The notes under the pieces: generated by a model | Databases searched by the model: none | The model's input: the letters and a program-made list of their open reading frames with translations, nothing else | What the model was told of the DNA's origin: nothing | Part shown: positions 1 to 64,000 of the stretch, piece after piece | Position numbering within the stretch: position 1 is the stretch's first letter | Layout of the letters: every line of letters begins with the position of its first letter | Made by a program: the position numbers and the translations under genes | NCBI GenBank assembly: GCA_021228405.1 | Contig: JAJQRF010000002.1 | Coordinates: forward strand, 496,001 to 560,000 | Source of the DNA: Pyrinomonadaceae bacterium | GTDB taxonomy: Bacteria; Acidobacteriota; Blastocatellia; Pyrinomonadales; Pyrinomonadaceae | Direction: 5' to 3' | Length of the DNA stretch: 64,000 nt

Positions 1-2216
1 GGGAAAACTTCCTTCGGCTTGTCCTTCATAAACGGAATCATAAACGCGTTGAAATATGGAAGCGCGCCGTGTCCGCCCGTCATTCCTGCGCCGAGAGATT
101 CTTTCCGCTCGGGATTGCCCATCCAAACTCCGGTCGTATAGGTCGGCGTGTAGCCGATAAACCAAACGTCCGTATGATCGTTCACGGTTCCGGTTTTCCC
201 CGCGATCTGACTACCGCCGCCGCTGGCACCTGCCGCCGTCCCGCCGCCGCTCGTAACGGCGCGCATCATTTCAACCATTGTCAGCGCGGCATATTCGCTC
301 GTTACTTTTGAAGAAGTTCCCTGCCATTCTTCCAACAATGTTCCGTCGCGGCTGTAAACCTTACGAATCAAATGCGGCTGAACGCGGATGCCTTTATTCG
401 GGAACGACGAATAAGCCGAGGTCATTTCCAGCAAAGACGCTTCCGACGCGCCGAGTGCCGACGGCAGGCTCGGAGCCATCGGATTCGTGATTCCGAAACG
501 GCGAACCATTTGCGCCCCGGCTTGGATTCCGACCTGATCGAGCAGATGAACTGCCGCAATGTTGTAGGATTTCGCGAGAGCCGTTTTCATCGGCACGTTG
601 CCGTGACTCAGGCTTCCGTCATAGTTATGCGGAGTCCAACCGCCGCGTTTGATCGGCGCACCGCTGACGGTCGATTCGGGTGTCATCCCGTCTTCGACTG
701 CCGCCGTGTAAATAAAAGGCTTGTAGCACGATCCCGTCTGCCGCAGACCTTGCGTGACGTTGTTGAATTTATTCGTGTGATAATCGTAACCGCCGACCAT
801 CGAAACGACCTCGCCTGTTTTGGCATTGATCGTGACCATCGCGGCTTGCACGCCGGGAACCTGTGCCAGCGTGACATCCAGAGTTTTTTTGTCGTTATCG
901 ACTTTATCGACCTGAAATTCGGCGAGCAACCCGGGTTTGAACTCGGAAGCGGGTTTCTTGCCGCTTCTGCCCATATTTTTTGCCGTCACGGTCGCCGTGT
1001 ATTTGCCGAAACGAACTTCTGCCGTGTCGCTTCCGGCATTTACGTTCATTATCAAACCTTTGATATATTCGCCCTGTTCATATTCGTCGCCATACCAGTC
1101 GGCGTGTTTGAATGATTTCAGTTTCCCGTCAATGTCTTTGCGGTCGGTCAAAGGCTGATTGTTTTCATCGACCAGAATATCCTGATAATCCGAACGCCAC
1201 GCTTTGCCTCGGTCATAGTTTCGCAAGCCTTCACGCACTACTTTCGTCGCCAGCTTCTGGGCTTCGACATTGATCGTCGTGTAAACCTTCAAACCGCCTT
1301 GCGCAACACGGGTCGTATATTTCTCTTCGAGATACTTGCGGACTTCTTCGACCGGATAATCCCAAGCCGTCGATTTCGGAAGCGATTGATAATATGCCGT
1401 ATCGGCAAGTTTGATCTCGGTATTTTTCGCTCTTTCGGCTTCGGCTTCGGTGATATAGCCGTATTTAGCCATCTGGTCGAGCACGATATTGCGCCGCGTT
1501 TTCGCCTTTTCACGATTGCGCGTCGGCGAATATTCGGGCGATTTCGGAATTGCCGCAAGCAGAGCCGCTTCTTCCAGATTCAATTCCTTGAGCGATTTGC
1601 CGAAATACGTCCGCGCCCCTGCTTCAAAACCGTAAGCTCCCGCGCCGAGAAAGACGTAATTCATATACATCTCAAGAATCTGGCGTTTTGTGTAGAGTCT
1701 TTCGATCTGCAAGGCGACCGCCCATTCATTGACTTTGCGCGTAATCGTTTGATCCCGGTAAAGAAACAGGTTTTTGGCAAGCTGTTGCGTAATCGTCGAA
1801 GCACCTTCCATTCTGCCGCTCGTGATGTTTCGGAAAGCCGCGCCCGCGATACGATACGGGTCAACCCCGATATGATCGTAAAAGCGGTAATCTTCGATTG
1901 CGAGAAGCGCGTTTTCGACATTTTTCGGAATATCCTGTTCCTTGATCGGGATACGTTTTTCAATTGCGAATTCGGCTAGGATAGTTTCGCCATCGTCCGC
2001 ATAAATGGTCGTAACCTGCGGCGGACGATAAGTTGCCAGTGCGGAAACCTCAACCGAATAACGCGAATTATTCAGATAGTAAGAAGCCAGAACGCCCGTC
2101 AGACCGCCAGCCGCCAAAGCCAAAATAAGTCCTGCAAAAAGCCAAATTACCTTTTTGAATCCGCCTTTTTTCGGTTCGACGGATTCAACTTCTTTAATAC
2201 TCATTTCCTTCGCCAT
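1..2216 (-). CDS. mrcA: Penicillin-binding protein 1A (class A PBP), C-terminus cut by window edge
   Basis: Bifunctional peptidoglycan synthase: a glycosyltransferase (GT51) polymerises lipid II and a transpeptidase cross-links the stem peptides, at the outer face of the inner membrane. The start ATG at 2216 has a GGAG site about 10 bases upstream. A cytoplasmic tail and one membrane segment (about residues 22-45) come first, then the GT51 domain with the catalytic EDYRFYDH region. The transpeptidase shows SCYK (the SxxK nucleophile motif, near residue 496), SYN, and KTGTVND (near residue 674). The frame stays open to base 1, so only the extreme C-terminus is missing. It follows rodA by 20 bases and closes the mre/rod operon, so it probably serves side-wall growth. 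The family call is firm; the 1A subtype and the symbol are by similarity only. Confidence 0.93.
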   Translation of the reverse strand, partial: MAKEMSIKEVESVEPKKGGFKKVIWLFAGLILALAAGGLTGVLASYYLNNSRYSVEVSALATYRPPQVTTIYADDGETILAEFAIEKRIPIKEQDIPKNVENALLAIEDYRFYDHIGVDPYRIAGAAFRNITSGRMEGASTITQQLAKNLFLYRDQTITRKVNEWAVALQIERLYTKRQILEMYMNYVFLGAGAYGFEAGARTYFGKSLKELNLEEAALLAAIPKSPEYSPTRNREKAKTRRNIVLDQMAKYGYITEAEAERAKNTEIKLADTAYYQSLPKSTAWDYPVEEVRKYLEEKYTTRVAQGGLKVYTTINVEAQKLATKVVREGLRNYDRGKAWRSDYQDILVDENNQPLTDRKDIDGKLKSFKHADWYGDEYEQGEYIKGLIMNVNAGSDTAEVRFGKYTATVTAKNMGRSGKKPASEFKPGLLAEFQVDKVDNDKKTLDVTLAQVPGVQAAMVTINAKTGEVVSMVGGYDYHTNKFNNVTQGLRQTGSCYKPFIYTAAVEDGMTPESTVSGAPIKRGGWTPHNYDGSLSHGNVPMKTALAKSYNIAAVHLLDQVGIQAGAQMVRRFGITNPMAPSLPSALGASEASLLEMTSAYSSFPNKGIRVQPHLIRKVYSRDGTLLEEWQGTSSKVTSEYAALTMVEMMRAVTSGGGTAAGASGGGSQIAGKTGTVNDHTDVWFIGYTPTYTTGVWMGNPERKESLGAGMTGGHGALPYFNAFMIPFMKDKPKEVF

Positions 2217-2236
2217 ATTTTCCAAAATCTCCTTTT

Positions 2237-3358
2237 TTAATTGACGAAACGGCGCATTTTGATGCTAACCGCAAAACCGATTGCGATAAATGTCGCCAAA
2301 ACTGCCGAAAGTCCGGCACTCATCAACGGGAGCGGAACGCCGATGACGGGCAAAAAGCCCAAAACCATCCCGACGTTCATAAAAATCTGAAACGACATTC
2401 CGCCGACGATTGCCATAATAACGAGCATTCCGGCGCGATCGTTCGAGTCACGCGCACCTGCCACAAGTCGAGATAAAAGCAAAGCGTAAGCTAACAGCAA
2501 TGAAATACAGCCGATAAATCCCGTGTTTTCCGCCGTCACCGCAAAAATGAAATCGGTTTGCGGTTCGGGCAAAAACTTGAGTTTTGCCTGCGATGTTTCC
2601 GTATCGCCCTTGATTCCCGTCAGACCGCCTTTGCCGACCGTAATCATCGATTGAACGGTGTGATAGCCGTAACCTCGCGGATCGGCGTTTTCCGGGTCTA
2701 AAATAACGTTGATGCGTTCGAGTTGATATTTTTTGATCTTGCCTGTCTGCACGCCGACCCAGAAAGCCGCCGGAACCAGAATCAAACCTGCCAGGATCGT
2801 GATGACCACGTATCTCACCTTGATTCCTGACAGGAACAGCACAACTGCCAGGATCGGGAAATACGTCATCGCTTGCCCCGCATCTGGTTCTAGCATAATC
2901 AAACCGACCGGAGCCGCCAGAATCGCAACGCCGATGAGAAACTCTTTCAGCGTTAGATTCCCGCCTTTCTTTGCGCCGAAATACTTGGCAAGCATCAAGA
3001 TCATCGGGATTTTAACGAACTCCGACGGCTGAAACTGTCCGATGACCGGAAGGCGCAACCAAGCCGTTTGCCCGTTGACCTTTACGCCGAGTCCGGGAAC
3101 TAAGACAAGCAATAAAAGAAATAAGCCGAAACCGTAAAATATCGGCGCGGCATCGATGATGCGGCGGTAATCGCTGAACGCAACGACTAGAAAAGCCACT
3201 AATGCAATGCCCAGACCGAGAATCTGTTTCGACCAGTAATTCATATCCGGCTGTGCGTTGTAAATCTGCCAAACACCGAAACAGACGATGGAAACGGCGA
3301 TAAAAGCCGTCAGCCAGTCAAAATCTCTTAAATCGCGCTTTTCCAATATTGCTGCCAT
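2237..3358 (-). CDS. rodA: Rod-shape peptidoglycan polymerase RodA
   Basis: SEDS-family glycosyltransferase that polymerises lipid II into glycan strands together with the class B PBP encoded just upstream. The 373-residue protein is almost entirely hydrophobic, with about ten membrane segments, the usual RodA length. Family signatures visible are the GYGYHTVQSMITVGKGGLTG loop, where the catalytic aspartate region of SEDS proteins lies, the QTDFIFAVTAENTGFIG segment, and the C-terminal GVPLPLMSAG motif. It starts with ATG at 3358. Position between mrdA and PBP1A, in the mreBCD-mrdA-rodA order common in bacteria, favours RodA over the division paralogue FtsW. Confidence 0.95.
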   Translation of the reverse strand: MAAILEKRDLRDFDWLTAFIAVSIVCFGVWQIYNAQPDMNYWSKQILGLGIALVAFLVVAFSDYRRIIDAAPIFYGFGLFLLLLVLVPGLGVKVNGQTAWLRLPVIGQFQPSEFVKIPMILMLAKYFGAKKGGNLTLKEFLIGVAILAAPVGLIMLEPDAGQAMTYFPILAVVLFLSGIKVRYVVITILAGLILVPAAFWVGVQTGKIKKYQLERINVILDPENADPRGYGYHTVQSMITVGKGGLTGIKGDTETSQAKLKFLPEPQTDFIFAVTAENTGFIGCISLLLAYALLLSRLVAGARDSNDRAGMLVIMAIVGGMSFQIFMNVGMVLGFLPVIGVPLPLMSAGLSAVLATFIAIGFAVSIKMRRFVN

Positions 3359-3421
3359 AATTTTAAGTAGATAGTAGCAAGCAGATAGTAGTTTTCTTGA
3401 AAATCTGCTTATAAATTCTCA
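3359..3421. repeat. Slippage-type palindrome between mrdA and rodA
   Basis: The gap holds short slipped repeats of the kind AGTAGATAGTAGCAAGCAGA and an inverted pair, AAGCAGAT / ATCTGCTT, able to form a hairpin. It is one member of a set of structurally similar, sequence-diverse elements in this window (others near 5312-5394, 6884-6967, 17775-17819, 18361-18440, 33349-33421, 36853-36943, 49596-49642 and 50763-50852). Function is unknown. Confidence 0.45.
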
Positions 3422-5311
3422 CTATTTCTTCGCGGTTTCCTCGACTACAGGAAGAACGCCGCCGTTACGTTTTGCCAAATAGGCTTCGTAAACTCCTTTT
3501 ACGGCAGGAGCCGCGTGGCTTCCGCCGAAACCTGAATTTTCGATCAGCGCGATAACCGCAATTTCCGGCTTGTAGGCAGGCGCAAAACTGACGAACCACG
3601 CGTGGTCTTTCGCTCCGCCCGAATTGAGCGATGAGTTTTGCGCAGTTCCGGTTTTTCCGGCGATCTCAAATCCCGGGATGCGAATCGATCCTGCCGTTCC
3701 GCCGCCGTTGACCACGCCCCACATTCCTTTCACCATTACTTCTTCCTGTTCGGCTGTCATCGGGATTATTTTCGGTTCGGGATGCTGAAAACCGAATCCG
3801 AGCCTTTCGGGAATAAAAGAACTGTCATTCGGATCGCCGATCGAGCCGATGGATTTGAATTCTTTCAGAAAATGCGGAACATACATCTTTCCTTTGACTC
3901 CGATACTTGAAATCGCACGAAGCATCGAGATCGGCGTTACGACAACCGTATCCTGCCCGATCGAAGCGTAAACCGTGCGAATGTCGCTCCATTTTCCTTC
4001 GCGCTTTTCGATGATCGGTTTCCAGCTTTTCGGTGTCTGACTGACTTTTTCATTCGGCAGATCGACACCTGTTTGTTTGTCGTAATCGAACATTTCGATC
4101 ATTTCGATCAAACCTTCGATCTTCATTTTCAGCGCAAGGCGATAATAATAACCGTCGCACGATTTCGTAATTGCGTAGGAAAGCGGCGGTGAACCGTGGC
4201 TTCCCATACAGCGCGTAAATTTGTTGCCGATCGTGATTCCGCCGCCGCAGGCAACGTTTGAGTCTTTAACGGTAATCACGCCTTGCTGTAAGGCTCCGAC
4301 GGATTCGGGAATCTTCCACGTCGAGCCGGGCGGATAACGCCCCTGAATCGCACGGTTGTATAGCGGACGCGATTCGTCCTGCCAATATGCGGCAATTTGT
4401 CTGCGTCCTTCGGGCTTCGTACTGCTTTGCACGAAAATGTTCGGATCGAACGAAGGTAGTGAAGCCATTGCCAAAATTTCACCGTTGTTCGGATCGGTCG
4501 AAATGATCGTTCCGCGTTTTGTCACGGATTTGGCAAGCTGTTCCTCAGCCGCGTTCTGCAGGTCGAGGTCGATGGTCGTGGTCAAATCCTGTCCGGCTTG
4601 CGGCGGAACGACTTCGATCTCGTCCTGCACCCGACCACGGCTGTCAACGATAACTTTTCTGTAACCCGGTCGTCCGCGCAAAAATTCGTCGTAATATTGT
4701 TCCAATCCGCCTTTGCCGATGATGTCGCCCGGACGAAAGCCTTTCGCTCTATATTCTTCGCTTTCAAGCTGTTTCGGGCTGATCTCGCCGACATAGCCCA
4801 AAACGTGCGCCAAAATCGTGCCGAGCGGATAAATTCTCTGCGGTTGAAGCTCGATGCGGAGTTCGGGATATTCGAGCGTGTGCGATTCGACCCACGCGAT
4901 GTCCTGAATCGTCGCATTTTCCTTCAGGACCATCGTTTCAAATTCGGGTTGTTTTTTGATGAAATTCAGACGTTCGACGACGAACTGCGGTTCAAGATTC
5001 AAACCGCGCGCATAATCTTCGATGCGGTCGTTGACGTTGATTTTCTTGATCGGTTCGTTTGAAAGCGTGACGTTGTAGGTCGAGCGCGAATCGACCAGAA
5101 TTTTCCCGTTGCGGTCAAAGATCGCACCGCGCGGCGCAGGAATCGGAATTAAACGAATTCGCTGATTTTCGGCTCGTTCGCTGTAATAACTGCCTCTCAT
5201 CACCTGCAAATAATAAAGCCGCACACCGAGAATCGTCAGAAAAATAAACGCTAAAACGTGAATCGTTCCGATTCTGATGCCGAGATTTTGCGAATAATCG
5301 TTTAATTTCAT
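3422..5311 (-). CDS. mrdA: Penicillin-binding protein 2 (class B transpeptidase, MrdA)
   Basis: Elongasome transpeptidase that cross-links peptidoglycan made by RodA. It has one N-terminal membrane anchor (about residues 15-35) and a PBP dimerisation domain. The transpeptidase domain carries PPGSTWK (SxxK, near residue 329), SCD in the SxN position, and KTGTAQNSS near residue 552. At 629 residues it matches the usual PBP2 length. ATG at 5311 lies 63 bases before rodA, on the same strand, in the conserved mreCD-mrdA-rodA order. The third-position asparagine of SxN is replaced by Asp (KSCDGYYY), which is common in PBP2 proteins. Confidence 0.95.
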   Translation of the reverse strand: MKLNDYSQNLGIRIGTIHVLAFIFLTILGVRLYYLQVMRGSYYSERAENQRIRLIPIPAPRGAIFDRNGKILVDSRSTYNVTLSNEPIKKINVNDRIEDYARGLNLEPQFVVERLNFIKKQPEFETMVLKENATIQDIAWVESHTLEYPELRIELQPQRIYPLGTILAHVLGYVGEISPKQLESEEYRAKGFRPGDIIGKGGLEQYYDEFLRGRPGYRKVIVDSRGRVQDEIEVVPPQAGQDLTTTIDLDLQNAAEEQLAKSVTKRGTIISTDPNNGEILAMASLPSFDPNIFVQSSTKPEGRRQIAAYWQDESRPLYNRAIQGRYPPGSTWKIPESVGALQQGVITVKDSNVACGGGITIGNKFTRCMGSHGSPPLSYAITKSCDGYYYRLALKMKIEGLIEMIEMFDYDKQTGVDLPNEKVSQTPKSWKPIIEKREGKWSDIRTVYASIGQDTVVVTPISMLRAISSIGVKGKMYVPHFLKEFKSIGSIGDPNDSSFIPERLGFGFQHPEPKIIPMTAEQEEVMVKGMWGVVNGGGTAGSIRIPGFEIAGKTGTAQNSSLNSGGAKDHAWFVSFAPAYKPEIAVIALIENSGFGGSHAAPAVKGVYEAYLAKRNGGVLPVVEETAKK

Positions 5312-5394
5312 TTTTATTAGTAACGAGTAATGAACGGAAAGTTGCGAGTAAGAGGCTTTCTTTTTACTCCTTACCCGTCACCCTCCACTAAATT
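5312..5394. repeat. Slippage-type repeat between mreD and mrdA
   Basis: This gap is built of degenerate copies of GAGTAA-like words (AGTAACGAGTAATGAACGG, then TTGCGAGTAAG) with a roughly complementary right half (CTTTTTACTCCTTACCCGTC). The layout is a loose inverted repeat, like the other intergenic elements of this window. No coding or promoter signal is clear. Confidence 0.4.
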
Positions 5395-5946
5395 TCAGGT
5401 TCTTTTACCCAAACGAATCGGATTGCGGCGGCGCGTTTGTCTGCGCGACGGAAACATTTCGCGGCGGCGACTTTTAATTTTTTCCGAGAAAATGTTTTCC
5501 AGAAGCAGATAAATTGCGGTTCCGGCAATGGTCGTGCCGATCAGTGTGTATGCGATCGTTACAAAAACCTGTGCAAAAGGTTCTTGTCCCAACAGCCGGT
5601 GCATTCCGTAATAAACCAAATCATCAAGTAAACAAGCACCCGCTATGACGGGAATTCTGAGCAAAAGGTTGTCCAAATAGACGCGGCGGGCGATCTCGGA
5701 AACAACGTAAGCGATCAGAGTTTTCGAGAAACCGTTCGCTCCCAAAAGACCGCCGCTCAAAGCATCGACGGCAATTCCGGCAATGGTTCCGAAAATGATC
5801 GCGCGGATCGCATTTCTCTGCAAAGCCGCGTAAACAACGATGATGAGAGGAAAATCGATATACGCTAACGGCTCCGCCACGTTTCTTAGCGTCCATTGCA
5901 GTAAAACTGCGATTATGAGTGCGACTGTGATCTTTACTTGTTCCAT
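5395..5946 (-). CDS. mreD: Rod-shape determining protein MreD
   Basis: Integral membrane component of the elongasome, linking MreC to the peptidoglycan synthases. The protein has 183 residues with about five or six predicted membrane helices and a short very basic C-terminal tail rich in Arg, Lys and Ser. Length and hydropathy match MreD, a family with little sequence conservation, so the call rests mainly on location directly after mreC (27 bases from its stop) and before mrdA. ATG at 5946. Confidence 0.88.
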   Translation of the reverse strand: MEQVKITVALIIAVLLQWTLRNVAEPLAYIDFPLIIVVYAALQRNAIRAIIFGTIAGIAVDALSGGLLGANGFSKTLIAYVVSEIARRVYLDNLLLRIPVIAGACLLDDLVYYGMHRLLGQEPFAQVFVTIAYTLIGTTIAGTAIYLLLENIFSEKIKSRRREMFPSRRQTRRRNPIRLGKRT

Positions 5947-5973
5947 CTGACTTGCCGAAAAATCAACGGCTGA

Positions 5974-6879
5974 TTAATTCTTTCCGCCTTCTTTGTTCAT
6001 CGCATTCGGCAAAGCTTTTTCAAATTCGGGACGCGGCGGCGGTTCATACATTAACACGCCGACCTCCTGCATCGAATTCAGTTTTCCGCTCGGAACAATA
6101 AAAATCTGATGCGGAACGGTTGCCGAACCCGAACGAACTTCGACAACTTCGCCGATCTTTAATCCGGGCGGATAAATTCCGTCCTGTCCGGTCGTAAAAA
6201 TGGCATCGCCGGGTTTTACTTCGACCGAACCGGGAACGTATTTCATTTCGAGAATTTCTTTTTTGCTGGTTCCCGTAATTACGCCGAGCGCGTTTGAACT
6301 GCCGATTTCACCGATCACCCCGCCGAGTTTCGATTTGTTGTAGGTAATCAGATCGACCTGCGCGGTCAAAGGACTTACCGCCGTTACGCGTCCGACCAAT
6401 CCGCCGTCCGTCACGATCGGCATATTCAATTTTACGCCGTCCAGACTTCCGCGATTGATAATCGAAGAATCGAACCAGACGGACGGGTCGCGCCCGATGA
6501 TGCGCGCCGTCAAAACTTTATACTGGCTTTTTTCCTTGAGATCGAGCAGTCCTTTCAAACGCTCGTTTTCCGCCGTCAGTTCTTCTTTCTGCTTGATCTG
6601 AACTTCGAGTTCCTGAACGCGTTGTTTGAGAATGTCGTTTTCGCTTTGCGCCGAACGCAAATTCGAGATCGAAGTTAAATATCCGGTCACGGCAGAACTG
6701 ATCGTCGTCACGGGAGATTGGACAAAATCCGCCCCGACCTGCGACCAGACACGAATTATCCTTTGCCCGGAATTGATTTCCCGCGCATCGAAAGCCATCA
6801 GGATAAAATTGCCCAAAAGCAGGACAATCATCACCCACGGAGTGATTCGCCAAACTTCTTTTTGACTTCTTTCAGCCAT
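5974..6879 (-). CDS. mreC: Rod-shape determining protein MreC
   Basis: Bitopic membrane protein whose periplasmic part stimulates PBP2-RodA. One membrane segment lies near residues 13-32, a coiled coil follows at about 60-110 (repeated Lys/Glu/Leu heptads), then the beta-rich MreC core with the typical VGRVTAVSPLTAQV and TTGQDGIYPPGLKIG stretches. I choose ATG at 6879 (MAERSQKEVW). A TTG nine bases earlier at 6888 is in frame but lies inside the palindrome that fills the mreB-mreC gap. It is the second gene of the operon. Confidence 0.94.
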   Translation of the reverse strand: MAERSQKEVWRITPWVMIVLLLGNFILMAFDAREINSGQRIIRVWSQVGADFVQSPVTTISSAVTGYLTSISNLRSAQSENDILKQRVQELEVQIKQKEELTAENERLKGLLDLKEKSQYKVLTARIIGRDPSVWFDSSIINRGSLDGVKLNMPIVTDGGLVGRVTAVSPLTAQVDLITYNKSKLGGVIGEIGSSNALGVITGTSKKEILEMKYVPGSVEVKPGDAIFTTGQDGIYPPGLKIGEVVEVRSGSATVPHQIFIVPSGKLNSMQEVGVLMYEPPPRPEFEKALPNAMNKEGGKN

Positions 6880-6883
6880 TTCG

Positions 6884-6967
6884 ATCAATTACGAATTACG
6901 AATTATCAATTACGAATTATAAAACTTCTAAATTTTCGTAATTCGTAATTTTTAATTCGTAATTGAT
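6884..6967. repeat. Palindrome of slipped AATTACG units between mreB and mreC
   Basis: Perfect 15-base arms (ATCAATTACGAATTA at 6884-6898, its complement at 6953-6967) enclose further copies of AATTACG/CGTAATT. It fills the gap exactly, from the mreB stop to the mreC start. As RNA it would form a long AU-rich hairpin inside the mre message. It is one of the best formed members of the slippage-palindrome set. Confidence 0.75.
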
Positions 6968-8014
6968 TTAACTTCCTGTCATCAAAGAGTTATCCCATTT
7001 AACACGCTTCAAGAGTTCGATGTCGGAAAGCATTTTGCCGGTTCCGAGCACTACCGAAGAAAGCGGATCGTCGGCGATAACGACGGGCAAGCCCGTTTCG
7101 ATCATCAAACGTTTATCGAGATTTTTCAGAAGGGCACCGCCGCCGGTCAACACGATTCCGCGCTCGACAATATCGGCGGAAAGCTCGGGCGGTGTGCGTT
7201 CGAGGGCAACGCGAACTGCGTTGATAATGGTAGAAACCGAGTCGGAAAGAGCCTCGCGGATTTCTTCATCGGTAATAGTAATGGTTTTAGGAATTCCTTC
7301 GATCAGATTTCGTCCGCGAACGTCCATCGAAAGCGGTTCTTCGAGCGGAAACGCCGAACCGAGTGCGATTTTGATCGCTTCGGCGGTGCGTTCGCCGATG
7401 AGCAGATTGTATTTTCGTTTAATATATTGCGTTAAAGCTTCGTCCATTTCGTTTCCGGCGACGCGCACAGCACGCGAATAAACGATGCCCGAAAGCGAAA
7501 TAACAGCGATGTCCGTCGTTCCGCCGCCGATGTCCACGACCATATTTCCGTGCGGTTCGGTGATCGGTAAACCCGCGCCGATCGCCGCCGCCATCGCTTC
7601 TTCGACGAGATAAACTTCGCTCGCTTTCGCACGGTAAGCCGAATCTTCGACGGCGCGGCGTTCGACCTGCGTGATTTCCGAAGGAATTCCGATCACGACG
7701 CGCGGGCGCACCCACGATTTTCCGTTGTGCGCTTTGCGGATGAAATGCTGAAGCATTTTTTCCGTAACTTCAAAATTAGCGATCACGCCGTCTTTCATCG
7801 GACGAATCGCGACGATATTCCCCGGCGTTCTGCCGAGCATTTCCTTCGCGTCGCGCCCGACGGCTTCGACCTGGTTAGTAACTTTATTGATAGCAACGAT
7901 TGAAGGCTCGGAAACGACGATGCCGCGACCTTTCGCGTAAACGAGCGTATTTGCCGTGCCGAGGTCAATCGCCAAATCACTCGAAAACAAACTGAATAAA
8001 GACTTAAATGCCAT
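6968..8014 (-). CDS. mreB: Rod-shape determining protein MreB (bacterial actin)
   Basis: Actin-like ATPase forming membrane-bound filaments that steer side-wall peptidoglycan synthesis. At 348 residues it has the normal MreB length. The nucleotide-binding motifs are clear: [10 protein letters not shown] (phosphate 1), [13 protein letters not shown] (phosphate 2) and [11 protein letters not shown] (adenosine motif). The ATG at 8014 is the first gene of the minus-strand operon, so its promoter should lie in 8015-8250. No convincing -35/-10 pair could be fixed there. A small 6-bp hairpin (8081-8099) lies in the presumed leader. Confidence 0.97.
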
Positions 8015-8259
8015 TTTATATTAAATTTCCGTATTAAAGATGATTGTAAAATTATTATAATTGCAAAGGAAGAGTTCCGCTCTCTAAAACCGCTAGAGAT
8101 TTGGTATAAAGAGAAGACTTTCGCCCCAAACATTAACTTATAAGCATACACCTATTTCGCCTTATATTTCCAATTGTTACAGGACATTTTTGTAATTTTT
8201 TTGGAAATTAAAGCTATTGCGTATTTGGAGCAGGTCAATCGTTGTTATGCCACAATAAA
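8015..8259. other. mreB upstream region
   Basis: AT-rich gap between mreB and the lon-like remnant. It contains a 6-bp inverted repeat, TCTCTA / TAGAGA, at 8081-8099 and several AT-rich stretches that could be -10 sites on the minus strand (for example near 8060-8020), none with a good -35. No credible gene is seen here. Confidence 0.5.
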
Positions 8260-8283
8260 AAAGACAGTCAAAAGACTGTCTTT
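8255..8283 (-). terminator. Rho-independent terminator after the lon-like remnant
   Basis: Perfect 10-bp stem AAAGACAGTC / GACTGTCTTT with a 4-base loop. On the minus strand it is followed by a run of six T. It lies just past the stop of the lon-like fragment, as expected for the terminator of that former gene, and would also shield mreB. Confidence 0.85.
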
Positions 8284-8304
8284 AAAGCATAAAATCGGTC
8301 AAAA

Positions 8305-8461
8305 TTACTTTTCCTTCGCTATTAAAGGCTCATTTAGGTCGCTGTGATGCGTGTCCGAATGAAGCATATAATTTTCGTTTTGCGGCATACTCGGATTGGT
8401 TTCGAGTGCGGCTTTCAAAACGTCGCTGATATATTTTGCGACAATGATTTTGGCAAAATCT
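8305..8461 (-). pseudogene. Remnant of a second lon 3' end
   Basis: Reading the minus strand gives an open frame ending in TAA at 8305 whose product runs IIVAKYISDVLKAALET, then NENY and LIAKEK at the end. The genuine Lon C-terminus (13833-13990) reads AKYISDVLKAALEI, NENY, LIAKDQ. Thirty-two bases are identical between the two copies (8408-8439 and 13936-13967), in the same orientation. The flanks have diverged, so this is either an old duplication or the 3' end of a related lon allele. Nothing upstream of about 8461 resembles lon. Together with the true lon it brackets the accessory block 8470-13780. Confidence 0.8.
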
Positions 8462-8479
8462 TGAATTATCTTGTAATAT
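8450..8479 (+). promoter_or_regulatory. Possible sigma-70 promoter of the STAND-like gene
   Basis: TTGGCA at 8450-8455 and TAATAT at 8474-8479, spaced by 18 bases, precede the ATG at 8541. The -35 hexamer lies in the edge of the lon-like remnant. This is pattern matching only. Confidence 0.35.
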
Positions 8480-8540
8480 GAAATACACGAGATAGCCCTA
8501 TCAAAGTCAACTACTTAGCTTATTGATTTTCAAAACATCT

Positions 8541-11500
8541 ATGAGTAAGAGCATTAAAATCAACACCTTTAAAGTCGCTGTTGCATTATCCAAAGATGTT
8601 ATACCACTTGCACAAAAGGAAATAACAGACATCATTGAGAAATTAAATGATAATAATGAGTTTTCCGTGAATTTCGAGTTATTCCTGTGTAATGAGCAAA
8701 ATGCAGCCGATAGCGAAATTGATTGGTCTGACTATTTTTATTACGAAACACCTGTTTGTTTAGTTAAAAAAATAAATGAAACTCACAAGCCCGACTTAAT
8801 AATCACCGTCTTCTGGAAATTTTTCGGCTCTCGGCAATCAGCTTCAGAAAACTTAGATTTACTAACAAAAAGTTGGATAGGAAGCGATGATTTTTTCAAC
8901 ACTAAAATTTTGTTTTGCAAAGAAAATCCGTCTAATTTGAGTGAGGATGAAAAATCAAATCGGCAATTTATTTCAAACTTTAGACGTGAGGTAAATAAAG
9001 ATCATTTCAATGCGGGTGTTCTGGGCGAGTGTAAAAAAAGTAAGATTGCCGAAGAAATCAAACAGATTTTATCAAATTTATTAACCAGCCGATTTGGTAG
9101 CAAATCTCAAATGACGAGTCGGGAATATAAGTCTTCTTCGACTTTACAACTGAATCTACCCGACGGTTGGCTTTACCTGAATAAATGGCTAAACGACAAT
9201 TCGCATCTGATTGGTCGGCAGCTTTCCAAAGAAGATGCGGACAATTTTTTTAACGGGAAAATTCCTACTTTTGACGAAGTTATATCCGGCACTATTCCGC
9301 CTCGAACAATCAATCTAGAATTACGAGAGTTTATTGTTAAAGCCGCAAACGCCAAAAAATTTGCCGTTACATTGATTCACGGAGCAGGAGGCGAAGGAAA
9401 AACCACCATTTTAAAACAGGTTGCCTCCGATCTGCTGCTACATTCTGACTTAAAAATTCACGTTATTTCTCGGGAAGGTAGTGCAAATGTCAAAGATTTA
9501 ATCAGCATTCTCGAAAGCAAAAAAGAGAGTTTTGTTATCGTTTCCGACAACGCGCAAGAAATCATTCAAGACATATTGGAGTTAGCGCAAAAAGACAGCA
9601 AGCCGAATAACATTCAATTTTTCCTAGCCAGCCGAACGACTCATTGGCAATGGGAAAAAAACGCCGACTCAACTTTAAATAGAAACCTCGGAAGCTATTT
9701 TCAAAAACGCGAAATAGGAACGCTTAACGAAAAAGACGCGGAAGAAATTATAAAAGCTTGGGAAAAAACAAATGTTTTGGGCGAACTGAAAGACGAAACA
9801 AATCGGGTTAAGCGGCTTCTGGAAGAATCGCGTTTGCGTTCCGACAGAAGCGGTAAGCGAAACTCTTTCTTTAGCTCGATTCTTTGGGTTCGCAAACATC
9901 AAACACTCGACAATCGCGTGTTTGATATTTATACCCAGTTGGAAAATAGATCTTCGTTCAATGGCAAAACTCTTGCAAAGTACTACGATTACATCATTTC
10001 ACTGCACGGCGACGGAATTCCTATTTTGACTGATTTAGTTCTTCGGGAGGCTCTGGGATGTGATGAAAATACATTAAAGAATGAAATCCTTGATCCGCTC
10101 AAGGGTGAAACGGCAATTCTGCAAGAAGGTGCTTTGATTTTGGCAAGACACGATGTTTTTGCCGAACGAGCCAAATTTGTTCGCAAAAAACCTGTTTTTG
10201 ATGATGAAGGAAACTTCCTATATTTTGATATACCGGATTATTTTAACAGCATTATCGGCGAGTTGGCGGTTGCCGCCGAAAAACTTCAAAAAGGCGGTAA
10301 ACTCGGAGAAATTGAAAATGCTAAATGGCTTGCCTTAAAAGACGAATATTTTACAAAACTAAACCAGCCGGAAGTAGCATTAGCTATTGTCAAAGCTACT
10401 TCCGAAGCATTAATTTTTGAGCCTGTTTTAGTTACGAGATGGGCAAAACTTCTGCGGGTTTGGGGAGAGAATTTAAGAAAAGAAGCCAATAAGTTAAAAA
10501 GACAAAGCAGATATGCAGACGCACAAAATTATTATAATAAATCAAAGGAAAAACTTTTTGAGGCGGCTCGCGTCTTCCTAAATTGCTACGATAAAACTTT
10601 ACCTCAAAGATCATATTTTACCGAATGGGGTGTAATTCAAGGAGAAATCGGAAATAGTTTTTTTAGTGCTTGGCTAACCTCAATTTCTTTAACGGACGAA
10701 TTAAAGGAAAAAAGACATCTTGCTAAACCAAGTATGCTTGAACTTGCCTCCCTAGCAACTGCTTTTAGCAAATCTTTCATAAAGAGCAATGGTAATAATT
10801 TCAATTCAAGTGTTTTCAAAAAGGCAACGGAAGGAGTATTTAAGTTAGCTTTTCATGAAATGGCAAAAAAGAATATTGATTTCCCTGAAATGAATGAATT
10901 TAAGAAATTTAATATTGATGATACCGAAAGAAATTTGCGAACCGCGTTTGGGAAAGTTAGCGGTAACGACGTTTCAAAAATCAGTTTAGAAGACGCTTTT
11001 CAATTTATGCTTGACGGTATCAATTTAGCGTGGGAATTATGCGAAGTTGAGAAAGAAACTTTATCTGCATCTTTACCAACTGCTCCTGATTTGAAATTTA
11101 ACAAATTGAAAAAAATGTTCGGAATTACGGCTAAAGGCAAAGATGCAACTCACGGACAGCCTCAAAATATTCCACAAAAAACCAATTATAAAGAAGAAAA
11201 ATTTCCTTTCGTCTGTGATATAGATTCGTTAGAAATTTTTGATGCGGAAGGTTATAAACCCGATCTGAGCGAAGATTTGCTTAATGTTCTTAAATCGTTT
11301 TTCTTTAAGGACGGCGAAGGCATAAAAAGCAAGTTGACTTTCAGCGAAGTGGCGGCAGTTTACAAAAGACAGGAAATTTACGATACCGAAAAAGCAAAAG
11401 AAGAAGCGAATAATTTTGCCCGTAATCTGCGCCGTCAATTAGAAGAAAAATATGGTGTTGATGACAAAGACGAAATTATCAAATCTTGGTTCGGAAAAGG

Positions 11501-11594
11501 GTTTCAAATTGGTAAAAATTTAATCACTAAAAGTAAATATAAAAATCAAGATGCAGTCGCCGACCGTCCAAACAAACTTTACAGGAAAGATTAA
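8541..11594 (+). CDS. Large P-loop NTPase, STAND-like, with TIR/DUF4062-like N-terminus
   Basis: A 1017-residue protein. Residues 1-180 look like the Rossmann-type N-terminal modules found on defence NTPases (an alternating hydrophobic pattern with KPDLIITVFWKFFGS, then a TKILFCKE strand). I see no catalytic signature and place it near DUF4062/TIR-like domains only tentatively. The NTPase core has Walker A GAGGEGKTT (residues 281-289), a Walker B-like FVIVSDNA near 330, and FFLASRTTHW as a sensor-like strand. The C-terminal half is helical, rich in Lys/Glu, without clear repeats. ATG at 8541 is preferred to an in-frame TTG at 8523; no Shine-Dalgarno site is evident. Its AT-rich codon use differs from the neighbouring mre and lon genes. 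It stands alone, followed by a strong terminator. Such proteins often act as phage sensors, but that role is inference here. Confidence 0.7.
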   Translation: MSKSIKINTFKVAVALSKDVIPLAQKEITDIIEKLNDNNEFSVNFELFLCNEQNAADSEIDWSDYFYYETPVCLVKKINETHKPDLIITVFWKFFGSRQSASENLDLLTKSWIGSDDFFNTKILFCKENPSNLSEDEKSNRQFISNFRREVNKDHFNAGVLGECKKSKIAEEIKQILSNLLTSRFGSKSQMTSREYKSSSTLQLNLPDGWLYLNKWLNDNSHLIGRQLSKEDADNFFNGKIPTFDEVISGTIPPRTINLELREFIVKAANAKKFAVTLIHGAGGEGKTTILKQVASDLLLHSDLKIHVISREGSANVKDLISILESKKESFVIVSDNAQEIIQDILELAQKDSKPNNIQFFLASRTTHWQWEKNADSTLNRNLGSYFQKREIGTLNEKDAEEIIKAWEKTNVLGELKDETNRVKRLLEESRLRSDRSGKRNSFFSSILWVRKHQTLDNRVFDIYTQLENRSSFNGKTLAKYYDYIISLHGDGIPILTDLVLREALGCDENTLKNEILDPLKGETAILQEGALILARHDVFAERAKFVRKKPVFDDEGNFLYFDIPDYFNSIIGELAVAAEKLQKGGKLGEIENAKWLALKDEYFTKLNQPEVALAIVKATSEALIFEPVLVTRWAKLLRVWGENLRKEANKLKRQSRYADAQNYYNKSKEKLFEAARVFLNCYDKTLPQRSYFTEWGVIQGEIGNSFFSAWLTSISLTDELKEKRHLAKPSMLELASLATAFSKSFIKSNGNNFNSSVFKKATEGVFKLAFHEMAKKNIDFPEMNEFKKFNIDDTERNLRTAFGKVSGNDVSKISLEDAFQFMLDGINLAWELCEVEKETLSASLPTAPDLKFNKLKKMFGITAKGKDATHGQPQNIPQKTNYKEEKFPFVCDIDSLEIFDAEGYKPDLSEDLLNVLKSFFFKDGEGIKSKLTFSEVAAVYKRQEIYDTEKAKEEANNFARNLRRQLEEKYGVDDKDEIIKSWFGKGFQIGKNLITKSKYKNQDAVADRPNKLYRKD

Positions 11595-11680
11595 GATTAT
11601 GATGATATTTAACTCATAAACTAACCTTAAATTTTCAATCAAACGGCTATTTTCGTGAGCCGAATTTGAGCCGAATTTGA

Positions 11681-11734
11681 GGCGCGAAAAATTTTTACGG
11701 AAAAAATGTAAAAATTTTTCGCGCCCTTTTTTAT
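11681..11734 (+). terminator. Strong terminator downstream of the STAND-like gene
   Basis: Perfect 18-bp inverted repeat (GGCGCGAAAAATTTTTAC and its complement, 11681-11698 and 11708-11725) with a 9-base loop, followed by a T-rich tract. It lies 87 bases past the stop codon. Confidence 0.85.
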
Positions 11735-12032
11735 TGCCTTTCACCACATACCCAAAATTAAATTCCGTAAGCAGTCCGTAAACCTTCCAATTTGAGCCTG
11801 AATTGAGCCTGATTTCGCCGTTTTTTGCCAACCTTTTTTTTCTCCGATGTATTAGTGGAAAACAAATTTTCCGCTGAGATGTTTGAAAAATTAATTCTGT
11901 ACAGTTCGACAGAGAAAAATCTGCAAAGCAAAAATGAACAGTAATTTTTTTAGTCAGACTGACTGGAATTATTTAATGATAAAGCGTTTTGAGTTTTCCG
12001 ACAAAAACTAAAAATTAAGGAGATAAAAATCA
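11735..12032. other. Leader region of the three-gene cassette
   Basis: About 300 bases without a gene. Degenerate GAGCC(G/T)GAATT words occur on both sides of the terminator (11656-11680 and 11790-11812). A small palindrome AGTCAG-A-CTGACT lies at 11952-11964, a possible operator. A strong ribosome site, TTAAGGAG, sits 14 bases before the ATG at 12033. No promoter could be fixed with confidence. Confidence 0.4.
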
Positions 12033-12305
12033 ATGTTGTTTCAAAAAGGTCGCCGAAACCGTCAAGTTCGGCAAATCATTGTCGTTCAAACTCGTCAACC
12101 GAAACTTTCGGACAAAATCAAAAATTTCTCTATCGCGTGTCCCGACGGACTGCGCGGAAGACATCTGCCGGTTTTGCTGAATTTCATCGGAAGTTCGGTC
12201 AACACTTCGGGCTGTGCAACGGGCAGATTCAAGTGTCCGCTATGTGGTCACGTCGAAGTTTGGACGGAACATAGTCGGACGAAAAAGCCGATACGGATTG
12301 GTTAG
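12033..12305 (+). CDS. Small basic Cys-containing protein, possible zinc binder
   Basis: Ninety residues, not recognised. The N-terminal 30 residues are rich in Arg, Lys and Gln. Four cysteines at 36, 61, 68 and 71 include a KCPLCGHVEVW knuckle like those of zinc ribbons, with His73 nearby; the first two cysteines are not spaced as in a classical ribbon. A TTAAGGAG ribosome site precedes it. It is the first gene of a cassette with the vWA gene (77 bases on) and the NYN gene. All three have nearly the same strong ribosome site, unlike most genes in the window, suggesting common origin. A nucleic-acid-binding partner of the NYN nuclease is possible but only inferred. Confidence 0.7.
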   Translation: MLFQKGRRNRQVRQIIVVQTRQPKLSDKIKNFSIACPDGLRGRHLPVLLNFIGSSVNTSGCATGRFKCPLCGHVEVWTEHSRTKKPIRIG

Positions 12306-12324
12306 TTCGTCTTAGGTCAAAGAC

Positions 12325-12356
12325 GCTGGCGCGGTGCTTTCGGGCATCGCGTCAGC
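12325..12356 (+). promoter_or_regulatory. GC-rich RNA hairpin before the vWA gene
   Basis: Arms GCTGGCGCGGTGC and GCATCGCGTCAGC pair over 13 positions (two G-U wobbles) around a 6-base loop. No T-run follows, so it is not a simple terminator. It lies 27 bases before the ATG and could be an RNA-stabilising or regulatory stem. Confidence 0.55.
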
Positions 12357-12382
12357 ACAAAAAAATTTAAGGAGAAAATAAA

Positions 12383-13054
12383 ATGAGAATCTTTAATCAG
12401 TTAAAAAAACAGTTCAAAAATGTAATCATCGTCAATCAACCGCAGCCCAAAAAGCGCATCGTCAAAGGAAGCGACCAAATCGCTTTTGTCGGCTTTCACG
12501 ATCAGGCGTTCGTGATTTCTTCGCTTGCCAAACCGGGCGACCCGAAATTGCAACAACGCGCTTTGCATCTGCACACGAAAGTCGCGGGTTCAGGAACGAA
12601 CATCACGGATGGTTTGCGGAAATCAATAAATTTGCTAAAAAATTCGCCGCACGGCGTTTTAAGACGCATTTGGCTGCTTTCCGACGGCGATCCGAATCGT
12701 GAAACCGAGCAGCTTTTTTCTGTGCTTGCCGATGCTCGGCGCAATCACATTAATGTTAACACGATTGGCTTCGGCGATTCGTTTGACGAAAATCTTTTGC
12801 GCCGGATGGCAAAAGCAACACATAACGGACGTTTTTTCTCCGTTCGCAATCTGAGGCAGTTAACCGCCGTTTTGCTTGCCGACGCGAAAAAAAATCCGGT
12901 CGCCGTCCGCCGTCAGCATCGCGCTGAAAACACGGTTTTAGCAATTGACTGCTCGATTTCGATGAATTGGGCAATGGAAAACACAACGAAAATTCGTGTT
13001 GTCGAAGAAGCCGCGCTTCAACTGCTTCTTTACAAACAACGCTTGTTTTCATAA
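12383..13054 (+). CDS. vWA-domain protein with apparently permuted MIDAS order
   Basis: A 223-residue von Willebrand factor A protein. In a normal vWA domain the DxSxS metal-site strand comes first. Here the chain opens with the next strand (DQIAFVGFHDQAFVI, 31-45), goes on to the MIDAS threonine (GSGTNITDGL, Thr72), the MIDAS aspartate (WLLSDGDP, Asp101) and the INVNTIGFGDSFDENLL strand. Only at residues 186-194 does AIDCSISMN (Asp189, Ser191, Ser193) appear, followed by a helix and the stop. The C-terminal piece joins naturally to the N-terminal one, so this is either a circular permutation or a tandem vWA reduced by deletion. All metal ligands are present. TTAAGGAG ribosome site; cassette with a small Cys protein and an NYN nuclease. 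No membrane segment or signal peptide. Confidence 0.8.
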   Translation: MRIFNQLKKQFKNVIIVNQPQPKKRIVKGSDQIAFVGFHDQAFVISSLAKPGDPKLQQRALHLHTKVAGSGTNITDGLRKSINLLKNSPHGVLRRIWLLSDGDPNRETEQLFSVLADARRNHINVNTIGFGDSFDENLLRRMAKATHNGRFFSVRNLRQLTAVLLADAKKNPVAVRRQHRAENTVLAIDCSISMNWAMENTTKIRVVEEAALQLLLYKQRLFS

Positions 13055-13064
13055 ATCAACACTT

Positions 13065-13097
13065 CGGCGGAAGTAAAAATTTACTTCTGCCGTTTTT
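13065..13097 (+). terminator. Intrinsic terminator or attenuator between vWA and NYN genes
   Basis: CGGCGGAAGTAAA pairs with TTTACTTCTGCCG (one G-U) around two bases and is followed by TTTTT. It ends 30 bases before the NYN start codon, so the NYN gene is either read through or transcribed from a site not recognised here. Confidence 0.75.
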
Positions 13098-13127
13098 CAA
13101 ATAACTTAAAATTTTAAGGAGAAAATA

Positions 13128-13760
13128 ATGAAATTACAAACAAAAAATTCTTTCAATCGAACGCCGCAAAATTTTCCGTGGCATGGAAAATTCAAACGAC
13201 AAAACTTCCGTTCTCAACCAATTATTGAGCATCGAACAAAACCGCTTTCGGCAATTCAAGGACGAAAAGTTTTAGTTTTGGCTGATGTCGAAAATCTGAT
13301 TTACAGTTCACGCGATTTAGGTTACAGGATTTCGTTTGAATGCTTGACCGAAATTTTGCGAACGAATTCAACATCGATTGCGCTCCATGCTTTTTTCTCG
13401 CGGGAAAACGCTGTTGATTGGAGAATTGATTATTTTCGCCGAATCGGTTGGGCAATTCACACACGAGAAATTCAAAATGTGCAGACACATCGCGGCATTG
13501 AACGTCAAGCGAATTGTGATAATCTTTTGCTTTTCACCGCCGGTTTGCTAGCAAGCCGAAGTAATGCAGACTCGATTGCTGTTGCCAGCGGCGACGGCGA
13601 TTTGGTTTGCGGAATCATTGAAGGTTTACGAAATTTGCCTAAACCGCGTGAAATTGTAACGCTGAGTTTAGCTGGCTCAACTTCGTGGCGGCTTGATGCA
13701 ATGAAAAATTCAAATATTCGAGCGAATATTGAAATCGGATTGGACTGTTTGAAAAACTAA
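13128..13760 (+). CDS. NYN-domain (LabA/PIN-like) ribonuclease
   Basis: A 210-residue protein. After a 45-residue basic, Asn/Gln-rich tail comes an NYN fold with the expected acidic residues: VLADVENLI (Asp53, Asn56), ANCDNLLLF (Asp131) and ASGDGDLV (Asp156, Asp158). NYN proteins are metal-dependent RNases of the PIN superfamily, in bacteria found in RNA processing, toxin-like and defence settings. An AAGGAG ribosome site precedes the ATG. It is the third member of the cassette; a shared hairpin terminator with lon follows. Target RNA cannot be told. The family call is good; any link of the nuclease with the vWA protein is inferred from neighbourhood alone. Confidence 0.85.
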   Translation: MKLQTKNSFNRTPQNFPWHGKFKRQNFRSQPIIEHRTKPLSAIQGRKVLVLADVENLIYSSRDLGYRISFECLTEILRTNSTSIALHAFFSRENAVDWRIDYFRRIGWAIHTREIQNVQTHRGIERQANCDNLLLFTAGLLASRSNADSIAVASGDGDLVCGIIEGLRNLPKPREIVTLSLAGSTSWRLDAMKNSNIRANIEIGLDCLKN

Positions 13761-13780
13761 TCCAATTTTTCGCAAATGTA

Positions 13781-13826
13781 AAAGTAAAAAGATCTCTTTT
13801 TAACCAAAAAGAGGTCTTTTTACTTT
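13781..13826. terminator. Bidirectional terminator between NYN gene and lon
   Basis: Two 21-base arms (13781-13801 and 13806-13826) pair almost perfectly around AACC, with A- and T-rich outer parts giving a T-run in both directions. It serves the convergent NYN gene and lon. Confidence 0.85.
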
Positions 13827-13832
13827 ATTTTA

Positions 13833-16295
13833 CTATTGATCTTTAGCAATTAACCGCTCAGTACCTCTGTCTGCGGTTGGAGTTTCGGGAAAGACATAAT
13901 TTTCATTTTTTGGAACAACTGCCTCTATCTCAAGCGCGGCTTTCAAAACGTCGCTGATATATTTTGCCGGAATGATTTCGAGTTCTTTACGAACGTCTGC
14001 GGGAATTTCTTCCGTGTCTGCTTCATTGCGTTCGGGTAGAATTATTCGCCGAATTCCTGCCCGATGCGCTGCGAGAACTTTTTCCTTAATTCCACCGACA
14101 GGAAAAACCAGACCCGAAAGCGTGATTTCACCCGTCATCGCCGTATCCGAACGAACTTTTCTCCCCGTATAGAGCGAAGCCATCGCCGAAGCCATCGTTA
14201 CGCCCGCGCTCGGTCCGTCTTTCGGAATCGCGCCTGCGGGGACGTGAACATGAATGCCGTTTTCCTTGATCGCGCTCGATTCGATGCCGAATTCTGCCGC
14301 GTGCGACCACAGATACGAACGCGCCGCCATCGCCGATTCCTTCATCACTTCGCCGAGTTGTCCCGTCAAGGTCAAACCGCCGCCGCCCGGCAGAGCGGTC
14401 GCTTCGATAAACAAAACTTCGCCGCCCATTTCCGTCCAAGCCATTCCCGTTGCCACGCCCGCCGGAAGATCGGCACGCGCTTCTTCGGGATAAAACCGCG
14501 CCGCACCTAAGAAAGCCTTCACGTCGTTTGCCGTGATCGTCACTTTTTCAGTGTTGCCCTGGGCGACTTTTAATGCGACTTTTCGCGCCAGATTGCCGAC
14601 CGTTCTTTCCAGTTGCCGAACGCCCGCCTCGCGGGTATATCTCGCCGTCAAAAGATTGATCGCGTCATCCGTAATTTCGATCTGGTCTTCCTTCAGACCG
14701 TTTTCCCTGATCTGGCGCGGAATCAGATATTGCTTGGCGATATTTAGTTTTTCCTGATCCGAATAACCCGCGAGTTGAATGATCTCCATTCGGTCGCGCA
14801 ACGGAATCGGAATCGGTGCAAGCTGGTTTGCCGTCGCGATAAAGAACGTTTTCGACAGGTCGAACGGCAGATCGAGATAATGATCGCGGAACGTATTGTT
14901 CTGCGCCGGATCGAGAATTTCGAGCAAAGCCGCTGCCGGATCGCCGCGGTAATCGTTGCCCATTTTGTCGATTTCATCGAGCATCAAAACGGGATTATTC
15001 ACACCGACGCGCCGATAAGTCTGAATAATTCTGCCCGGCATCGCGCCGACATACGTTCTCCGATGTCCGCGAAGTTCGGCTTCGTCGCGCACGCCGCCCA
15101 GACTGATGCGGTCGAATTCGCGTCCCAAAGCGCGGGCAATCGAACGTCCCAAACTCGTTTTGCCGACTCCCGGCGGTCCGACGAAAAGAATGATCGGACT
15201 TTTTGAATCGGGACGCAGTTTGACGACTGCGAGCGACTCCAAAATTCTCTCTTTGATGTCTTCCAGACCGTAGTGATCTTCATCGAGAATTTTCCGCGCT
15301 TCGTTCAAATCCAGTTTTTCTTCGCTCGCCTTTTTCCACGGCAATTCGAGAACGTATTCCAAGTAAGTGCGAATGACGTGATAATCGGGCGCGGCTTGCG
15401 GAAGCTGTTCCATCCGCTTTAATTCGCGCTCGGCTTCCTTGCGGATTTCGTCGGGCAGATCGGCGGTTTCGAGCCGCTCACGAAGCTGTGCGGCTTCGGC
15501 TTTTTCGCCGCCTTCGTCGCCTTCGCCGAGTTCCTTCTGGATTGCTTTAAGCTGTTGACGCAAAACATAATCGCGCTGTGCCTTATCCATTTCGGACTGC
15601 GCTTCGTTAGCGATCTTCGAGCGAATCTGCATAATTTCGAGCTCTTTCGCCAATGCGCCGTGCGTCAGCATCAAAAGTTCGTCCGCCGATTCCGCTTCGA
15701 GCATTTTCTGTTCGGTTTCGACACCCAAATCCAGCACCGAAGCGAGAAAATAGGAGAGTTGAACCGGATCGCCCTGCGCCATCACCGCCGTTCTGACTTC
15801 GGGCGGAACTTGCGGAAGCATCGCCAATGCCTGTTGGATCATTCCCTGAATATTCCGTTTCAGGGCTTCGACTTCTTCGTGATCCTTAACTTTCAGGTCG
15901 GGTAAAATTTCGACTTTCGCCTTCAAAAAAGGTTCTTCCTGCGCCCAATAGAGAATTTTTACGCGGTCAACGCCCTGCACGATCAACTGCAAAACGTCTT
16001 CGTTACGCATCATTCTTTTGACGTTAACGACCGTTCCGATTTCGTAAATGTCGATCGGTTTCGCATCGCTTCCGTTGATTTCGGGTGTTTTAATCGTGAC
16101 ACAGGCGATAAGTTTTTCCTCGGTCGCCAGAGATGCTTCGACCGCCTTCATCGAGCGTTCGCGTCCGACTGCCAGAGGCACGACCGTGTCGGGAAACATC
16201 GTCGTATTCTGCAAAGGCAAAACCGCAATTTCAAACTGTTGCGGACGTGCGTTTTGCTTGTTTTCGGTTTGATTTTGTGTGTTTTCTTCAGCCAT
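13833..16295 (-). CDS. lon: ATP-dependent protease Lon (LonA)
   Basis: AAA+ serine protease that unfolds and degrades damaged or regulatory proteins in the cytoplasm. At 820 residues it has the normal LonA arrangement: N-terminal LAN domain (1-210), coiled-coil linker, AAA+ module with GPPGVGKT (near 373) and a VLMLDEIDK Walker B, and a C-terminal protease domain with the nucleophile in KDGPSAGVTMA (Ser696) and the catalytic lysine in GGIKEK (Lys739). ATG at 16295. It lies 44 bases after the hsp20 gene on the same strand, a proteostasis pairing that suggests co-expression in heat or envelope stress. Its 3' end is the right-hand copy of the repeat that flanks the accessory block. Confidence 0.97.
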   Translation of the reverse strand: MAEENTQNQTENKQNARPQQFEIAVLPLQNTTMFPDTVVPLAVGRERSMKAVEASLATEEKLIACVTIKTPEINGSDAKPIDIYEIGTVVNVKRMMRNEDVLQLIVQGVDRVKILYWAQEEPFLKAKVEILPDLKVKDHEEVEALKRNIQGMIQQALAMLPQVPPEVRTAVMAQGDPVQLSYFLASVLDLGVETEQKMLEAESADELLMLTHGALAKELEIMQIRSKIANEAQSEMDKAQRDYVLRQQLKAIQKELGEGDEGGEKAEAAQLRERLETADLPDEIRKEAERELKRMEQLPQAAPDYHVIRTYLEYVLELPWKKASEEKLDLNEARKILDEDHYGLEDIKERILESLAVVKLRPDSKSPIILFVGPPGVGKTSLGRSIARALGREFDRISLGGVRDEAELRGHRRTYVGAMPGRIIQTYRRVGVNNPVLMLDEIDKMGNDYRGDPAAALLEILDPAQNNTFRDHYLDLPFDLSKTFFIATANQLAPIPIPLRDRMEIIQLAGYSDQEKLNIAKQYLIPRQIRENGLKEDQIEITDDAINLLTARYTREAGVRQLERTVGNLARKVALKVAQGNTEKVTITANDVKAFLGAARFYPEEARADLPAGVATGMAWTEMGGEVLFIEATALPGGGGLTLTGQLGEVMKESAMAARSYLWSHAAEFGIESSAIKENGIHVHVPAGAIPKDGPSAGVTMASAMASLYTGRKVRSDTAMTGEITLSGLVFPVGGIKEKVLAAHRAGIRRIILPERNEADTEEIPADVRKELEIIPAKYISDVLKAALEIEAVVPKNENYVFPETPTADRGTERLIAKDQ

Positions 16296-16339
16296 ATTTT
16301 TTAGTGTTTCTTTGATGCCGTTTGCGCCGAAAGTTTTGT

Positions 16340-16702
16340 CTACGCTCCTTTTTTCAAATGAATTATCAGCAAACCGTTGTCGAAATTATGTTCGATGTGC
16401 GCGCCGTCGATCGAAGCCGGAAAACTCAACGTTTTTTCAAAACGGCTGTAAGTTATCTCCATCTGCTGATACGTCAAGCCGACCGAACAGGATTTGTCGC
16501 GCCGACAACCTGCGATGTATAAAACGTTTCCCTGAATATCAATTTCCACATCTTCCGCCGAAACGCCTGCGAGTTCGACTTTGACGAGCCAGCCGTCCGG
16601 CGTTTGATAAACATCCGCCGCCGGATACCAAAGTCTGCCCGAAGGCTTTGCGCCTTTCGACGAAGCGAGAAAATGAAAATAACGATTAATTGATTTCGCC
16701 AT
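16340..16702 (-). CDS. Hsp20/alpha-crystallin small heat-shock protein
   Basis: A 120-residue ATP-independent holdase. The alpha-crystallin domain is clear from the PAADVYQTPDGWLVKVELAG start, the DVEIDIQGNVLYIAG strands and the closing HNFDNGLLIIHLKKG, where GLL replaces the usual G-x-L motif. ATG at 16702 gives MAKSINRYF. Only five bases separate it from the stop of the VWFA-related gene. The first bases of this gene are duplicated 1 kb upstream, so its original promoter was probably displaced by an insertion. It probably shares a transcript with lon. Confidence 0.93.
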   Translation of the reverse strand: MAKSINRYFHFLASSKGAKPSGRLWYPAADVYQTPDGWLVKVELAGVSAEDVEIDIQGNVLYIAGCRRDKSCSVGLTYQQMEITYSRFEKTLSFPASIDGAHIEHNFDNGLLIIHLKKGA

Positions 16703-16712
16703 AATTTCTATT
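16675..16712. repeat. Direct repeat, copy A, over the hsp20 start
   Basis: A 38-base stretch covering the hsp20 start codon matches 17723-17760 at 34 of 38 positions in the same orientation. The two copies bracket the VWFA-related gene. Confidence 0.8.
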
Positions 16713-17691
16713 GCTGTTTGATACTTGAAACATATCCTTTACGGGTTCTTATGAAAATATTACTAATTCCCTTAGGTTTTGAGGGAAGATTTATTTTGAA
16801 TTTTATATCGTGCCAAGTAGGTTGTTTTTCTTTTCCGTCCGAAATAAAACCAATCTTATATTGACTGCGAAGTTCGTTTGCAATTAAGGCAAAAGTCCCT
16901 CGTGTTTCTTTATCTGTAACCTCTTTAAACGTTGAATTCCAGATCGCATAGCGGAAAAATCCCCCGGTCTGTTCAGCTAACTCATCTAAATTACTGTTGA
17001 TTAAGATCGCCTTTTCATACTCGAAAGACCCTTCGTAAATGCCAAACGTATATAACAATAAATTTGAATTATTTATCTTCTTATTTAAATCCTCGATTTT
17101 TATTTTGGAATTACTATCAATTCCGTTAGAAATCACGAGTAAAACCCGCTTTGAATATTTGCTTTTTGAAAGTTTCTCTACGCCGGTATTTATCGCATCA
17201 TGAATATTCGCGGTGCCTTTAGCCTCAACATCGGATATTTCTCGAATTGCTTTTAAAATGCTTTTTGTATCTTGCGAAAAATCCAAATGCAATGTTTCGC
17301 TATTATTGAAACTCAAAAAAAAGTATTCGTTATTCGGGTTGCTCAATTCAATAAATCGTTTCACTCCTTTTAGCAAAACATCCTTTACGGTATTTACACT
17401 TACAGTATTAACTTGTGCTGATGTCTTAGATGTATCAAATAAAATACCTATGCTCATAGGAGAATCTTCACTGCTGAACATATTTATTGTTTGTGATCTA
17501 CCTTCATCATAAATTGAAAAATTTTGGGCTGTGAAACCTGTTAAAAACCCATTTTCCGTTCCTGCAGTAACATAAAAAACTTGTTGTTGTGAGTCGGAAG
17601 TTTGCTCTGTTGTCTGTGCCGTCAAAATACCTGAAAATAGAAGAACTGCCGTAAGTTGAGCTAAAAATTTAATTAATTTGCAAAAATTCAT
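16708..17691 (-). CDS. Secreted VWFA-related protein of acidobacterial type
   Basis: A 327-residue protein with a signal peptide (cleavage near ILTAQ) and a vWA domain of the kind common in Acidobacteriota (TIGR03436-like). A short beta domain (FYVTAGTENGFLTGFTAQNF) precedes GILFDTSKTSA, where the metal motif is DTSKT rather than DxSxS. KGTANIHDAI gives the MIDAS threonine; LLVISNGIDS has Asn-Gly where Asp-Gly is usual, so metal binding may be weakened. Its AT-rich codon use stands out from lon and hsp20. It is flanked by a 38-base imperfect direct repeat derived from the hsp20 start, which indicates insertion. Role unknown; family members are thought to be exported and to bind protein ligands. 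Confidence 0.85.
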   Translation of the reverse strand: MNFCKLIKFLAQLTAVLLFSGILTAQTTEQTSDSQQQVFYVTAGTENGFLTGFTAQNFSIYDEGRSQTINMFSSEDSPMSIGILFDTSKTSAQVNTVSVNTVKDVLLKGVKRFIELSNPNNEYFFLSFNNSETLHLDFSQDTKSILKAIREISDVEAKGTANIHDAINTGVEKLSKSKYSKRVLLVISNGIDSNSKIKIEDLNKKINNSNLLLYTFGIYEGSFEYEKAILINSNLDELAEQTGGFFRYAIWNSTFKEVTDKETRGTFALIANELRSQYKIGFISDGKEKQPTWHDIKFKINLPSKPKGISNIFIRTRKGYVSSIKQQ

Positions 17692-17722
17692 ATTTCTTCC
17701 TTAATAGTTAATTTAATAAGTT

Positions 17723-17760
17723 GAAAATTACGATTAATTGATTTGACCATAACTTCTATT
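17723..17760. repeat. Direct repeat, copy B: remnant of the hsp20 5' end
   Basis: On the minus strand this reads MVKSINRNF before losing homology, matching hsp20 MAKSINRYF. It is the upstream partner of the copy at 16675-16712. A further short tandem repeat (ACCATAACTTCTA) follows directly. Confidence 0.75.
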
Positions 17761-17774
17761 CACCATAACTTCTA

Positions 17775-17819
17775 AAGGATGAAATATAAATAAAAGTTCA
17801 TTTCTTTCACTTCATCCTT
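17775..17819. repeat. Small slippage palindrome upstream of the hsp20 remnant
   Basis: AAGGATGAA (17775-17783) and TTCATCCTT (17811-17819) are perfect complements around an A/T-rich centre, and TTCATCCTTCATCC is a slipped tandem. It is the same architecture as the other intergenic elements and lies just past the CBS gene stop. Confidence 0.5.
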
Positions 17820-17825
17820 CATCCT

Positions 17826-18293
17826 TTATCCCTTTCTCCAAAATGCGCTTCCGCTTGAGATTTCTTCCAGTGTTTCGGCAATTTCGCGTTCGTCTTCGGT
17901 TTCGAGCGCAACATCCGCCATCGCAATGATGCCGACGAGTTCGCTTTCGTCATTGATAACCGGAATTCGCCGCACCTGTTTGTCGCCCATCAGACGAATC
18001 GCTTCAAAAACGAAATCGTTTTCCTTCGACGCAAAGATTTCGGTCGTCATCACCTCGCCGACCACGGTCGAGAAATCTTTGCCCTCGGCGACGGCGCGGA
18101 CGACAATATCTCTGTCCGTGACGATTCCGACGAGCTTGCCGTTTTCAATCACGGGAACCGCGCCCATATCGCCTTCGCGCATCAAAACGGCAACGTCCCG
18201 CAGACTTGTTTCACGGTTCGCCGTCTTGACATTGCGCGTCATAATTTCGCGGCATTTCTTCCGTGCATTTTCCGAAAAGTTTTTTTCACTCAT
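17826..18293 (-). CDS. CBS-pair domain protein
   Basis: A 155-residue cytoplasmic protein made of two CBS motifs. The first begins at MTRNVKTANRETSLRDVAVLM with GIVTDRDIVVRAV; the second begins at MTTEIFASKENDFVFEAIRLM with RRIPVINDE and LVGIIAMADVAL. CBS pairs bind adenine nucleotides and report energy status. No attached enzyme or channel domain is present. The C-terminus carries an acidic tail. It is probably the head of the lon-strand cluster; a slippage palindrome separates it from the divergent Rieske gene. Confidence 0.92.
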   Translation of the reverse strand: MSEKNFSENARKKCREIMTRNVKTANRETSLRDVAVLMREGDMGAVPVIENGKLVGIVTDRDIVVRAVAEGKDFSTVVGEVMTTEIFASKENDFVFEAIRLMGDKQVRRIPVINDESELVGIIAMADVALETEDEREIAETLEEISSGSAFWRKG

Positions 18294-18360
18294 CCTAATG
18301 ACCTCTAAGTTTTAATATACCTTTATTTTCTGTGACGGAAACGAATAAAGCAAGCCTCTC

Positions 18361-18440
18361 GAATTTTAGATTTCAGATTTTGGATTTTGGATTTTGGATT
18401 TGTTAATCTTGAAATCTGAATTTTGAAATTCTGAAATCAG
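18361..18440. repeat. Slippage palindrome between CBS and Rieske genes
   Basis: Tandem GATTTTG units (GATTTCAGATTTTGGATTTT on the left) face complementary CTGAAATTC words on the right (GAAATTCTGAAATC), giving an imperfect long hairpin in the divergent promoter region. It belongs to the same set as 6884-6967. Confidence 0.6.
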
Positions 18441-18449
18441 CAATTACAA

Positions 18450-18797
18450 ATGGCGAAATATAAAGAAAACAAGCGCAAACCGCATCGTGAAGGAAAACTG
18501 CACACGGTCGGAAAAGTGGAAAATGTTCCTGCCGGACGCGGCGCAACGGTCAAATTAAAAGACGGCACGGAAGTCGCACTTTTCAACGTCGGCGGCAAAT
18601 TTTCGGCAATCGAAAATTTTTGTCCGCACAAAGGTTATCCGCTCGCCGATTCGCGTCTTTACGGCGGCATTGTCGAATGCGACCTGCACGGTTGGCGTTT
18701 CGACGTTTCAAGCGGCGAATGTTTTACGAAAAAAGATTGTTCGCTCGAAGCCTACGAGGTTGTTATCGAAGACGGATGGATAAAGATTTTAGTTTGA
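18450..18797 (+). CDS. Rieske [2Fe-2S] ferredoxin (NirD-like)
   Basis: A 115-residue soluble Rieske protein. Cluster ligands are in CPHKGYPLAD (Cys58, His60) and CDLHGWRFD (Cys77, His80), with the typical 16-residue spacer. The first 20 residues are a basic tail. Stand-alone proteins of this type deliver electrons to oxygenases or nitrite reductase; no such enzyme is adjacent. ATG at 18450; it is divergent from the CBS gene. Confidence 0.92.
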   Translation: MAKYKENKRKPHREGKLHTVGKVENVPAGRGATVKLKDGTEVALFNVGGKFSAIENFCPHKGYPLADSRLYGGIVECDLHGWRFDVSSGECFTKKDCSLEAYEVVIEDGWIKILV

Positions 18798-19461
18798 TTC
18801 CTAAAAAAAACCGCTCAATATCAGGTTTGCCTTGATCTCATTAATTATTCGTGAGAGTTTTCCGCCATCTTGAAGATTCATAAAATAATTTCGGATTAGT
18901 CTATCCAACTTAGTCGACCGTCCTTCTCCAAGCCAAGCATTTCCGCGCACTTTATCTCTGCCATTGAAACAAAATTTGGGTATCACGGTCGTAAACCGGT
19001 AAAATCTATTTCGCCCTAAACTGTTGACAAGAATATTTAACCTATGTTAGTTTTCCTAAACCGACGACATATTAATTTATATTGAAATATTTTTGAGAAG
19101 CAAATTAAAGAATATTTCTAGGGGAAATCAGCTAAGACCGATCGGGGAGTTCGGAATTAGCAACACATTTGAATCATACAAAATGTGATTCAAACGAATT
19201 TCTGTTTGAAAGCTAATGATAGTTTCGGATTTAACTCTCGAATTTTTACTGAACGAAAAGCATTGAGATGGATCAAGTCCCGAAAACATACTTATTTATA
19301 TGTCAGGTGTCTTCTATAATTTATTAAATATTTCGGCAAAAGTTTCTACCGAGTGCGAGTAGATCAGATTTATAGTAAGTCGATTGTTTTTAGTGACAAT
19401 CGGCTTTTTTCTTCTGAAATGAAGACTTTCCGAACCCGCAGTTTTTTAGCTTTAGATCGAT
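18798..19461. other. Long AT-rich gap before the SLATT gene, with RNA structure
   Basis: About 660 bases with no convincing gene. It contains TTGACA near 19024; two overlapping inverted repeats that exclude each other (TTTGAATCA/TGATTCAAA at 19168-19176/19186-19194; TTCAAAC/GTTTGAA at 19189-19195/19204-19210); and a terminator at 19377-19410. An untranslated leader with attenuation or a small RNA gene would fit. It marks the left edge of the immune-domain island. Confidence 0.5.
19377..19410 (+). terminator. Intrinsic terminator upstream of the SLATT gene
   Basis: AAGTCGATTGT pairs with ACAATCGGCTT (one G-U) around an 8-base loop and leads into TTTTT. It lies 50 bases before the SLATT start and about 580 bases after the nearest upstream stop. 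It must therefore end a non-coding transcript or act as an attenuator. Confidence 0.75.
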
Positions 19462-20289
19462 ATGAGCAACAATTTTCCGCCATGGAACAAAGACAAACCG
19501 GAAGAATCACTCGATTTGATTTACGATTGGGCAGTCAAGACCACTCTTGAAAACATTGACTGGTATGACCGCAAGAAGAAACCTCGCCGTCTTTGGTCAC
19601 AGGGTTTACGTGCACTATCGATAATTTTTGCCGCAGTAGGAGCTTTGTGCCCGTTGATCGACGCGACGGGAATTGTAAAAACGCCGGGTGATCCTGAAAA
19701 CAACTTAATTCTGGCGCAATGGGGATATGTATTTCTCGCCGTCGCCGCGTCGGTTGCCGGATTTGACTATTATTTTGGTCATTCATCAGGTTGGATGCGT
19801 TTTATCGTAACTCAAATATCGCTGGAACGCTCCCTCAAAGAGTTTCAATACGATTGGGTCATTCTGAAGACTCAGGAAGGCGGTAATTCATCTAATACAC
19901 AGATGTTTTTACAAAGAGCAAAAGATTTCACGCTTCAGGTCGAAAATATCATTAAACAGGAAACAGATGTCTGGGTTAGGGAATTTCAATCAAATATAAC
20001 CCAATTGGAAAAAGTATTGAAAACCGAGATCGAAGCCCGCAAAACAGGCAGTATCAAAGTAACGATCAAAAACTGTGCGGACTTTGAGAAGGTCGAAATA
20101 CGATTGAATGACAATTTCGTTAAAGAATTTGTCGGGGTTTCCGAAGGCGTTATCAACACGGTCGCGCCGGGAAGCTATGAACTTACAGCCATCGGAACAA
20201 AGGAGGGCAATGAAACGAAAGATAGCCGGGTTATAGAGGTTCAAGCCGGAACTATGGCTTTTGCAGAATTTACTTTGTCTACTGACTAA
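19462..20289 (+). CDS. SLATT-type 2TM protein with PEGA-like C-terminus
   Basis: A 275-residue protein of the SLATT group (SMODS and SLOG-associating 2TM effectors). The N-terminal part has the family pattern of a charged helix (WAVKTTLENIDWYDRKKK) leading into two membrane helices (about 49-68 and 86-106), and the FDYYFGHSSGWMRF segment, then a long amphipathic helical region (115-195). SLATT proteins are thought to form membrane pores that kill or arrest the cell after nucleotide signalling. Residues 197-275 form a beta-rich unit (SIKVTIKNCADFEKVEIRLN, then VAPGSYELTAIG) like a PEGA or carboxypeptidase-regulatory domain, which I do not know as a usual SLATT partner. It heads a one-strand run of immune-domain genes, but a 169-base gap follows. 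Confidence 0.78.
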   Translation: MSNNFPPWNKDKPEESLDLIYDWAVKTTLENIDWYDRKKKPRRLWSQGLRALSIIFAAVGALCPLIDATGIVKTPGDPENNLILAQWGYVFLAVAASVAGFDYYFGHSSGWMRFIVTQISLERSLKEFQYDWVILKTQEGGNSSNTQMFLQRAKDFTLQVENIIKQETDVWVREFQSNITQLEKVLKTEIEARKTGSIKVTIKNCADFEKVEIRLNDNFVKEFVGVSEGVINTVAPGSYELTAIGTKEGNETKDSRVIEVQAGTMAFAEFTLSTD

Positions 20290-20458
20290 AGCAATTTTGT
20301 CATTAATTTGACTGACACGTCCACGAAAAGAAGATATTGCGATTTGATTTCAAACTGTTTAACTAACGAAACCTATCAATTCATCTAAAACTGAAATATA
20401 TAATATGTTCTATTTATCTAAGCGGTTCGAGTTAAACAAATAAAGTAAGGAGAATGAA

Positions 20459-21877
20459 ATGAAAAGAAAATCTTTAAATAGTGCGTTGTGTTTGTTGCTT
20501 TGTAATTTGCTTTTTTTATCCTATGTTCTTCCACAAGAACTGGACCCTTTAGGTCCGATGAGGTTTTCCAGCCCGGCGGCTCCCAGGCTGCTTAATCCTA
20601 CTCGGATCAATATCCCAAAAACCGGCGGCGGAATGAGACCATTAAGATTAAGTTTTTTAGGCAGAGTTGGCGGAGTTGCATTTGACGGAGTTGCTAAACC
20701 CGAAGGTAAATTAGTAGGAAGCAGTATTCGACTCAAGTATACTCCCGGTAAAAGCGACGGAAATCGACTTTCAATCATCTTGAACGGGAAAGAGATTTCT
20801 ACCTCGATCTATGACTGGCAACTGATTCCCATTGCCAATTTTGCTGATGATCCTAATTATTCCTGCGTTACTATGTTCGGAACACTTGGAAACAAAGATG
20901 AGGACATAAGTGTCCGGCGCAAGGGAGGAAAAATAATCAATTATCATCCGGCGTTTACAAATAATTTACTCGGAGTAAGACTGCTACAGTTGGACGGATT
21001 GATACTAAAACAATTCAACTCATATGATCTACCGAAACTCAAAGGCAAATATTTATTGGGGAACGGCGAATCCGAGCCGAATGCGGATCATAACAAAAAA
21101 GCGTGGGAAACCTTTTTTGAATATCTGTATGAAAATGCGAACGAGTCTTATAACTCATATCTGGTAAGCGATTATGATCGTATAACCTCATTTGGCATCA
21201 AGGACGACAAACTGGTTCTCGAAGGCGATCCATCTTACTATTTTTGGAGTTTTGATGACGGGGGTTTATATTTTTATGACAAGGAATTTCAAGAATCAAA
21301 AAAAATAGATAATGAACTCCAGCTTCTTGTAAAAAAGAATAGTCGTTTCAATTCTAAAAAGTGGGTTTATGACAAACTTCTGATCGAACTGAAAAAGTAT
21401 GACGAGCAGATCGGGTTAAACTCCTTGCTTGAGGAGTTTGGAGCATTGGCGGCTTTTGAATTGGCAGAAAATACTGATCCAAATGCGCGCCAGAAAATTT
21501 TAAGCTACTACTCTCTCGAAGAATTAAAACCCGAATTAGCTACCTTAAGGACAATGACCACAACTGTAAAAGCAAAAGAATTGTCTGAAATGAACCTCTT
21601 ACTTTCCGATAAAACGGAACTTGTTCGTGCCATCAATCCGGCAGTTTGGGATGCCGGCACAGCCGTTATGCGCTATTCCGCATTTTTTAGGTATATCAAG
21701 AAAACAAGTCCTATCCATTGGAATAATTTCATAAAGCAAATAAAGGACATAAAAATACAGCCGGCGATCAATACGCCGACGGTGATAACTTATGAGAGAG
21801 AAGGTTTAAGTTTCAGGAAAGATAAATCGGAGCTGAGAAACATTAAGTATGACGCTGTTTCCAAAAATATTCATTAG
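20459..21877 (+). CDS. Secreted protein of unknown function, overlapping the TIR-TPR gene
   Basis: A 472-residue protein not recognised. It has a clear signal peptide (NSALCLLLCNLLFLSYVLPQ) and a Pro-rich stretch (residues 30-60). A central part is rich in Tyr, Asp and Lys, and a helical stretch follows at about 320-400. No cysteine pattern or enzyme motif stands out. AAGGAG ribosome site, ATG at 20459. Its last 29 bases overlap the TIR-TPR gene, which implies coupled translation. A secreted protein coupled to a cytoplasmic TIR protein is unusual. It may be an envelope sensor, a partner, or an unrelated passenger. Confidence 0.7.
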   Translation: MKRKSLNSALCLLLCNLLFLSYVLPQELDPLGPMRFSSPAAPRLLNPTRINIPKTGGGMRPLRLSFLGRVGGVAFDGVAKPEGKLVGSSIRLKYTPGKSDGNRLSIILNGKEISTSIYDWQLIPIANFADDPNYSCVTMFGTLGNKDEDISVRRKGGKIINYHPAFTNNLLGVRLLQLDGLILKQFNSYDLPKLKGKYLLGNGESEPNADHNKKAWETFFEYLYENANESYNSYLVSDYDRITSFGIKDDKLVLEGDPSYYFWSFDDGGLYFYDKEFQESKKIDNELQLLVKKNSRFNSKKWVYDKLLIELKKYDEQIGLNSLLEEFGALAAFELAENTDPNARQKILSYYSLEELKPELATLRTMTTTVKAKELSEMNLLLSDKTELVRAINPAVWDAGTAVMRYSAFFRYIKKTSPIHWNNFIKQIKDIKIQPAINTPTVITYEREGLSFRKDKSELRNIKYDAVSKNIH

Positions 21878-23405
21878 TTTCTCTTCACGGGATCAGAATG
21901 AGGTAAGGAAGTTATTTTCCGCCTTACATCACCAGAATATCGACGTATGGGATTATTCCGGTGACGGACAAGAACTTCCTTTAGCTCATTCTCTGGAAGC
22001 ATCTCTGAAAAGAAAGATAGATGAATGCGACTATTTTATTGCGGTCATTAGCCCGAACAGTATTCATGAAGAAATCGGACGACATACACGCTTCGAGGTT
22101 TTATATGCCCTTGAACAGAAATTACACGAAAAAAATAGAATATTGCCGATTATTCTCGATGACCCTGAAAATAAAAATGCCGCGTGGTTAGATTTATATA
22201 AAGAATTTAGAGCGATCAAATGGGCTGAGATTAATTTTGCCGATAATAAAAGTCTTGAAGATAATCTGAGAGAGATTTGCGATTGGCTCTCAGTTACATA
22301 TGTTCCGTCTTCGCTCAGAGCGAAGAAGGTTTTTTTTGCTCAAGCGTTTTTGGAAGAAACGGAAACAGTTGAAATTTCTAATGCTGACTTCGTTCAATTG
22401 ATGAAAATAATGAACGATTGTGCCAATTATGTTTTGGAAGAAAATTGGGAAAAAGCGAGGGATAAGATCAGACTGTTTTTAATGCTCGCAGAAGCCAACT
22501 CGCCGTCTGCAAAGTTTTACTATCCAATTATTATTCTGGGTGTTTGCCACTTACAATTAAATGAGTTGGAAAATGCAAAACGCGAGTTAACTTCACTTAT
22601 AAAAGATTCGACCTGTAAGAATCAGAGAATGATGGGACTTGCGCTCGCGGCGTTAGGTCAGACTCATTTTGCCCTGGAAGAGTATGAGGTTGCTTTAGAG
22701 TTTTATGAAAAAGCCGCCGATTTTTTACCGCCGGGTAAAGACATACCAATTAATAAGATAATCAGTCAGGTTTATGCCGGAAAAACTTCCTGGGATGAAA
22801 AACTTTTGGGCGAATTTGATACCAGCGAATTGTCAACGGACAATTCGCTCAAAATTATCAAAATAAAAGGTATCGTAAACTACCGAAAAGGAGATTTTTA
22901 TAATGCAATCAAAATTTTCAGTTCGATAAATTTAGAAAATCTGGATGAGTGCGCTGCCGTTTATTATGGACTTTCCTTGATGGAAGCCGGGTATCACGAA
23001 TCGGCAATTAATATTCTGTCATATATCGCGGAAAAATTAGATTCGGCTAATATTTATCATCATTTAGCGGATATTTTTATGCGATGCGGATATTTGGAAG
23101 AGGCTCTGGATGTGTTTGCTCAAAAACTTTGCAGCTATGAAAATCGTGAAAAATGGAGAAGACAGTTTTTCATTGAATACGCCCGCATTCTTCGTTATTT
23201 AGATACAAAAACAAATCAGAGAAAAATTTGTGAGTTATGCGAAATGGTTCTGGACTTTAATACTTTTTCGCCTCCGCTAACGGGCGAAGATTATTTCTAT
23301 ACGGGCTACGCCAATTTTTTAATGGGAAAAAATCAATTGGCTAAATTTGATTTCGACCGCTCCAAAGGATTTTGTGAGATTTATTATGACAAGATCGATA
23401 TTTAA
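21849..23405 (+). CDS. TIR-TPR protein
   Basis: A 518-residue protein. The N-terminal 140 residues are a bacterial TIR domain: KIFISFSSRDQNEVRKLFSA (first strand and box 1), DYFIAVISPNSI, and RHTRFEVLYAL, where Glu83 fits the catalytic NADase glutamate. From about 185 on, helical TPR-like repeats fill the chain (GLALAALGQTHFALEEYEVA, YYGLSLMEAGYHESAINIL and others). TIR domains cleave NAD+ or make cyclic ADP-ribose signals; TPRs bind partners. ATG at 21849 lies within the end of the preceding secreted-protein gene. Part of the immune-domain island. Confidence 0.9.
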   Translation: MTLFPKIFISFSSRDQNEVRKLFSALHHQNIDVWDYSGDGQELPLAHSLEASLKRKIDECDYFIAVISPNSIHEEIGRHTRFEVLYALEQKLHEKNRILPIILDDPENKNAAWLDLYKEFRAIKWAEINFADNKSLEDNLREICDWLSVTYVPSSLRAKKVFFAQAFLEETETVEISNADFVQLMKIMNDCANYVLEENWEKARDKIRLFLMLAEANSPSAKFYYPIIILGVCHLQLNELENAKRELTSLIKDSTCKNQRMMGLALAALGQTHFALEEYEVALEFYEKAADFLPPGKDIPINKIISQVYAGKTSWDEKLLGEFDTSELSTDNSLKIIKIKGIVNYRKGDFYNAIKIFSSINLENLDECAAVYYGLSLMEAGYHESAINILSYIAEKLDSANIYHHLADIFMRCGYLEEALDVFAQKLCSYENREKWRRQFFIEYARILRYLDTKTNQRKICELCEMVLDFNTFSPPLTGEDYFYTGYANFLMGKNQLAKFDFDRSKGFCEIYYDKIDI

Positions 23406-23415
23406 CAAGCAAAAT

Positions 23416-23501
23416 CATTATTAATTCCCTGAGGGCTTGACAGGTGCAAGTCTTTCAGCGAAGTTTGCTCTCGGATGAAATCGTCAGGGCATTGAATAAT
23501 G
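23416..23501. repeat. Imperfect inverted repeat between TIR-TPR and SLOG genes
   Basis: CATTATTAATTCCCTGA at 23416-23432 is largely complementary to TCAGGGCATTGAATAATG at 23484-23501. A structured RNA is possible in the 121-base gap. Confidence 0.45.
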
Positions 23502-23526
23502 CGACGAATAATTATTAAAGATCATT

Positions 23527-24075
23527 ATGATAGCTGCGTTAGCCGGAAGAAGAATCGATGCACCGAACGCTGAGAAAGAGCGTTTTCCTTTAGAGATGAA
23601 GGATGTTGTTTACAAAAGGATTTTGGAATGTTTCAGTGACAATAGAATAACAACTCTAGTAAGTTCGGCGGCGTGCGGGGCGGATTTGCTGGCGCAGAAA
23701 GCGGCGCGGGAATTGAAAATCGACCGACGCATAATTCTTCCCTTTAACCGCGTAAAGTTTCGGAAAACTTCAGTCACCGACAGACCGGGCAACTGGGGAG
23801 AATTATTCGACGAAATTTGTGATGAAGCAAAACGCGAAGGAAAAATGATCTTTATCAGAGGTTTTAAGAATAACGAAGAAAAGGCATATGCGGCAGTCAC
23901 AACCAAAATTTTGAAACGAGCGAAAAGTTTACGGTCAGAGGATGAAACAATTATGGCGGTCGCCGTTTGGGAAGGCACGGCGAAAAACGAATCGGACGAA
24001 ACCGCCTCTTTTATCGAACAGGCAAAGAAGCTGAACATCAGGACAGAAGAAATTCTAACCAAACAATTGCTATAA
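23527..24075 (+). CDS. SLOG-family nucleotide-binding protein
   Basis: A 182-residue Rossmann-like protein. The core SSAACGADLLAQKAARELKI with a preceding strand (ITTLVS) and a following strand (RRIILPF) fits the SLOG/LOG-DprA superfamily, whose members bind nucleotide ligands. In Thoeris the SLOG domain of ThsA senses a TIR-made cyclic ADP-ribose; elsewhere SLOG domains are predicted sensors or processors of nucleotide signals. Here SLOG stands alone, with no SIR2 or membrane domain fused, 25 bases before a ThsB-like TIR gene. That pairing suggests it receives the TIR product, an inference. ATG at 23527. Confidence 0.78.
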   Translation: MIAALAGRRIDAPNAEKERFPLEMKDVVYKRILECFSDNRITTLVSSAACGADLLAQKAARELKIDRRIILPFNRVKFRKTSVTDRPGNWGELFDEICDEAKREGKMIFIRGFKNNEEKAYAAVTTKILKRAKSLRSEDETIMAVAVWEGTAKNESDETASFIEQAKKLNIRTEEILTKQLL

Positions 24076-24100
24076 ATCAGATCATCGAAATAATAATTTT

Positions 24101-24496
24101 ATGAATAAAAAGAAGGTTTACATAAGTTACGATTACGAAAATGAACGGCATTATAAAAATCTTTTGCTGGCTTGGAACACAAACGAAGAATTTGAATCTT
24201 TAGTGACTAATTTTGAAGTTCTCCCGAAAGAAAACCTGAGCGAACTCGATTTCAGAAAAAGCATTACCGACAAAATCAGTCAAGCCTCCGTATTTCTCGT
24301 TATCGTCGGTAAAAACACGCATCAGAGCAAATGGGTGAAATGGGAAATAGAAAAAGCTAAAGAACTTGATAAAAAAATCGTCGCCGTCAAATCGGAAAGA
24401 GAAAACACGACACCTAAAGAACTTTACGGAATCGGCGCAAATTGGGCAATGAAATTTACCTTTGAAGCAATTACAAACGCGATCAACAGAATTTAG
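24101..24496 (+). CDS. ThsB-like TIR protein
   Basis: A 131-residue single-domain protein of the MTH538/DUF1863 TIR-like family to which Thoeris ThsB belongs. The signature parts are KVYISYDYENERHYKNLLLA, a SELDFRKSITDKISQASVF helix, VFLVIVGKNTHQSKWVKWEI (putative catalytic Glu82) and DKKIVAVK. In Thoeris, ThsB converts NAD+ into a cyclic ADP-ribose isomer upon infection. It lies between the SLOG gene (25 bases) and the TIR-like/TRAFs gene (2 bases), so these three are surely co-transcribed. No ThsA (SIR2-SLOG) is encoded. Confidence 0.88.
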   Translation: MNKKKVYISYDYENERHYKNLLLAWNTNEEFESLVTNFEVLPKENLSELDFRKSITDKISQASVFLVIVGKNTHQSKWVKWEIEKAKELDKKIVAVKSERENTTPKELYGIGANWAMKFTFEAITNAINRI

Positions 24497-24498
24497 AT

Positions 24499-25752
24499 AT
24501 GAATAAGAAAACTTGTTTTGTAGCAATTGGATTCGGTCCTAAAATCGATTATGAAACCGGCAGGCTTTTGGATTTGGATAAAACCTTTGAATATCTGATA
24601 AAACCTGTCTTCGAGGAGCTGGACATCGAATGTTTCCGCGCCAAGGAGATCAGGCATTCGGGAATCATTGACGTGCCGATGTATGAATGGCTTCTTAAAG
24701 CCGACATAGTGGTTGCGGACATTTCGACGCTCAATCCGAATGCGCTCTATGAACTCGGGGTCCGGCACGCGCTCAGACCGTTCAGCACGATCGTGATCTC
24801 GGAAGATAAGTTGAGGTATCCGTTCGATATTAACCACACTCTTATTCAAAGTTACGAACATTTAGGCAAAGACATCGGTATCAGCGAAGCCAGACGTTTT
24901 ACAAGAGAATTGAAAAAGCTGGTCGAAGAAATTTTAAGCAACAAGAAGAAAGACAGTCCGGTTTATACATATCTTCCGAAATTGAAGGAGCCGTCGCTCA
25001 CGGAAGAGCAAATTGAAGAAATTATAAAAGTAAGCGAAGACAAAGCCCCGTTTTCCGAACTGCTCGAAGATGCCGAAAACGCTAAAAATAACAACGAATT
25101 TACGATTGCCGCCGAGCTTTACAAAGTTTGTCTGAAGTTTGAGCCGCAAAACGTATTCTTACGCCAAAGGCTGGCATTGGTAACTTACAAATCGCAACGT
25201 CCGAATCCTGAAAAAGCCTTGCGAAATGCCGAAAACATTCTTGATGAACTGTTTCCCGAAGAAACGACCGACCCGGAAACGTTGGGATTGTCGGGTGCCA
25301 TTAACAAGCGTTTATATGAACTGACCAATGAAGAAACATACCTTGATAAAGCGATGTGGTTTTACGAACGCGGATTTTATATCCAGCGCGATTATTACAA
25401 CGGAATCAATCTCGCTTATTTGTTAACCGTAAAATCATTAACCGTTGCAGACAGATACGAAGCGATCAGTTTTTACCTGCAAGCCAATCGCATCAGAGAA
25501 AGAATTGTAGAAATTTGCCGCAGATTTATCAACCAGAAGGAATTCAAAAAACGAGGCGACCGGGAATGGATTTATCAATCTCTCGCACAGGCATATCTCG
25601 GCTTGGGACAGGAAGAGAAAATAAATGAAATTATTCCCGAGATCGAAAGTTTGTCGAAAGGTCAGTTCGATCTGGATACTTTCAAAGAACAAAACCGAAA
25701 ACTGATCTCAATGATGGAAGATTTTGTTGGAAAACATAACTATCCAAATTAA
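24499..25752 (+). CDS. TIR/deoxyribosyltransferase-like protein with TRAFs-binding domain
   Basis: A 417-residue protein. Residues 1-150 form a fold of the nucleoside 2-deoxyribosyltransferase/TIR-like kind: CFVAIGFGP, then KADIVVADISTLNPNALYEL with an acidic residue (Glu85) in the catalytic position, then TIVISED. Residues about 190-400 are helical and match the pattern of the MAP3K TRAFs-binding (DUF4071-like) region: AAELYKVCLKFEP, then ETLGLSGAINKRLY and YERGFY with GINLAYLL. The patatin protein at 27829 carries the same module (ETLGIIGAIYKRKW, YYRRGYSEG, GINAAFVLDWL). The two proteins may therefore bind one another or a common partner. Starts 2 bases after the ThsB-like gene. Confidence 0.82.
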   Translation: MNKKTCFVAIGFGPKIDYETGRLLDLDKTFEYLIKPVFEELDIECFRAKEIRHSGIIDVPMYEWLLKADIVVADISTLNPNALYELGVRHALRPFSTIVISEDKLRYPFDINHTLIQSYEHLGKDIGISEARRFTRELKKLVEEILSNKKKDSPVYTYLPKLKEPSLTEEQIEEIIKVSEDKAPFSELLEDAENAKNNNEFTIAAELYKVCLKFEPQNVFLRQRLALVTYKSQRPNPEKALRNAENILDELFPEETTDPETLGLSGAINKRLYELTNEETYLDKAMWFYERGFYIQRDYYNGINLAYLLTVKSLTVADRYEAISFYLQANRIRERIVEICRRFINQKEFKKRGDREWIYQSLAQAYLGLGQEEKINEIIPEIESLSKGQFDLDTFKEQNRKLISMMEDFVGKHNYPN

Positions 25753-25768
25753 AAAACGGGATTATAAA

Positions 25769-26983
25769 ATGAACAAATCGAATGATCTGACATTATTGAA
25801 TTTATCATCCGAAGAACCTACTGTTGCCCGGAATCCTGCCTTTGAGGAAGAAAATTCCATTGCCGAATCAGTAGAGCTTGTTTTATATGAAACGAGTAAA
25901 AGACAAACCTGGGGACAACTGATCGAATCGATGATAATTTCCTCTTTCATTTTTGTTTTTATTTTCCTGATCTTTGCGATCTCGATTTTTACTTACGCCA
26001 CACTCAAGACTGCGGATATTTTTGCCGCTTACGAAAATAATGCCCAGGAGCAACAGAAAAATTATGAGCTGAAAAAGAAAAAAAGACTGGAGGAAAAAGC
26101 TAAATACGATGAAGCCTTAATCAGGGGAGAAAAACCTGTTCCGCCCAAACCGTCCGGCGCATTTGTTTCCGAAGAATCGATTGAAGAATCTGCCTATCAA
26201 TTCGGGGTTGCATTCGGTAAGTTTCTGGCAGGCGCAACCGCACTGGTTTACTTTCTCGTAGTCGTCTTGCTTATCATCTTTCTTTTTTTAAGTTATTTCT
26301 TTCTGCCCGCGATTATTTCCCTGCCTTTTTCGATATTTCTGACGTGGAGCTGGAAAAAACCTTACAACATTCTTTTATTGCGTCCGTTTTCCAAAAAAGA
26401 TACGAGCACGGTCCTGAAAAAAATGGTCAGAAACGGTCTTTCAGGTTTAGGCTTCTTTTACACGCTGGCTGATTCTCAAATAAATCAAAAATGGTATGTT
26501 AAATATCCGATTTTGCTCGGTCAGCTGTCTTTGTTTCAATTCAGATTCCGGAAAATAAAAAATAAAAGATCGGTCGAAAAAATCCGCAAGCTTTTGAACG
26601 GAAAACGCCGTCGCATTTTCAACTGGAGTGTTTCAAAAAACAAGATTTTTGCATTGAGTTGTGCAAATGATTATTGGAAACCGAGCGTCAAGGAACTATT
26701 TTCTCTGGCGGACATTATTATGATCGATCTCAGCGGATTTCGCGCAAATGTTATGTGGGAAGTGGAAGAATGTAGAAGATTGAATTTGCTGGATCGGGTC
26801 GTCTTTTTGGCAAATCAGGAGGACCGGGAAACTTTAGCGGAAAGTTTGAAAAACGCGGAAATCGATTTCGTCCGGAATATTAACTTCTACGGCGATAATC
26901 AGGTGCTCGACACCCAACAGATTTTATATCAAATCGCCGTTAAAATTCCGAATGTCGAATCAAGTTTATCGGTTAATTCGTAA
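25769..26983 (+). CDS. Membrane protein with C-terminal TIR-like domain
   Basis: A 404-residue protein. A 50-residue soluble head, a membrane helix (56-78), a charged Lys/Glu coiled-coil-like stretch (90-125) and a second hydrophobic block (155-195, one or two helices) are followed by a cytoplasmic Rossmann-like domain. That domain begins NILLLRPFSKKDTS and contains LADIIMIDLSGFRANVMWEV and a VVFLANQED strand, resembling TIR/deoxyribosyltransferase-like folds, with Glu in the MWEVEE position. ATG at 25769, 16 bases past the previous stop, is chosen over an overlapping start at 25724. It would place a nucleotide-handling domain at the membrane, perhaps as an effector. Function not demonstrated. 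Confidence 0.78.
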   Translation: MNKSNDLTLLNLSSEEPTVARNPAFEEENSIAESVELVLYETSKRQTWGQLIESMIISSFIFVFIFLIFAISIFTYATLKTADIFAAYENNAQEQQKNYELKKKKRLEEKAKYDEALIRGEKPVPPKPSGAFVSEESIEESAYQFGVAFGKFLAGATALVYFLVVVLLIIFLFLSYFFLPAIISLPFSIFLTWSWKKPYNILLLRPFSKKDTSTVLKKMVRNGLSGLGFFYTLADSQINQKWYVKYPILLGQLSLFQFRFRKIKNKRSVEKIRKLLNGKRRRIFNWSVSKNKIFALSCANDYWKPSVKELFSLADIIMIDLSGFRANVMWEVEECRRLNLLDRVVFLANQEDRETLAESLKNAEIDFVRNINFYGDNQVLDTQQILYQIAVKIPNVESSLSVNS

Positions 26984-27175
26984 ATTTCTTGCTGTAATGT
27001 TTTGGGTCGGCTGAATTGTAGAAACTGGAAAGATAATTTCCTGAAAAAGAAAATCAAGATCAGTGAAACGAAGGAGCTGAAAAGTTTGACCGAGTCATTT
27101 TGATCGAAATTATGCCGCATTCCGAAATTTGAAATGTAAGAGATTTTAAACTAACTGTAAGAAAAACTTAATTTT

Positions 27176-27541
27176 ATGGCGAAAAATCACGTTTTCATCA
27201 ACTACGCGCATCCCGGCAATCAACTGCTGTCTGAAAGCGAAAAAGGATGGATGTGTGATTTCGATGAATCCTTGACGATTTTCCTGAACGGGAAGATCGG
27301 ACGTGAAGCAAAAGTTTGGCGTGACCTGCAAATGACGCGAAATATTCTTTTCAAAGAATTAGATTCTGAAACTATTGTTCACTACCTCGACCTGATTGCG
27401 AAGATTGATATGAACAACGATCCTGAAAGAGCCAAAAAATATTTCAAACAAGCGTTTCCCATTACTGGAAAGATAAGTAAAACAAGTATGTTCAGTCTAG
27501 CATTCAAATTGAAATATGCAGTTAAGCAGTGCGTTATTTGA
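27176..27541 (+). pseudogene. Truncated TIR gene fused to unrelated C-terminus
   Basis: The first 63 or so residues are typical of another TIR subtype: HVFINYAHPGNQLLSESEKG, a FDESLTIFL helix, EAKVWRDLQM and LFKELDSE. The domain then stops before the strand and helix that carry the catalytic glutamate. A 58-residue Lys-rich helical tail without TIR features follows to the stop. An in-frame deletion joining a TIR gene to another coding remnant explains this best; a small non-catalytic TIR adaptor is the alternative. A ribosome site is not evident. Confidence 0.6.
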
Positions 27542-27828
27542 AGATCGGGCTAAAATTCCCGAATCGGGGGCAAGTCCGGAAAACGGTTAATTAAAAACGA
27601 AATTTATGAACCAGGCAAAAGAAGCCGGTATAAAAGCCGAACAAATCAAAAGTCTTGAAAAAAAATCCTGAGATGAAGGACGTTAATTTATGTCAGAAAA
27701 CTGAGCAATAGCTGGCTGGTTATTAAAAATTCTAAAATTTACAAGCAGATTTCAGCCTGATTAAAAGTGCATTTCGTCTTCTTTTTCGGCTGATTCTGAA
27801 TAAAATTCGACCAGATCGATCTAAAATT
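27542..27828. other. Probable decay region before the patatin gene
   Basis: No gene is evident. A 20-codon reading frame starting near 27607 (MNQAKEAGIKAEQIKSLEKK) has helix-like composition and may be gene debris from the truncated TIR locus. No terminator was found, so read-through into the patatin gene is possible. Confidence 0.35.
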
Positions 27829-30516
27829 ATGAATGATTCAATACTTCCGACCGAAGAAAAAACCGTCGTTTCGATAAAATCCGAAGAAGAGCTGGAATCA
27901 CAGGCAAAAGATAATGATTACATTAAAAATTTGCCGACGGATAAGGTTTTAGCGTTGGCTGAAAATCTGAAGGTTTACAAGTCTTTCAGCTATGCGCGGC
28001 GCATTCTGGAAAAAACTGCCGACCGTCCGGAATTAAATATCGACCTTCCCGATTTAACTGCCGACCGCCCGGAATTAAATGAAGCTGAAAAGTTAAAGCT
28101 TAAGTTTTATCAGCAGTTTGCGCTCTGCACTTACAAGGATACCGATCTGCCGCTTGATTCGCGGCTTGATGAGGCTTTGAAGATTTTAGAAAAATTGGGA
28201 AATCTCAATACGACCCGCGAACAGGAAACGCTCGGCATTATCGGCGCGATCTACAAACGAAAATGGGAAGTCGATAGTCAAAAGATGCAACTCGAACGTT
28301 CTCTACTGTATTATCGGCGCGGTTATAGTGAAGGCGTGGAAAACGATTTCGGATACACAGGAATTAATGCCGCTTTTGTTTTGGACTGGCTGGCTTTCCA
28401 GGAAGAAGAAGAAGCCCGCACCGCCAACATAGAATCGTTAACGGCTACGGCACGCCGCGAAAAAGCCCGGGAAATCCGGCAAAACATAGTGAATGAGGTA
28501 ACGCCTCTGATAAATAAGCCGGAAAACAGATGGCTGGAAACCTCGTGGTGGTATTACGGCACACTCGCCGAAGCATATTTCGGTTTGAAAGACTATGAAA
28601 AAGCCGTCGAATGGATAGAAAAAGGAAAAGAAAAGATCGGCAAAATTCCCGAATGGGAAGAAGAAAGCACTCTGCAACAGCTTGCGCGGCTGGCAATCTT
28701 TCAAAGCGACGCGAGCCGTGCGGGAAGTGAATTTGAAGGAACGCCAGCATATAATATGCTTCTCAAAGCGTTTCCCGAACATAAAGCGGCGATTCTCAAC
28801 GCTTTCACCGGAAAAATAGGTCTGGCGTTGTCCGGCGGCGGGTTTCGGGCTTCACTTTATCATATCGGAACGCTCGCCAAACTTGCCGAACTTGGCATCC
28901 TGCAACACGTTGAAGTTTTATCCTGCGTTTCGGGCGGTTCGATCATCGGCGCACATTATTATCTTAAAGTCAGAGAACTACTGAAGAAAAATCCGGACGG
29001 AACAATTTCAAGAGAACATTATATTAAAATAGTTGAAGAAATAGTTGACGAATTTCTCAAAGGCGTTCAGCGTAATATTCGTGTAAGAATGGCATCCGAA
29101 TTTAGGACGAATCTGAAAATGATACTCTCTCGAAACTATTCGCGCACAAAAAGAGCCGGAGAACTTTATGAGAAAGAGATTTTTTCCAAAGTTCCTGACG
29201 GCGAAGGCTCTAAACCGCGCTATATGAGCGAATTGAACATTTACCCTAAAGACGATGTCGAAAAATTCAACCCGAAACTGCATAATTGGCGACGTGGGGC
29301 AAAAGTTCCGATTCTGATCTTGAATTCGGCAACACTCAATACCGGACATAACTGGCAGTTTACAACCACCTGGATGGGCGAATCGCCGGCGAATATCAAT
29401 ACGGCAGTTGACACGAATGACCGACTGCGCCGGATGTATTACCCGGAAGCTCCTGAAGCACACCGCAAAATACGGCTCGGCGACGCAGTTTCCGCCTCTG
29501 CGGGAGTTCCCGGACTTTTCGACCCGCTGACACTGGAAAATCTGTATCCCGAAAGAATTATCCGCCTGGTAGATGGCGGTGTCGGCGATAACCAGGGCAT
29601 TACCAGTCTTTTGGAACAGGATTGTAACGTAGTATTGGTGAGCGACGGCAGTGGTCAAATGGTTTCGGAAAAAGAACCCAGCAACAGTTTGATAAAGGTT
29701 TTGTGGCGTTCCTATCACATCTTCGAGGCGCGCGTCCGCGACGTGCAGTATCGTGATCTGGAACGGCGCAGACGCTCTTCTTTATTACGCGGACTGATGT
29801 TTATACATTTGAAGGAAGACCTTGCCGCCGATCCGATCGATTGGGTTGAGTGTCCTGATCCAGGCAAAAAAAGTGAGGAAACTTTTGTGACGAATTTTAA
29901 TATCTCCAAAGAAGTCCAATTAAATCTGGCGGCAATCCGCACCGACCTTGATTCATTTACCGAGATCGAAGCCTATTCTCTGATGACCAGTGCGTATCGG
30001 ATGACCGAACACGCTTTCAAAAACAAAAAATGTATCAGCGGTTTTTCAGATAGCGGATACGTTAAGAAATGGAAATTTTTAGATATAGAAGAACATCTCC
30101 ACCCCCAAAGCAGAAATTACCAGCATATAAATAAACTTCTTAGCACCGGAGGCAGTACCGTTTTCAAAGTATGGAAACAAGTTCCATTATTAAAGTATTC
30201 TGCAATAATGTTCGCACTATTGTTAGCAGTTTTGATCGTCTGGTTATTTATCAGCAAATCCGACTATAATTTACTCAATGTTTCGATGACCCTCGGCGAA
30301 TTGGGAAAATGGCTGATCGGAATTGCTCTTTCGTTGATCGCCACCTTGATTTTAGGAATTTTCGCTCATCTGATTTATTGGCGAAGTACGATGATGCGAA
30401 TTGTGTTCGGAATGGGAATGTGTTTTTTCGGATGGATTATCGCACTCATTCATTTACGTGTTTTTGATGAAATCTTCCTGAGCCGGGGTAAATTAAAATC
30501 GCTTCCACACAAATAA
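27829..30516 (+). CDS. Patatin-like phospholipase with TRAFs-binding domain and membrane tail
   Basis: An 895-residue protein. Residues about 85-300 are helical and match the TRAFs-binding module of the 24499-25752 protein. Residues 327-600 form a patatin domain. They show GLALSGGGFRASLYH (331-345, oxyanion loop), SCVSGGSIIG with nucleophile Ser368 (the first Gly of GxSxG is Cys here), and RLVDGGVGDNQG with catalytic Asp582. The last 130 residues hold three membrane helices (about 785-805, 820-850 and 855-875). Patatin phospholipases are effectors in CBASS (CapV) and degrade membrane lipids to cause abortive infection. Anchoring by its own helices would place the enzyme at its substrate. Last gene of the island; a convergent histidine kinase gene follows. 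Confidence 0.87.
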   Translation: MNDSILPTEEKTVVSIKSEEELESQAKDNDYIKNLPTDKVLALAENLKVYKSFSYARRILEKTADRPELNIDLPDLTADRPELNEAEKLKLKFYQQFALCTYKDTDLPLDSRLDEALKILEKLGNLNTTREQETLGIIGAIYKRKWEVDSQKMQLERSLLYYRRGYSEGVENDFGYTGINAAFVLDWLAFQEEEEARTANIESLTATARREKAREIRQNIVNEVTPLINKPENRWLETSWWYYGTLAEAYFGLKDYEKAVEWIEKGKEKIGKIPEWEEESTLQQLARLAIFQSDASRAGSEFEGTPAYNMLLKAFPEHKAAILNAFTGKIGLALSGGGFRASLYHIGTLAKLAELGILQHVEVLSCVSGGSIIGAHYYLKVRELLKKNPDGTISREHYIKIVEEIVDEFLKGVQRNIRVRMASEFRTNLKMILSRNYSRTKRAGELYEKEIFSKVPDGEGSKPRYMSELNIYPKDDVEKFNPKLHNWRRGAKVPILILNSATLNTGHNWQFTTTWMGESPANINTAVDTNDRLRRMYYPEAPEAHRKIRLGDAVSASAGVPGLFDPLTLENLYPERIIRLVDGGVGDNQGITSLLEQDCNVVLVSDGSGQMVSEKEPSNSLIKVLWRSYHIFEARVRDVQYRDLERRRRSSLLRGLMFIHLKEDLAADPIDWVECPDPGKKSEETFVTNFNISKEVQLNLAAIRTDLDSFTEIEAYSLMTSAYRMTEHAFKNKKCISGFSDSGYVKKWKFLDIEEHLHPQSRNYQHINKLLSTGGSTVFKVWKQVPLLKYSAIMFALLLAVLIVWLFISKSDYNLLNVSMTLGELGKWLIGIALSLIATLILGIFAHLIYWRSTMMRIVFGMGMCFFGWIIALIHLRVFDEIFLSRGKLKSLPHK

Positions 30517-30546
30517 GCGTTACTGCGGTAAATACGGCGAAGGGAT

Positions 30547-33393
30547 TTAACGGTTTTTTCTTTGGTCATCAGTCGATTTCTTCAGACTAAAAACCGTTCC
30601 CTTCGGCTTATTTTCATTCCACGAAACATCTGCTTCGATCAGAGCCGCGCGCGAACGAATATTTCCGATTCCGCGACCTTTTGCGATGGTGTCGGCGGGC
30701 GCGAAAAACCTTCCGTCGTCGGAAATTTGCAGGACAAATTGATCTTCATCGGAAATCCTGACCATCATTTCGACAAACTCGGCATCCGAATGACGTTTGA
30801 TATTCGTCAAAACTTCCTGCGCTACTCGATAAATCTGCATCTGCACATTCGGCGGGAAATTTATTTCTTCTTCGAGATTTTCCGCCGAAAATTGATGGTT
30901 TTCGATGGTTTGCTGAAGCAGAAATTCGAGCGATGCAAGCAACCCGACGTTTTCCAGCACCGACGGACTCAAATCTTCGCAAATTCGGCGGATTTCGGTC
31001 GAAACCGATTCGATCTCGCCGCGAAAATCGCCCGTATCAGCCTGGATTTTGTCGGACATCAGCATCAATTTTCTCAGATCGGCAAGCGTTTGATCGTGCA
31101 AATCCTGAGCGATTCTTTTACGTTCACGTTCGGCTTCGTTTGCCAGATCGAAACGCGCGGTGGCGAGTTCGCGGTTGGCAAAAACGATTCTCCGGCGTTC
31201 GATGATTGCCCAGATCAACCCGATCAAGGCGATTACCAGCAAAACGCCGAGCGCGGTCGCCGTCCACGGAAACGGCGCGCGGGCGACGGAAAATCTGATC
31301 GTCAAGGGTTCGGAAACAAGCAAATCCTTATTAAAAACACGCGCCTCGACCGAATATTCACCCGCTGAAAGTTCGGTCGGCGAAAGCTGTGCTTCGTTCG
31401 ATAATTTCTTGTCCAAAATCTCGCCGTTCGCATTTTTGAGTAAAAATCCGTATTGAAATTGTTCGGGAAACGTCCGACTGCTCAACCCCGTAACTTCGAG
31501 AAGGAGAGAGTTTTGCGGATATTCCAGTTCGATTTTCCGGGCGATTTCCTCGCTCGTGTGAATTCGTTGCGAAACAACGCGTGAAGCAATGATCTGCGGT
31601 GCAACATCGCCCGGCAGATAGCTGACGACACCGCGATTCGTGCCGATCAAAAGCCGCTCTTCAAACGGTAAGATCGAAAAAACCTGTTCGGAAGGCAAGC
31701 CTTGCTCAACGTTTAAAGAAGTCTGGATAAATCCGAAATTTTCATCTTTTCTGAGGTGAAAAAGTCCGCCCTTGAGCGTCGCCGCCCAAACGTTTTTCGT
31801 GTCGATATAGAGATCGCGCACGTCATTGTCAGCGATAATTTCAGTTAATTCGCCGTTTTGAAAGCGGTAAAGCCCGCGTCCCGTAGCAAACCAAAAATCG
31901 TTTTCGTTTCCTTTGGCGATCTTCCAAATCGCCGCACCGCGAAGTTTTTCAAAAGCCGTTTCATTTTTCGTTTGATTGCCGTCAAATGAAAAAACACCGT
32001 CACGCGCCGTTCCGATCAAAAGTTTTTCCGCGTCATTAAACAAGGCGGTCGGCGCATCGTTCGTCAAGATCGACGTTTGACTCGCTGTTTCAATTACACC
32101 GCGCCCGAAAATTGCCGCATAAGTTTTGTTCTGAAAATTTACGATGGTGCGCGTATCGCCTGTAAAAACGGAACTGCCGTCTAAATTCAAAATACCGTTC
32201 GGAGTTGCGAAATAAATTTCGTTGAGCGGATTCTCACTGATCGAATAGATGGATTTGCCGGAAAATGTCGTATTTTCGACCCAAACCTCGCCTGAAACAG
32301 CGAAAAGTCCGCGATTCGTTCCGGCGTAAATCTGACCGTTTTTTGATCGAAAAAGCGTGCGGACGAAGTTGCTGTTGCCGTTGCCGGAAAGCGTTGTCGT
32401 AAACGGGCTCGACGCATCGAAACGGCAAACGCCGCGATTTGTGCCGATCCACACCACGCCTTCACGGTCGCGAAAAATCGTAAAGATCGTGTTTGAACGA
32501 AGTCCGCCGGCGGTGTTTTCAAATGTAAAATGCGCTGTTTGCTGTTCACCCGAAAATCGAAACAAACCATTTTTTTCCGTTCCGACAAACAGATTGTTTT
32601 CAAAAGGTTCGATGGCGAAAACATTTCCCAAACCTTCGCCGAGCCTGACGGGACGCGCAATGTCCGAGATCGAAAACAGACCGCTTCCCGATTCGTCCGC
32701 TTTGCCGCCGAGCCACGCGTTCCCATTCTTATCCTGCGCCAAAACGTTTACAAAAAATGGTCGCGGGCGGCTGAATGTTTCAAAGGTTTTGCCGTTCTCG
32801 ACGGTTAAAATGCTCCGGCTCTGCGTTCCCGCGATGAGCGTTTCACCAAGTTTTATAAAACCCGTAAGTTTCAGCAGATTGCCGTCGCTTCCGCGCAGAT
32901 TTTCGCTCGGAATTTTTTCGACGCTCAAGGAAGCGGCATCTGAAACCGCGAAAATCAATCCTTCGTTCGTGGCAAGATAAATTTTATCGGAAATAAAGAC
33001 CGAAGTGACGGCAACGTTTTTTGTTTCGTTAACGGCGCGAAAAGTATTGCCGTCGAAAAGAAATGCGCCTCGTTCCGTGCCGATCCAAAGTTTACCGTCG
33101 GCAGAGGTTTCAAGCGCGAGAATTTTTTGCGTTTCGGCGTTTTCGACGGAAACCGTCTGGACGCGTTTGCCGTCGAATTTCGTCAGACCGTTGTCCGTGC
33201 CGAACCACAAAATACCGTCCGAAGTCTGCGCGATTGCGCGAACATTGTCTGAGGGCAAGCCGTTGAAAATAGTCACTGCGCCCCATTGATGAAAATTTTG
33301 TGCAGGCTGTATTTCCTGCGGAAATGTTTCGACGAAAATGACAAAATAGAAAGTAAAAAGTAAAAAAATATTGCTGATTACAGCTTTGACCAT
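30547..33393 (-). CDS. Hybrid-propeller sensor histidine kinase
   Basis: A 948-residue membrane kinase. After a signal sequence the periplasmic part is a large beta-propeller of two-component-regulator repeats (Reg_prop; many copies of GTNRGVxxF and IWFGT), then a Y_Y_Y-type beta domain (about 610-700), one membrane helix (near 705-730), a HisKA_3 region with RIAQDLHDQTL (phospho-His near 765) and a HATPase domain (VAQEVLTNIKRHSDA, GRGIGNIRSRA). It phosphorylates the response regulator just upstream. ATG at 33393 gives a proper signal peptide; a TTG at 33438 overlapping the regulator stop is the alternative. The signal peptide codons overlap a slippage palindrome. Confidence 0.93.
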   Translation of the reverse strand: MVKAVISNIFLLFTFYFVIFVETFPQEIQPAQNFHQWGAVTIFNGLPSDNVRAIAQTSDGILWFGTDNGLTKFDGKRVQTVSVENAETQKILALETSADGKLWIGTERGAFLFDGNTFRAVNETKNVAVTSVFISDKIYLATNEGLIFAVSDAASLSVEKIPSENLRGSDGNLLKLTGFIKLGETLIAGTQSRSILTVENGKTFETFSRPRPFFVNVLAQDKNGNAWLGGKADESGSGLFSISDIARPVRLGEGLGNVFAIEPFENNLFVGTEKNGLFRFSGEQQTAHFTFENTAGGLRSNTIFTIFRDREGVVWIGTNRGVCRFDASSPFTTTLSGNGNSNFVRTLFRSKNGQIYAGTNRGLFAVSGEVWVENTTFSGKSIYSISENPLNEIYFATPNGILNLDGSSVFTGDTRTIVNFQNKTYAAIFGRGVIETASQTSILTNDAPTALFNDAEKLLIGTARDGVFSFDGNQTKNETAFEKLRGAAIWKIAKGNENDFWFATGRGLYRFQNGELTEIIADNDVRDLYIDTKNVWAATLKGGLFHLRKDENFGFIQTSLNVEQGLPSEQVFSILPFEERLLIGTNRGVVSYLPGDVAPQIIASRVVSQRIHTSEEIARKIELEYPQNSLLLEVTGLSSRTFPEQFQYGFLLKNANGEILDKKLSNEAQLSPTELSAGEYSVEARVFNKDLLVSEPLTIRFSVARAPFPWTATALGVLLVIALIGLIWAIIERRRIVFANRELATARFDLANEAERERKRIAQDLHDQTLADLRKLMLMSDKIQADTGDFRGEIESVSTEIRRICEDLSPSVLENVGLLASLEFLLQQTIENHQFSAENLEEEINFPPNVQMQIYRVAQEVLTNIKRHSDAEFVEMMVRISDEDQFVLQISDDGRFFAPADTIAKGRGIGNIRSRAALIEADVSWNENKPKGTVFSLKKSTDDQRKNR

Positions 33394-33421
33394 TTTTTTT
33401 AACTTTTTATTTTTCACTTTC
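33349..33421. repeat. Slippage palindrome spanning the kinase start and signal peptide codons
   Basis: GAAAGTAAAAAGTAAAAAAA (33349-33368) faces a complementary A/T-rich arm (33393-33421, with CTTTTTATTTTTCACTTTC). The left arm encodes the hydrophobic FTFYF part of the signal peptide on the minus strand. It is the same architecture as the intergenic elements, but here it extends into coding sequence. Confidence 0.55.
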
Positions 33422-33434
33422 AAATTTCGATGCT

Positions 33435-34187
33435 TCAACGTTTTTCTTCCTTGAATTTACGGCGGTCGCGCGACAGCCATTCGGCTAGTTCCGCTTCTGA
33501 TTTTTCCAGTTCGTCAGCGTTTATCAGCCCGCGTTTCAAGGCTTCGCAAAAGGCACGCGTGCGCGGATTGTAGGCGAGTTTGTCATAAGATTCGTCTTCG
33601 GTTCCGGCAGAATCTTCGGCGAAAAGTTTTTCGTAAAGTGTCGCCAGACGGCTTTCGACACCGCGCAGACTCAAACTGCATTTTCGCGCGATCGCCCAAT
33701 TTGAAAGCCCCAAAGCCAGAAACCTTAAAGCTTCCGTTTCAAATTCCGTCAGTAGCGGACGTTGAAATGAATCCTTAAAAAGCGGGTCGATCATATCCGC
33801 GCCGTCTTCCAAAACGGCGGCGACAAAGCGCAGGAAACGCGATTCGGGATTGTTTTTGTGAATGAATCCGTAAGTCGGCTGTGGTTCGGTCGAGCGGACG
33901 ATCTTGCGGATTTCATTAATGTAAATCTCGTGCGGAAACTGCGTCCAGAAGATGATTCGCGTTTTCGGCAATTCGCGCCAGATCGCCCGCGCCGCTTTGA
34001 CTCCTGAAAGTTTCGGCATTTGAATGTCGAGAATGCAAAGCGTCGGACGATTTTCGAGAGTCAGTTTAACTGCCATTTCACCGTCTTCCGCTTCAATGAT
34101 CGGCAGGTGCAGAACGAATTCGTTTTTCAGCAATTCGCTCAAATAATGACGTTGCGCGTTATTGTCTTCGGCGATCAGGATCGGCAT
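33435..34187 (-). CDS. Response regulator, NarL/FixJ type
   Basis: A 250-residue regulator. The receiver domain has the acidic pocket ILIAEDNN, phospho-acceptor in CILDIQMPKLSG (near Asp53) and an IIFWTQF strand where T is the switch residue. Residues about 150-210 form a LuxR-type helix-turn-helix (LTEFETEALRFLALGLSNWA and SLSLRGVESRLATLYEKL), though the recognition region departs from the usual consensus. A 40-residue charged tail follows. Its stop is close to or overlaps the kinase start, and its start is 20 bases after thyA, so the three are probably one transcript. Confidence 0.9.
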   Translation of the reverse strand: MPILIAEDNNAQRHYLSELLKNEFVLHLPIIEAEDGEMAVKLTLENRPTLCILDIQMPKLSGVKAARAIWRELPKTRIIFWTQFPHEIYINEIRKIVRSTEPQPTYGFIHKNNPESRFLRFVAAVLEDGADMIDPLFKDSFQRPLLTEFETEALRFLALGLSNWAIARKCSLSLRGVESRLATLYEKLFAEDSAGTEDESYDKLAYNPRTRAFCEALKRGLINADELEKSEAELAEWLSRDRRKFKEEKR

Positions 34188-34207
34188 AAAATATTGAAAT
34201 AATTAAA

Positions 34208-35053
34208 CTAAACAGCAACCGGAGCGGCAATTTTCCCGTGTGATCGGTAACTGATGAGATTCAGATTTTCGTATTTGAAATTTAATAAGCCCTGCAAGCC
34301 CTGCAAATTTTCCGCGCCGACAAATTCCAGTTTCGGCAACGGCAACGGTTCGCGTTTGAGCAATTCTTCGACCTGTTCGAGATGATTTGAATAAATATGC
34401 AGATCGCCGAAAGTGTGAATGAATTCGCCGACCTGCAAACCGCAAACGTGTGCGATCATCTGTGTTAAAAGCGCGTAGCTTGAGATATTAAAAGGAACGC
34501 CGAGAAAAGCGTCCGCACTTCGCTGATAAAGTTGGCAATGGAGAGTTTTTTCATTTTCAACCTTGAATTGAAAAAGCGTATGACACGGCGGCAGATCGAC
34601 CTTTACGGCAGTTCCGGGATTCCATCCCGAAACGATCAAACGGCGCGAATTCGGGTTCGTTTCGATTTGTTTTATGAGATCGGCGATCTGGTCGAAACCG
34701 TTCATTTCAGGATAGTTGCCGCCGAAACTTCGCCACAGATAGCCGTAGATCGGACCGAGATCGCCGGCTTTGCGCCCGAATCGTGAAGTGTGTTCTTCAT
34801 CAGCCCATTCAGCCCAAATATCGACGCCGCGTTCACGGAGATTTTTCTCGTTCGTATCACCCGACAAAAACCAGAAAAGTTCTTCGGCAACCCACCGGAA
34901 AGGCACACGTTTGGTTGTTACGATCGGAAATCCTGCGCGCAAATCGTATCTGGTTTGATAACCGAAAACCGAGATCGTGCCAACCCCCGTTCGGTCTTCG
35001 TGACGCGTTCCGGCGGCTAAAATATGTTTCAGAAGTTCTTGATACTGTTTCAT
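34208..35053 (-). CDS. thyA: Thymidylate synthase ThyA
   Basis: Converts dUMP to dTMP with methylene-tetrahydrofolate. The 281-residue sequence follows the ThyA family throughout: [13 protein letters not shown] near the N-terminus, [16 protein letters not shown], the catalytic [10 protein letters not shown] (Cys157), and [18 protein letters not shown] at 35053 begins [12 protein letters not shown], aligning with the E. coli start; an in-frame TTG 18 bases earlier is less likely. It is divergent from the 35110 gene by 56 bases. No folA lies next to it. Confidence 0.97.
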
Positions 35054-35109
35054 CGTTTGTTGAAATTTCAAGATAAAGTTACCATATTTGATTGGAATTT
35101 CGTAAATAT

Positions 35110-35586
35110 ATGCCCAACAAATTAGAAGTCAGTTTTAATTCGCCGCAATGCGGTTGGATGTCGGTCGGTTTTGATAACGGTGAAAACGAATTTCATACGA
35201 CAACCGCACATACGCCGCACTCACAGGCTTTGTCGGAAATATTGAAAGGACTTGCTTCTCTACTGAATGCTCAAACGGCTAAAGATGAATTTATCATCGA
35301 GTGGAGCAGAAATCCCGAAGCGTTTAATTTTTCGTTTGAGCGCGAGGCAAATGAGATAACTTTTCAGATTCTTGAATATCCGACATTCAATCGTCTTGAA
35401 AGCGAAGGCGAAATCGTTTTTGTGCATCACAGTAACGTCAAGGAATTGTGCGAAGCCTTTTACCAAACCTTCGCACAGCTTTACGAAGACCGCGAAACCG
35501 ACGAATTTGAATTTAACTGGCGACAGCCTTTTCCCTTTGAGGAATTTACAAACTTTCAGGAAAAACTAAAAAATTATGGACAATAA
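35110..35586 (+). CDS. Hypothetical protein
   Basis: A 158-residue soluble acidic protein, not recognised. The composition and length suggest a small alpha/beta domain: [20 protein letters not shown] at the start, alternating strands, and a [15 protein letters not shown] end. ATG at 35110 is preferred over an in-frame TTG at 35092. Its end overlaps the zinc-ribbon gene by 11 bases, implying co-expression. Function unknown. Confidence 0.72.
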
Positions 35587-35839
35587 AATCCGCTGTCAAA
35601 GTTGCGGAATGCCGCTTTCAAAAGATTTCGGCAATCTCGGCACAAATAGCGACGGTTCGGGAACGGAAGAATTTTGTATTTTTTGTTTCAAAAACGGCGC
35701 ATTTACGCAACCCGATCAGACGATGGAAGAAATGATTCAAAGTTCGATCGAAAATATGACCCGGGATTTACAAATGCCGCTCGAACAAGCAACGCATTTA
35801 GCGAATACTTTTATTCCGACTTTACGACGTTGGCAATAA
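35576..35839 (+). CDS. Small zinc-ribbon protein
   Basis: An 87-residue protein with two CxxC knuckles, CQSCGMPL (Cys7, Cys10) and FCIFCFKNG (Cys34, Cys37), followed by a helical tail (TMEEMIQSSIENMTRDL). This is the pattern of the putative zinc ribbon family PF12674 found as stand-alone bacterial proteins. Role unknown. ATG at 35576, overlapping the upstream gene. Confidence 0.85.
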   Translation: MDNKIRCQSCGMPLSKDFGNLGTNSDGSGTEEFCIFCFKNGAFTQPDQTMEEMIQSSIENMTRDLQMPLEQATHLANTFIPTLRRWQ

Positions 35840-35860
35840 ATTTCGCATTTACAGACATTA

Positions 35861-36856
35861 ATGAAGGAAAAACTTTTAGATTTACTGGCTTGTCCGTCCT
35901 GCGGCGGCGACATCTTACTGGCTTACGCGAGCAAATACGAGGAAAAGGAAATTATCGAAGCCGTGCTTTCGTGCCGCAAATGTTCACGCGAATATAAGGT
36001 CGTTCGCGGCGTTCCGCGTTTTGCGGATTTAGACAAGATCGAACAGGACAAAGCCGAAACCGCCGAAAATTTCGGTTGGCAATGGACGCATTTTACGCAG
36101 GAAGATAAAAAATACGCCGAGCAGTTTCTGGGATGGCTGCAACCCGTCAAACCCGAATTTTTCAAAGATAAGCTCGTTATAGAAGGCGGGTGCGGCAAAG
36201 GTCGTCATACATCCTTGGCGGCTGAATGGGGCGCGAAAGAGATCGTCGGGATTGATCTGAGCGCGGCGGTCGAATCGGCGTTTCAGGCGACGAAACATTT
36301 GCCGAACTCGCACATCGTCCAAGCCGATATTTTCAAACTTCCATTTAAAAAAGTGTTCGATTACGCTTTTTCGGTCGGAGTTTTGCATCACACGCCCGAC
36401 CCGAAAAAATCGTTTGTTTCGCTTGCCTCGAAGGTGAAAAAAGGCGGACATATTTCCGCGTGGATTTACGGCGCGGAAAACAACGAATGGATCACGCGCT
36501 ACGTTAACCCGATCCGCGAAGGCTTTACGTCGAAAATAAATCAGCCGACGCTTTACCAGCTTTCAAAACTGCCGACACTCGGTGTTTTTCTGGCATCGAA
36601 ACTCATCTATAAACCCGCTAACGCCGTTTCAAAACCGATTGCCAACCGTCTTTTTTACAACGATTACCTAAATCATCTCGGAACCTTCGGCTGGCGCGAA
36701 CAGCATAATATCGTTTTCGATCATCTCGTTGCGCCGACCGCTTTTTACATTTCAAAAGATGAATTTGAAACGTGGTGGAAGGAAGTTCACGCCGAAAATG
36801 TCGAGATCATCTGGCACAATCAGAACAGTTGGTGCGGTTTCGGGAAGCTTGGTTGA
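35861..36856 (+). CDS. Class I SAM methyltransferase with Trm112-like zinc N-terminus
   Basis: A 331-residue protein. A Trm112p-like zinc ribbon comes first (LLACPSCGGDILL with Cys11/Cys14 and SCRKCSREY with Cys38/Cys41). A Rossmann methyltransferase follows, with VIEGGCGKGRHTSLAAEWG (motif I), EIVGIDLS, and FDYAFSVGVLHHTPDP. Proteins of this layout often act on lipids, quinones or small metabolites; substrate unknown. Its TGA stop lies inside the left arm of a palindrome that separates it from the next gene. Confidence 0.88.
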   Translation: MKEKLLDLLACPSCGGDILLAYASKYEEKEIIEAVLSCRKCSREYKVVRGVPRFADLDKIEQDKAETAENFGWQWTHFTQEDKKYAEQFLGWLQPVKPEFFKDKLVIEGGCGKGRHTSLAAEWGAKEIVGIDLSAAVESAFQATKHLPNSHIVQADIFKLPFKKVFDYAFSVGVLHHTPDPKKSFVSLASKVKKGGHISAWIYGAENNEWITRYVNPIREGFTSKINQPTLYQLSKLPTLGVFLASKLIYKPANAVSKPIANRLFYNDYLNHLGTFGWREQHNIVFDHLVAPTAFYISKDEFETWWKEVHAENVEIIWHNQNSWCGFGKLG

Positions 36857-36943
36857 AACAACGATTAACGCGGAGTTATCCCGATTTTTTTGAATAAAAC
36901 AGAAATACAAACCCGTGAAAATCTGCGTTAATCGTTGTTTCAA
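36853..36943. repeat. Palindrome with 22-base arms, supplying a stop codon
   Basis: Arms at 36853-36874 and 36922-36943 match as inverted repeats at 21 of 22 positions; each contains AACGATTAACGC. The methyltransferase stop (36854-36856) is part of the left arm, and the right arm ends 9 bases before the next start codon. The clearest member of the slippage-palindrome set. Confidence 0.8.
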
Positions 36944-36952
36944 AATAAATTT

Positions 36953-37624
36953 ATGAAATTCGACAGCAAAGTAGAAACTAAATATCGTGATGCGATCGAA
37001 GAAGCGGTGGAAACGATTCTCGAAAAGGGCAATAAGCAACAGAAAAATGTTGCGCGTCTGGCGAAGGAAAGCGATCTGCTGATTCGTTTTGTGCCGCTCG
37101 ATGAAATCGGCTGTTCGGGCGTGACGGGCGTAATCGACAATAATAAAACCAACGAAAGAATCAAAAATGAAACGCTCGATATTCGCGAAGCACTCGGTGA
37201 AGTTCATATTACTTTCTCCGATTGGTGCTGGGACGTTGCCGGACAGCGCGGCTGTCAGGGAACGATGGTTCACGAAGGTCTGCACGCCTACGATTTTGCA
37301 AAAATCATTTCGACATTTTCAAAAGCCGAAGAAGAACCCGAAAACATCTACGATCTGACACTTTACGAATTGGAACATCGCGCCGCCGTGACCTCCGGCG
37401 ATTACCTCGTCCGCATCGGAAAGTCCGATTTTATCGACGACGGATTAAAATTAAATCTTGTTTCATTGGACGCAGACGGAAAACCCTTTGTCGATATGGA
37501 AGGAATTAAAATCCGAATGCAGAACGGTTATGGTCTGAACGAATCGGAACAAGGCGTAATTATCAGTAAAATGCTCGGTTTGAAACCGCGCAAGGAAGGT
37601 TTTTTCAGCAAGCTTTTCGGTTAG
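36953..37624 (+). CDS. Putative zinc metalloprotease-like protein (HExxH)
   Basis: A 223-residue soluble protein, not assigned to a named family. GTMVHEGLHAYDFAKI gives an HExxH motif (His107, Glu108, His111), and YELEHRAAV about 30 residues on (Glu139 or Glu141) can supply the third ligand, so a metallopeptidase fold is plausible. Two cysteines flank the motif (WCWDVAGQRGC). Ends with Lys/Phe-rich GFFSKLFG, perhaps membrane-touching. ATG at 36953, without a clear ribosome site. Substrate unknown. Confidence 0.7.
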   Translation: MKFDSKVETKYRDAIEEAVETILEKGNKQQKNVARLAKESDLLIRFVPLDEIGCSGVTGVIDNNKTNERIKNETLDIREALGEVHITFSDWCWDVAGQRGCQGTMVHEGLHAYDFAKIISTFSKAEEEPENIYDLTLYELEHRAAVTSGDYLVRIGKSDFIDDGLKLNLVSLDADGKPFVDMEGIKIRMQNGYGLNESEQGVIISKMLGLKPRKEGFFSKLFG

Positions 37625-37659
37625 CCGAAAGTTTTATTTTTACAATTTCAAGGTGTTTT

Positions 37660-39402
37660 ATGAAGAAATTTTACTATTCTCTCCTCTTCGTCCTTATTCT
37701 TTTCTCAGCGCAAATTTTTGCTCAATCTTCCAAAGAGTTTTTCGACAAAGGCATTGCTTTATTAAAAGAGAACAAATTAAACGACGCGCTCGAAGCCTTT
37801 CAAAATTCGCTTAAAACCGACCCTGAAAACGCGGCGGCATATGCCAATATCGGCTCGATATACATACGGCAAAACCGCCCGAACGAAGCGGTTGCTTCGT
37901 TTCGTGAAGCAGTTAGAATTTCGCCGAATGAAGGAACTTTTCACAGCGCGCTGTGCGAAGCATTGGCGGCATCGAAAAATTATGGCGAAGCGATTCCGCA
38001 ATGCGAAGAAGGCGTTCGTTTAAGTCCAAACAGCGAACAAACTCACGCGACCTTGATCGCCGTTTTGATTAAGGCGAAAAGGTTCGACGAAGCACTTTTG
38101 AAAGCCGAAACAGCTTTGCAGAAATTTGGCGAGAGCGAAGCCGTTTTGCGCGTTTCTGCCGAAACCTTCGCCGCCGCCGAGAATTTTTCACGTGAACTTG
38201 AAAGCTACAAAAAACTTGCGCGGATCAAATCTTCCAACGCATATTACCAGGTAAAACTGGCGGAACTTTATTTGAAATTTGAACGCGATGCAGAGGCAAT
38301 TGCGGCGGCGCAAAAGACAAAGGAACTGGAACCGAAAAATCCGGCGGCTTATTATTTTGCAGGAAAAGTTTATTTTGAACTCGGACAACACGAAGAAGCG
38401 GTTGATTCATTTCAAAAAGTCGTCGAAATCGATCCGACGAAAGATTCCGCGTTTTTCTATCTCGGTATCAGCGAACACCGGCGTGGCAGAACGAATGAAG
38501 CCGTTGCTGCAATGCGGAAGGCAGTTTCCATCTCACCCGAAAACCCTGATTATCTGAGCGAACTCGGCAAAATTTTCAATGATTCTGCCAGATACGAAGA
38601 CGCGATCGCACCGCTGAAAAAAGCCGCCGTTCTGAAACCGAAGGATTTCTTTATCAAAACAAATCTCGGATTGGCGTTGTTTGAATCGGGAAATTTTCAG
38701 GAAGCTTTGCCCGTTTTACAGGAAGCCGATCAGATGAAACCCGGCAACGAAATCGTGCAAATGTTTCTCGGAGTGACGCGGGCACGTCAGCAAGGCGCAG
38801 TCCAAATAGCTGAAATGAAACAATTTGCACAGGATAATCCGAACGATCTGAATGTGCGGATGAGCCTTGTGCAGGCTTTGGGTTTTACGCGCCAGATCAA
38901 AGATGCCGAACCTTACATTCAGGAGATTTTTCGGCAAAATCCGAAAGACCCGCGATTTTATCAATCGATCGCCGTCGTTTATTCGACCGCCGGACGCAAT
39001 GACAAGGCTTTGGAAACTTATCTGAAAGGAATTTCCGTCGATCCGACCTATGCCGGATTTTATCTCGGGCTTGCCGGACAATATTCAAAAGCGGGTAAAG
39101 TAGAAGAAACGATTAATGCTTACAATAAATTTATCGAATTAACGCCTGCCGCTAAGCAGGTTTTCAAGCTTTACGCCGATTTTCTGCGCAATAACGGAAA
39201 ACGCCGCGAAGCCTTGCAAACTTATAAACGTTCGCTCGAGCTGATTCCGAACGATGCGCCCGTAATTTTCAATATCGGAGTTTTATCGGCAAAGCTCGGC
39301 GATCTCGATTCGGCAAAACAATATCTTGAAATGCTCAAGCCGCTTGATCCGTCGCTTGCTAAAACGCTTTCGCGCTGTATGAAAATACGCTGGTTAAAGT
39401 AA
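37660..39402 (+). CDS. Exported TPR-repeat protein
   Basis: A 580-residue protein with a signal peptide (MKKFYYSLLFVLILFSAQIF, cleavage after AQ). The rest is made of about 14 consecutive TPR units, with the usual A-x-x-x-x-G-x-x-x consensus (for example AYANIGSIYIRQNRPNEAVA and AAYYFAGKVYFELGQHEEAV). Likely a periplasmic or outer-membrane scaffold. It lies 35 bases after the HExxH gene and 46 before a methyltransferase. Specific partners unknown. Confidence 0.9.
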   Translation: MKKFYYSLLFVLILFSAQIFAQSSKEFFDKGIALLKENKLNDALEAFQNSLKTDPENAAAYANIGSIYIRQNRPNEAVASFREAVRISPNEGTFHSALCEALAASKNYGEAIPQCEEGVRLSPNSEQTHATLIAVLIKAKRFDEALLKAETALQKFGESEAVLRVSAETFAAAENFSRELESYKKLARIKSSNAYYQVKLAELYLKFERDAEAIAAAQKTKELEPKNPAAYYFAGKVYFELGQHEEAVDSFQKVVEIDPTKDSAFFYLGISEHRRGRTNEAVAAMRKAVSISPENPDYLSELGKIFNDSARYEDAIAPLKKAAVLKPKDFFIKTNLGLALFESGNFQEALPVLQEADQMKPGNEIVQMFLGVTRARQQGAVQIAEMKQFAQDNPNDLNVRMSLVQALGFTRQIKDAEPYIQEIFRQNPKDPRFYQSIAVVYSTAGRNDKALETYLKGISVDPTYAGFYLGLAGQYSKAGKVEETINAYNKFIELTPAAKQVFKLYADFLRNNGKRREALQTYKRSLELIPNDAPVIFNIGVLSAKLGDLDSAKQYLEMLKPLDPSLAKTLSRCMKIRWLK

Positions 39403-39448
39403 GGCTTTTATTTGTTTATTTGATTTTTATTGTGTAAGAATTGACTTT

Positions 39449-40210
39449 ATGAGCGCAAATCTTTCAAAGGAAATGGAACAGCATACTTACGGCATTATGA
39501 ACGATGTCGAAGATAAGCATTGGTGGTTTGTCGGTCGCCGCGCCATTTTAGAGGAATTTTTACGACAAATAATCCGAAATCGGAAATCCGAAGTCCGAAA
39601 TCCGAAGATTCTCGATGTCGGGTGCGGAACGGGCGCAAATCTTGAAATGCTCGCGCAATTCGGGGAATCGGAAGGCGTTGACGTTTCCGACGACGCGCTG
39701 GCATTTTGCAAAGCGAAAGGCTTGAGGGTTCATAAAGGTCTGGCGGAAAAGCTTCCGTTCGCGGACGAAAGCTTCGACGTTGTGACGGCACTCGATGTCG
39801 TCGAGCATCTCGATGACGACGTGGCAGGACTCAAAGAAATGCACCGCGTTTTGAAAACCGGCGGAAAAACTCTGATCTTTGTGCCCGCGTTTATGTGGCT
39901 CTGGGGCGTGCAGGACGATATTTCAAATCACCGCATCCGCTACACGAAAAAGCAGATCGTCGAACGCCTGAAAAAAGCAGGTTTTACCATCGAGCGCGCA
40001 ACTTATGCCAACTGGACGTTTTTCGCGCCGATCCTTGCCGGAAGAACTCTGATGAAAATCACGGGCATCAAACCCGAATCGGAAAATAACGTCAATGTTT
40101 CGGCATTAAATGGAATTTTCGGCAAAATTTTCAGTTCGGAAAGATTGTGGCTCAAAAATTTCGATTTTCCTTTTGGAGTTTCAATCGTCATAACTGCAAG
40201 AAAAAATTAA
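39449..40210 (+). CDS. Class I SAM-dependent methyltransferase with repeat-derived insertion
   Basis: A 253-residue methyltransferase. MNDVEDKHWWFVGRRAILEE is a common N-terminus of lipid- or glycan-linked methyltransferases. Motif I is ILDVGCGTGANLEML, then SEGVDVSDDALAFC and FDVVTALDVVEHLDDD. Directly before motif I sits NRKSEVRNPK, encoded by slipped AATCCGAA words at 39567-39607, an in-frame insertion of repeat DNA. C-terminal residues include hydrophobic stretches (WTFFAPILAGRTLM) that may touch the membrane. Neighbouring GT2 and AsnB genes suggest a cell-surface role, by context only. Confidence 0.88.
   Translation: MSANLSKEMEQHTYGIMNDVEDKHWWFVGRRAILEEFLRQIIRNRKSEVRNPKILDVGCGTGANLEMLAQFGESEGVDVSDDALAFCKAKGLRVHKGLAEKLPFADESFDVVTALDVVEHLDDDVAGLKEMHRVLKTGGKTLIFVPAFMWLWGVQDDISNHRIRYTKKQIVERLKKAGFTIERATYANWTFFAPILAGRTLMKITGIKPESENNVNVSALNGIFGKIFSSERLWLKNFDFPFGVSIVITARKN
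39567..39607. repeat. Tandem AATCCGAA-type repeat inside a methyltransferase gene
   Basis: Four slipped copies of ATC(C/G)GAA-like words (CCGAAATCGGAAATCCGAAG, then TCCGAAATCCGAAG) in the reading frame, translating as an Arg/Asn/Lys-rich insert. Word style matches the intergenic slippage elements. Confidence 0.65.
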
Positions 40211-40542
40211 ATTTATTTATCCCATATCGGTTTTCCTTTGCACCAAATCAGTTCAGACGGTTCCGAAATATTTTGGTCTGCAATTAATTTCTTTCAGGAT
40301 TTTATTTTCATCGGAAATAATCCGGCAGTCACTTTCAGCGGCTAAGTTTTACTATTTCAAAAGTTTCCTTTTTATAAAATTTTATTAAATCTCGGATTAC
40401 AAATCTTTACAAAACATCGCCTTACTTGGCACATATCTTGCGATTTTATCTTTCCAACACAACAGAAAAGTTCTTTGTGTAATAAATAAGCACATATTTT
40501 GAAAGAAATCAGTGCAGAAAATTACGAAAAAAGGGAGATGTT
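40211..40542. other. Intergenic region with a possible sigma-54 promoter
   Basis: About 330 bases without a gene. The first 150 bases show nothing clear. A TTGGCAC-N5-TTGC element lies at 40426-40441, and an AGGGAG ribosome site lies just before the 40543 start. Confidence 0.5.
40426..40441 (+). promoter_or_regulatory. Possible sigma-54 (RpoN) promoter
   Basis: TTGGCACATATCTTGC has the GG at 40428-40429 and GC at 40440-40441 separated by exactly ten bases, as in -24/-12 promoters (consensus TGGCAC-N5-TTGC). The implied start would be near 40453, about 90 bases before the ATG at 40543. No enhancer site was identified. Confidence 0.55.
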
Positions 40543-40899
40543 ATGAAATATTTAGTAAAAGCAGGATTTTTGGCATTGGCGGTCGGGTTCATTTTTATCG
40601 GCGCAGACACGGTCAACGCACAAAGAAACCGGGAAGCAAGACGTGAATACCGTCAAGATATTCGGGAAGCACGCAGAGATTATCAGAGAAGAGCAAATAA
40701 GGGAAACTACCGCAAGGCACGCCGTGAATATCGTGAAGATGTTCGTGATGCACGGCGTGATTATCGCCGCAGTAATCGCGGCAACATAAGCCGCGGCGGA
40801 TATTGGAGTAATCGCCGATACAATACCAATCGCCGCGTTTATCCTTCAAACAACGGTCGTTACTACTATCGCAACGGACGTATTTATCGCAGATGGTAA
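40543..40899 (+). CDS. Small exported Arg/Tyr-rich protein
   Basis: A 118-residue protein with a signal peptide (cleavage near NAQRN). The mature part is extremely basic and built on two long repeats of the type REARREYRQDIREARRDYQR / KARREYREDVRDARRDYRR, then an Asn/Arg/Tyr-rich tail ending NGRIYRRW. A surface, polyanion-binding or structural role is possible; nothing enzymatic. An AGGGAG site precedes the ATG, and a bidirectional terminator follows. A sigma-54-like site upstream suggests stress- or development-linked control. Confidence 0.82.
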   Translation: MKYLVKAGFLALAVGFIFIGADTVNAQRNREARREYRQDIREARRDYQRRANKGNYRKARREYREDVRDARRDYRRSNRGNISRGGYWSNRRYNTNRRVYPSNNGRYYYRNGRIYRRW

Positions 40900-40923
40900 T
40901 TCGTTCTTTCAATTAACACAAAA

Positions 40924-40960
40924 ATAAAAAAGCCGTGTTTTAAGCGCGGCTTTTTTATTT
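40924..40960. terminator. Bidirectional terminator after the Arg/Tyr-rich gene
   Basis: AAAAAGCCGTG pairs with CGCGGCTTTTT (one G-U) around a short loop, with A- and T-runs on either side. Confidence 0.85.
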
Positions 40961-40989
40961 TTAAAGCGTTTGCCGTTAAAATTTCCGCA

Positions 40990-41340
40990 ATGGAAAAAGT
41001 AGAAGATTTTTATTGCGAACAGGTTTTGAGCGAAAAAACGAAGGTTGAAAAAATCCTCGAAACCGAAAACGTTTTGGCTTTCTATCACACAAAACCCTTC
41101 TGGCAAATTCACATCGTCGTCATTCCAAAACTCCATATTTCCTCGCTTTTGACAGTAGATGACACGCAAACCGAAATCTTTTCGGAGCTTTTCGATGTCA
41201 TCAAAAAAGTTTCCGCCGAAGTAGTTGAAAAATACGGCGCGGCGCGGGTTTTGACCAATCTCGGAAAATATCAGGAATCGAAACATCTGCATTTTCACAT
41301 CAATTCAGGCGACCAAATTTGCCCCGACAATGAAGTTTAA
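40990..41340 (+). CDS. HIT-family (HINT-like) nucleotide-binding protein
   Basis: A 116-residue histidine-triad protein. The catalytic triad region is KHLHFHINSGDQ, with the upstream partner segment PFWQIHIVVIPKLHISSLL. HIT proteins hydrolyse AMP-lysine, adenosine phosphoramidate or related bonds. ATG at 40990. Family clear, natural substrate unknown. Confidence 0.92.
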   Translation: MEKVEDFYCEQVLSEKTKVEKILETENVLAFYHTKPFWQIHIVVIPKLHISSLLTVDDTQTEIFSELFDVIKKVSAEVVEKYGAARVLTNLGKYQESKHLHFHINSGDQICPDNEV

Positions 41341-41406
41341 GCTAATGCCTTGCTGTATTTTTTCGGCTGAAAGAAGTAAATTATTAAATTTGCCGAGTAG
41401 AAGAAA

Positions 41407-42444
41407 ATGATTTCAGCACAACACGAAAAAAACAATTTATCAAAAAGCGAAACTGCGCCTGAACTTTCGCTTTTTTTGCCCGTTTTGAATGAAGAAGACA
41501 ATCTGCGCCCGATGCACGCAAAGATTCAGGAAGCTTTGAAAGAACTGAACAAAACGGCGGAAGTCATTTACGTTGACGACGGTTCGACCGATAAATCTCT
41601 GCAAATCCTGCGTGAGATCGCGGCGGAAGATTCGCGCGTCCGCGTCATTTCATTGCGAAGAAATTACGGGCAAACCGCCGCGATGAGCGCGGGCATCGAC
41701 GCGGCGAAAGGCGATATTTTGATTCCGATGGATGCCGATCTGCAAAACGACCCGAAGGATATTGCGCGGCTTCTTGAAAAACTGAACGAAGGTTTCGACG
41801 TGGTTTCGGGTTGGCGAAAAAACCGCAAAGATAAGCTGATTATGCGGAAAATTCCTTCGTGGATCGCCAACAGCGTCATTTCAAAAATCGGCGGCGTTCC
41901 GCTTCACGATTACGGCTGTTCGCTCAAAGCGTATCGGCGCGATGTGATTCAGGATGTCAAACTTTACGGCGAAATGCACCGTTTTATCCCGATCTATGCG
42001 AGTTGGGCAGGCGCAAGAGTCACGGAAATTCCGGTCGATCATCACGCCCGCACGATGGGCAAATCGAAATACGGAATCTCGCGCACGATCAAAGTAATTT
42101 TCGATCTGATGACGATCAAATTTATGGCTTCGTATCAAACGAAACCGATCTACGTTTTCGGAATGTTTGCGACCGCCGCTTTTTTTATCTCGATCTTTTC
42201 GGGGCTTTACGCGCTTTTCCTGAAATCCGCAAACATTTTCGGACTTCCGCAATATCACGCCGATTTTGTCGAAACGCCTTTGCCGATTCTCTGCATCGTA
42301 ATGTTTGCCATCTCGATTCAATTCATTTTAATGGGTTTGTTAGCCGAAATGCTGGTGCGAACTTATCACGAATCGCAAGACAAAACGATCTACGCCGTGC
42401 GCGAGAAAATCGGATTTAAGGAAATAACTAATCGTGAAAAATAA
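41407..42444 (+). CDS. Polyprenyl-phosphate glycosyltransferase (GT2, DPM1/GtrB-like)
   Basis: A 345-residue enzyme predicted to move a sugar from a nucleotide donor to undecaprenyl phosphate. The GT2 domain has LSLFLPVLNEEDNL, VIYVDDGSTDKSL, a DADLQND acceptor/metal motif and SLRRNYGQTAAMSAG. Two membrane helices near the C-terminus (about 238-262 and 290-316) are typical of GtrB/ArnC-type enzymes. It overlaps the next small membrane gene by 11 bases, so both are translated together; asnB follows. Confidence 0.92.
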   Translation: MISAQHEKNNLSKSETAPELSLFLPVLNEEDNLRPMHAKIQEALKELNKTAEVIYVDDGSTDKSLQILREIAAEDSRVRVISLRRNYGQTAAMSAGIDAAKGDILIPMDADLQNDPKDIARLLEKLNEGFDVVSGWRKNRKDKLIMRKIPSWIANSVISKIGGVPLHDYGCSLKAYRRDVIQDVKLYGEMHRFIPIYASWAGARVTEIPVDHHARTMGKSKYGISRTIKVIFDLMTIKFMASYQTKPIYVFGMFATAAFFISIFSGLYALFLKSANIFGLPQYHADFVETPLPILCIVMFAISIQFILMGLLAEMLVRTYHESQDKTIYAVREKIGFKEITNREK

Positions 42445-42730
42445 TTTTCGTATTGTTCTGTTAACTTCATCACTTTCCTTTTTAATGGTTTTCCTTTTTG
42501 CTAATCTCAACAGTGAAATTTTTACTCTGGTATTTCTTCCCGGCGTTATGCTCAATTGGTTTGTTGAGCAGTTAATAATTGAAATTATAAATGAACCTTA
42601 TTTTAATTTAGGCAATTATTCTTCTATTCTAAATTTCTTCTTTTATTTTTCAGTGTTGTTTTTAATCGCAAAAACTCTGTTGACTATCTCGATTACATCA
42701 CGGAAAAATCGTCTAGAGGAACTAAAATAA
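42434..42730 (+). CDS. Small three-helix membrane protein
   Basis: A 98-residue hydrophobic protein starting with GTG at 42434 inside the end of the GT2 gene and overlapping the asnB start by one base (TAATG). Three hydrophobic stretches (about 9-27, 34-55 and 64-84) and a basic tail (SRKNRLEELK). Not recognised. The double overlap argues for a real gene working with the glycosyltransferase, perhaps a lipid-linked sugar flippase subunit; that is a guess from context. Confidence 0.72.
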   Translation: MKNNFRIVLLTSSLSFLMVFLFANLNSEIFTLVFLPGVMLNWFVEQLIIEIINEPYFNLGNYSSILNFFFYFSVLFLIAKTLLTISITSRKNRLEELK

Positions 42731-44643
42731 TGTGCGGAATAGCAGGTTGGATAAATTTAGAAGATAATCGCGGCGCAAACACGAGCGAAGCCGTTTTGCA
42801 TTCGATGTGCGAACGGATGAAGCATCGCGGACCTGATTCGGAAGGTTTGTGGACGGACGAAACGGTTGCGCTCGGAATGCGGCGGCTTTCGGTGATCGAT
42901 CTGCATACAGGCGAGCAACCCGTTTATTCCGAAGATAAATCGATCGTCGTGATGATGAACGGAGAGCTTTATAATTACCGCGAAGTCCGCACCGAGCTGG
43001 AAAAACGCGGACATAAATTTGTCACAAGCTCCGACACCGAAATTTTGCCGCATCTTTACGAAGAATATGGCGAAGCGATGCTCGAACATATCAACGGTAT
43101 GTTTGCCTTTGCACTTTGGGATAAGCGCAGGAAAAAACTTCTCGTTGCGCGTGACAGATTCGGCGAGAAACCGCTTTATTACGGCGTGTTTGACGGCAAA
43201 TTAATTTTTGCTTCCGAATTAAAGGTTTTGCTCGAAAATCCGTCAGTGAAAGGCGACCTCGATCTCGATTCCCTGCGTCAATTTCTTTCTTTCGATTACG
43301 TTCCCGCGCCGAATTCGATTTTTCGTGGAATCTCAAAACTTCCCGCCGCGCATTTTCTTTCGGTCGAAAACGGCAAGATAAAAACGCGCCGGTATTGGAA
43401 CCTGACTTGGCAGAAGCCCGCGCGTGAGCAAGGGCGGAATGGAAATTCTAGTTTTGAAAAATCGGCGGAAGAATTACGCGAACTTCTCGCAGATGCGGTC
43501 AGGATGCGGCTGGTGGCGGACGTTCCGCTCGGAATTCTCTTGAGCGGCGGCGTTGATTCTTCGACCGTTGCGGCGTTTGCGACGCAGTTTTCGACGGAAA
43601 AAGTCAAAACATTTTCGATCGGTTTTGAAGAAGATTCTTTTGACGAATCGAAATATGCGCGGCAGGTCGCAGATCACCTCAACACCGAACATTATGAAGA
43701 TAAATTGAGCGTCGAAAAAGCGGCTGATCTGATCTCGGAAATCGGTTCGTGGCTCGATGAACCGATGTCGGACGGTTCGTTAATTCCGACGTTTTTGCTT
43801 TCGCGTTTTGTCCGAAAATATGTGACGGTCGCGCTCGGCGGCGATGGCGGCGACGAGATTTTTGCGGGTTATCCGATGTATTTCGCGCACAAGGTCGCCA
43901 ATTTCTACAACGGGATTCCTGCTGTTTTCAGAAATAATCTGATCGAACCCGTCGTTAATAATCTGCCCGTTTCAAACAAAAATTTATCGTTCGATTACAA
44001 GGCAAAACGCTTTGTCCGCGCATCGCGTTACGATCTCGTCACGCGTCATCATTCGTGGTTCGGTTCGTTTTCGATTGATGAACAGAGCAAACTTTTATCG
44101 AAAGACGTTTTGGCGCAGACTTCAAACGATATTTACAAAGGTGCGAAAAATTTACTGGAAATTTGCGACGCGGAAAACGACATCGAAAAAATGCAGTTTC
44201 TCGACCTCAATTTCTATATGGCGGAAGACATTCTGACGAAGGTTGACCGCGCTTCGATGGCGGTTTCGCTCGAAGTCCGCGCACCGTTTCTCGATCCGCG
44301 CATCGCGCAGTTTGCCGCCTCGATTCCTTTGGAATACAAGCTCAAAGGCAACAAAGGCAAATATATTCTGAAAAAAGCCGTCGAACCGCTTTTGCCGAAA
44401 AACATTCTGCATCGCCCGAAAAAAGGTTTCGGCGTGCCGATCGCCGAATGGCTGAAAGGTCGTCTGAATCCCTTGATGCACGAAATGCTCAATGCAAAAC
44501 GCCTGAAAGAACAAGGTTTATTCGATGCGGATTTCGTTCAGAAGCTCATCAAAGAACACGAAACGAACGCCGCTTCGCATCATAAACAACTCTGGACATT
44601 GCTCGTCTTTCAACTTTGGCAGGAAAACTTTCTAAAACATTAA
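42730..44643 (+). CDS. asnB: Asparagine synthase, glutamine-hydrolysing
   Basis: A 637-residue amidotransferase that makes asparagine (or amidates a related acid, as in some surface-glycan clusters). The N-terminal glutaminase domain starts at Cys2 (MCGIAGWI) with GPDSEG, and NGELYNYREVR. The synthetase domain carries the PP-loop LLSGGVDSSTVAA, SIGFEEDSFDESKYA and GGDGGDEIFAGYP. Length and order are standard. Its start codon overlaps the small membrane gene by one base, forming one transcript with GT2. A palindrome field and strong terminator follow. Confidence 0.95.
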   Translation: MCGIAGWINLEDNRGANTSEAVLHSMCERMKHRGPDSEGLWTDETVALGMRRLSVIDLHTGEQPVYSEDKSIVVMMNGELYNYREVRTELEKRGHKFVTSSDTEILPHLYEEYGEAMLEHINGMFAFALWDKRRKKLLVARDRFGEKPLYYGVFDGKLIFASELKVLLENPSVKGDLDLDSLRQFLSFDYVPAPNSIFRGISKLPAAHFLSVENGKIKTRRYWNLTWQKPAREQGRNGNSSFEKSAEELRELLADAVRMRLVADVPLGILLSGGVDSSTVAAFATQFSTEKVKTFSIGFEEDSFDESKYARQVADHLNTEHYEDKLSVEKAADLISEIGSWLDEPMSDGSLIPTFLLSRFVRKYVTVALGGDGGDEIFAGYPMYFAHKVANFYNGIPAVFRNNLIEPVVNNLPVSNKNLSFDYKAKRFVRASRYDLVTRHHSWFGSFSIDEQSKLLSKDVLAQTSNDIYKGAKNLLEICDAENDIEKMQFLDLNFYMAEDILTKVDRASMAVSLEVRAPFLDPRIAQFAASIPLEYKLKGNKGKYILKKAVEPLLPKNILHRPKKGFGVPIAEWLKGRLNPLMHEMLNAKRLKEQGLFDADFVQKLIKEHETNAASHHKQLWTLLVFQLWQENFLKH

Positions 44644-44659
44644 ATTATCAACGAAAATA

Positions 44660-44847
44660 AGGCATCGGATACGTTGGATGACTTATAAATATACGTCATC
44701 CAACGTATATTTTGGCGTATCCGGACGTATAGGATAGGTTGGTAGACGTATCCTATACGTCGTCGGACGTATAAATACACGTTTCAAGACGTATAAATAT
44801 ACGTTTGGAACGTCGTCGGACACGTTCGGTAACGTATATTTATACAT
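44660..44847. repeat. Cluster of ACGTATA-type palindromes after asnB
   Basis: About 190 bases made almost wholly of ACGTAT/ATACGT words in nested inverted repeats: perfect 14-base arms at 44669-44682/44695-44708, perfect 12-base arms at 44725-44736/44749-44760, and the palindrome ACGTATAAATATACGT near 44788-44803. The minus strand is open through the cluster only because of its composition. No gene is credited. Confidence 0.8.
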
Positions 44848-44895
44848 AAAAAGGTGCGTCGGATACATTGCAAGACGTATTCGACGCACCTTTTT
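44848..44895. terminator. Bidirectional terminator between asnB and serS
   Basis: AAAAAGGTGCGTCG (44848-44861) and its exact complement (44882-44895) form a 14-bp stem ending in T-runs on both strands, with an inner ATAC/GTAT pair. It serves the convergent asnB and serS genes. Confidence 0.9.
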
Positions 44896-44921
44896 ACGTC
44901 ATCAAAGCATTATCAAACGTT

Positions 44922-46205
44922 TCAACCGATCTTTTCCAAGCCGTTCATATACGGGCGCAGGACTTCGGGAATGAGAATGCTTCCGTCGGCTTGCTGATAA
45001 TTTTCCAGAACGGCGATCCACGTTCTGCCGACCGCCAAGCCCGAACCGTTGAGCGTGTGTGCAAATTCGGGTTTTGCACCGCCCGCGCGACGAAAACGCA
45101 GATTCATTCGGCGCGCCTGAAAATCGCCGCAGTTTGAACAGCTCGAAATTTCGCGGTAAGTATTCTGAGAGGGAAGCCAAACTTCGATGTCGTAGGTTTT
45201 GACCGCGCCGAATCCCATATCGCCCGTTGAAAGCACGACCGTCCGATACGGCAAACCCAGTCTTTGCAGAATCGTTTCCGCGTTTGCCGTCAGTTTTTCG
45301 TGTTCCTCGGCAGAATTTTCGGGAAAGCAGATTTTTACCAATTCGACCTTTTCAAATTGATGTTGGCGGATCAAACCGCGTGTATCGCGCCCGTAGCTTC
45401 CCGCTTCCGAACGAAAACAAGGCGTGTAAGCCGTGAAATGTTTCGGCAAATCGTTTGCTTCCAGAATTTCTTCGGAATGATAATTGGTCACGGGAACTTC
45501 GGCGGTCGGAATCAAGGCAAATTCGCGTTCGTCCTTGATATGAAACAGCTCGCTTTCAAATTTCGGAAGCTGATTTGTGCCGAAAAGCGATTTTCGATTG
45601 ACCATAAACGGCGGCAGAGTTTCGGTGTAGCCGTGTTCGCCTGTGTGCACGTCGAGCATAAAATTGACCAGAGCGCGTTCCAATCTCGCGCCCGCACCGT
45701 TGAGAATCGCAAAACGCGAACCCGTGATCTTCGTGGCGCGTTCGGTGTCCAAAATGCCGAGCGATTCGCCGAGATCGACGTGATCTTTTACTTCAAAATC
45801 GAACTGTTTCGGCTCGCCCCATTTACGGATTTCGACGTTTGCCGTTTCGTCCGCACCGACGGGAACATCGGCAGCAGGAATGTTCGGCAGATTGGCAAGC
45901 AAATACTTCATTTGCGTTTCGGCTTCGTCACGCAACTTTTCAAATTCGGATTGTTTTTCCTTCAAACCCGAAACTTCCGCTTTTTTCGCTTCGGCTTCTT
46001 CGCGTTTTCCGGCTTGCATCAGCGCGCCGATCTCTTTGCTTGACGAATTGCGAAGCTGGTTGATTTTATCGGCTTCACCGATCACGCGGCGGCGTTCGCT
46101 GTCTAATTCAGCAAATTTATCTAAAAGTTCGGTCGGAAAATTGCGGTTGTTGAGCGCAGTTCTGACGGATTCCAAATTTTCCCTGACAAATATTAAATCG
46201 AGCAT
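44922..46205 (-). CDS. serS: Seryl-tRNA synthetase
   Basis: Charges tRNA-Ser. At 427 residues it has the typical N-terminal antiparallel coiled coil (about 25-105, Glu/Lys/Ala-rich) that grips the long variable arm, then the class II core: motif 2 [20 protein letters not shown] and motif 3 [21 protein letters not shown] at 46205 ([12 protein letters not shown]) has AAGGA upstream and matches the family start, so the open frame beyond it is not used. Terminates at the strong hairpin shared with asnB. Confidence 0.97.
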
Positions 46206-46262
46206 TTTCTTAAAATTCCTTATAAATTCTCGTTCGATAAACGAACTATCCATTATCAACCC

Positions 46263-46289
46263 AAAAAAAACAGCGGTCAAAGACCGCCG
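46263..46289 (-). terminator. Terminator between the YdeI-like gene and serS
   Basis: GCGGTC-AAA-GACCGC hairpin (46273-46287, extended by one or two pairs) followed on the minus strand by eight T. It ends the YdeI-like gene just before serS. Confidence 0.85.
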
Positions 46290-46347
46290 TAAATCTTTGA
46301 AGAAACCGGTCGTTTCAAGCGGCAAGAAAAGTGAAAAGTCCGAAAAA

Positions 46348-46803
46348 TTATTTATTTTTCGCTTTGAGCATTTCGATTGTTTTTTCTATTCGGCGAATAC
46401 GTGTTGCTTCTTTTTTCGCTTCGTTGACGGCATTTACATATTCCTTTTGATGCGTGTAGCTCATCTTTGCAAAAGTTTCGGTTAAGTGCGCTTCTTTCAA
46501 TGCTTCGGCTAAATCATCGGGAATTTCGACGATGCGTTTTTCCGTGTCTTTTTCGATCGTGACGGAAATGAGTTCACCCGCTTTTACCTTTGCGGCTTCG
46601 CGGAAAACTTTCGGCACGCCGACGACATATTTTCCGCTCATTTTCACGATCGTCGAACGATGCTCTGCGCCGTTGATCGAAACCTTGACGGGAACGCGTT
46701 TTGCGCCGAAGACTTTTTCGACATCGAACGGAATATTGATTCCCGTTGCATCCATATTTTCGTGTTTTTCGAGCATCGTTTCAAAGGTTTGTTTCTCAGC
46801 CAT
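46348..46803 (-). CDS. YdeI/OmdA-like protein with DUF1905 domain
   Basis: A 151-residue cytoplasmic protein. The first 90 residues follow the DUF1905 pattern ([20 protein letters not shown], then [20 protein letters not shown]), and the C-terminal 60 the OmdA/YdeI pattern ([11 protein letters not shown] and [20 protein letters not shown]). Such proteins are linked to bacteriocin and peptide tolerance, but the mechanism is unclear. Divergent from galU by 113 bases; a terminator follows. Confidence 0.88.
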
Positions 46804-46889
46804 TTTTTTCCTACAATTTTAGTTTCTTTAAGTGTTTATAATAATTCGCTTTCAGTTTTCGAGATGACAGAAAAGATAAAAATAAACGC

Positions 46890-46895
46890 TATAAT
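46890..46895 (+). promoter_or_regulatory. Possible -10 element of galU
   Basis: TATAAT lies 24 bases before the galU ATG. No good -35 hexamer at 17 bases was seen (ATGACA is 20 bases upstream). Weak call. Confidence 0.35.
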
Positions 46896-46916
46896 TTAAT
46901 TTTTCAGTATTGCATT

Positions 46917-47810
46917 ATGACACAAAAAATTCGCAAAGCAGTTTTCCCCGCCGCAGGTCTGGGAACGAGATTTTTACCTGCGACCAAAGCCTCGCCGAAG
47001 GAAATGCTCCCGTTGGTTGATAAACCGCTTATTCAATATTCGGTCGAAGAAGCGGTCGCTTCCGGTATTGAATCGATCCTGATCGTGACGGGACGCGAAA
47101 AAAGTTCGATCGAAAATCATTTCGACATTTCCTACGAACTCGAAAGTCTTTTGCAGGAGAAAGGCAAAACCGAATTTTTCGAGCAAGTTCGCGCGATTTC
47201 CGAGATTTGCCGCATTTCCTACACGCGTCAACGTCAGGCTCTAGGACTCGGGCACGCGATCTATCAGGCGAAGGATTTTGCCGAAAACGAACCTTTTGCC
47301 GCGCTTCTGGCGGATGATGTCGTTGACGCGGAAAAGCCCGCGCTGAAACAAATGATCGAGGTTTTTGAAGAATATAACGCGCCTGTCATCGCCACGATGC
47401 AGGTCGCGGGTGAAGCGATCTCGCGTTTCGGCGTGATCGATGCGGAGGAAGTTGCGCCGAACGTTTTCAAGATCAAAGATATGGTCGAAAAGCCGAAATA
47501 TGAAGATGCGCCGTCAGATTTGGCAATCATCGGTCGCTACATTTTTACGCCCGACATTTTCAACGCCATCGAACGCACCGAAAAAGGCGCGGGCGGCGAA
47601 ATTCAGATCACGGACGCGATGCGTTTGATGCTCAAGGAAGGAAAACCTTTCTACGCCGTAAAACTCGAAGGAACGCGTCACGATGCCGGCGACAAGCTCG
47701 GTTTTCTGATCGCCACGGTCGAATTCGCACTCAAACGCGACGATCTGGGAAAAGATTTTCGTGAATACTTAAAAACACTCAATCTCAACTCCGAATCGGC
47801 GAACGGTTAA
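46917..47810 (+). CDS. galU: UTP-glucose-1-phosphate uridylyltransferase
   Basis: Makes UDP-glucose from UTP and glucose-1-phosphate for glycan, glycogen or lipid synthesis. 297 residues, GalU family: FPAAGLGTRFLPATKASPKE at the N-terminus (nucleotide binding), MLPLVDKPLIQYSVEEAV, and GLGHAIYQAKDF. The length fits GalU. The ATG at 46917 lacks an evident ribosome site. An intrinsic terminator follows directly. Confidence 0.96.
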   Translation: MTQKIRKAVFPAAGLGTRFLPATKASPKEMLPLVDKPLIQYSVEEAVASGIESILIVTGREKSSIENHFDISYELESLLQEKGKTEFFEQVRAISEICRISYTRQRQALGLGHAIYQAKDFAENEPFAALLADDVVDAEKPALKQMIEVFEEYNAPVIATMQVAGEAISRFGVIDAEEVAPNVFKIKDMVEKPKYEDAPSDLAIIGRYIFTPDIFNAIERTEKGAGGEIQITDAMRLMLKEGKPFYAVKLEGTRHDAGDKLGFLIATVEFALKRDDLGKDFREYLKTLNLNSESANG

Positions 47811-47832
47811 TTTTTTTCCGCAATTAAAGTAA

Positions 47833-47866
47833 AAAAGCTGAAATTTTATTAAAAATTTCAGCTTTT
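47833..47866. terminator. Terminator after galU
   Basis: AAAAGCTGAAATTTT pairs with AAAATTTCAGCTTTT around ATTA, with A- and T-runs on either side. It can end galU on plus and, on minus, the 34-residue peptide gene at 47870. Confidence 0.85.
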
Positions 47867-47869
47867 TTC

Positions 47870-47974
47870 TTATCTGAAAAGTCCCGATTGAAAGATCAAG
47901 AGCCAGACTGCTATCGAAACAAATATAAGTATCGCCAAATCGTTAAACTGAAAACCTTCTTCCTTCTCCCGCAT
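47870..47974 (-). CDS. 34-residue membrane peptide, paralogue 1
   Basis: A small gene with a GGAGGG ribosome site right before ATG at 47974. The peptide begins MREKEEGFQFNDLAILIFVS and ends VWLLIFQSGLFR. A charged 12-residue N-terminus, one membrane helix (about 13-29) and a QSGLFR end. It has the same length and layout as the peptide at 48119-48223, so the pair arose by duplication. The function is unknown; candidates are a subunit of a membrane complex or a stress peptide. Confidence 0.75.
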   Translation of the reverse strand: MREKEEGFQFNDLAILIFVSIAVWLLIFQSGLFR

Positions 47975-48118
47975 AATTCCCTCCTTAAAAGTTACAACTA
48001 TATTCGCAGGATTTTTGTAAAAAACGGGTCACAAACTCCTGCAAAGTTCTTCTGATGTAATTTAATTCGATAAAGTTGGAAGATCGGATGAAAAAGTTTT
48101 ATTTTTTATGAAATTAAA

Positions 48119-48223
48119 TTAGCGGAAAACGCTCGTTTGAAATAATAAAAGCCACACGGCGACCAGACCGAATATCAGCAGGAAAATGTCGTCGCCTCTG
48201 AATTTTGAATCTTCGTTTCTCAT
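48119..48223 (-). CDS. 34-residue membrane peptide, paralogue 2
   Basis: Begins MRNEDSKFRGDDIFLLIFGL and ends AVWLLLFQTSVFR. Alignment with paralogue 1 is gap-free over all 34 residues, with identical AVWLL, LIF, FQ and C-terminal FR. The ribosome site is weak. The two genes lie 144 bases apart on the same strand, with an AT-rich spacer. Conservation in a tandem pair is the main support for both being real. Confidence 0.7.
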   Translation of the reverse strand: MRNEDSKFRGDDIFLLIFGLVAVWLLLFQTSVFR

Positions 48224-48431
48224 AACCCGATAAATCTTAAAAATTAAATCCTTCCGTCTATTAACGCGATATTTATTAAAATTTCGTATCAAATTTTTGG
48301 TATAAAATTTGTATTTACATTGAATAGATATTTATAAAGATGCGAAAACTCTGATTTTTTGCGGACTTTCTTGAGAATTTTTTCGCAAACTGCGATTATT
48401 TTTCGCAATCTGATAAAATAATTTACTGTTT

Positions 48432-49574
48432 ATGAGCAACATTCAACCGATTTTAGATAAAGTTTTGGACGGCGGAAGATTGACCGCCGAAGACGCGACC
48501 GCGCTTTTGCAAAGTTACGACATTGCCAGAATCGGCGCGGCGGCGGACGAGATTCGCGCGCGAAAACATCCCGATAACGTCGTGACATACATCATCGACC
48601 GCAACATTAATTACACAAATGTCTGCAACGTCGTTTGCACCTTCTGCGCGTTTTATCGCCGTCCGGGAAAACCCGACACATACGTTCATACTTTTGAAGA
48701 AATTTGTAAACGAATCGATGAAACAATCGCTTTGGGCGGCACTGGTGTGTTGATGCAGGGTGGACTTCATCCCGATTTCAACATCGAATGGTATGAAGAC
48801 TTTCTTTCCAGACTTCACGCGCTTTATCCGAATTTTCAGCTTCATTGTTTTTCGCCGCCCGAAATTCACAATATTTCGCTCATCTCAAAACTCGATTACG
48901 AAACGATTATGCGGCGTTTGAAGGATGCGGGCTTGAATTCGATGCCGGGCGGCGGCGGTGAAATTCTCGATGATGAAGTTCGCAAACGCGTTTCAACGAA
49001 ATGTTCGACGCAGGAATGGCTCGACGTGATGCGCGCCGCGCACAAAGTCGGCTTGAAAACGACCGCGACAATGATGTTCGGCATCGGCGATAAGATCGAA
49101 CACCGCGTTCGGCATCTCCAGCGCGTCCGCGACGTGCAGGACGAAACGGGCGGCTTTACGGCATTTATTCCGTGGACTTTTCAACGCGAAAATACGGCTT
49201 TGGGAAGAAGAATCACGGAAGAACCGACGGGCATCGATTACCTGAAAATGCTTTCGGTTTCGCGTCTTTTCTTTGACAATATTCCACATATTCAGGCTTC
49301 GTGGCTGACGCAAGGACTTCGTCTGGGACAAACCGCACTGCGTTTCGGCGCGGACGATATGGGTTCGATTATGATCGAAGAAAACGTCGTTTCGGCGGCG
49401 GGCGCGCACAACGAAGCCAACGAAAAGGAACTTCGTTATCAAATCTCCGAAGCCGGATTTATCCCGCAACAACGCGACATTTTGTATAAATACATCAACC
49501 GCGACGAGATCGAAAAACTCGACGAACGCCAATCGATGCCGCTCAAACAATTGAGCGTTGCATTTGCCGATTAG
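48432..49574 (+). CDS. mqnC: Cyclic dehypoxanthine futalosine synthase (radical SAM)
   Basis: A menaquinone enzyme of the futalosine pathway that closes the dehypoxanthine futalosine ring. 380 residues. The radical SAM triad lies in NVCNVVCTFCAF (Cys65, Cys69, Cys72), preceded by YIIDRNINYTN as in MqnC/CofH proteins. GGLHPDFNIEWYEDFLSRL and MPGGGGEILDDEVR are further family marks. MqnE is a close paralogue and CofH a relative; the MqnC call is by remembered motifs and length. No other mqn gene is in the window. The ATG at 48432 has no strong ribosome site. Confidence 0.87.
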   Translation: MSNIQPILDKVLDGGRLTAEDATALLQSYDIARIGAAADEIRARKHPDNVVTYIIDRNINYTNVCNVVCTFCAFYRRPGKPDTYVHTFEEICKRIDETIALGGTGVLMQGGLHPDFNIEWYEDFLSRLHALYPNFQLHCFSPPEIHNISLISKLDYETIMRRLKDAGLNSMPGGGGEILDDEVRKRVSTKCSTQEWLDVMRAAHKVGLKTTATMMFGIGDKIEHRVRHLQRVRDVQDETGGFTAFIPWTFQRENTALGRRITEEPTGIDYLKMLSVSRLFFDNIPHIQASWLTQGLRLGQTALRFGADDMGSIMIEENVVSAAGAHNEANEKELRYQISEAGFIPQQRDILYKYINRDEIEKLDERQSMPLKQLSVAFAD

Positions 49575-49666
49575 TTTTCAGCCGCAAATTACACGAATAG
49601 CACGAATCAAATTTTTTCAATTTAAGTTTGATTCGTGCTATTTTGTTCATTGATTGGAGAATTTTT
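49575..49666. repeat. Slippage palindrome after mqnC
   Basis: Perfect 16-base arms at 49596-49611 (AATAGCACGAATCAAA) and 49627-49642 with a 15-base loop, preceded by a slipped word (TTACACGAATAGCACGAAT). Followed by TTTTG, so it may also act as a terminator of mqnC. Confidence 0.75.
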
Positions 49667-49789
49667 ATGTCAACCACTGCCGAAGAAACCGAAAAAACAA
49701 CCAAACCCGAACTTCTCTTTGACTCGCTCGAAATCAAAGGCTACCACTGTTTTGAAAAGTTTAATGAATTGGATAAAAGAACTGTTTAA
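49667..49789 (+). pseudogene. Short gene or remnant of an AAA-family ATPase N-terminus
   Basis: A 40-residue reading frame with a good ribosome site (TTGGAGA) eight bases before the ATG. The second half, LFDSLEIKGYHCFEKFNEL, matches the usual opening of AAA ATPases of the OLD/RecF-like or AAA_15 type (LxSLxIKGYRCFExL), where the Walker A strand normally follows. Here the frame ends at DKRTV. No Walker A was found downstream in any frame up to the desaturase. Best read as a 5' fragment left after loss of the gene; a true 40-residue peptide is possible. Confidence 0.5.
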
Positions 49790-49890
49790 TTTATAGTTTT
49801 CCTGCAACTCTTACACAACTATTACGAAGTTCCCTCTCCAAACCTGTTAGTCTTGAACTTGCTCTAATTTGTTCCGTGCAGTAACTGTAA
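49790..49890. other. Gap before the desaturase gene
   Basis: AT-rich 100 bases with no gene. Presumed promoter zone of the desaturase; no clear -35/-10 pair found. Confidence 0.35.
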
Positions 49891-50748
49891 ATGCAAAATA
49901 TTATTGAGTTTAAAAAAAGCAAGGCGCGCATTAACTGGCGCGATCTGGGAATAATCGTTTCTTTTCATCTTTTGCTGATTCCGGCATTTTTCTATTTTTC
50001 TTTGGAAAATGTGGCGATCATGCTCATCGGGAATTGGGTTGTCGGCAGTCTCGGTGTCGGGCTCGGTTATCACCGACTGCTGACGCACCGGAGTTTTCAG
50101 GCTCCGAAATGGCTGGAATATGCGCTGACCGTTTTTGCTTCGATGGCGTTGCAGAGCGAGGCTTACAAATGGGTGGCGACGCATCGCATTCATCATCAAT
50201 TTACCGAGACCGAGAAAGACCCGCATTCGACGCGAACGGGGTTTTGGTGGGCGCATATCGGTTGGATTTTTAAGGGAACGGCGCAGGATCACGACGAAGC
50301 GACGATGAAAAAATATGTTCCCGACCTGTTGAAGGATAAAGGTCAGCGAATAATCGCGCGGCTTTTTTATGTTCCGATCATTGTTTCGGCAATTATTTTA
50401 TTTTTGCTCGGCGGTTGGGGATTCGTCTTGTGGGGCGTGGTCGTGAGGACGATTTTCGGTTGGCATACGACTTGGTTCGTCAATTCGCTCGCGCATCTTT
50501 ACGGCAAACGCCGCTATGAAACGGCGGACGATTCGACTAACAACTGGTTTGTCGCCGTGCTCACCTTCGGCGAAGGCTGGCACAATAATCATCACGCTTT
50601 TCCGACCTCGGCGCGGCACGGTTTCGCTTGGTATGAATTCGACCAAAACTGGATCGCAATTCAAATTTTCAAAAAACTCGGGTGGGCGAAACAAATTCGG
50701 CTTTATAACGACGAAAAGCAAAGCGTAAAGTTGAAAAAAGCCGCTTAG
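49891..50748 (+). CDS. Acyl-CoA/fatty acid desaturase (delta-9 type)
   Basis: A 285-residue membrane di-iron enzyme adding a cis double bond to acyl chains to tune membrane fluidity. The three histidine boxes are HRLLTH (61-66), HRIHH (98-102) and HNNHH (near 228), in the order and spacing of stearoyl-CoA desaturases. Hydrophobic stretches at 20-57 and 155-190. ATG at 49891. Double-bond position cannot be told. Confidence 0.93.
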   Translation: MQNIIEFKKSKARINWRDLGIIVSFHLLLIPAFFYFSLENVAIMLIGNWVVGSLGVGLGYHRLLTHRSFQAPKWLEYALTVFASMALQSEAYKWVATHRIHHQFTETEKDPHSTRTGFWWAHIGWIFKGTAQDHDEATMKKYVPDLLKDKGQRIIARLFYVPIIVSAIILFLLGGWGFVLWGVVVRTIFGWHTTWFVNSLAHLYGKRRYETADDSTNNWFVAVLTFGEGWHNNHHAFPTSARHGFAWYEFDQNWIAIQIFKKLGWAKQIRLYNDEKQSVKLKKAA

Positions 50749-50762
50749 AATCGAAGAATTCT

Positions 50763-50852
50763 GAACGTGGATTTGGCAGATCAGGCAGATTTGGGTGGAT
50801 ATTTTTCAGGAGAAATCCGTTCTTTTCTGCCGAATCCGCTAAATCTGCGTTC
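50763..50852. repeat. Slippage palindrome between desaturase and TPR-CHAT genes
   Basis: GAACGTGGATTTGGCAGA with slipped TCAGGCAGATTTG words on the left, and a right arm at 50826-50852 (ending AAATCTGCGTTC) that pairs with it except at scattered positions. Same architecture as the element at 36853-36943, whose right arm also contains CTGCGTT. Confidence 0.65.
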
Positions 50853-50921
50853 TCCTCGAAGAAAACTTTCGGCTTTTTAGTTTGTCGAAAAGCGACGTAT
50901 CGCCGATAATCTTTTTCGAGG

Positions 50922-53690
50922 ATGAATCTTCAATCTTTTACCCAAAATTTAATTACCGCAAGCAAAAAAGAACGTCGAAAACTGCTCATAGAGAATCTCG
51001 AAATTTGTGATGAGGAATTTGCTAAAGCCTTACAGCAAATCTGTTACGAAATTTGGACGAGCGAACCGCAGAAAGTTTCGGCGATCGTGGCGGTTTTGCG
51101 CGAAGCGTTTGAACTGACGCGGAACAAACTGCTCGAAGCCTATGCCGAATGGACGGAAGCGATCGAAAATCTGGTCGGCGGGCGGCTCGAAACTTGTATT
51201 CATTTTCTCGATGACTCCGAAAAATCCTTTCAGAAACTGAACAAAACGCACGAAGCCGCGACCACGCAGACGAGCAAGCTTTACGCGCTCGCATTGCTCG
51301 GTCGGTATGATGAAGCGATCGAATGCGGTTTGCGGGCGCGCGACATTTTTCTGGCGCATAACGACGTTTATTCGGCGGGAAAGATCGAAAACAACATCGG
51401 AAATCTTTACTGGCGGCGCGATTTTTACCGTGAATCGGAACCTTTCCTGGAATCGGCGCGGGCGCGTTTTTTGCAGATCGACGATCAACGACAGCTGGCG
51501 ATGGTCGAAAATTGTCAGGCGTTCGTGAAGGCATTGCAAAATCAGTTTCGTGAAGCGGAAACGATTTATAGATCGGCGTTAAATCGGGCGAAGGAAAACA
51601 ATCTGACCGTGACCGAAGCCGAGATCGAAACGGGAATGAGCAATCTTTATCTGTTTCAGGGGCGTTTCGAGCTTGCGCTGAAATTTATGGAAAGCTCGCG
51701 GCAGAAATACGATCTTTTGCAGATTCCGCAACAAACCGCGAATTGCGAACTCGAAATCGCCGACATTTATCTCGAACTCAATCTAGTGCCCGAAGCCGTC
51801 GAATTTTACAGGAAAACCGACGCAAAATTTGCCGAACTCGGAATGCAGGCAGAACGGGCGCGGAGTTTGCAAAATCACGCAAAAGTCTTGTTTTTACTGA
51901 ATGAAACCGAAAAAGCCAGGCAACTGGCGGAAGCTTCGGAGCGAATTTCTCGGGCGGAAGGAAATAGAATCGCGGCGGCGGCGGCAAAACTCACGAAGGC
52001 GACGATCCTGTTCAGGGAAAAAGGCTTTGACGAAGCGCAAAGAGAAACCGAAGCAGCTTTACAAATCTTTGAAGAAGGCGGAAATCTGCGCTATGAATTG
52101 TCGGCAAAACGGCTTCTCGGCGAAATTTTTGCGGCACGAAACGAAACAGTCCAAGCAATCGAAGTTTTGGAAAAAACGCTTGCCGAAGCGCGTGAAAATT
52201 CTCTTCAAATCGCTTATCTTTGCCTCGTTTCGCTCGGAAGATTAAAGGATTCGGAAGAATATTTTCTGCAAGCGGTCGAGATTGTGGAGAATTCGCGTTC
52301 GGCACTTTCGGCGGAAGAATTTCGGACGGCATTTCTGGCGGATAAAATTACCGTTTACAACGAGCTCGTGAAGATGAGCCTTCGCCGAAACGAGCTTAAA
52401 AAGGCATTTTCCCGGCACGAACGTTCGCGTTCGCGTTCACTGCTCGATTCGATAAACTTTGCGGATAACGATTTTTTGCAGAGCGACAAATTGAGGAATT
52501 TGCGTAATGAATTGAACTGGTTTTACAACCGCATCAATCGCGAGTCGGCGAGCGGTCTGGAAGCGCGAACGACGGTCAACGAACTGCGCCGCGAAGCCGC
52601 TGAAAGGGAAAAGCAATACGCCGAGCTTTTCCGCCGTGAAAAAATAAACGGAAAAAATCCGCTCGGCGGACATCATAAATTCGAGTTGAAGGATTTGCAG
52701 AAAACGTTGAAGGACGCGAATCTAATCGAATTTTTGATACTCGACGGAAAATTTGCGGCTTTTGTTGTCGGCGAAAACAGATTTGAGTTCGTTCCCGAAC
52801 TCGCCGACGAAGAAATTTTGAAAACGGAAGTCAAACAATTTCTGTTTCAGATAAAAACGGCGCGTTTTCAGGATAAATTGACGCAAGAAAACCGCCGCAC
52901 GGCTTTTGCAAGGCTGATGCGCCACGCACAAAAAATCTATGAAATGATGATCCGTCCGCTTGAAAAGTTTATCGACCGTGAAAAAACCGTGATAATTCCT
53001 GCCGGAATTTTGCATTATCTTCCGTTTCAGGCTTTACACGACGGCGAAAGATTTTTCGTGGAAACGAAACAGATAAGCTACGCACCGAGCGCATCGATCT
53101 GGCAAAATTTGCAGGAAAACGAAATTTTTTCACCGAAAACCGCTTTGCTGGTCGGCGTGGCGGATAAATTTACGCCGAATGTGAAAACGGAAATCGAAGT
53201 TTTGAGCAAACTTTTCGAGGAAACGGAAATACTTGCCGACGAAAAGGCAACGCTTGAAAATTTGTCGAAAAAAATACATAATTCGGATGTCCTGCATCTT
53301 GCTTGTCACGGAAAATTCCGCCCCGATAATCCGTCTTTTTCATCGCTCGGTCTGTTTAATGAAAATTTGACCGTAAAGGATGCACAAACCCTGAATCTGA
53401 AAGGTCGGGCGGTCGTTTTGAGCGCGTGCGAAACGGGCTTGAACAATGTCGTTTCGGGCGAGGAATTGGTCGGTTTGGCAAGCGGCTTTCTGGCGGCGGG
53501 CGCGTCTTCGCTAATAATGAGTTTGTGGACGGTGAATGATGCGGCGACGCTCGAAATGATGAAAAATTTTTACGCACTTTTGCTCAAAGGCAACGGTGCG
53601 GCAAAGTCTTTGCAGAGTGCGCAATTGCGCTTATTAGAGAAAAATCCGCATCCTTATTTCTGGTCGCCGTTCGTTTTGACCGGAAATTAA
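50922..53690 (+). CDS. TPR-CHAT protease
   Basis: A 922-residue protein. Residues about 1-460 are TPR repeats (for example LYALALLGRYDEAIECGLRA, MSNLYLFQGRFELALKFM), residues 470-640 a charged helical linker, and 640-922 a CHAT domain. Caspase-like catalytic residues lie in HLACHGKF (His796) and LSACETGLN (Cys836), and the end PYFWSPFVLTG is the CHAT signature. CHAT proteases are clan CD cysteine peptidases. Related TPR-CHAT in type III-E CRISPR cleaves a partner that restrains a sigma factor. Here a subtilase, an ECF sigma factor and an anti-sigma factor follow on the same strand. No cas genes. No signal peptide. Confidence 0.92.
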   Translation: MNLQSFTQNLITASKKERRKLLIENLEICDEEFAKALQQICYEIWTSEPQKVSAIVAVLREAFELTRNKLLEAYAEWTEAIENLVGGRLETCIHFLDDSEKSFQKLNKTHEAATTQTSKLYALALLGRYDEAIECGLRARDIFLAHNDVYSAGKIENNIGNLYWRRDFYRESEPFLESARARFLQIDDQRQLAMVENCQAFVKALQNQFREAETIYRSALNRAKENNLTVTEAEIETGMSNLYLFQGRFELALKFMESSRQKYDLLQIPQQTANCELEIADIYLELNLVPEAVEFYRKTDAKFAELGMQAERARSLQNHAKVLFLLNETEKARQLAEASERISRAEGNRIAAAAAKLTKATILFREKGFDEAQRETEAALQIFEEGGNLRYELSAKRLLGEIFAARNETVQAIEVLEKTLAEARENSLQIAYLCLVSLGRLKDSEEYFLQAVEIVENSRSALSAEEFRTAFLADKITVYNELVKMSLRRNELKKAFSRHERSRSRSLLDSINFADNDFLQSDKLRNLRNELNWFYNRINRESASGLEARTTVNELRREAAEREKQYAELFRREKINGKNPLGGHHKFELKDLQKTLKDANLIEFLILDGKFAAFVVGENRFEFVPELADEEILKTEVKQFLFQIKTARFQDKLTQENRRTAFARLMRHAQKIYEMMIRPLEKFIDREKTVIIPAGILHYLPFQALHDGERFFVETKQISYAPSASIWQNLQENEIFSPKTALLVGVADKFTPNVKTEIEVLSKLFEETEILADEKATLENLSKKIHNSDVLHLACHGKFRPDNPSFSSLGLFNENLTVKDAQTLNLKGRAVVLSACETGLNNVVSGEELVGLASGFLAAGASSLIMSLWTVNDAATLEMMKNFYALLLKGNGAAKSLQSAQLRLLEKNPHPYFWSPFVLTGN

Positions 53691-53791
53691 TATTTTTTTG
53701 AAAATCTTGTATTTTTTTACGGATTTTGCGGACTAAAGTATCAGGGATAATTTTACTTATTCAAAATATACTAATTTTGGGGTCACTTTTT

Positions 53792-55099
53792 ATGCGGCTG
53801 AAAACGAATACCGGCTTATTCAGTTCAATATTTTTGCTTCTGACAATTTTCTCAGCGCAGATGTTTGCGCAAAACACGGATAACTTATTTCTTCAAAGAG
53901 AAGTGATCGTCAGATTGAATAATCCTGCCGATGCGAACGCGGTTGCCGCGCAATACGGTCTGGACGCACAACCGCTCGGACGAATGGGCACGCTTCCGCT
54001 TTACCGGATGCGGATTTTAGGCGATACACCCGTCAGCCAGATCGTTTCACAGCTTCAAAATGACCCGAATCAGAGAGTTTCGCTTGCCGAGCCTAATTAT
54101 ATCGTCGGTTCGCCTTCGGCAGGACAAGTTCCGTGGAGTTTGGGCGGTTCGTGGAGCATCGGAGGTTCGTGGAGCATCGGCGGAAGCGTCAAAGGTTATT
54201 CGGTGCAATGGATGAAAAGCCGCATCAATCTGACCTCGGCGCAAGAAGTTTCGCGCGGCGCAGGTGTCAAGGTTGCCGTGCTCGACACGGGCATCGACGC
54301 GACGCATCCGATCTTTGCGGGCAAATTGATTCAGGGATACGATTTCGTCGATAACGACAACGATCCGGGCGAAATCGGAAGTTACGGGACGGGTGCTTTC
54401 GGACACGGAACACACGTGGCGGGAATCGTGGCGATGATCGCGCCCGACGCGAAGATTATGCCGATCCGAGTGCTCGATCCGAACGGTGTCGGCGATATTT
54501 GGCGGCTTGCAACCGCGCTCGATTTCGCTTTGAATCCTGACGGAAATCCAATGACCGACGACGGCGCGGATGTCATTAACCTGAGCCTCGGAACGACACA
54601 GAGAAGTGCCGTTATCCGCCGTATTTTAGAAGCCGCGACCAATGAATTTCCGACTCCGCCCGATCATTTGGGAGATTATCCGAATCTCGAACACACCGAA
54701 GCCGTGATCGCCGCCGCCGCCGGAAATACGGGCGATTCGACACGCATTTATCCTGCCGCCGAATCCATCGACGGGCTGATCGCGGTCGGTGCAAGCAATT
54801 CGGCGGACGATCTTGCAGATTTTTCGACGCGCGGCGAATGGGTACAGGTGATTGCGCCGGGCGAGCGGATCGTTAGTTCCGTCCCGGGCGGAAGATTCGG
54901 TATGTGGAAAGGAACTTCGATGTCTGCTCCGATCATCGCGGGCGTTGCGGCATTGATAAAATCCAAATACCCGAATCTGAAGCCGTCGGACATTCACGAA
55001 CAAATCCGGCGTTCGGGCGTGGCTTCGAGAACTGCGGGCATACCGTTTACACCGCGCCGCGTCGATGCCGAAAAATCTCTGATCTTAAGACCTTTTTAA
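53792..55099 (+). CDS. Secreted subtilisin-like serine protease (S8)
   Basis: A 435-residue protease with a signal peptide (TGLFSSIFLLLTIFSAQMFA, then QNT). An I9-like propeptide (about 35-110) and a Gly/Ser/Trp repeat (GGSWSI three times, 115-135) precede the S8 domain. The triad is Asp165 in AVLDTGID, His205 in GHGTHVAG and Ser376 in GTSMSAP, with AAAGN as the oxyanion strand. ATG at 53792 is chosen because it gives a clean signal peptide. It lies 101 bases after the TPR-CHAT stop and 33 before the sigma gene. It is likely exported and self-processed; its substrate is unknown. Confidence 0.93.
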   Translation: MRLKTNTGLFSSIFLLLTIFSAQMFAQNTDNLFLQREVIVRLNNPADANAVAAQYGLDAQPLGRMGTLPLYRMRILGDTPVSQIVSQLQNDPNQRVSLAEPNYIVGSPSAGQVPWSLGGSWSIGGSWSIGGSVKGYSVQWMKSRINLTSAQEVSRGAGVKVAVLDTGIDATHPIFAGKLIQGYDFVDNDNDPGEIGSYGTGAFGHGTHVAGIVAMIAPDAKIMPIRVLDPNGVGDIWRLATALDFALNPDGNPMTDDGADVINLSLGTTQRSAVIRRILEAATNEFPTPPDHLGDYPNLEHTEAVIAAAAGNTGDSTRIYPAAESIDGLIAVGASNSADDLADFSTRGEWVQVIAPGERIVSSVPGGRFGMWKGTSMSAPIIAGVAALIKSKYPNLKPSDIHEQIRRSGVASRTAGIPFTPRRVDAEKSLILRPF

Positions 55100-55132
55100 G
55101 CAAAATTCCGACGGCGATTTTCCACCCGACAA

Positions 55133-55693
55133 ATGTATCCAAACGACGAAGAATTAGTCGCAGAGTGCCGTTCAGGAAACGAGAACGCCTGGGAATCGCT
55201 CGTCTTAAAATATCAAAACCTGCTTTTCTCGGTTCCGCGCCGCGCCGGATTAAATAAGGATTTAGCTTCGGACGTGGTGCAGGAAGTTTTCACAACACTT
55301 TTTGAAAAGCTCGATCTGCTTGAAAAACCCGAATTTTTACGCGCCTGGCTTTTGACCACGACGCGCCACAAAACGATTCATCTAATCCAGCGCGAGTTGC
55401 GCCGCAAAGCGAAATCAATCGACGAAGACGAGGAGAGCGAATATGCTTTTCAGATTCCCGACAAACTGCCGCTGGCAGACGAAGTTTTGATCCAATTTGA
55501 AAAACAAAAGCAAATCGAAGAAGCCTTTTCACATCTTGAACAAAGATGCAGTCGGCTTTTAATGATGCTTTATCTCGAAAAGGAAAAATATTCGTATGCG
55601 GAAATTGCGGAAATTCTGGACATACCGCTCGGAAGCATCGGACCGACGCGGGCACGATGTCTGCAAAAATTAATGAAATTTATGCCCGAATAA
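55133..55693 (+). CDS. ECF-type RNA polymerase sigma factor
   Basis: A 186-residue sigma-70 family protein with regions 2 and 4 only. Region 2 reads YQNLLFSVPRRAGLNKDLAS, VVQEVFTTLF and LRAWLLTTTRHKTIHLIQ. Region 4 is a helix-turn-helix (LEKEKYSYAEIAEILDIPLG, then IGPTRARCLQKLM). It directs RNA polymerase to a special promoter set when its anti-sigma factor, probably the next gene, is released. ATG at 55133, 33 bases after the S8 stop. Candidate target promoters were not identified. Confidence 0.92.
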   Translation: MYPNDEELVAECRSGNENAWESLVLKYQNLLFSVPRRAGLNKDLASDVVQEVFTTLFEKLDLLEKPEFLRAWLLTTTRHKTIHLIQRELRRKAKSIDEDEESEYAFQIPDKLPLADEVLIQFEKQKQIEEAFSHLEQRCSRLLMMLYLEKEKYSYAEIAEILDIPLGSIGPTRARCLQKLMKFMPE

Positions 55694-55764
55694 ATTTTCG
55701 GTGTATTTTTTTTGCGGTCAAACTGACTTAACTACTGGAAGCCGCGTTCCGCTCGGAAAATTTT

Positions 55765-56352
55765 ATGAAACACATCGAGTTTGAAAAACTCCTGGAAAAA
55801 TTTGAAGGTTTGCTCACCGAAAATGAATCGCGTGAGATTTCGGCGCATCTTGCCGGATGTCAGGATTGTGCGGCACAATCCGCTAAACTCGAAAAGTTTT
55901 TTTCCTACGCGAACGACAAACCGCAGGAAGAAGCCGGGCAAGCTGTGACGGCGCGCCTTTTGAATATTTTTCAGCCGAAAAAACCTTTTGAGGTAAAGAA
56001 AGAGTCTTTCGGAAAAAGATTGTTAGCGGTTCTCGCCTTTGACGATTGGCAAACGGCACTGAACGAGAGATTTACTTTTTCGGACACACGCCAATTGCTT
56101 TATAAAGTCGAAAACTATGACATCGATCTGCGTTTAAGTTTTATCGGCGACAAATGTCGGTTGAGCGGTCAAATTTTGCCTGACTGCGAGGGCGTGGCGA
56201 TTGAAATATCGTCCGGAAACGTCCGCGAAAAAACCGAATTGAATGAAAATTGCGAATTTGTTTTTCCCTTGGTTTCACAGAATGTTTACGATTTGCGCAT
56301 CCATTTCAAAGATTTTTTCATAGAAATCCCCAACTTTTCCCTTCTCACCTGA
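55765..56352 (+). CDS. Zinc-containing anti-sigma factor (ZAS-like), soluble
   Basis: A 195-residue protein. The N-terminal 40 residues carry HLAGCQDC (His28, Cys32, Cys35), the ZAS/zf-HC2 pattern that binds an ECF sigma factor. The rest (about 100-195) is beta-rich (YDIDLRLSFIGDKCRLSGQI and VYDLRIHFKDFFIEI), perhaps a ligand or protein-binding sandwich. There is no membrane segment, so it is a soluble anti-sigma and not a transmembrane one. It lies 71 bases after the sigma gene. It is the likely target of the TPR-CHAT protease (inference). Confidence 0.82.
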   Translation: MKHIEFEKLLEKFEGLLTENESREISAHLAGCQDCAAQSAKLEKFFSYANDKPQEEAGQAVTARLLNIFQPKKPFEVKKESFGKRLLAVLAFDDWQTALNERFTFSDTRQLLYKVENYDIDLRLSFIGDKCRLSGQILPDCEGVAIEISSGNVREKTELNENCEFVFPLVSQNVYDLRIHFKDFFIEIPNFSLLT

Positions 56353-56361
56353 AGCTGAACG

Positions 56362-56394
56362 AAAAGCGGCATAAAATTTTATGCCGCTTTTTTT
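56362..56394. terminator. Bidirectional terminator after the anti-sigma gene
   Basis: Perfect palindrome AAAAGCGGCATAAAA / TTTTATGCCGCTTTT, extended by T on plus and A on the other side. It separates the anti-sigma gene from the convergent deacetylase gene. Confidence 0.9.
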
Positions 56395-56402
56395 ATGAAA
56401 GA

Positions 56403-57368
56403 TTATTCAGATTTCATCTCCGCCGCTTTCAAAACGAAATCGGGAACTTTTGGTTCGTCGGGCAAAATATTCTCTTTACCTTTAGCGATTGCCCAACGGT
56501 GAAGCCAGGAAATGCCGTTTCTTTTTACGAATGTGTCGGGCAATTTGTAGACTTCGTCGGTCAGAGCATTTTCGAGCGTGATGAATTTGTATTTGCGTTT
56601 TTTGAGCATTTTGGCGATGTCGTCAAAATATTCGGAGTTGATCTGGTTGGCGTGAAGCAGCAAAATCTGCTTGATCTCGCGCCCGAAAAGTTTGACCGAT
56701 TGCCTTTCCCAATAATCCGTTTTCGCTTCCAGATAAGGAACATAAGCCGCACCGATTTGCTTCAACAGCTTTTTGTCGTTTTTCGCCAGAGCTTTTTCGT
56801 AAGCCGAGGCAAAAATCCAATCGGAATTATCGATGGTAACGGGCGCGATGGTGTAATTATGTTCGCTTAAAAACGCGCCAAGCTCATTCTTTATTTCCAT
56901 ACTCAAACCCGTCCAGAGATACGGATGACGAAAATAACGCATTTTTAACGATTTCGCTTTTAACAATTCCTTTGTGATGATCTCGCCTTTCAAGATATTT
57001 TGCTCGTAATCTTCGAGCGAATTATCGTGCAGACTCATATGCGAAAAAGTGTGATTGCCGAGTTCGAGATTTGCCGCCAACCACGAACGAAGCAGATCGA
57101 TCTGCGCTTCGTCGCGTTTTTCCGCCGTGTAAAGTTTGGCTTCATTAACAAATCCGATTGCGGGAACTTTTGCTTTGGTCACTTTTTCGAGCAGATTCTT
57201 AGTTATTTCGCGGCGGGTTTTCAAATCGGTGCGCGGCGACACCACGGGCAGATCGTCAATCGTTACGGCGATAAACCGTTCTTTTTTTTGTGCGCCGACG
57301 GCAAGCGGAAACATTATAAAAATTAAGACAGAAAATATAATTGTGCCGTATATTACATTAAATTTCAT
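56403..57368 (-). CDS. Polysaccharide deacetylase (NodB-like), exported
   Basis: A 321-residue protein with a signal peptide (cleavage near VGAQ). The NodB carbohydrate esterase 4 motifs are TIDDLP (Asp38, Asp39) and GNHTFSHMS (His106, His110), with RHPY supplying the catalytic arginine region. It removes N-acetyl groups from cell-wall or exopolysaccharide sugars. Convergent with the anti-sigma gene. Natural substrate unknown. Confidence 0.93.
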   Translation of the reverse strand: MKFNVIYGTIIFSVLIFIMFPLAVGAQKKERFIAVTIDDLPVVSPRTDLKTRREITKNLLEKVTKAKVPAIGFVNEAKLYTAEKRDEAQIDLLRSWLAANLELGNHTFSHMSLHDNSLEDYEQNILKGEIITKELLKAKSLKMRYFRHPYLWTGLSMEIKNELGAFLSEHNYTIAPVTIDNSDWIFASAYEKALAKNDKKLLKQIGAAYVPYLEAKTDYWERQSVKLFGREIKQILLLHANQINSEYFDDIAKMLKKRKYKFITLENALTDEVYKLPDTFVKRNGISWLHRWAIAKGKENILPDEPKVPDFVLKAAEMKSE

Positions 57369-57536
57369 TCAAAAATATTAACGCAGGACCTCCGCAAATT
57401 AAAACATTGCCGCTGAAAATAGTTATTGAAAGCAATCGGCAAATAAATTAAAATTGAAATATCCAAAGCGAAGTTCTTTCGCTGACCGAATAATCACATC
57501 ACAGATTTCAGATAAAAAATACGGAGAAAAATACAG

Positions 57537-57620
57537 ATGAAAAGCGATTTGAGAGGCAATATTTACATCATTCTGGTCATTGCCCTGCTTTTAATTTCAG
57601 TCGGATTTGCCAGAGCGTAA
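57537..57620 (+). CDS. 27-residue membrane peptide
   Basis: ATG at 57537 with a CGGAG ribosome site nine bases upstream; product MKSDLRGNIYIILVIALLLI then SVGFARA. A single hydrophobic helix flanked by charged ends. Too short for homology; the ribosome site and hydrophobic pattern are the support. It is unlike the 34-residue pair in sequence. Confidence 0.5.
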   Translation: MKSDLRGNIYIILVIALLLISVGFARA

Positions 57621-57780
57621 ATCGAAACGTTTACACGAATTCTTTACAAAACGATTTGGAAGATCAAAGCTGAGAATTGCCGGACTTTAACACTTTAAAT
57701 CCGGTTCACGGCGAAAATTCGTTTTCCAAGCCGTCAAATTTATTTCTCTGCGGTTCGGCAAAATAAAAATTAAGTTAAAA

Positions 57781-57817
57781 AAAAGCGTCTGAAAAATATT
57801 GAATCGGACGCTTTTTC
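57781..57817 (+). terminator. Intrinsic terminator upstream of the alpha-2-macroglobulin gene
   Basis: AAAAGCGTCTGA pairs with TCGGACGCTTTT (one G-U) around 13 bases, then T-rich. Fits the 27-residue peptide transcript. Confidence 0.75.
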
Positions 57818-58053
57818 TTTACGTAACGATATTTTTCAAAATTCTTGTTCGGATCGTTCCTGAGCCGCAACACTGCTGTCTTAATAATTTTTCCGCACGC
57901 ATAAATTTTCCCGCCGATACAACTTTTTCAAAAACTCGTCACATCATAGGTTTCAGTTTATAAAAAATAATTGCGTTTCGGGCGGAACATTTTTCCGTTT
58001 TCAGTGTCTAATTTATTGCAAAATAAAAACTTCTCTTAATTATTTTATCTACG

Positions 58054-61000
58054 ATGAAACTGAAAAACCTGCTTTCTCTGCTTCTAATATATACGTTTTG
58101 GCTCGGACTTTTTACGCCCTTCGTTAACGCTCAAAAACCCGGAAAAATTGACGAAAAAGAAGAAAAAGGTTTGACTTTCCGGTTACGTCAGGGCGTTTCC
58201 GAAGACGATAAAACAGAGAAAATACAACCCCCGACCGTTTCAAATTTGACTATTGCGGAAGCGAAAGCGATTTTTCGGCGTTTGCCCGAATTGCCTTCAG
58301 AAACGGTCGAAAAGAACGATTTCAAATTGCGCGGCGAAAGTTTACCCGCACCGAAAACCGGGAAGATAATTCAAGCGAATTTTCCCGCTGAAGAGATGCA
58401 ATCCGAGCCGAAATCGGAAAATTCCGCGAATCTCGAAGTCCTCAGATATTCGCCTTTCGGCGCAGTTTCAATCGCGCCGGAATTAAGCGTAACTTTTTCG
58501 CAACCGATGATTTCGATTTCCTCGCAAACGGAAGCGAGCGCAAACGTTCCCGTTATTCTCACGCCGCAGGTCAAAGGAAAATGGCGTTGGCTCGGCACGA
58601 AAACCCTGATCTTTAACGCGGAACAGCGTTTTCCGATGGCGACAAAATTTTCCGCCCGGATTCCGAAGGAAACAAAATCCGCAGACGGCGCAATTTTAAA
58701 AAAGGAAATCGAATGGTCGTTTGAAACGCCGCCCGCGAAGGTTGAAAATTTTTCTCCGAAAGGCGAAGCGGTAACTCCCGACTCGTTGATCTTTGCCAAA
58801 TTCGATCAAGACGTAAATCCGCTGGCGATCTTATCGAAAACCATCGCACGAATAAACAATCGTCGAATCGCGCTCCGATTAGCGACAAACGAAGAAATTG
58901 CGGCGGATGAAAACATCTCGAAACAGCTTAAAGACCTTTTGCCGAATCGTGTTGTCGTTTTTCGCGCCGCCGAAAATTTTCCGCTCGACACGCTTGTAAA
59001 TATCACTTTCGAGAAAGATTTACCGTCAGCCGAAGGCAATTTGACCACAAAGCAGGATCAGGGTTTCTTCTTCAAAACTTACAGCACATTGAAATTTGAC
59101 GAAGCACGGTGCGGTTATGAAAAGAATAAAACTTGCGAAATTTATGAAGATTTTCGCATTATATTTAACAATCCGCTTGATGAAAAAAATTTTGATAAAT
59201 CGCTCGTCAAGATCGAACCGCCGATTGAAGACGTGAACGTTTACACTTCGGAAAATTCCGTTATGATTGACGACGGCGCAAAATCATTCGGGACGAAATA
59301 TAAAATTACAGTTTCAGGCGCGCTAAAAGACGAATTCGGACAAACGCTCGGCAAAGATATTTCGACGGAATTTTCCATAACGGAACGGGACGACGAACCG
59401 TTCATTTATGCGGAAGGCGGAAGTTTTATCACGCTTGATCCGAACGGAAACCGAAAATATCAGATTCTTTCAAAAGGTTATAAAAATCTGCGTGTGCGGC
59501 TCTATTCGGTAATTGCGGAAGATCATTTGAAATATCTGGAAATGAATCAGGAAGCCGGAAACGTTTCGCCTGTCTTCGGAAAACTTGCTTACGAAAAAAA
59601 TATAAAATTAAAAGCCAAAAAAGATGTTGGCGAACAGACTGTGATCGACCTTGATCGCGCTTTGAAAAATGGGCTCGGACACTTGCTTTTGGTGGTCGAA
59701 ACTCCCGACAGAAAAGATCGAATAATCAAATGGATTCAATCGACGCAACTCGGCATCACGGCAATCTCGGATCGCGAAGAACTTTTTGCTTATATCGGCG
59801 AACTGAAAACGGGAAAACCGATCGAAAACGTGCAGATTTCTTTTCTAAACGGCGAAATGGCGGCGACAAATCAGGACGGAACGGCAATGCTCAAGCTTCC
59901 TGCAAAACGAAATGAAAAGCAGACATTATTGATCGCCAAACGCAGCGACGATTCGGCAATTCTGGTCGAAGATATTTCTTACGGTTCCAAAGATTCCGAT
60001 TGGATTTACGCTCCGCAAAAAGAGTCTTTGCGATGGTTCGTTTTTAATGACAGAAATATGTATCGACCGACCGAAACTGTTTCGATCAAAGGTTACGTGC
60101 GGAAATTTACCGGCGGAAACTTTGCCGATATTGCTTATTTTAATGATTCGGCAAAACATCTGAATTACGTTTTGAAAGATTCGCGCGGCAATGAAGTATT
60201 GAAGGGAAATGCGGACTTGAACGTTTTCGGCGCATTCGATTTTCGGATAAAACTACCTGAAAATATTGATCTCGGCTATCAAAGACTGGAATTAAAAATC
60301 GAAAACGGGATCGAAAGAAATTCTTTTTCGCACATTTTCCAAGTTCAGGAATTTCGCCGTCCCGAATTTGAAGTTTCGGCAAAACGTGAGGCAAACACCC
60401 CGCTTTATGTCGGCGATTCAATGCAGATCGTGACGGAAGCTAAGTATTTTGCGGGCGGTGCACTCGCCAACGCCGAAACTAACTGGACGGTGACGGCAAA
60501 ACCGACAAGTTATACGCCGCCGAACCGTGATGATTTTACGTTCGGCAAATTCGTTCCCTGGTGGCGTTATTATTACGATTCGGAACAATCTAACACGACG
60601 ACCGAAACCTTCAAAGGCAAGACCGGTTCGGACGGAAAACATCGCGTTTCGATCGATCTGCTTTCGGCAAATCCGGCGCGACCTTACGCTTTGAAAGCGG
60701 AAGCGCGCGTGCAGGATGTGAATCGGCAAAATTTTGCGGCTTCGACCGAGTTTCTCGTGCATCCCTCGGAAATTTATGTCGGCATCCGCACTCCCGAAAC
60801 ATTTGTCGAAAAAGGCGAAAAGCTGAAAATCGAAACAATCGCGACGGACATTGACGGTAAAGCCGTAGCAGGCATGATTGTGGCAGTAAAAGCCGAATTG
60901 AAGGATTGGCAGAAAATAAAAGGTGAATGGCAAAACGTTTCCATTGAAACGAAAAATTGTGAAACAGTTTCAAAAACGGACGTTTCTTCGTGCGAAATTT

Positions 61001-64000
61001 TGGCTGATAAAAGCGGAAGCTTTGAGATCACCGCGATTGTTTCGGACGAAAAAGGCAGACGCAATGAAAGCGAATTAAATGTCTGGGTTGCCGGCGGAAA
61101 TCGTGCGCCTCAGCGCGATGTTACCCAGGAAAGCGTCGAACTGATTCCGAATAAAAAAGAATATGCGCCGAACGAAACGGCGGAGATTTTGGTAAACGCG
61201 CCGTTTTATCCGACTGAAGGCGTTTTGACCTTGCAAAGAAACGGGATCGTCAAAACCGAACGTTTTTCGATGGATTCGGCTTCGACTGTTCTGAAAGTTC
61301 CGATCACCGAACAATATCTTCCCAACCTTCATATTCAAGTCGATCTGAACGGCGCGACGGAAAGAATCTGGTATGAAGATGCGCGGGATGCGAAACTGCC
61401 GAAACGCCCGGCGTTTGCGAGCGGCGAGCTTGAATTAAATATTTCGACCGCTTCGCGCAAATTGCAGATTTCCGCTGAACCGCTCGAAAAAACGCTCGAA
61501 CCGGGCGGGAAAACGAAAATTAAGTTAAACGTCAAAGATTTTCAGGGAAACCCGCTTGCAAACAGCGAAATTGCGGTTGTCGCGGTTGACGAAAGCATTA
61601 TTGCGCTGACAAATTATAAAATCGAAAACCCTGTCGATTCTTTTTACGAGAAACTTTCCGCGCTGACCAAAAGTTATTATTCCCGCGAAAATATTCTGCT
61701 TTCTTCGCCCGAAGATTTGGAAGATGAAGAAATCGGCATTGGTTACGGTTATGGAAACGGAAGCGGAAACGGAAGCGGCGGCGGCGGCGGCGGCGGACGC
61801 GAAGATGGAATTTCGTTCGGTCTTTATGATCTTAAAAAATCTCCGGGAGTAATTTCGGGCGGAGTTGTGAATATGTCGCCTGATTCGGCAGCTATCCCGA
61901 TCAAACTTCGCACAAATTTCAACGCGCTGGCGGTTTTCGCGCCTTCGGTAAAAACCGACGTAAAAGGCGATGCGGCGGTCGATTTAAATTTGCCCGATAA
62001 TCTGACGCGTTACCGCATCACGGCAATCGCGGCGAACGAGAAGCAATTCGGGAAAGGCGAATCAAATCTGACGGCGCATTTGCCTTTGATGGTTCGCGCT
62101 TCCGCGCCGCGTTTTATGAATCTCGGCGACGCGGCTGAATTACCCGTCGTTTTGCAGAATCAGGGCGATTCGCCGATGACGGTTGACGTGGCGATCCGCG
62201 CTGTCAACGCAAATTTAACCGACGGAAACGGTAGAAAGATCACGATTCCCGCCAACGACCGCGCCGAAATCCGTTTTCCCGTTAAGCCCGGAAAAACCGG
62301 AAACGCGCTTTTCCAGATCGGCGCGGTTTCGGGAAATTTTGCCGATGCCGCCGAGTTTGCGTTTCCCGTTTACACTCCCGCGACGACCGAAGCGTTTTCG
62401 ACCTACGGCACGACGGATGAAAACGGCGTGATCTTTCAGCCCGTTTCTGCACCGAAAAACGTTCTGCCGAATTACGGCGGACTTGAAATTTCAACTTCTT
62501 CGACGCAGTTACAGGAATTGACGGATGCGTTTATTTATCTGCAAAATTATCCGTTTGAATGTTCCGAACAACGTTCTTCACGCGTGCTTTCGGTTGCCGC
62601 TTTGCGCGATGTTTTGGGGGCTTTTCAGGCGAAGGATTTACCATCGAAAGAAGCGATCGAGGCGAAAATGCAAGCCGACATTGCCGAACTCAAAAAACTT
62701 CAGCACAAGGACGGCGGTTTCAGTTTTTGGCGCAGTGACGACGAAAGCATTCCGTATGTGACGGTTCACGTCGCGCACGCTCTGGCGCGTTTGCGGCTGA
62801 AAAATTATGAAGTTCCAAACGAAATGCTCGAAAAATTGCGCGATTATCTGGAAAATATCGAATCGAAATATACCTCATATTATGAAACCGAAACGCGCCA
62901 GCCGATTTCGGCTTACGCGCTTTACGTCCGCAACCTGCTCGGCGATAAAGATGCGGGAAAGGCGAAAAAAATCCTGAAAGATGCGGAAATCGACACTATT
63001 TCGGTCGAAACTTTGGGTTGGATTTTGAATGTCTTGAACGGCGATAAAAATTCTGCGGATGAAGTCGAAGCGATCAAACGAAGCCTGCTCAAGCGCGTTA
63101 CGGAAACGGCGAATAAAGCGTTTTTTACGACCGATTATAAGGACGGGCAATATTTAATTTTAAGTTCTGCAAGACGCGCCGACGCAGTTGTTTTGGAAGC
63201 ACTCCTGTCAGAACCGTCTGCGGTCGCGGGCGGGACAGCCGCAAACCATCCTTTCGCCGATCTCATTCCCAAGCTTGCACGCGGATTGCTCGAAAGCCGA
63301 AAGCGCGGACATTGGGCTTCGACGCAGGAAAACGCTTTCGTTTTGCTTGCGCTCGATAAATATTTTCAGATTTACGAAAAAATCCCGCCGGATTTTGCCG
63401 CAAAGGTTTGGTTTGGAAACAATTTTGCGGGAACACAGAATTTTCGCGGACGCGCGACCGAAACAAAATTGACGAACGTTCCGATGGAGCTTTTGCAAAG
63501 CGGAAATACGACGCAAAATTTAGTTTTGGATAAACAGGGTGCGGGCAGACTGTATTATCGAATCGGGTTGAAATACGCACCGAACGATATGAGGCTCGAT
63601 GCCGCCGATTACGGCTTTGCGCTTACGCGCAGATACGAAGCGATTGACAATACGGAAGACGTAAAACAGGAAGCGAACGGAAACTGGACGATAAAATCGG
63701 GCGCAAGAGTGCGCATTCGGATTCAAATGGTCGCACCGACCGCACGTTATCACGTTGCGCTCGTCGATTTTCTGCCCGCCGGCTTCGAGATCGTTAATTC
63801 GGCACTGGCAGTCGCGGAAAGTCTGCCGAGATCGAACGACGAAATGTCCGACGATTGGCGAACGCGCTATCGTTTGCGCTGGTTTAATCATCAAAACCTG
63901 CGCGACAATCGTGCTGAAGCGTTTACGCAATTTTTAGGAAGCGGAATCTGGAATTATGAATACGTCGTTCGCGCTACAACGCCCGGAAATTTCGTTGCGC
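58054..64000 (+). CDS. Bacterial alpha-2-macroglobulin with thioester, C-terminus cut by window edge
   Basis: Protease trap, at least 1982 residues here. A Sec signal peptide (LLSLLLIYTFWLGLF, cleavage near NAQ) is followed by MG and bait-type domains. The thioester loop PFECSEQRSS has Cys1503, Ser, Glu and Gln in the order C-x-E-Q. This is the complete thioester motif, so the protein can trap attacking proteases covalently, as its eukaryotic relatives do. A very Gly-rich segment (GNGSGNGSGGGGGGG, near residues 1237-1251) separates the front and back halves. The complement-like TED region (QHKDGGFSFW, SAYALYV) continues past 63,000. No lipobox was seen, so it may not be a lipoprotein. PBP1C, its usual partner, is not in the window. 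Confidence 0.92.
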   Translation, partial: MKLKNLLSLLLIYTFWLGLFTPFVNAQKPGKIDEKEEKGLTFRLRQGVSEDDKTEKIQPPTVSNLTIAEAKAIFRRLPELPSETVEKNDFKLRGESLPAPKTGKIIQANFPAEEMQSEPKSENSANLEVLRYSPFGAVSIAPELSVTFSQPMISISSQTEASANVPVILTPQVKGKWRWLGTKTLIFNAEQRFPMATKFSARIPKETKSADGAILKKEIEWSFETPPAKVENFSPKGEAVTPDSLIFAKFDQDVNPLAILSKTIARINNRRIALRLATNEEIAADENISKQLKDLLPNRVVVFRAAENFPLDTLVNITFEKDLPSAEGNLTTKQDQGFFFKTYSTLKFDEARCGYEKNKTCEIYEDFRIIFNNPLDEKNFDKSLVKIEPPIEDVNVYTSENSVMIDDGAKSFGTKYKITVSGALKDEFGQTLGKDISTEFSITERDDEPFIYAEGGSFITLDPNGNRKYQILSKGYKNLRVRLYSVIAEDHLKYLEMNQEAGNVSPVFGKLAYEKNIKLKAKKDVGEQTVIDLDRALKNGLGHLLLVVETPDRKDRIIKWIQSTQLGITAISDREELFAYIGELKTGKPIENVQISFLNGEMAATNQDGTAMLKLPAKRNEKQTLLIAKRSDDSAILVEDISYGSKDSDWIYAPQKESLRWFVFNDRNMYRPTETVSIKGYVRKFTGGNFADIAYFNDSAKHLNYVLKDSRGNEVLKGNADLNVFGAFDFRIKLPENIDLGYQRLELKIENGIERNSFSHIFQVQEFRRPEFEVSAKREANTPLYVGDSMQIVTEAKYFAGGALANAETNWTVTAKPTSYTPPNRDDFTFGKFVPWWRYYYDSEQSNTTTETFKGKTGSDGKHRVSIDLLSANPARPYALKAEARVQDVNRQNFAASTEFLVHPSEIYVGIRTPETFVEKGEKLKIETIATDIDGKAVAGMIVAVKAELKDWQKIKGEWQNVSIETKNCETVSKTDVSSCEILADKSGSFEITAIVSDEKGRRNESELNVWVAGGNRAPQRDVTQESVELIPNKKEYAPNETAEILVNAPFYPTEGVLTLQRNGIVKTERFSMDSASTVLKVPITEQYLPNLHIQVDLNGATERIWYEDARDAKLPKRPAFASGELELNISTASRKLQISAEPLEKTLEPGGKTKIKLNVKDFQGNPLANSEIAVVAVDESIIALTNYKIENPVDSFYEKLSALTKSYYSRENILLSSPEDLEDEEIGIGYGYGNGSGNGSGGGGGGGREDGISFGLYDLKKSPGVISGGVVNMSPDSAAIPIKLRTNFNALAVFAPSVKTDVKGDAAVDLNLPDNLTRYRITAIAANEKQFGKGESNLTAHLPLMVRASAPRFMNLGDAAELPVVLQNQGDSPMTVDVAIRAVNANLTDGNGRKITIPANDRAEIRFPVKPGKTGNALFQIGAVSGNFADAAEFAFPVYTPATTEAFSTYGTTDENGVIFQPVSAPKNVLPNYGGLEISTSSTQLQELTDAFIYLQNYPFECSEQRSSRVLSVAALRDVLGAFQAKDLPSKEAIEAKMQADIAELKKLQHKDGGFSFWRSDDESIPYVTVHVAHALARLRLKNYEVPNEMLEKLRDYLENIESKYTSYYETETRQPISAYALYVRNLLGDKDAGKAKKILKDAEIDTISVETLGWILNVLNGDKNSADEVEAIKRSLLKRVTETANKAFFTTDYKDGQYLILSSARRADAVVLEALLSEPSAVAGGTAANHPFADLIPKLARGLLESRKRGHWASTQENAFVLLALDKYFQIYEKIPPDFAAKVWFGNNFAGTQNFRGRATETKLTNVPMELLQSGNTTQNLVLDKQGAGRLYYRIGLKYAPNDMRLDAADYGFALTRRYEAIDNTEDVKQEANGNWTIKSGARVRIRIQMVAPTARYHVALVDFLPAGFEIVNSALAVAESLPRSNDEMSDDWRTRYRLRWFNHQNLRDNRAEAFTQFLGSGIWNYEYVVRATTPGNFVA

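Follow-up and report, generated by a model that had tools for sequence, protein, structure and literature searches.

The window (the whole stretch of 64,000 nucleotides that was analysed) carries four genes on the plus strand that encode a TPR-CHAT protease, a subtilase, an ECF sigma factor and an anti-sigma-like protein. We argue, with about even confidence, that they are a conserved regulatory cassette in which the TPR-CHAT protease is the switch that frees the sigma factor from its anti-sigma. The established part of this argument is the four genes, the fact that they recur together, the conserved catalytic residues and the predicted folds and locations. By analogy, the cassette resembles the protease switch described for one CRISPR type, here standing on its own. 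If this is true, control of a sigma factor by a TPR-CHAT switch would be no CRISPR peculiarity but a signalling module of general use across several phyla. The module would possibly belong to the stock of systems that supplied type III-E with its protease.

We infer sigma binding, anti-sigma cleavage, a signal and a regulon as follows. The N-terminal helices of the soluble anti-sigma would hold the ECF sigma factor. The TPR superhelix of the cytoplasmic TPR-CHAT protein would take in a signal, and the CHAT site would open. CHAT would then act on the C-terminal Ig-like half of the anti-sigma or on its linker, most likely by cutting, and the freed sigma would transcribe its own targets. The secreted subtilase would be part of the output, or of a signal loop outside the cell.

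The four genes and their products

The TPR-CHAT protease (50922..53690, 922 aa) is separase/Csx29-like according to Pfam, an AlphaFold2 model and structural matches. Its TPR superhelix (about aa 69-460, 51126..52301) is presumed to be the sensor part, and is delimited by Pfam TPR matches (TPR_12, 91.6 bits) and model helices. The CHAT domain spans aa 668-922 (52923..53687; PF12770, 201 bits). The original prediction had the catalytic pair intact, and this was confirmed. His796 (53307..53309) and Cys836 (53427..53429), both predicted catalytic, are invariant in 100/100 complete cassettes, so the protease activity is probably selected. Asp873 is likewise invariant in all 100. The model has a pLDDT of 88.9, and its best structural match is Csx29 (Foldseek 3.3e-17), which superposes over model residues 181-922 (Z 33.5, 530 aligned, 10.4 A). 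It also matches separase and DdvA, an anti-sigma of Myxococcus. Separase 5fc2 fits the protease domain with a Z of 27.3 (310 aligned, 3.0 A). Compared with peptide receptors of the RRNPP type, its TPR part superposes on Rap with Z 24.0 and on NprR with Z 21.8, but LGN fits equally well (Z 23.9).

The subtilase (S8) is a 435 aa precursor (53792..55099; PF00082, 152.3 bits) with a signal-peptide-like N-terminus. Its start at ATG 53792 is preferred over TTG 53726, which remains possible. The triad is complete (Asp165, His205 and Ser376 in the 435 aa ORF). When the S8 domains of the fetched loci are aligned (126 in all), every one has the Asp and the His, and 125 have the Ser, the remaining one having a gap there. 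A simple rule, not a dedicated predictor, finds a signal-peptide-like start in 113/123 complete S8 ORFs of these loci. The cassette subtilase thus looks secreted judging from its sequence, in line with the original prediction.

The ECF sigma factor (55133..55693, 186 aa) is supported by TIGR02937 (75.3 bits, cut-off 42.9) and by PF04542 (Sigma70_r2, 34.6 vs a cut-off of 24). The region 4 models fall slightly below their own cut-offs. RpoE, SigH and SigW are among its PDB matches.

The anti-sigma-like protein (55765..56352, 195 aa) is identified by profile, fold and model evidence. It has ASD-like helices at aa 6-68, a low-confidence stretch at aa 71-80 and an Ig-like sandwich at aa 84-192. zf-HC2 scores 21.4 bits on it, slightly short of the gathering score of 22.2. 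Searched against solved structures, the family profile finds RsiW (1.3e-6), the DdvA ASD (2.9e-4) and ChrR (about 8e-3). ChrR is also the first-ranked structure for the model, though the match is modest (Z 8.1, 59 aligned, rmsd 6.0). The Ig-like part has generic sandwich matches only, with Z under 8. There is no hydrophobic segment in the window protein (best 19-residue Kyte-Doolittle mean 0.57). A 19-residue mean above 1.8 is seen in 0/100 cassette anti-sigmas, and in 2/100 cassette CHAT proteins. The cassette anti-sigma therefore looks soluble, and the earlier claim that it has no membrane segment holds.

The zinc-motif residues His28, Cys32 and Cys35 (55846..55869, from the family alignment) are kept at 0.89-0.90 among the 112/141 anti-sigma sequences that have a residue there. 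The zinc pattern is missing in up to 40/100 anti-sigma ORFs when the search covers residues 1-130 of each ORF as called. This count is an upper bound, since ORFs with long false N-termini (L174, L181, L197, L211, L212) score as pattern-less. There are 21 short forms of 156-175 aa among them that do not have the first ASD helices, so sigma binding is not secure for every member. Arg102, Gly135 and Phe165, in the linker and sandwich, are invariant. Arg102 (56068..56070) sits in a loop and is found in 141/141 distinct segments; the block 101-110 has a mean pLDDT of 72. It is a speculative candidate for a contact or scissile site.

In a PADLOC scan the TPR-CHAT protease matched PDC-S67 (3e-5) and TPR, and the S8 gene matched the subtilase model (3.5e-26) and, at 2.1e-6, IetS, which models a defence subtilase. 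The scan gave nothing for the ECF sigma or the anti-sigma.

Recurrence and gene order

The original prediction placed the four genes on one strand, which the coordinates and domain matches confirm, and it called for a neighbourhood survey of TPR-CHAT with ECF sigma genes. All four genes lie on one strand in 52/60 anti-sigma loci that have 5.5 kb or more of sequence to either side, and in 31/46 well-flanked loci found via the CHAT protein. The cassette is therefore not a chance neighbourhood. Complete cassettes are known from Acidobacteriota, Chloroflexota and Rubrobacter, and the isolate Rubrobacter taiwanensis carries one (L212). Since the set of four turns up together well outside the circle of close relatives, the original prediction survives the half of its refutation that turned on co-occurrence. 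CHAT is absent next to a small number of anti-sigma relatives despite their long flanks, for example at L161 and L171.

The source genome has 12 S8 matches and 48 ECF-type sigma matches as a baseline. It carries two cassettes, which house 2 of its 12 S8 genes. The S8 family profile matches 0/13 other CHAT neighbourhoods fetched from this genome, and by Pfam positions no S8 gene lies within 10 kb of any other CHAT there.

A tree of CHAT made by a quick method (176 rows) has the cassette label clustered, with 15 changes vs a shuffled mean of 34.8, and 0/500 shuffles were as low as 15. Without truncated loci there are 5 changes. The cassette CHATs do not form a single clean clade, and the tree joins long branches. 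The four proteins have correlated pairwise distances (Spearman 0.51-0.67 vs a maximum of 0.117 in 200 permutations), though common ancestry by itself can produce this too.

The 100 complete non-identical cassettes fall into six gene orders. The order is ECF-AS-CHAT-S8 in 63, ECF-CHAT-AS-S8 in 25, CHAT-S8-ECF-AS (that of the window) in 7, and something else in 5. Content is kept though order changes. The 100 include two doubtful loci with overlapping long ORFs, L174 and L181, and the conclusions are unchanged without them. An apparent CHAT/anti-sigma fusion in L174 (one 1215-residue ORF) was rejected as an assembly gap artefact, as its translation contains X runs (Ns), including one that separates the CHAT part from the anti-sigma part.

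The commonest order is that of a usual sigma/anti-sigma pair followed by its targets, and this makes one consider an alternative. The anti-sigma itself would sense a cue (zinc/redox, or a ligand of the Ig domain), and the sigma would activate its own operon. TPR-CHAT would then be an effector inside the cell and the subtilase an effector outside. Most members that have the region retain the zinc-motif residues, and soluble zinc ASDs are described as frequently having a role in redox sensing (PMC7406223). However, the zinc pattern is missing in up to 40/100 whereas Arg102, Gly135 and Phe165 are invariant, and in a quarter of the cassettes CHAT comes between ECF and AS. The best motif from a bipartite 5-mer/4-mer search occurs in 7/35 upstream regions of the family (shuffle maxima 6, 4, 3, 3, 3) and in 7/95 of all upstream regions (shuffle maxima 5, 5, 5, 4, 4). 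These counts do not make a convincing operon promoter motif, although start-codon errors could mask one. Autoregulation of the cassette is thus unsupported. We regard this alternative as possible but doubtful.

Relation to Craspase, DdvA and separase

The proposed switch in which TPR-CHAT frees the sigma has a precedent in type III-E Craspase (Cas7-11/gRAMP, Csx29, Csx30 and CASP-sigma), where Csx29 is reported to cleave the sigma inhibitor Csx30 (PMC10028731). Both have a TPR-CHAT fold with a His/Cys dyad, which agrees with the original prediction of a Craspase-like arrangement as far as the AlphaFold2 model goes. Both encode an ECF-type sigma and an inhibitor alongside, a putative one in the cassette. 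Proteolytic relief of the inhibitor has been shown for Csx29/Csx30 and is proposed, by analogy, for the cassette. There are also differences. The Csx29 model NF041237 scores 78.3 bits on the cassette protease, far under its cut-off of 300. A RAMP-family gene (PF03787; Cas7-11) has 0 matches in the source genome, which is 96.46% complete so that one could have been missed; the same search was positive in 4/14 control genomes. There is no CRISPR-like array in 44-64 kb of the window at the settings used. The putative cassette inhibitor is an ASD/Ig protein, a search of PDB sequences with its profile (E up to 10) gives no Csx30 chain, and the cassette adds a secreted subtilase. Without a RAMP gene or a Csx29-level match, the cassette at most works like Craspase and is not Craspase.

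DdvA of Myxococcus xanthus (PDB 8ROT, 8RW5), which the original prediction did not mention, is the closest studied link between an anti-sigma and the TPR-CHAT fold. It is a single chain of 991 residues, has a CHAT-type fold and has been described as an anti-sigma factor that spans the membrane. Like the cassette, DdvA/DdvS pairs an anti-sigma and a TPR-CHAT-type fold with one ECF sigma; according to a review, DdvS controls a CBASS/CRISPR defence island (PMC12288465). DdvA is one transmembrane protein, whereas the cassette anti-sigma and CHAT are separate genes without a strong membrane segment. RseA/DegS, RsiW and the CRISPR Lon protease system also have a protease acting on a sigma inhibitor or related partner, but they are reported to use membrane or Lon-type proteases (PMC10028731). 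The open-licence full-text papers among the matches listed, including PMC4626109 and PMC4374960, contain no description of the cassette in their matching text.

Eukaryotic separase shares the protease domain, which superposes, and has helical repeats preceding it. The genetic partner of the cassette protease is instead an anti-sigma. In separase an Asp reads the P1 arginine. The position corresponds to Lys670 in Csx29 (PMC9729208) and by alignment to Leu877 in the window, and across 100 cassettes it is most often Ala (57), with Thr in another 16. Cleavage specificity therefore cannot be transferred from separase or Csx29. A separase-type Arg pocket was rejected since the S1 residue is not acidic, and Arg102 as a separase-type P1 site was rejected with it.

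Separase raises a second alternative, in which the anti-sigma regulates CHAT in a securin-like manner and is not its substrate. The sandwich would block the protease, sigma binding to the ASD would relieve or report the block, and the substrate of CHAT would be elsewhere. Separase is described as inactive while securin is bound (PMC9729208), and the invariant anti-sigma residues are in the linker and sandwich and not in the predicted sigma-binding helices. Against this, the sigma inhibitor is the substrate in Csx29, the best studied bacterial relative (PMC10028731). We consider this scenario improbable.

Peptides as a possible signal

A gene for an oligopeptide-binding protein (SBP_bac_5) lies directly upstream of the ECF gene in 22/100 cassettes, which suggests a peptide-responsive switch. 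Importer permease and ATPase genes are present at several cassettes. The SBP gene is not found directly upstream in 70/100, the window included, and 8 more have too little flank. It is very unlikely that the cassette is a nutritional module controlling external protein digestion and peptide uptake, with TPR-CHAT merely regulating a feeding response; the importer genes and the mostly signal-peptide-like subtilase starts would fit, but so many cassettes have no adjacent SBP gene, and besides a second S8 no further peptidase family was recognised in the 14 largest clusters of recurrent neighbours (partial Pfam annotation).

The same genes allow a more specific, and in our opinion unlikely, form of the protease switch that frees the sigma. 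The secreted subtilase would release peptides outside the cell, and they would enter through the oligopeptide importer, which many cassettes encode just ahead of the sigma gene. The TPR superhelix would bind them, CHAT would cut the anti-sigma, perhaps near the invariant Arg102, and the sigma would become active. If true, peptide quorum sensing of the Gram-positive kind would have a counterpart built on a caspase-type protease, and the sigma logic used by Craspase would have a relative outside CRISPR. The cassette offers testable partners for the large and little-studied family of bacterial TPR-CHAT proteases. It ties these proteases to proteolysis by a secreted enzyme and, in many of its versions, also to the uptake of peptides.

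Four genes on one strand

As the original prediction stated, four genes lie together on one strand at 50922-56352; it is the + strand. They encode a TPR-CHAT protease, a subtilase, an ECF sigma factor and a small protein. Pfam and NCBIfam models find CHAT (201 bits) and TPR in the protease of 922 aa, Peptidase_S8 (152.3 bits) in the subtilase, whose preferred start is 53792, and an ECF sigma factor of 186 aa (75.3 bits). The small protein has 195 aa and scores slightly below the cut-off of the zinc-finger model. By Pfam, the nearest genes on the upstream side encode a radical SAM protein and a fatty acid desaturase, and the nearest downstream, on the opposite strand, encodes a polysaccharide deacetylase. 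None of the three belongs to the set. The subtilase has near-perfect WSxGGS repeats at 54134-54187, between the prodomain region and the catalytic domain. Related subtilases have comparable repeats (WSIG or WSVG), which are absent from the distant ones compared.

Recurrence and breadth of the set

The anti-sigma-like protein was searched for at three levels: the family Pyrinomonadaceae (60 genomes, 21 matching at E <= 0.001), the class (162 genomes, 152 with some match, many of those listed being the zinc-finger half alone) and the phylum (396 genomes, 51 matching at E <= 1e-9, some partially). Neighbourhoods of the stronger matches were fetched, and the genes of the cassette supplied the profiles used to annotate them. 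ECF, CHAT and S8 genes lie on the same strand within 7 kb at 69 of 103 anti-sigma loci, and contig ends cut many of the others. Sixty loci have at least 5.5 kb on each side; all four genes are on one strand in 52, a same-strand S8 is the sole gene missing in five, and more is missing in three.

An independent search of genome contigs started from CHAT. At least 545 relatives were confirmed and the best 80 kept; the search used only CHAT patterns, but the ranking was by likeness to the cassette CHATs. Among these best 80, 46 have at least 3 kb on each side, and the other three genes are on the same strand in 31 of them, with some partners in 11 and none in 4. The window's own genome was the control. 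It has 16 CHAT matches in 15 neighbourhoods, window included, and the cassette-built profile finds no S8 in the 13 that are not cassettes. By both surveys the set recurs, and we argue it is a near certainty that it is a real unit. Five of those 13 neighbourhoods (L042, L044, L047, L050 and L052) have a weak, sub-cut-off ECF-type sigma match no more than about 1.4 kb from the CHAT domain, and CHAT and sigma genes may be linked beyond the four-gene module.

Once identical copies are removed, 100 of the 105 complete cassettes remain. By label 1 is the window's own, 34 are from its family, 21 from its class, 12 from its phylum and 20 from named Acidobacteriota; 6 are Chloroflexota, 3 Actinomycetota, 1 a Pseudomonadota MAG that is perhaps mis-binned, and 2 unlabelled. 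The three Actinomycetota belong to Rubrobacter or Rubrobacteraceae and include one isolate, R. taiwanensis. Co-occurrence thus extends beyond close relatives, though the sources are mostly metagenome bins, some of which may be mis-binned. Ktedonospora formicarum has CHAT and anti-sigma only (L235), and a planctomycete bin has CHAT, S8 and weak anti-sigma matches (L236).

Six gene orders occur (63, 25, 7, 2, 2 and 1 cassettes), and the window has the third. The own genome's second cassette, L048, has the order ECF-AS-CHAT-S8, no zinc motif and 29-48% identity to the window cassette. The same six cassettes (L056, L058, L133, L137, L141 and L142) are closest to the window for anti-sigma, subtilase and sigma, and four of them are among the best seven for CHAT. 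Distance matrices of the cassette proteins correlate at 0.51-0.67 (permutations reach at most 0.117), a result that shared descent by itself could yield. Nearest neighbours agree between proteins in 41-55 of 100.

A protease and a putative sigma inhibitor

The CHAT dyad His796/Cys836 is intact as predicted, and together with Asp873 it is invariant in 100 of 100 cassettes. The model of the 922-residue protease is of good quality (pLDDT 88.9, pTM 0.81). Its best structural match is Csx29 (8eey; Foldseek 3.3e-17), which superposes on model residues 181-922 (Z 33.5, 530 residues, 10.4 A). Separase superposes at the protease domain (Z 27.3, 310 residues, 3.0 A). DdvA, the Myxococcus xanthus anti-sigma, has a TPR-CHAT-type fold in one protein (Z 21.4, 562 residues, 9.2 A), whereas the cassette has separate anti-sigma and CHAT genes. 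The P1-arginine-binding position of separase aligns with Leu877 of the window CHAT; PMC9729208 gives lysine there in Csx29. Residues of cassette CHATs at this position include Ala (57/100), Thr (16/100) and Arg (6/100), so the cleavage specificity of either relative does not carry over.

The small protein was predicted to be a zinc anti-sigma. The anti-sigma part is supported: among solved structures the family profile matches RsiW (1.3e-6), the anti-sigma domain of DdvA (2.9e-4) and ChrR (about 8e-3), and its second half matches NOMO2 (5.4e-4). The zinc part is less regular. Zinc-motif residues are 89-90% conserved among 112 segments with the region present, and a simple pattern misses the motif in up to 40 of 100 complete cassettes, an upper bound. 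In 21 of 100 the protein is shorter (156-175 aa) and lacks the first helices. Arg102 is invariant in 141 of 141 distinct segments, as are Gly135 and Phe165 in all 140 that have them. The AlphaFold2 model (mean pLDDT 85.2, pTM 0.56) predicts four helices at 6-68, a low-confidence stretch at 71-80 and a sandwich at 84-192. ChrR is its top match by Foldseek (E 4.1e-3) and again in a second comparison (Z 8.1, 59 residues, rmsd 6.0); the modelled likeness is fair, not strong. Hydrophobicity finds no membrane segment in the anti-sigma, as predicted, and 2 of 100 cassette CHATs exceed the hydrophobicity line.

A proposed proteolytic switch and the neighbouring genes

We argue for the following mechanism. 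The anti-sigma would hold the sigma factor; TPR-CHAT would receive a signal and disable the anti-sigma, probably by cutting it, which would free the sigma factor. We favour it because the set recurs, the catalytic residues are invariant, inhibitor and protease lack membrane segments, Craspase offers a precedent, with Csx29 cutting the sigma inhibitor Csx30 (PMC10028731), and DdvA is an anti-sigma with a TPR-CHAT-type fold. We rate it at about an even chance. The strongest rival is an effector operon: the anti-sigma would act autonomously, and the protease would be one of the effectors. Another makes the anti-sigma an inhibitor of CHAT and not its substrate. On the proteolytic mechanism the cassette would belong with sigma factors controlled by a protease acting on their inhibitor.

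The original prediction called the arrangement Craspase-like without CRISPR. The Csx29-like fold and the recurrent set support this in part, and the cassette may work like Craspase. It is not a Craspase, since the Csx29 model scores far below its cut-off on the window protease and a search of the genome found no gene of the RAMP family. A defence role is possible because DdvS, the sigma factor paired with DdvA, controls a defence island according to PMC12288465.

SBP_bac_5 oligopeptide-binding proteins are found in the largest recurrent neighbour cluster of the 100 cassettes, which covers 27 loci, most of them not from the class. In 22 of 100 cassettes a gene of this kind is immediately upstream of sigma and on its strand, with a 4-base overlap in 9, and this applies to 20 of the 25 with the order ECF-CHAT-AS-S8. 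At L201 Pfam confirms the binding protein together with two ABC ATPases, of which one has an oligo_HPY tail, and a BPD_transp_1 permease, and at L229 it confirms a permease; importer genes elsewhere are profile matches. These genes would fit a feeding module, the weakest rival. An SBP_bac_5 gene directly before sigma was not found in 70 of 100 cassettes, and the flank is too small in 8 more. Two cassettes of the class have one (L108, L121), but none is beside the window cassette or in any of the 14 CHAT neighbourhoods fetched from its genome. Eighteen of 100 cassettes, all of the family and L048 included, also have a protein of mostly 640-770 aa; the one examined (L048:10692-12857) has FG-GAP repeats and a CHRD domain by Pfam. 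Together with the secreted subtilase, the neighbours suggest that the cassette deals with proteins or peptides outside the cell.

In three loci of the class (L110, L114 and L117) the ECF and anti-sigma genes are separated by one whose product has DUF5666 and/or CusF-like domains, and DUF5666 is also on a subtilase of L110. Elsewhere in the window, at 44671-44847, a 26-mer resembling ACGTATAAATATACGT occurs in four imperfect copies between two genes.
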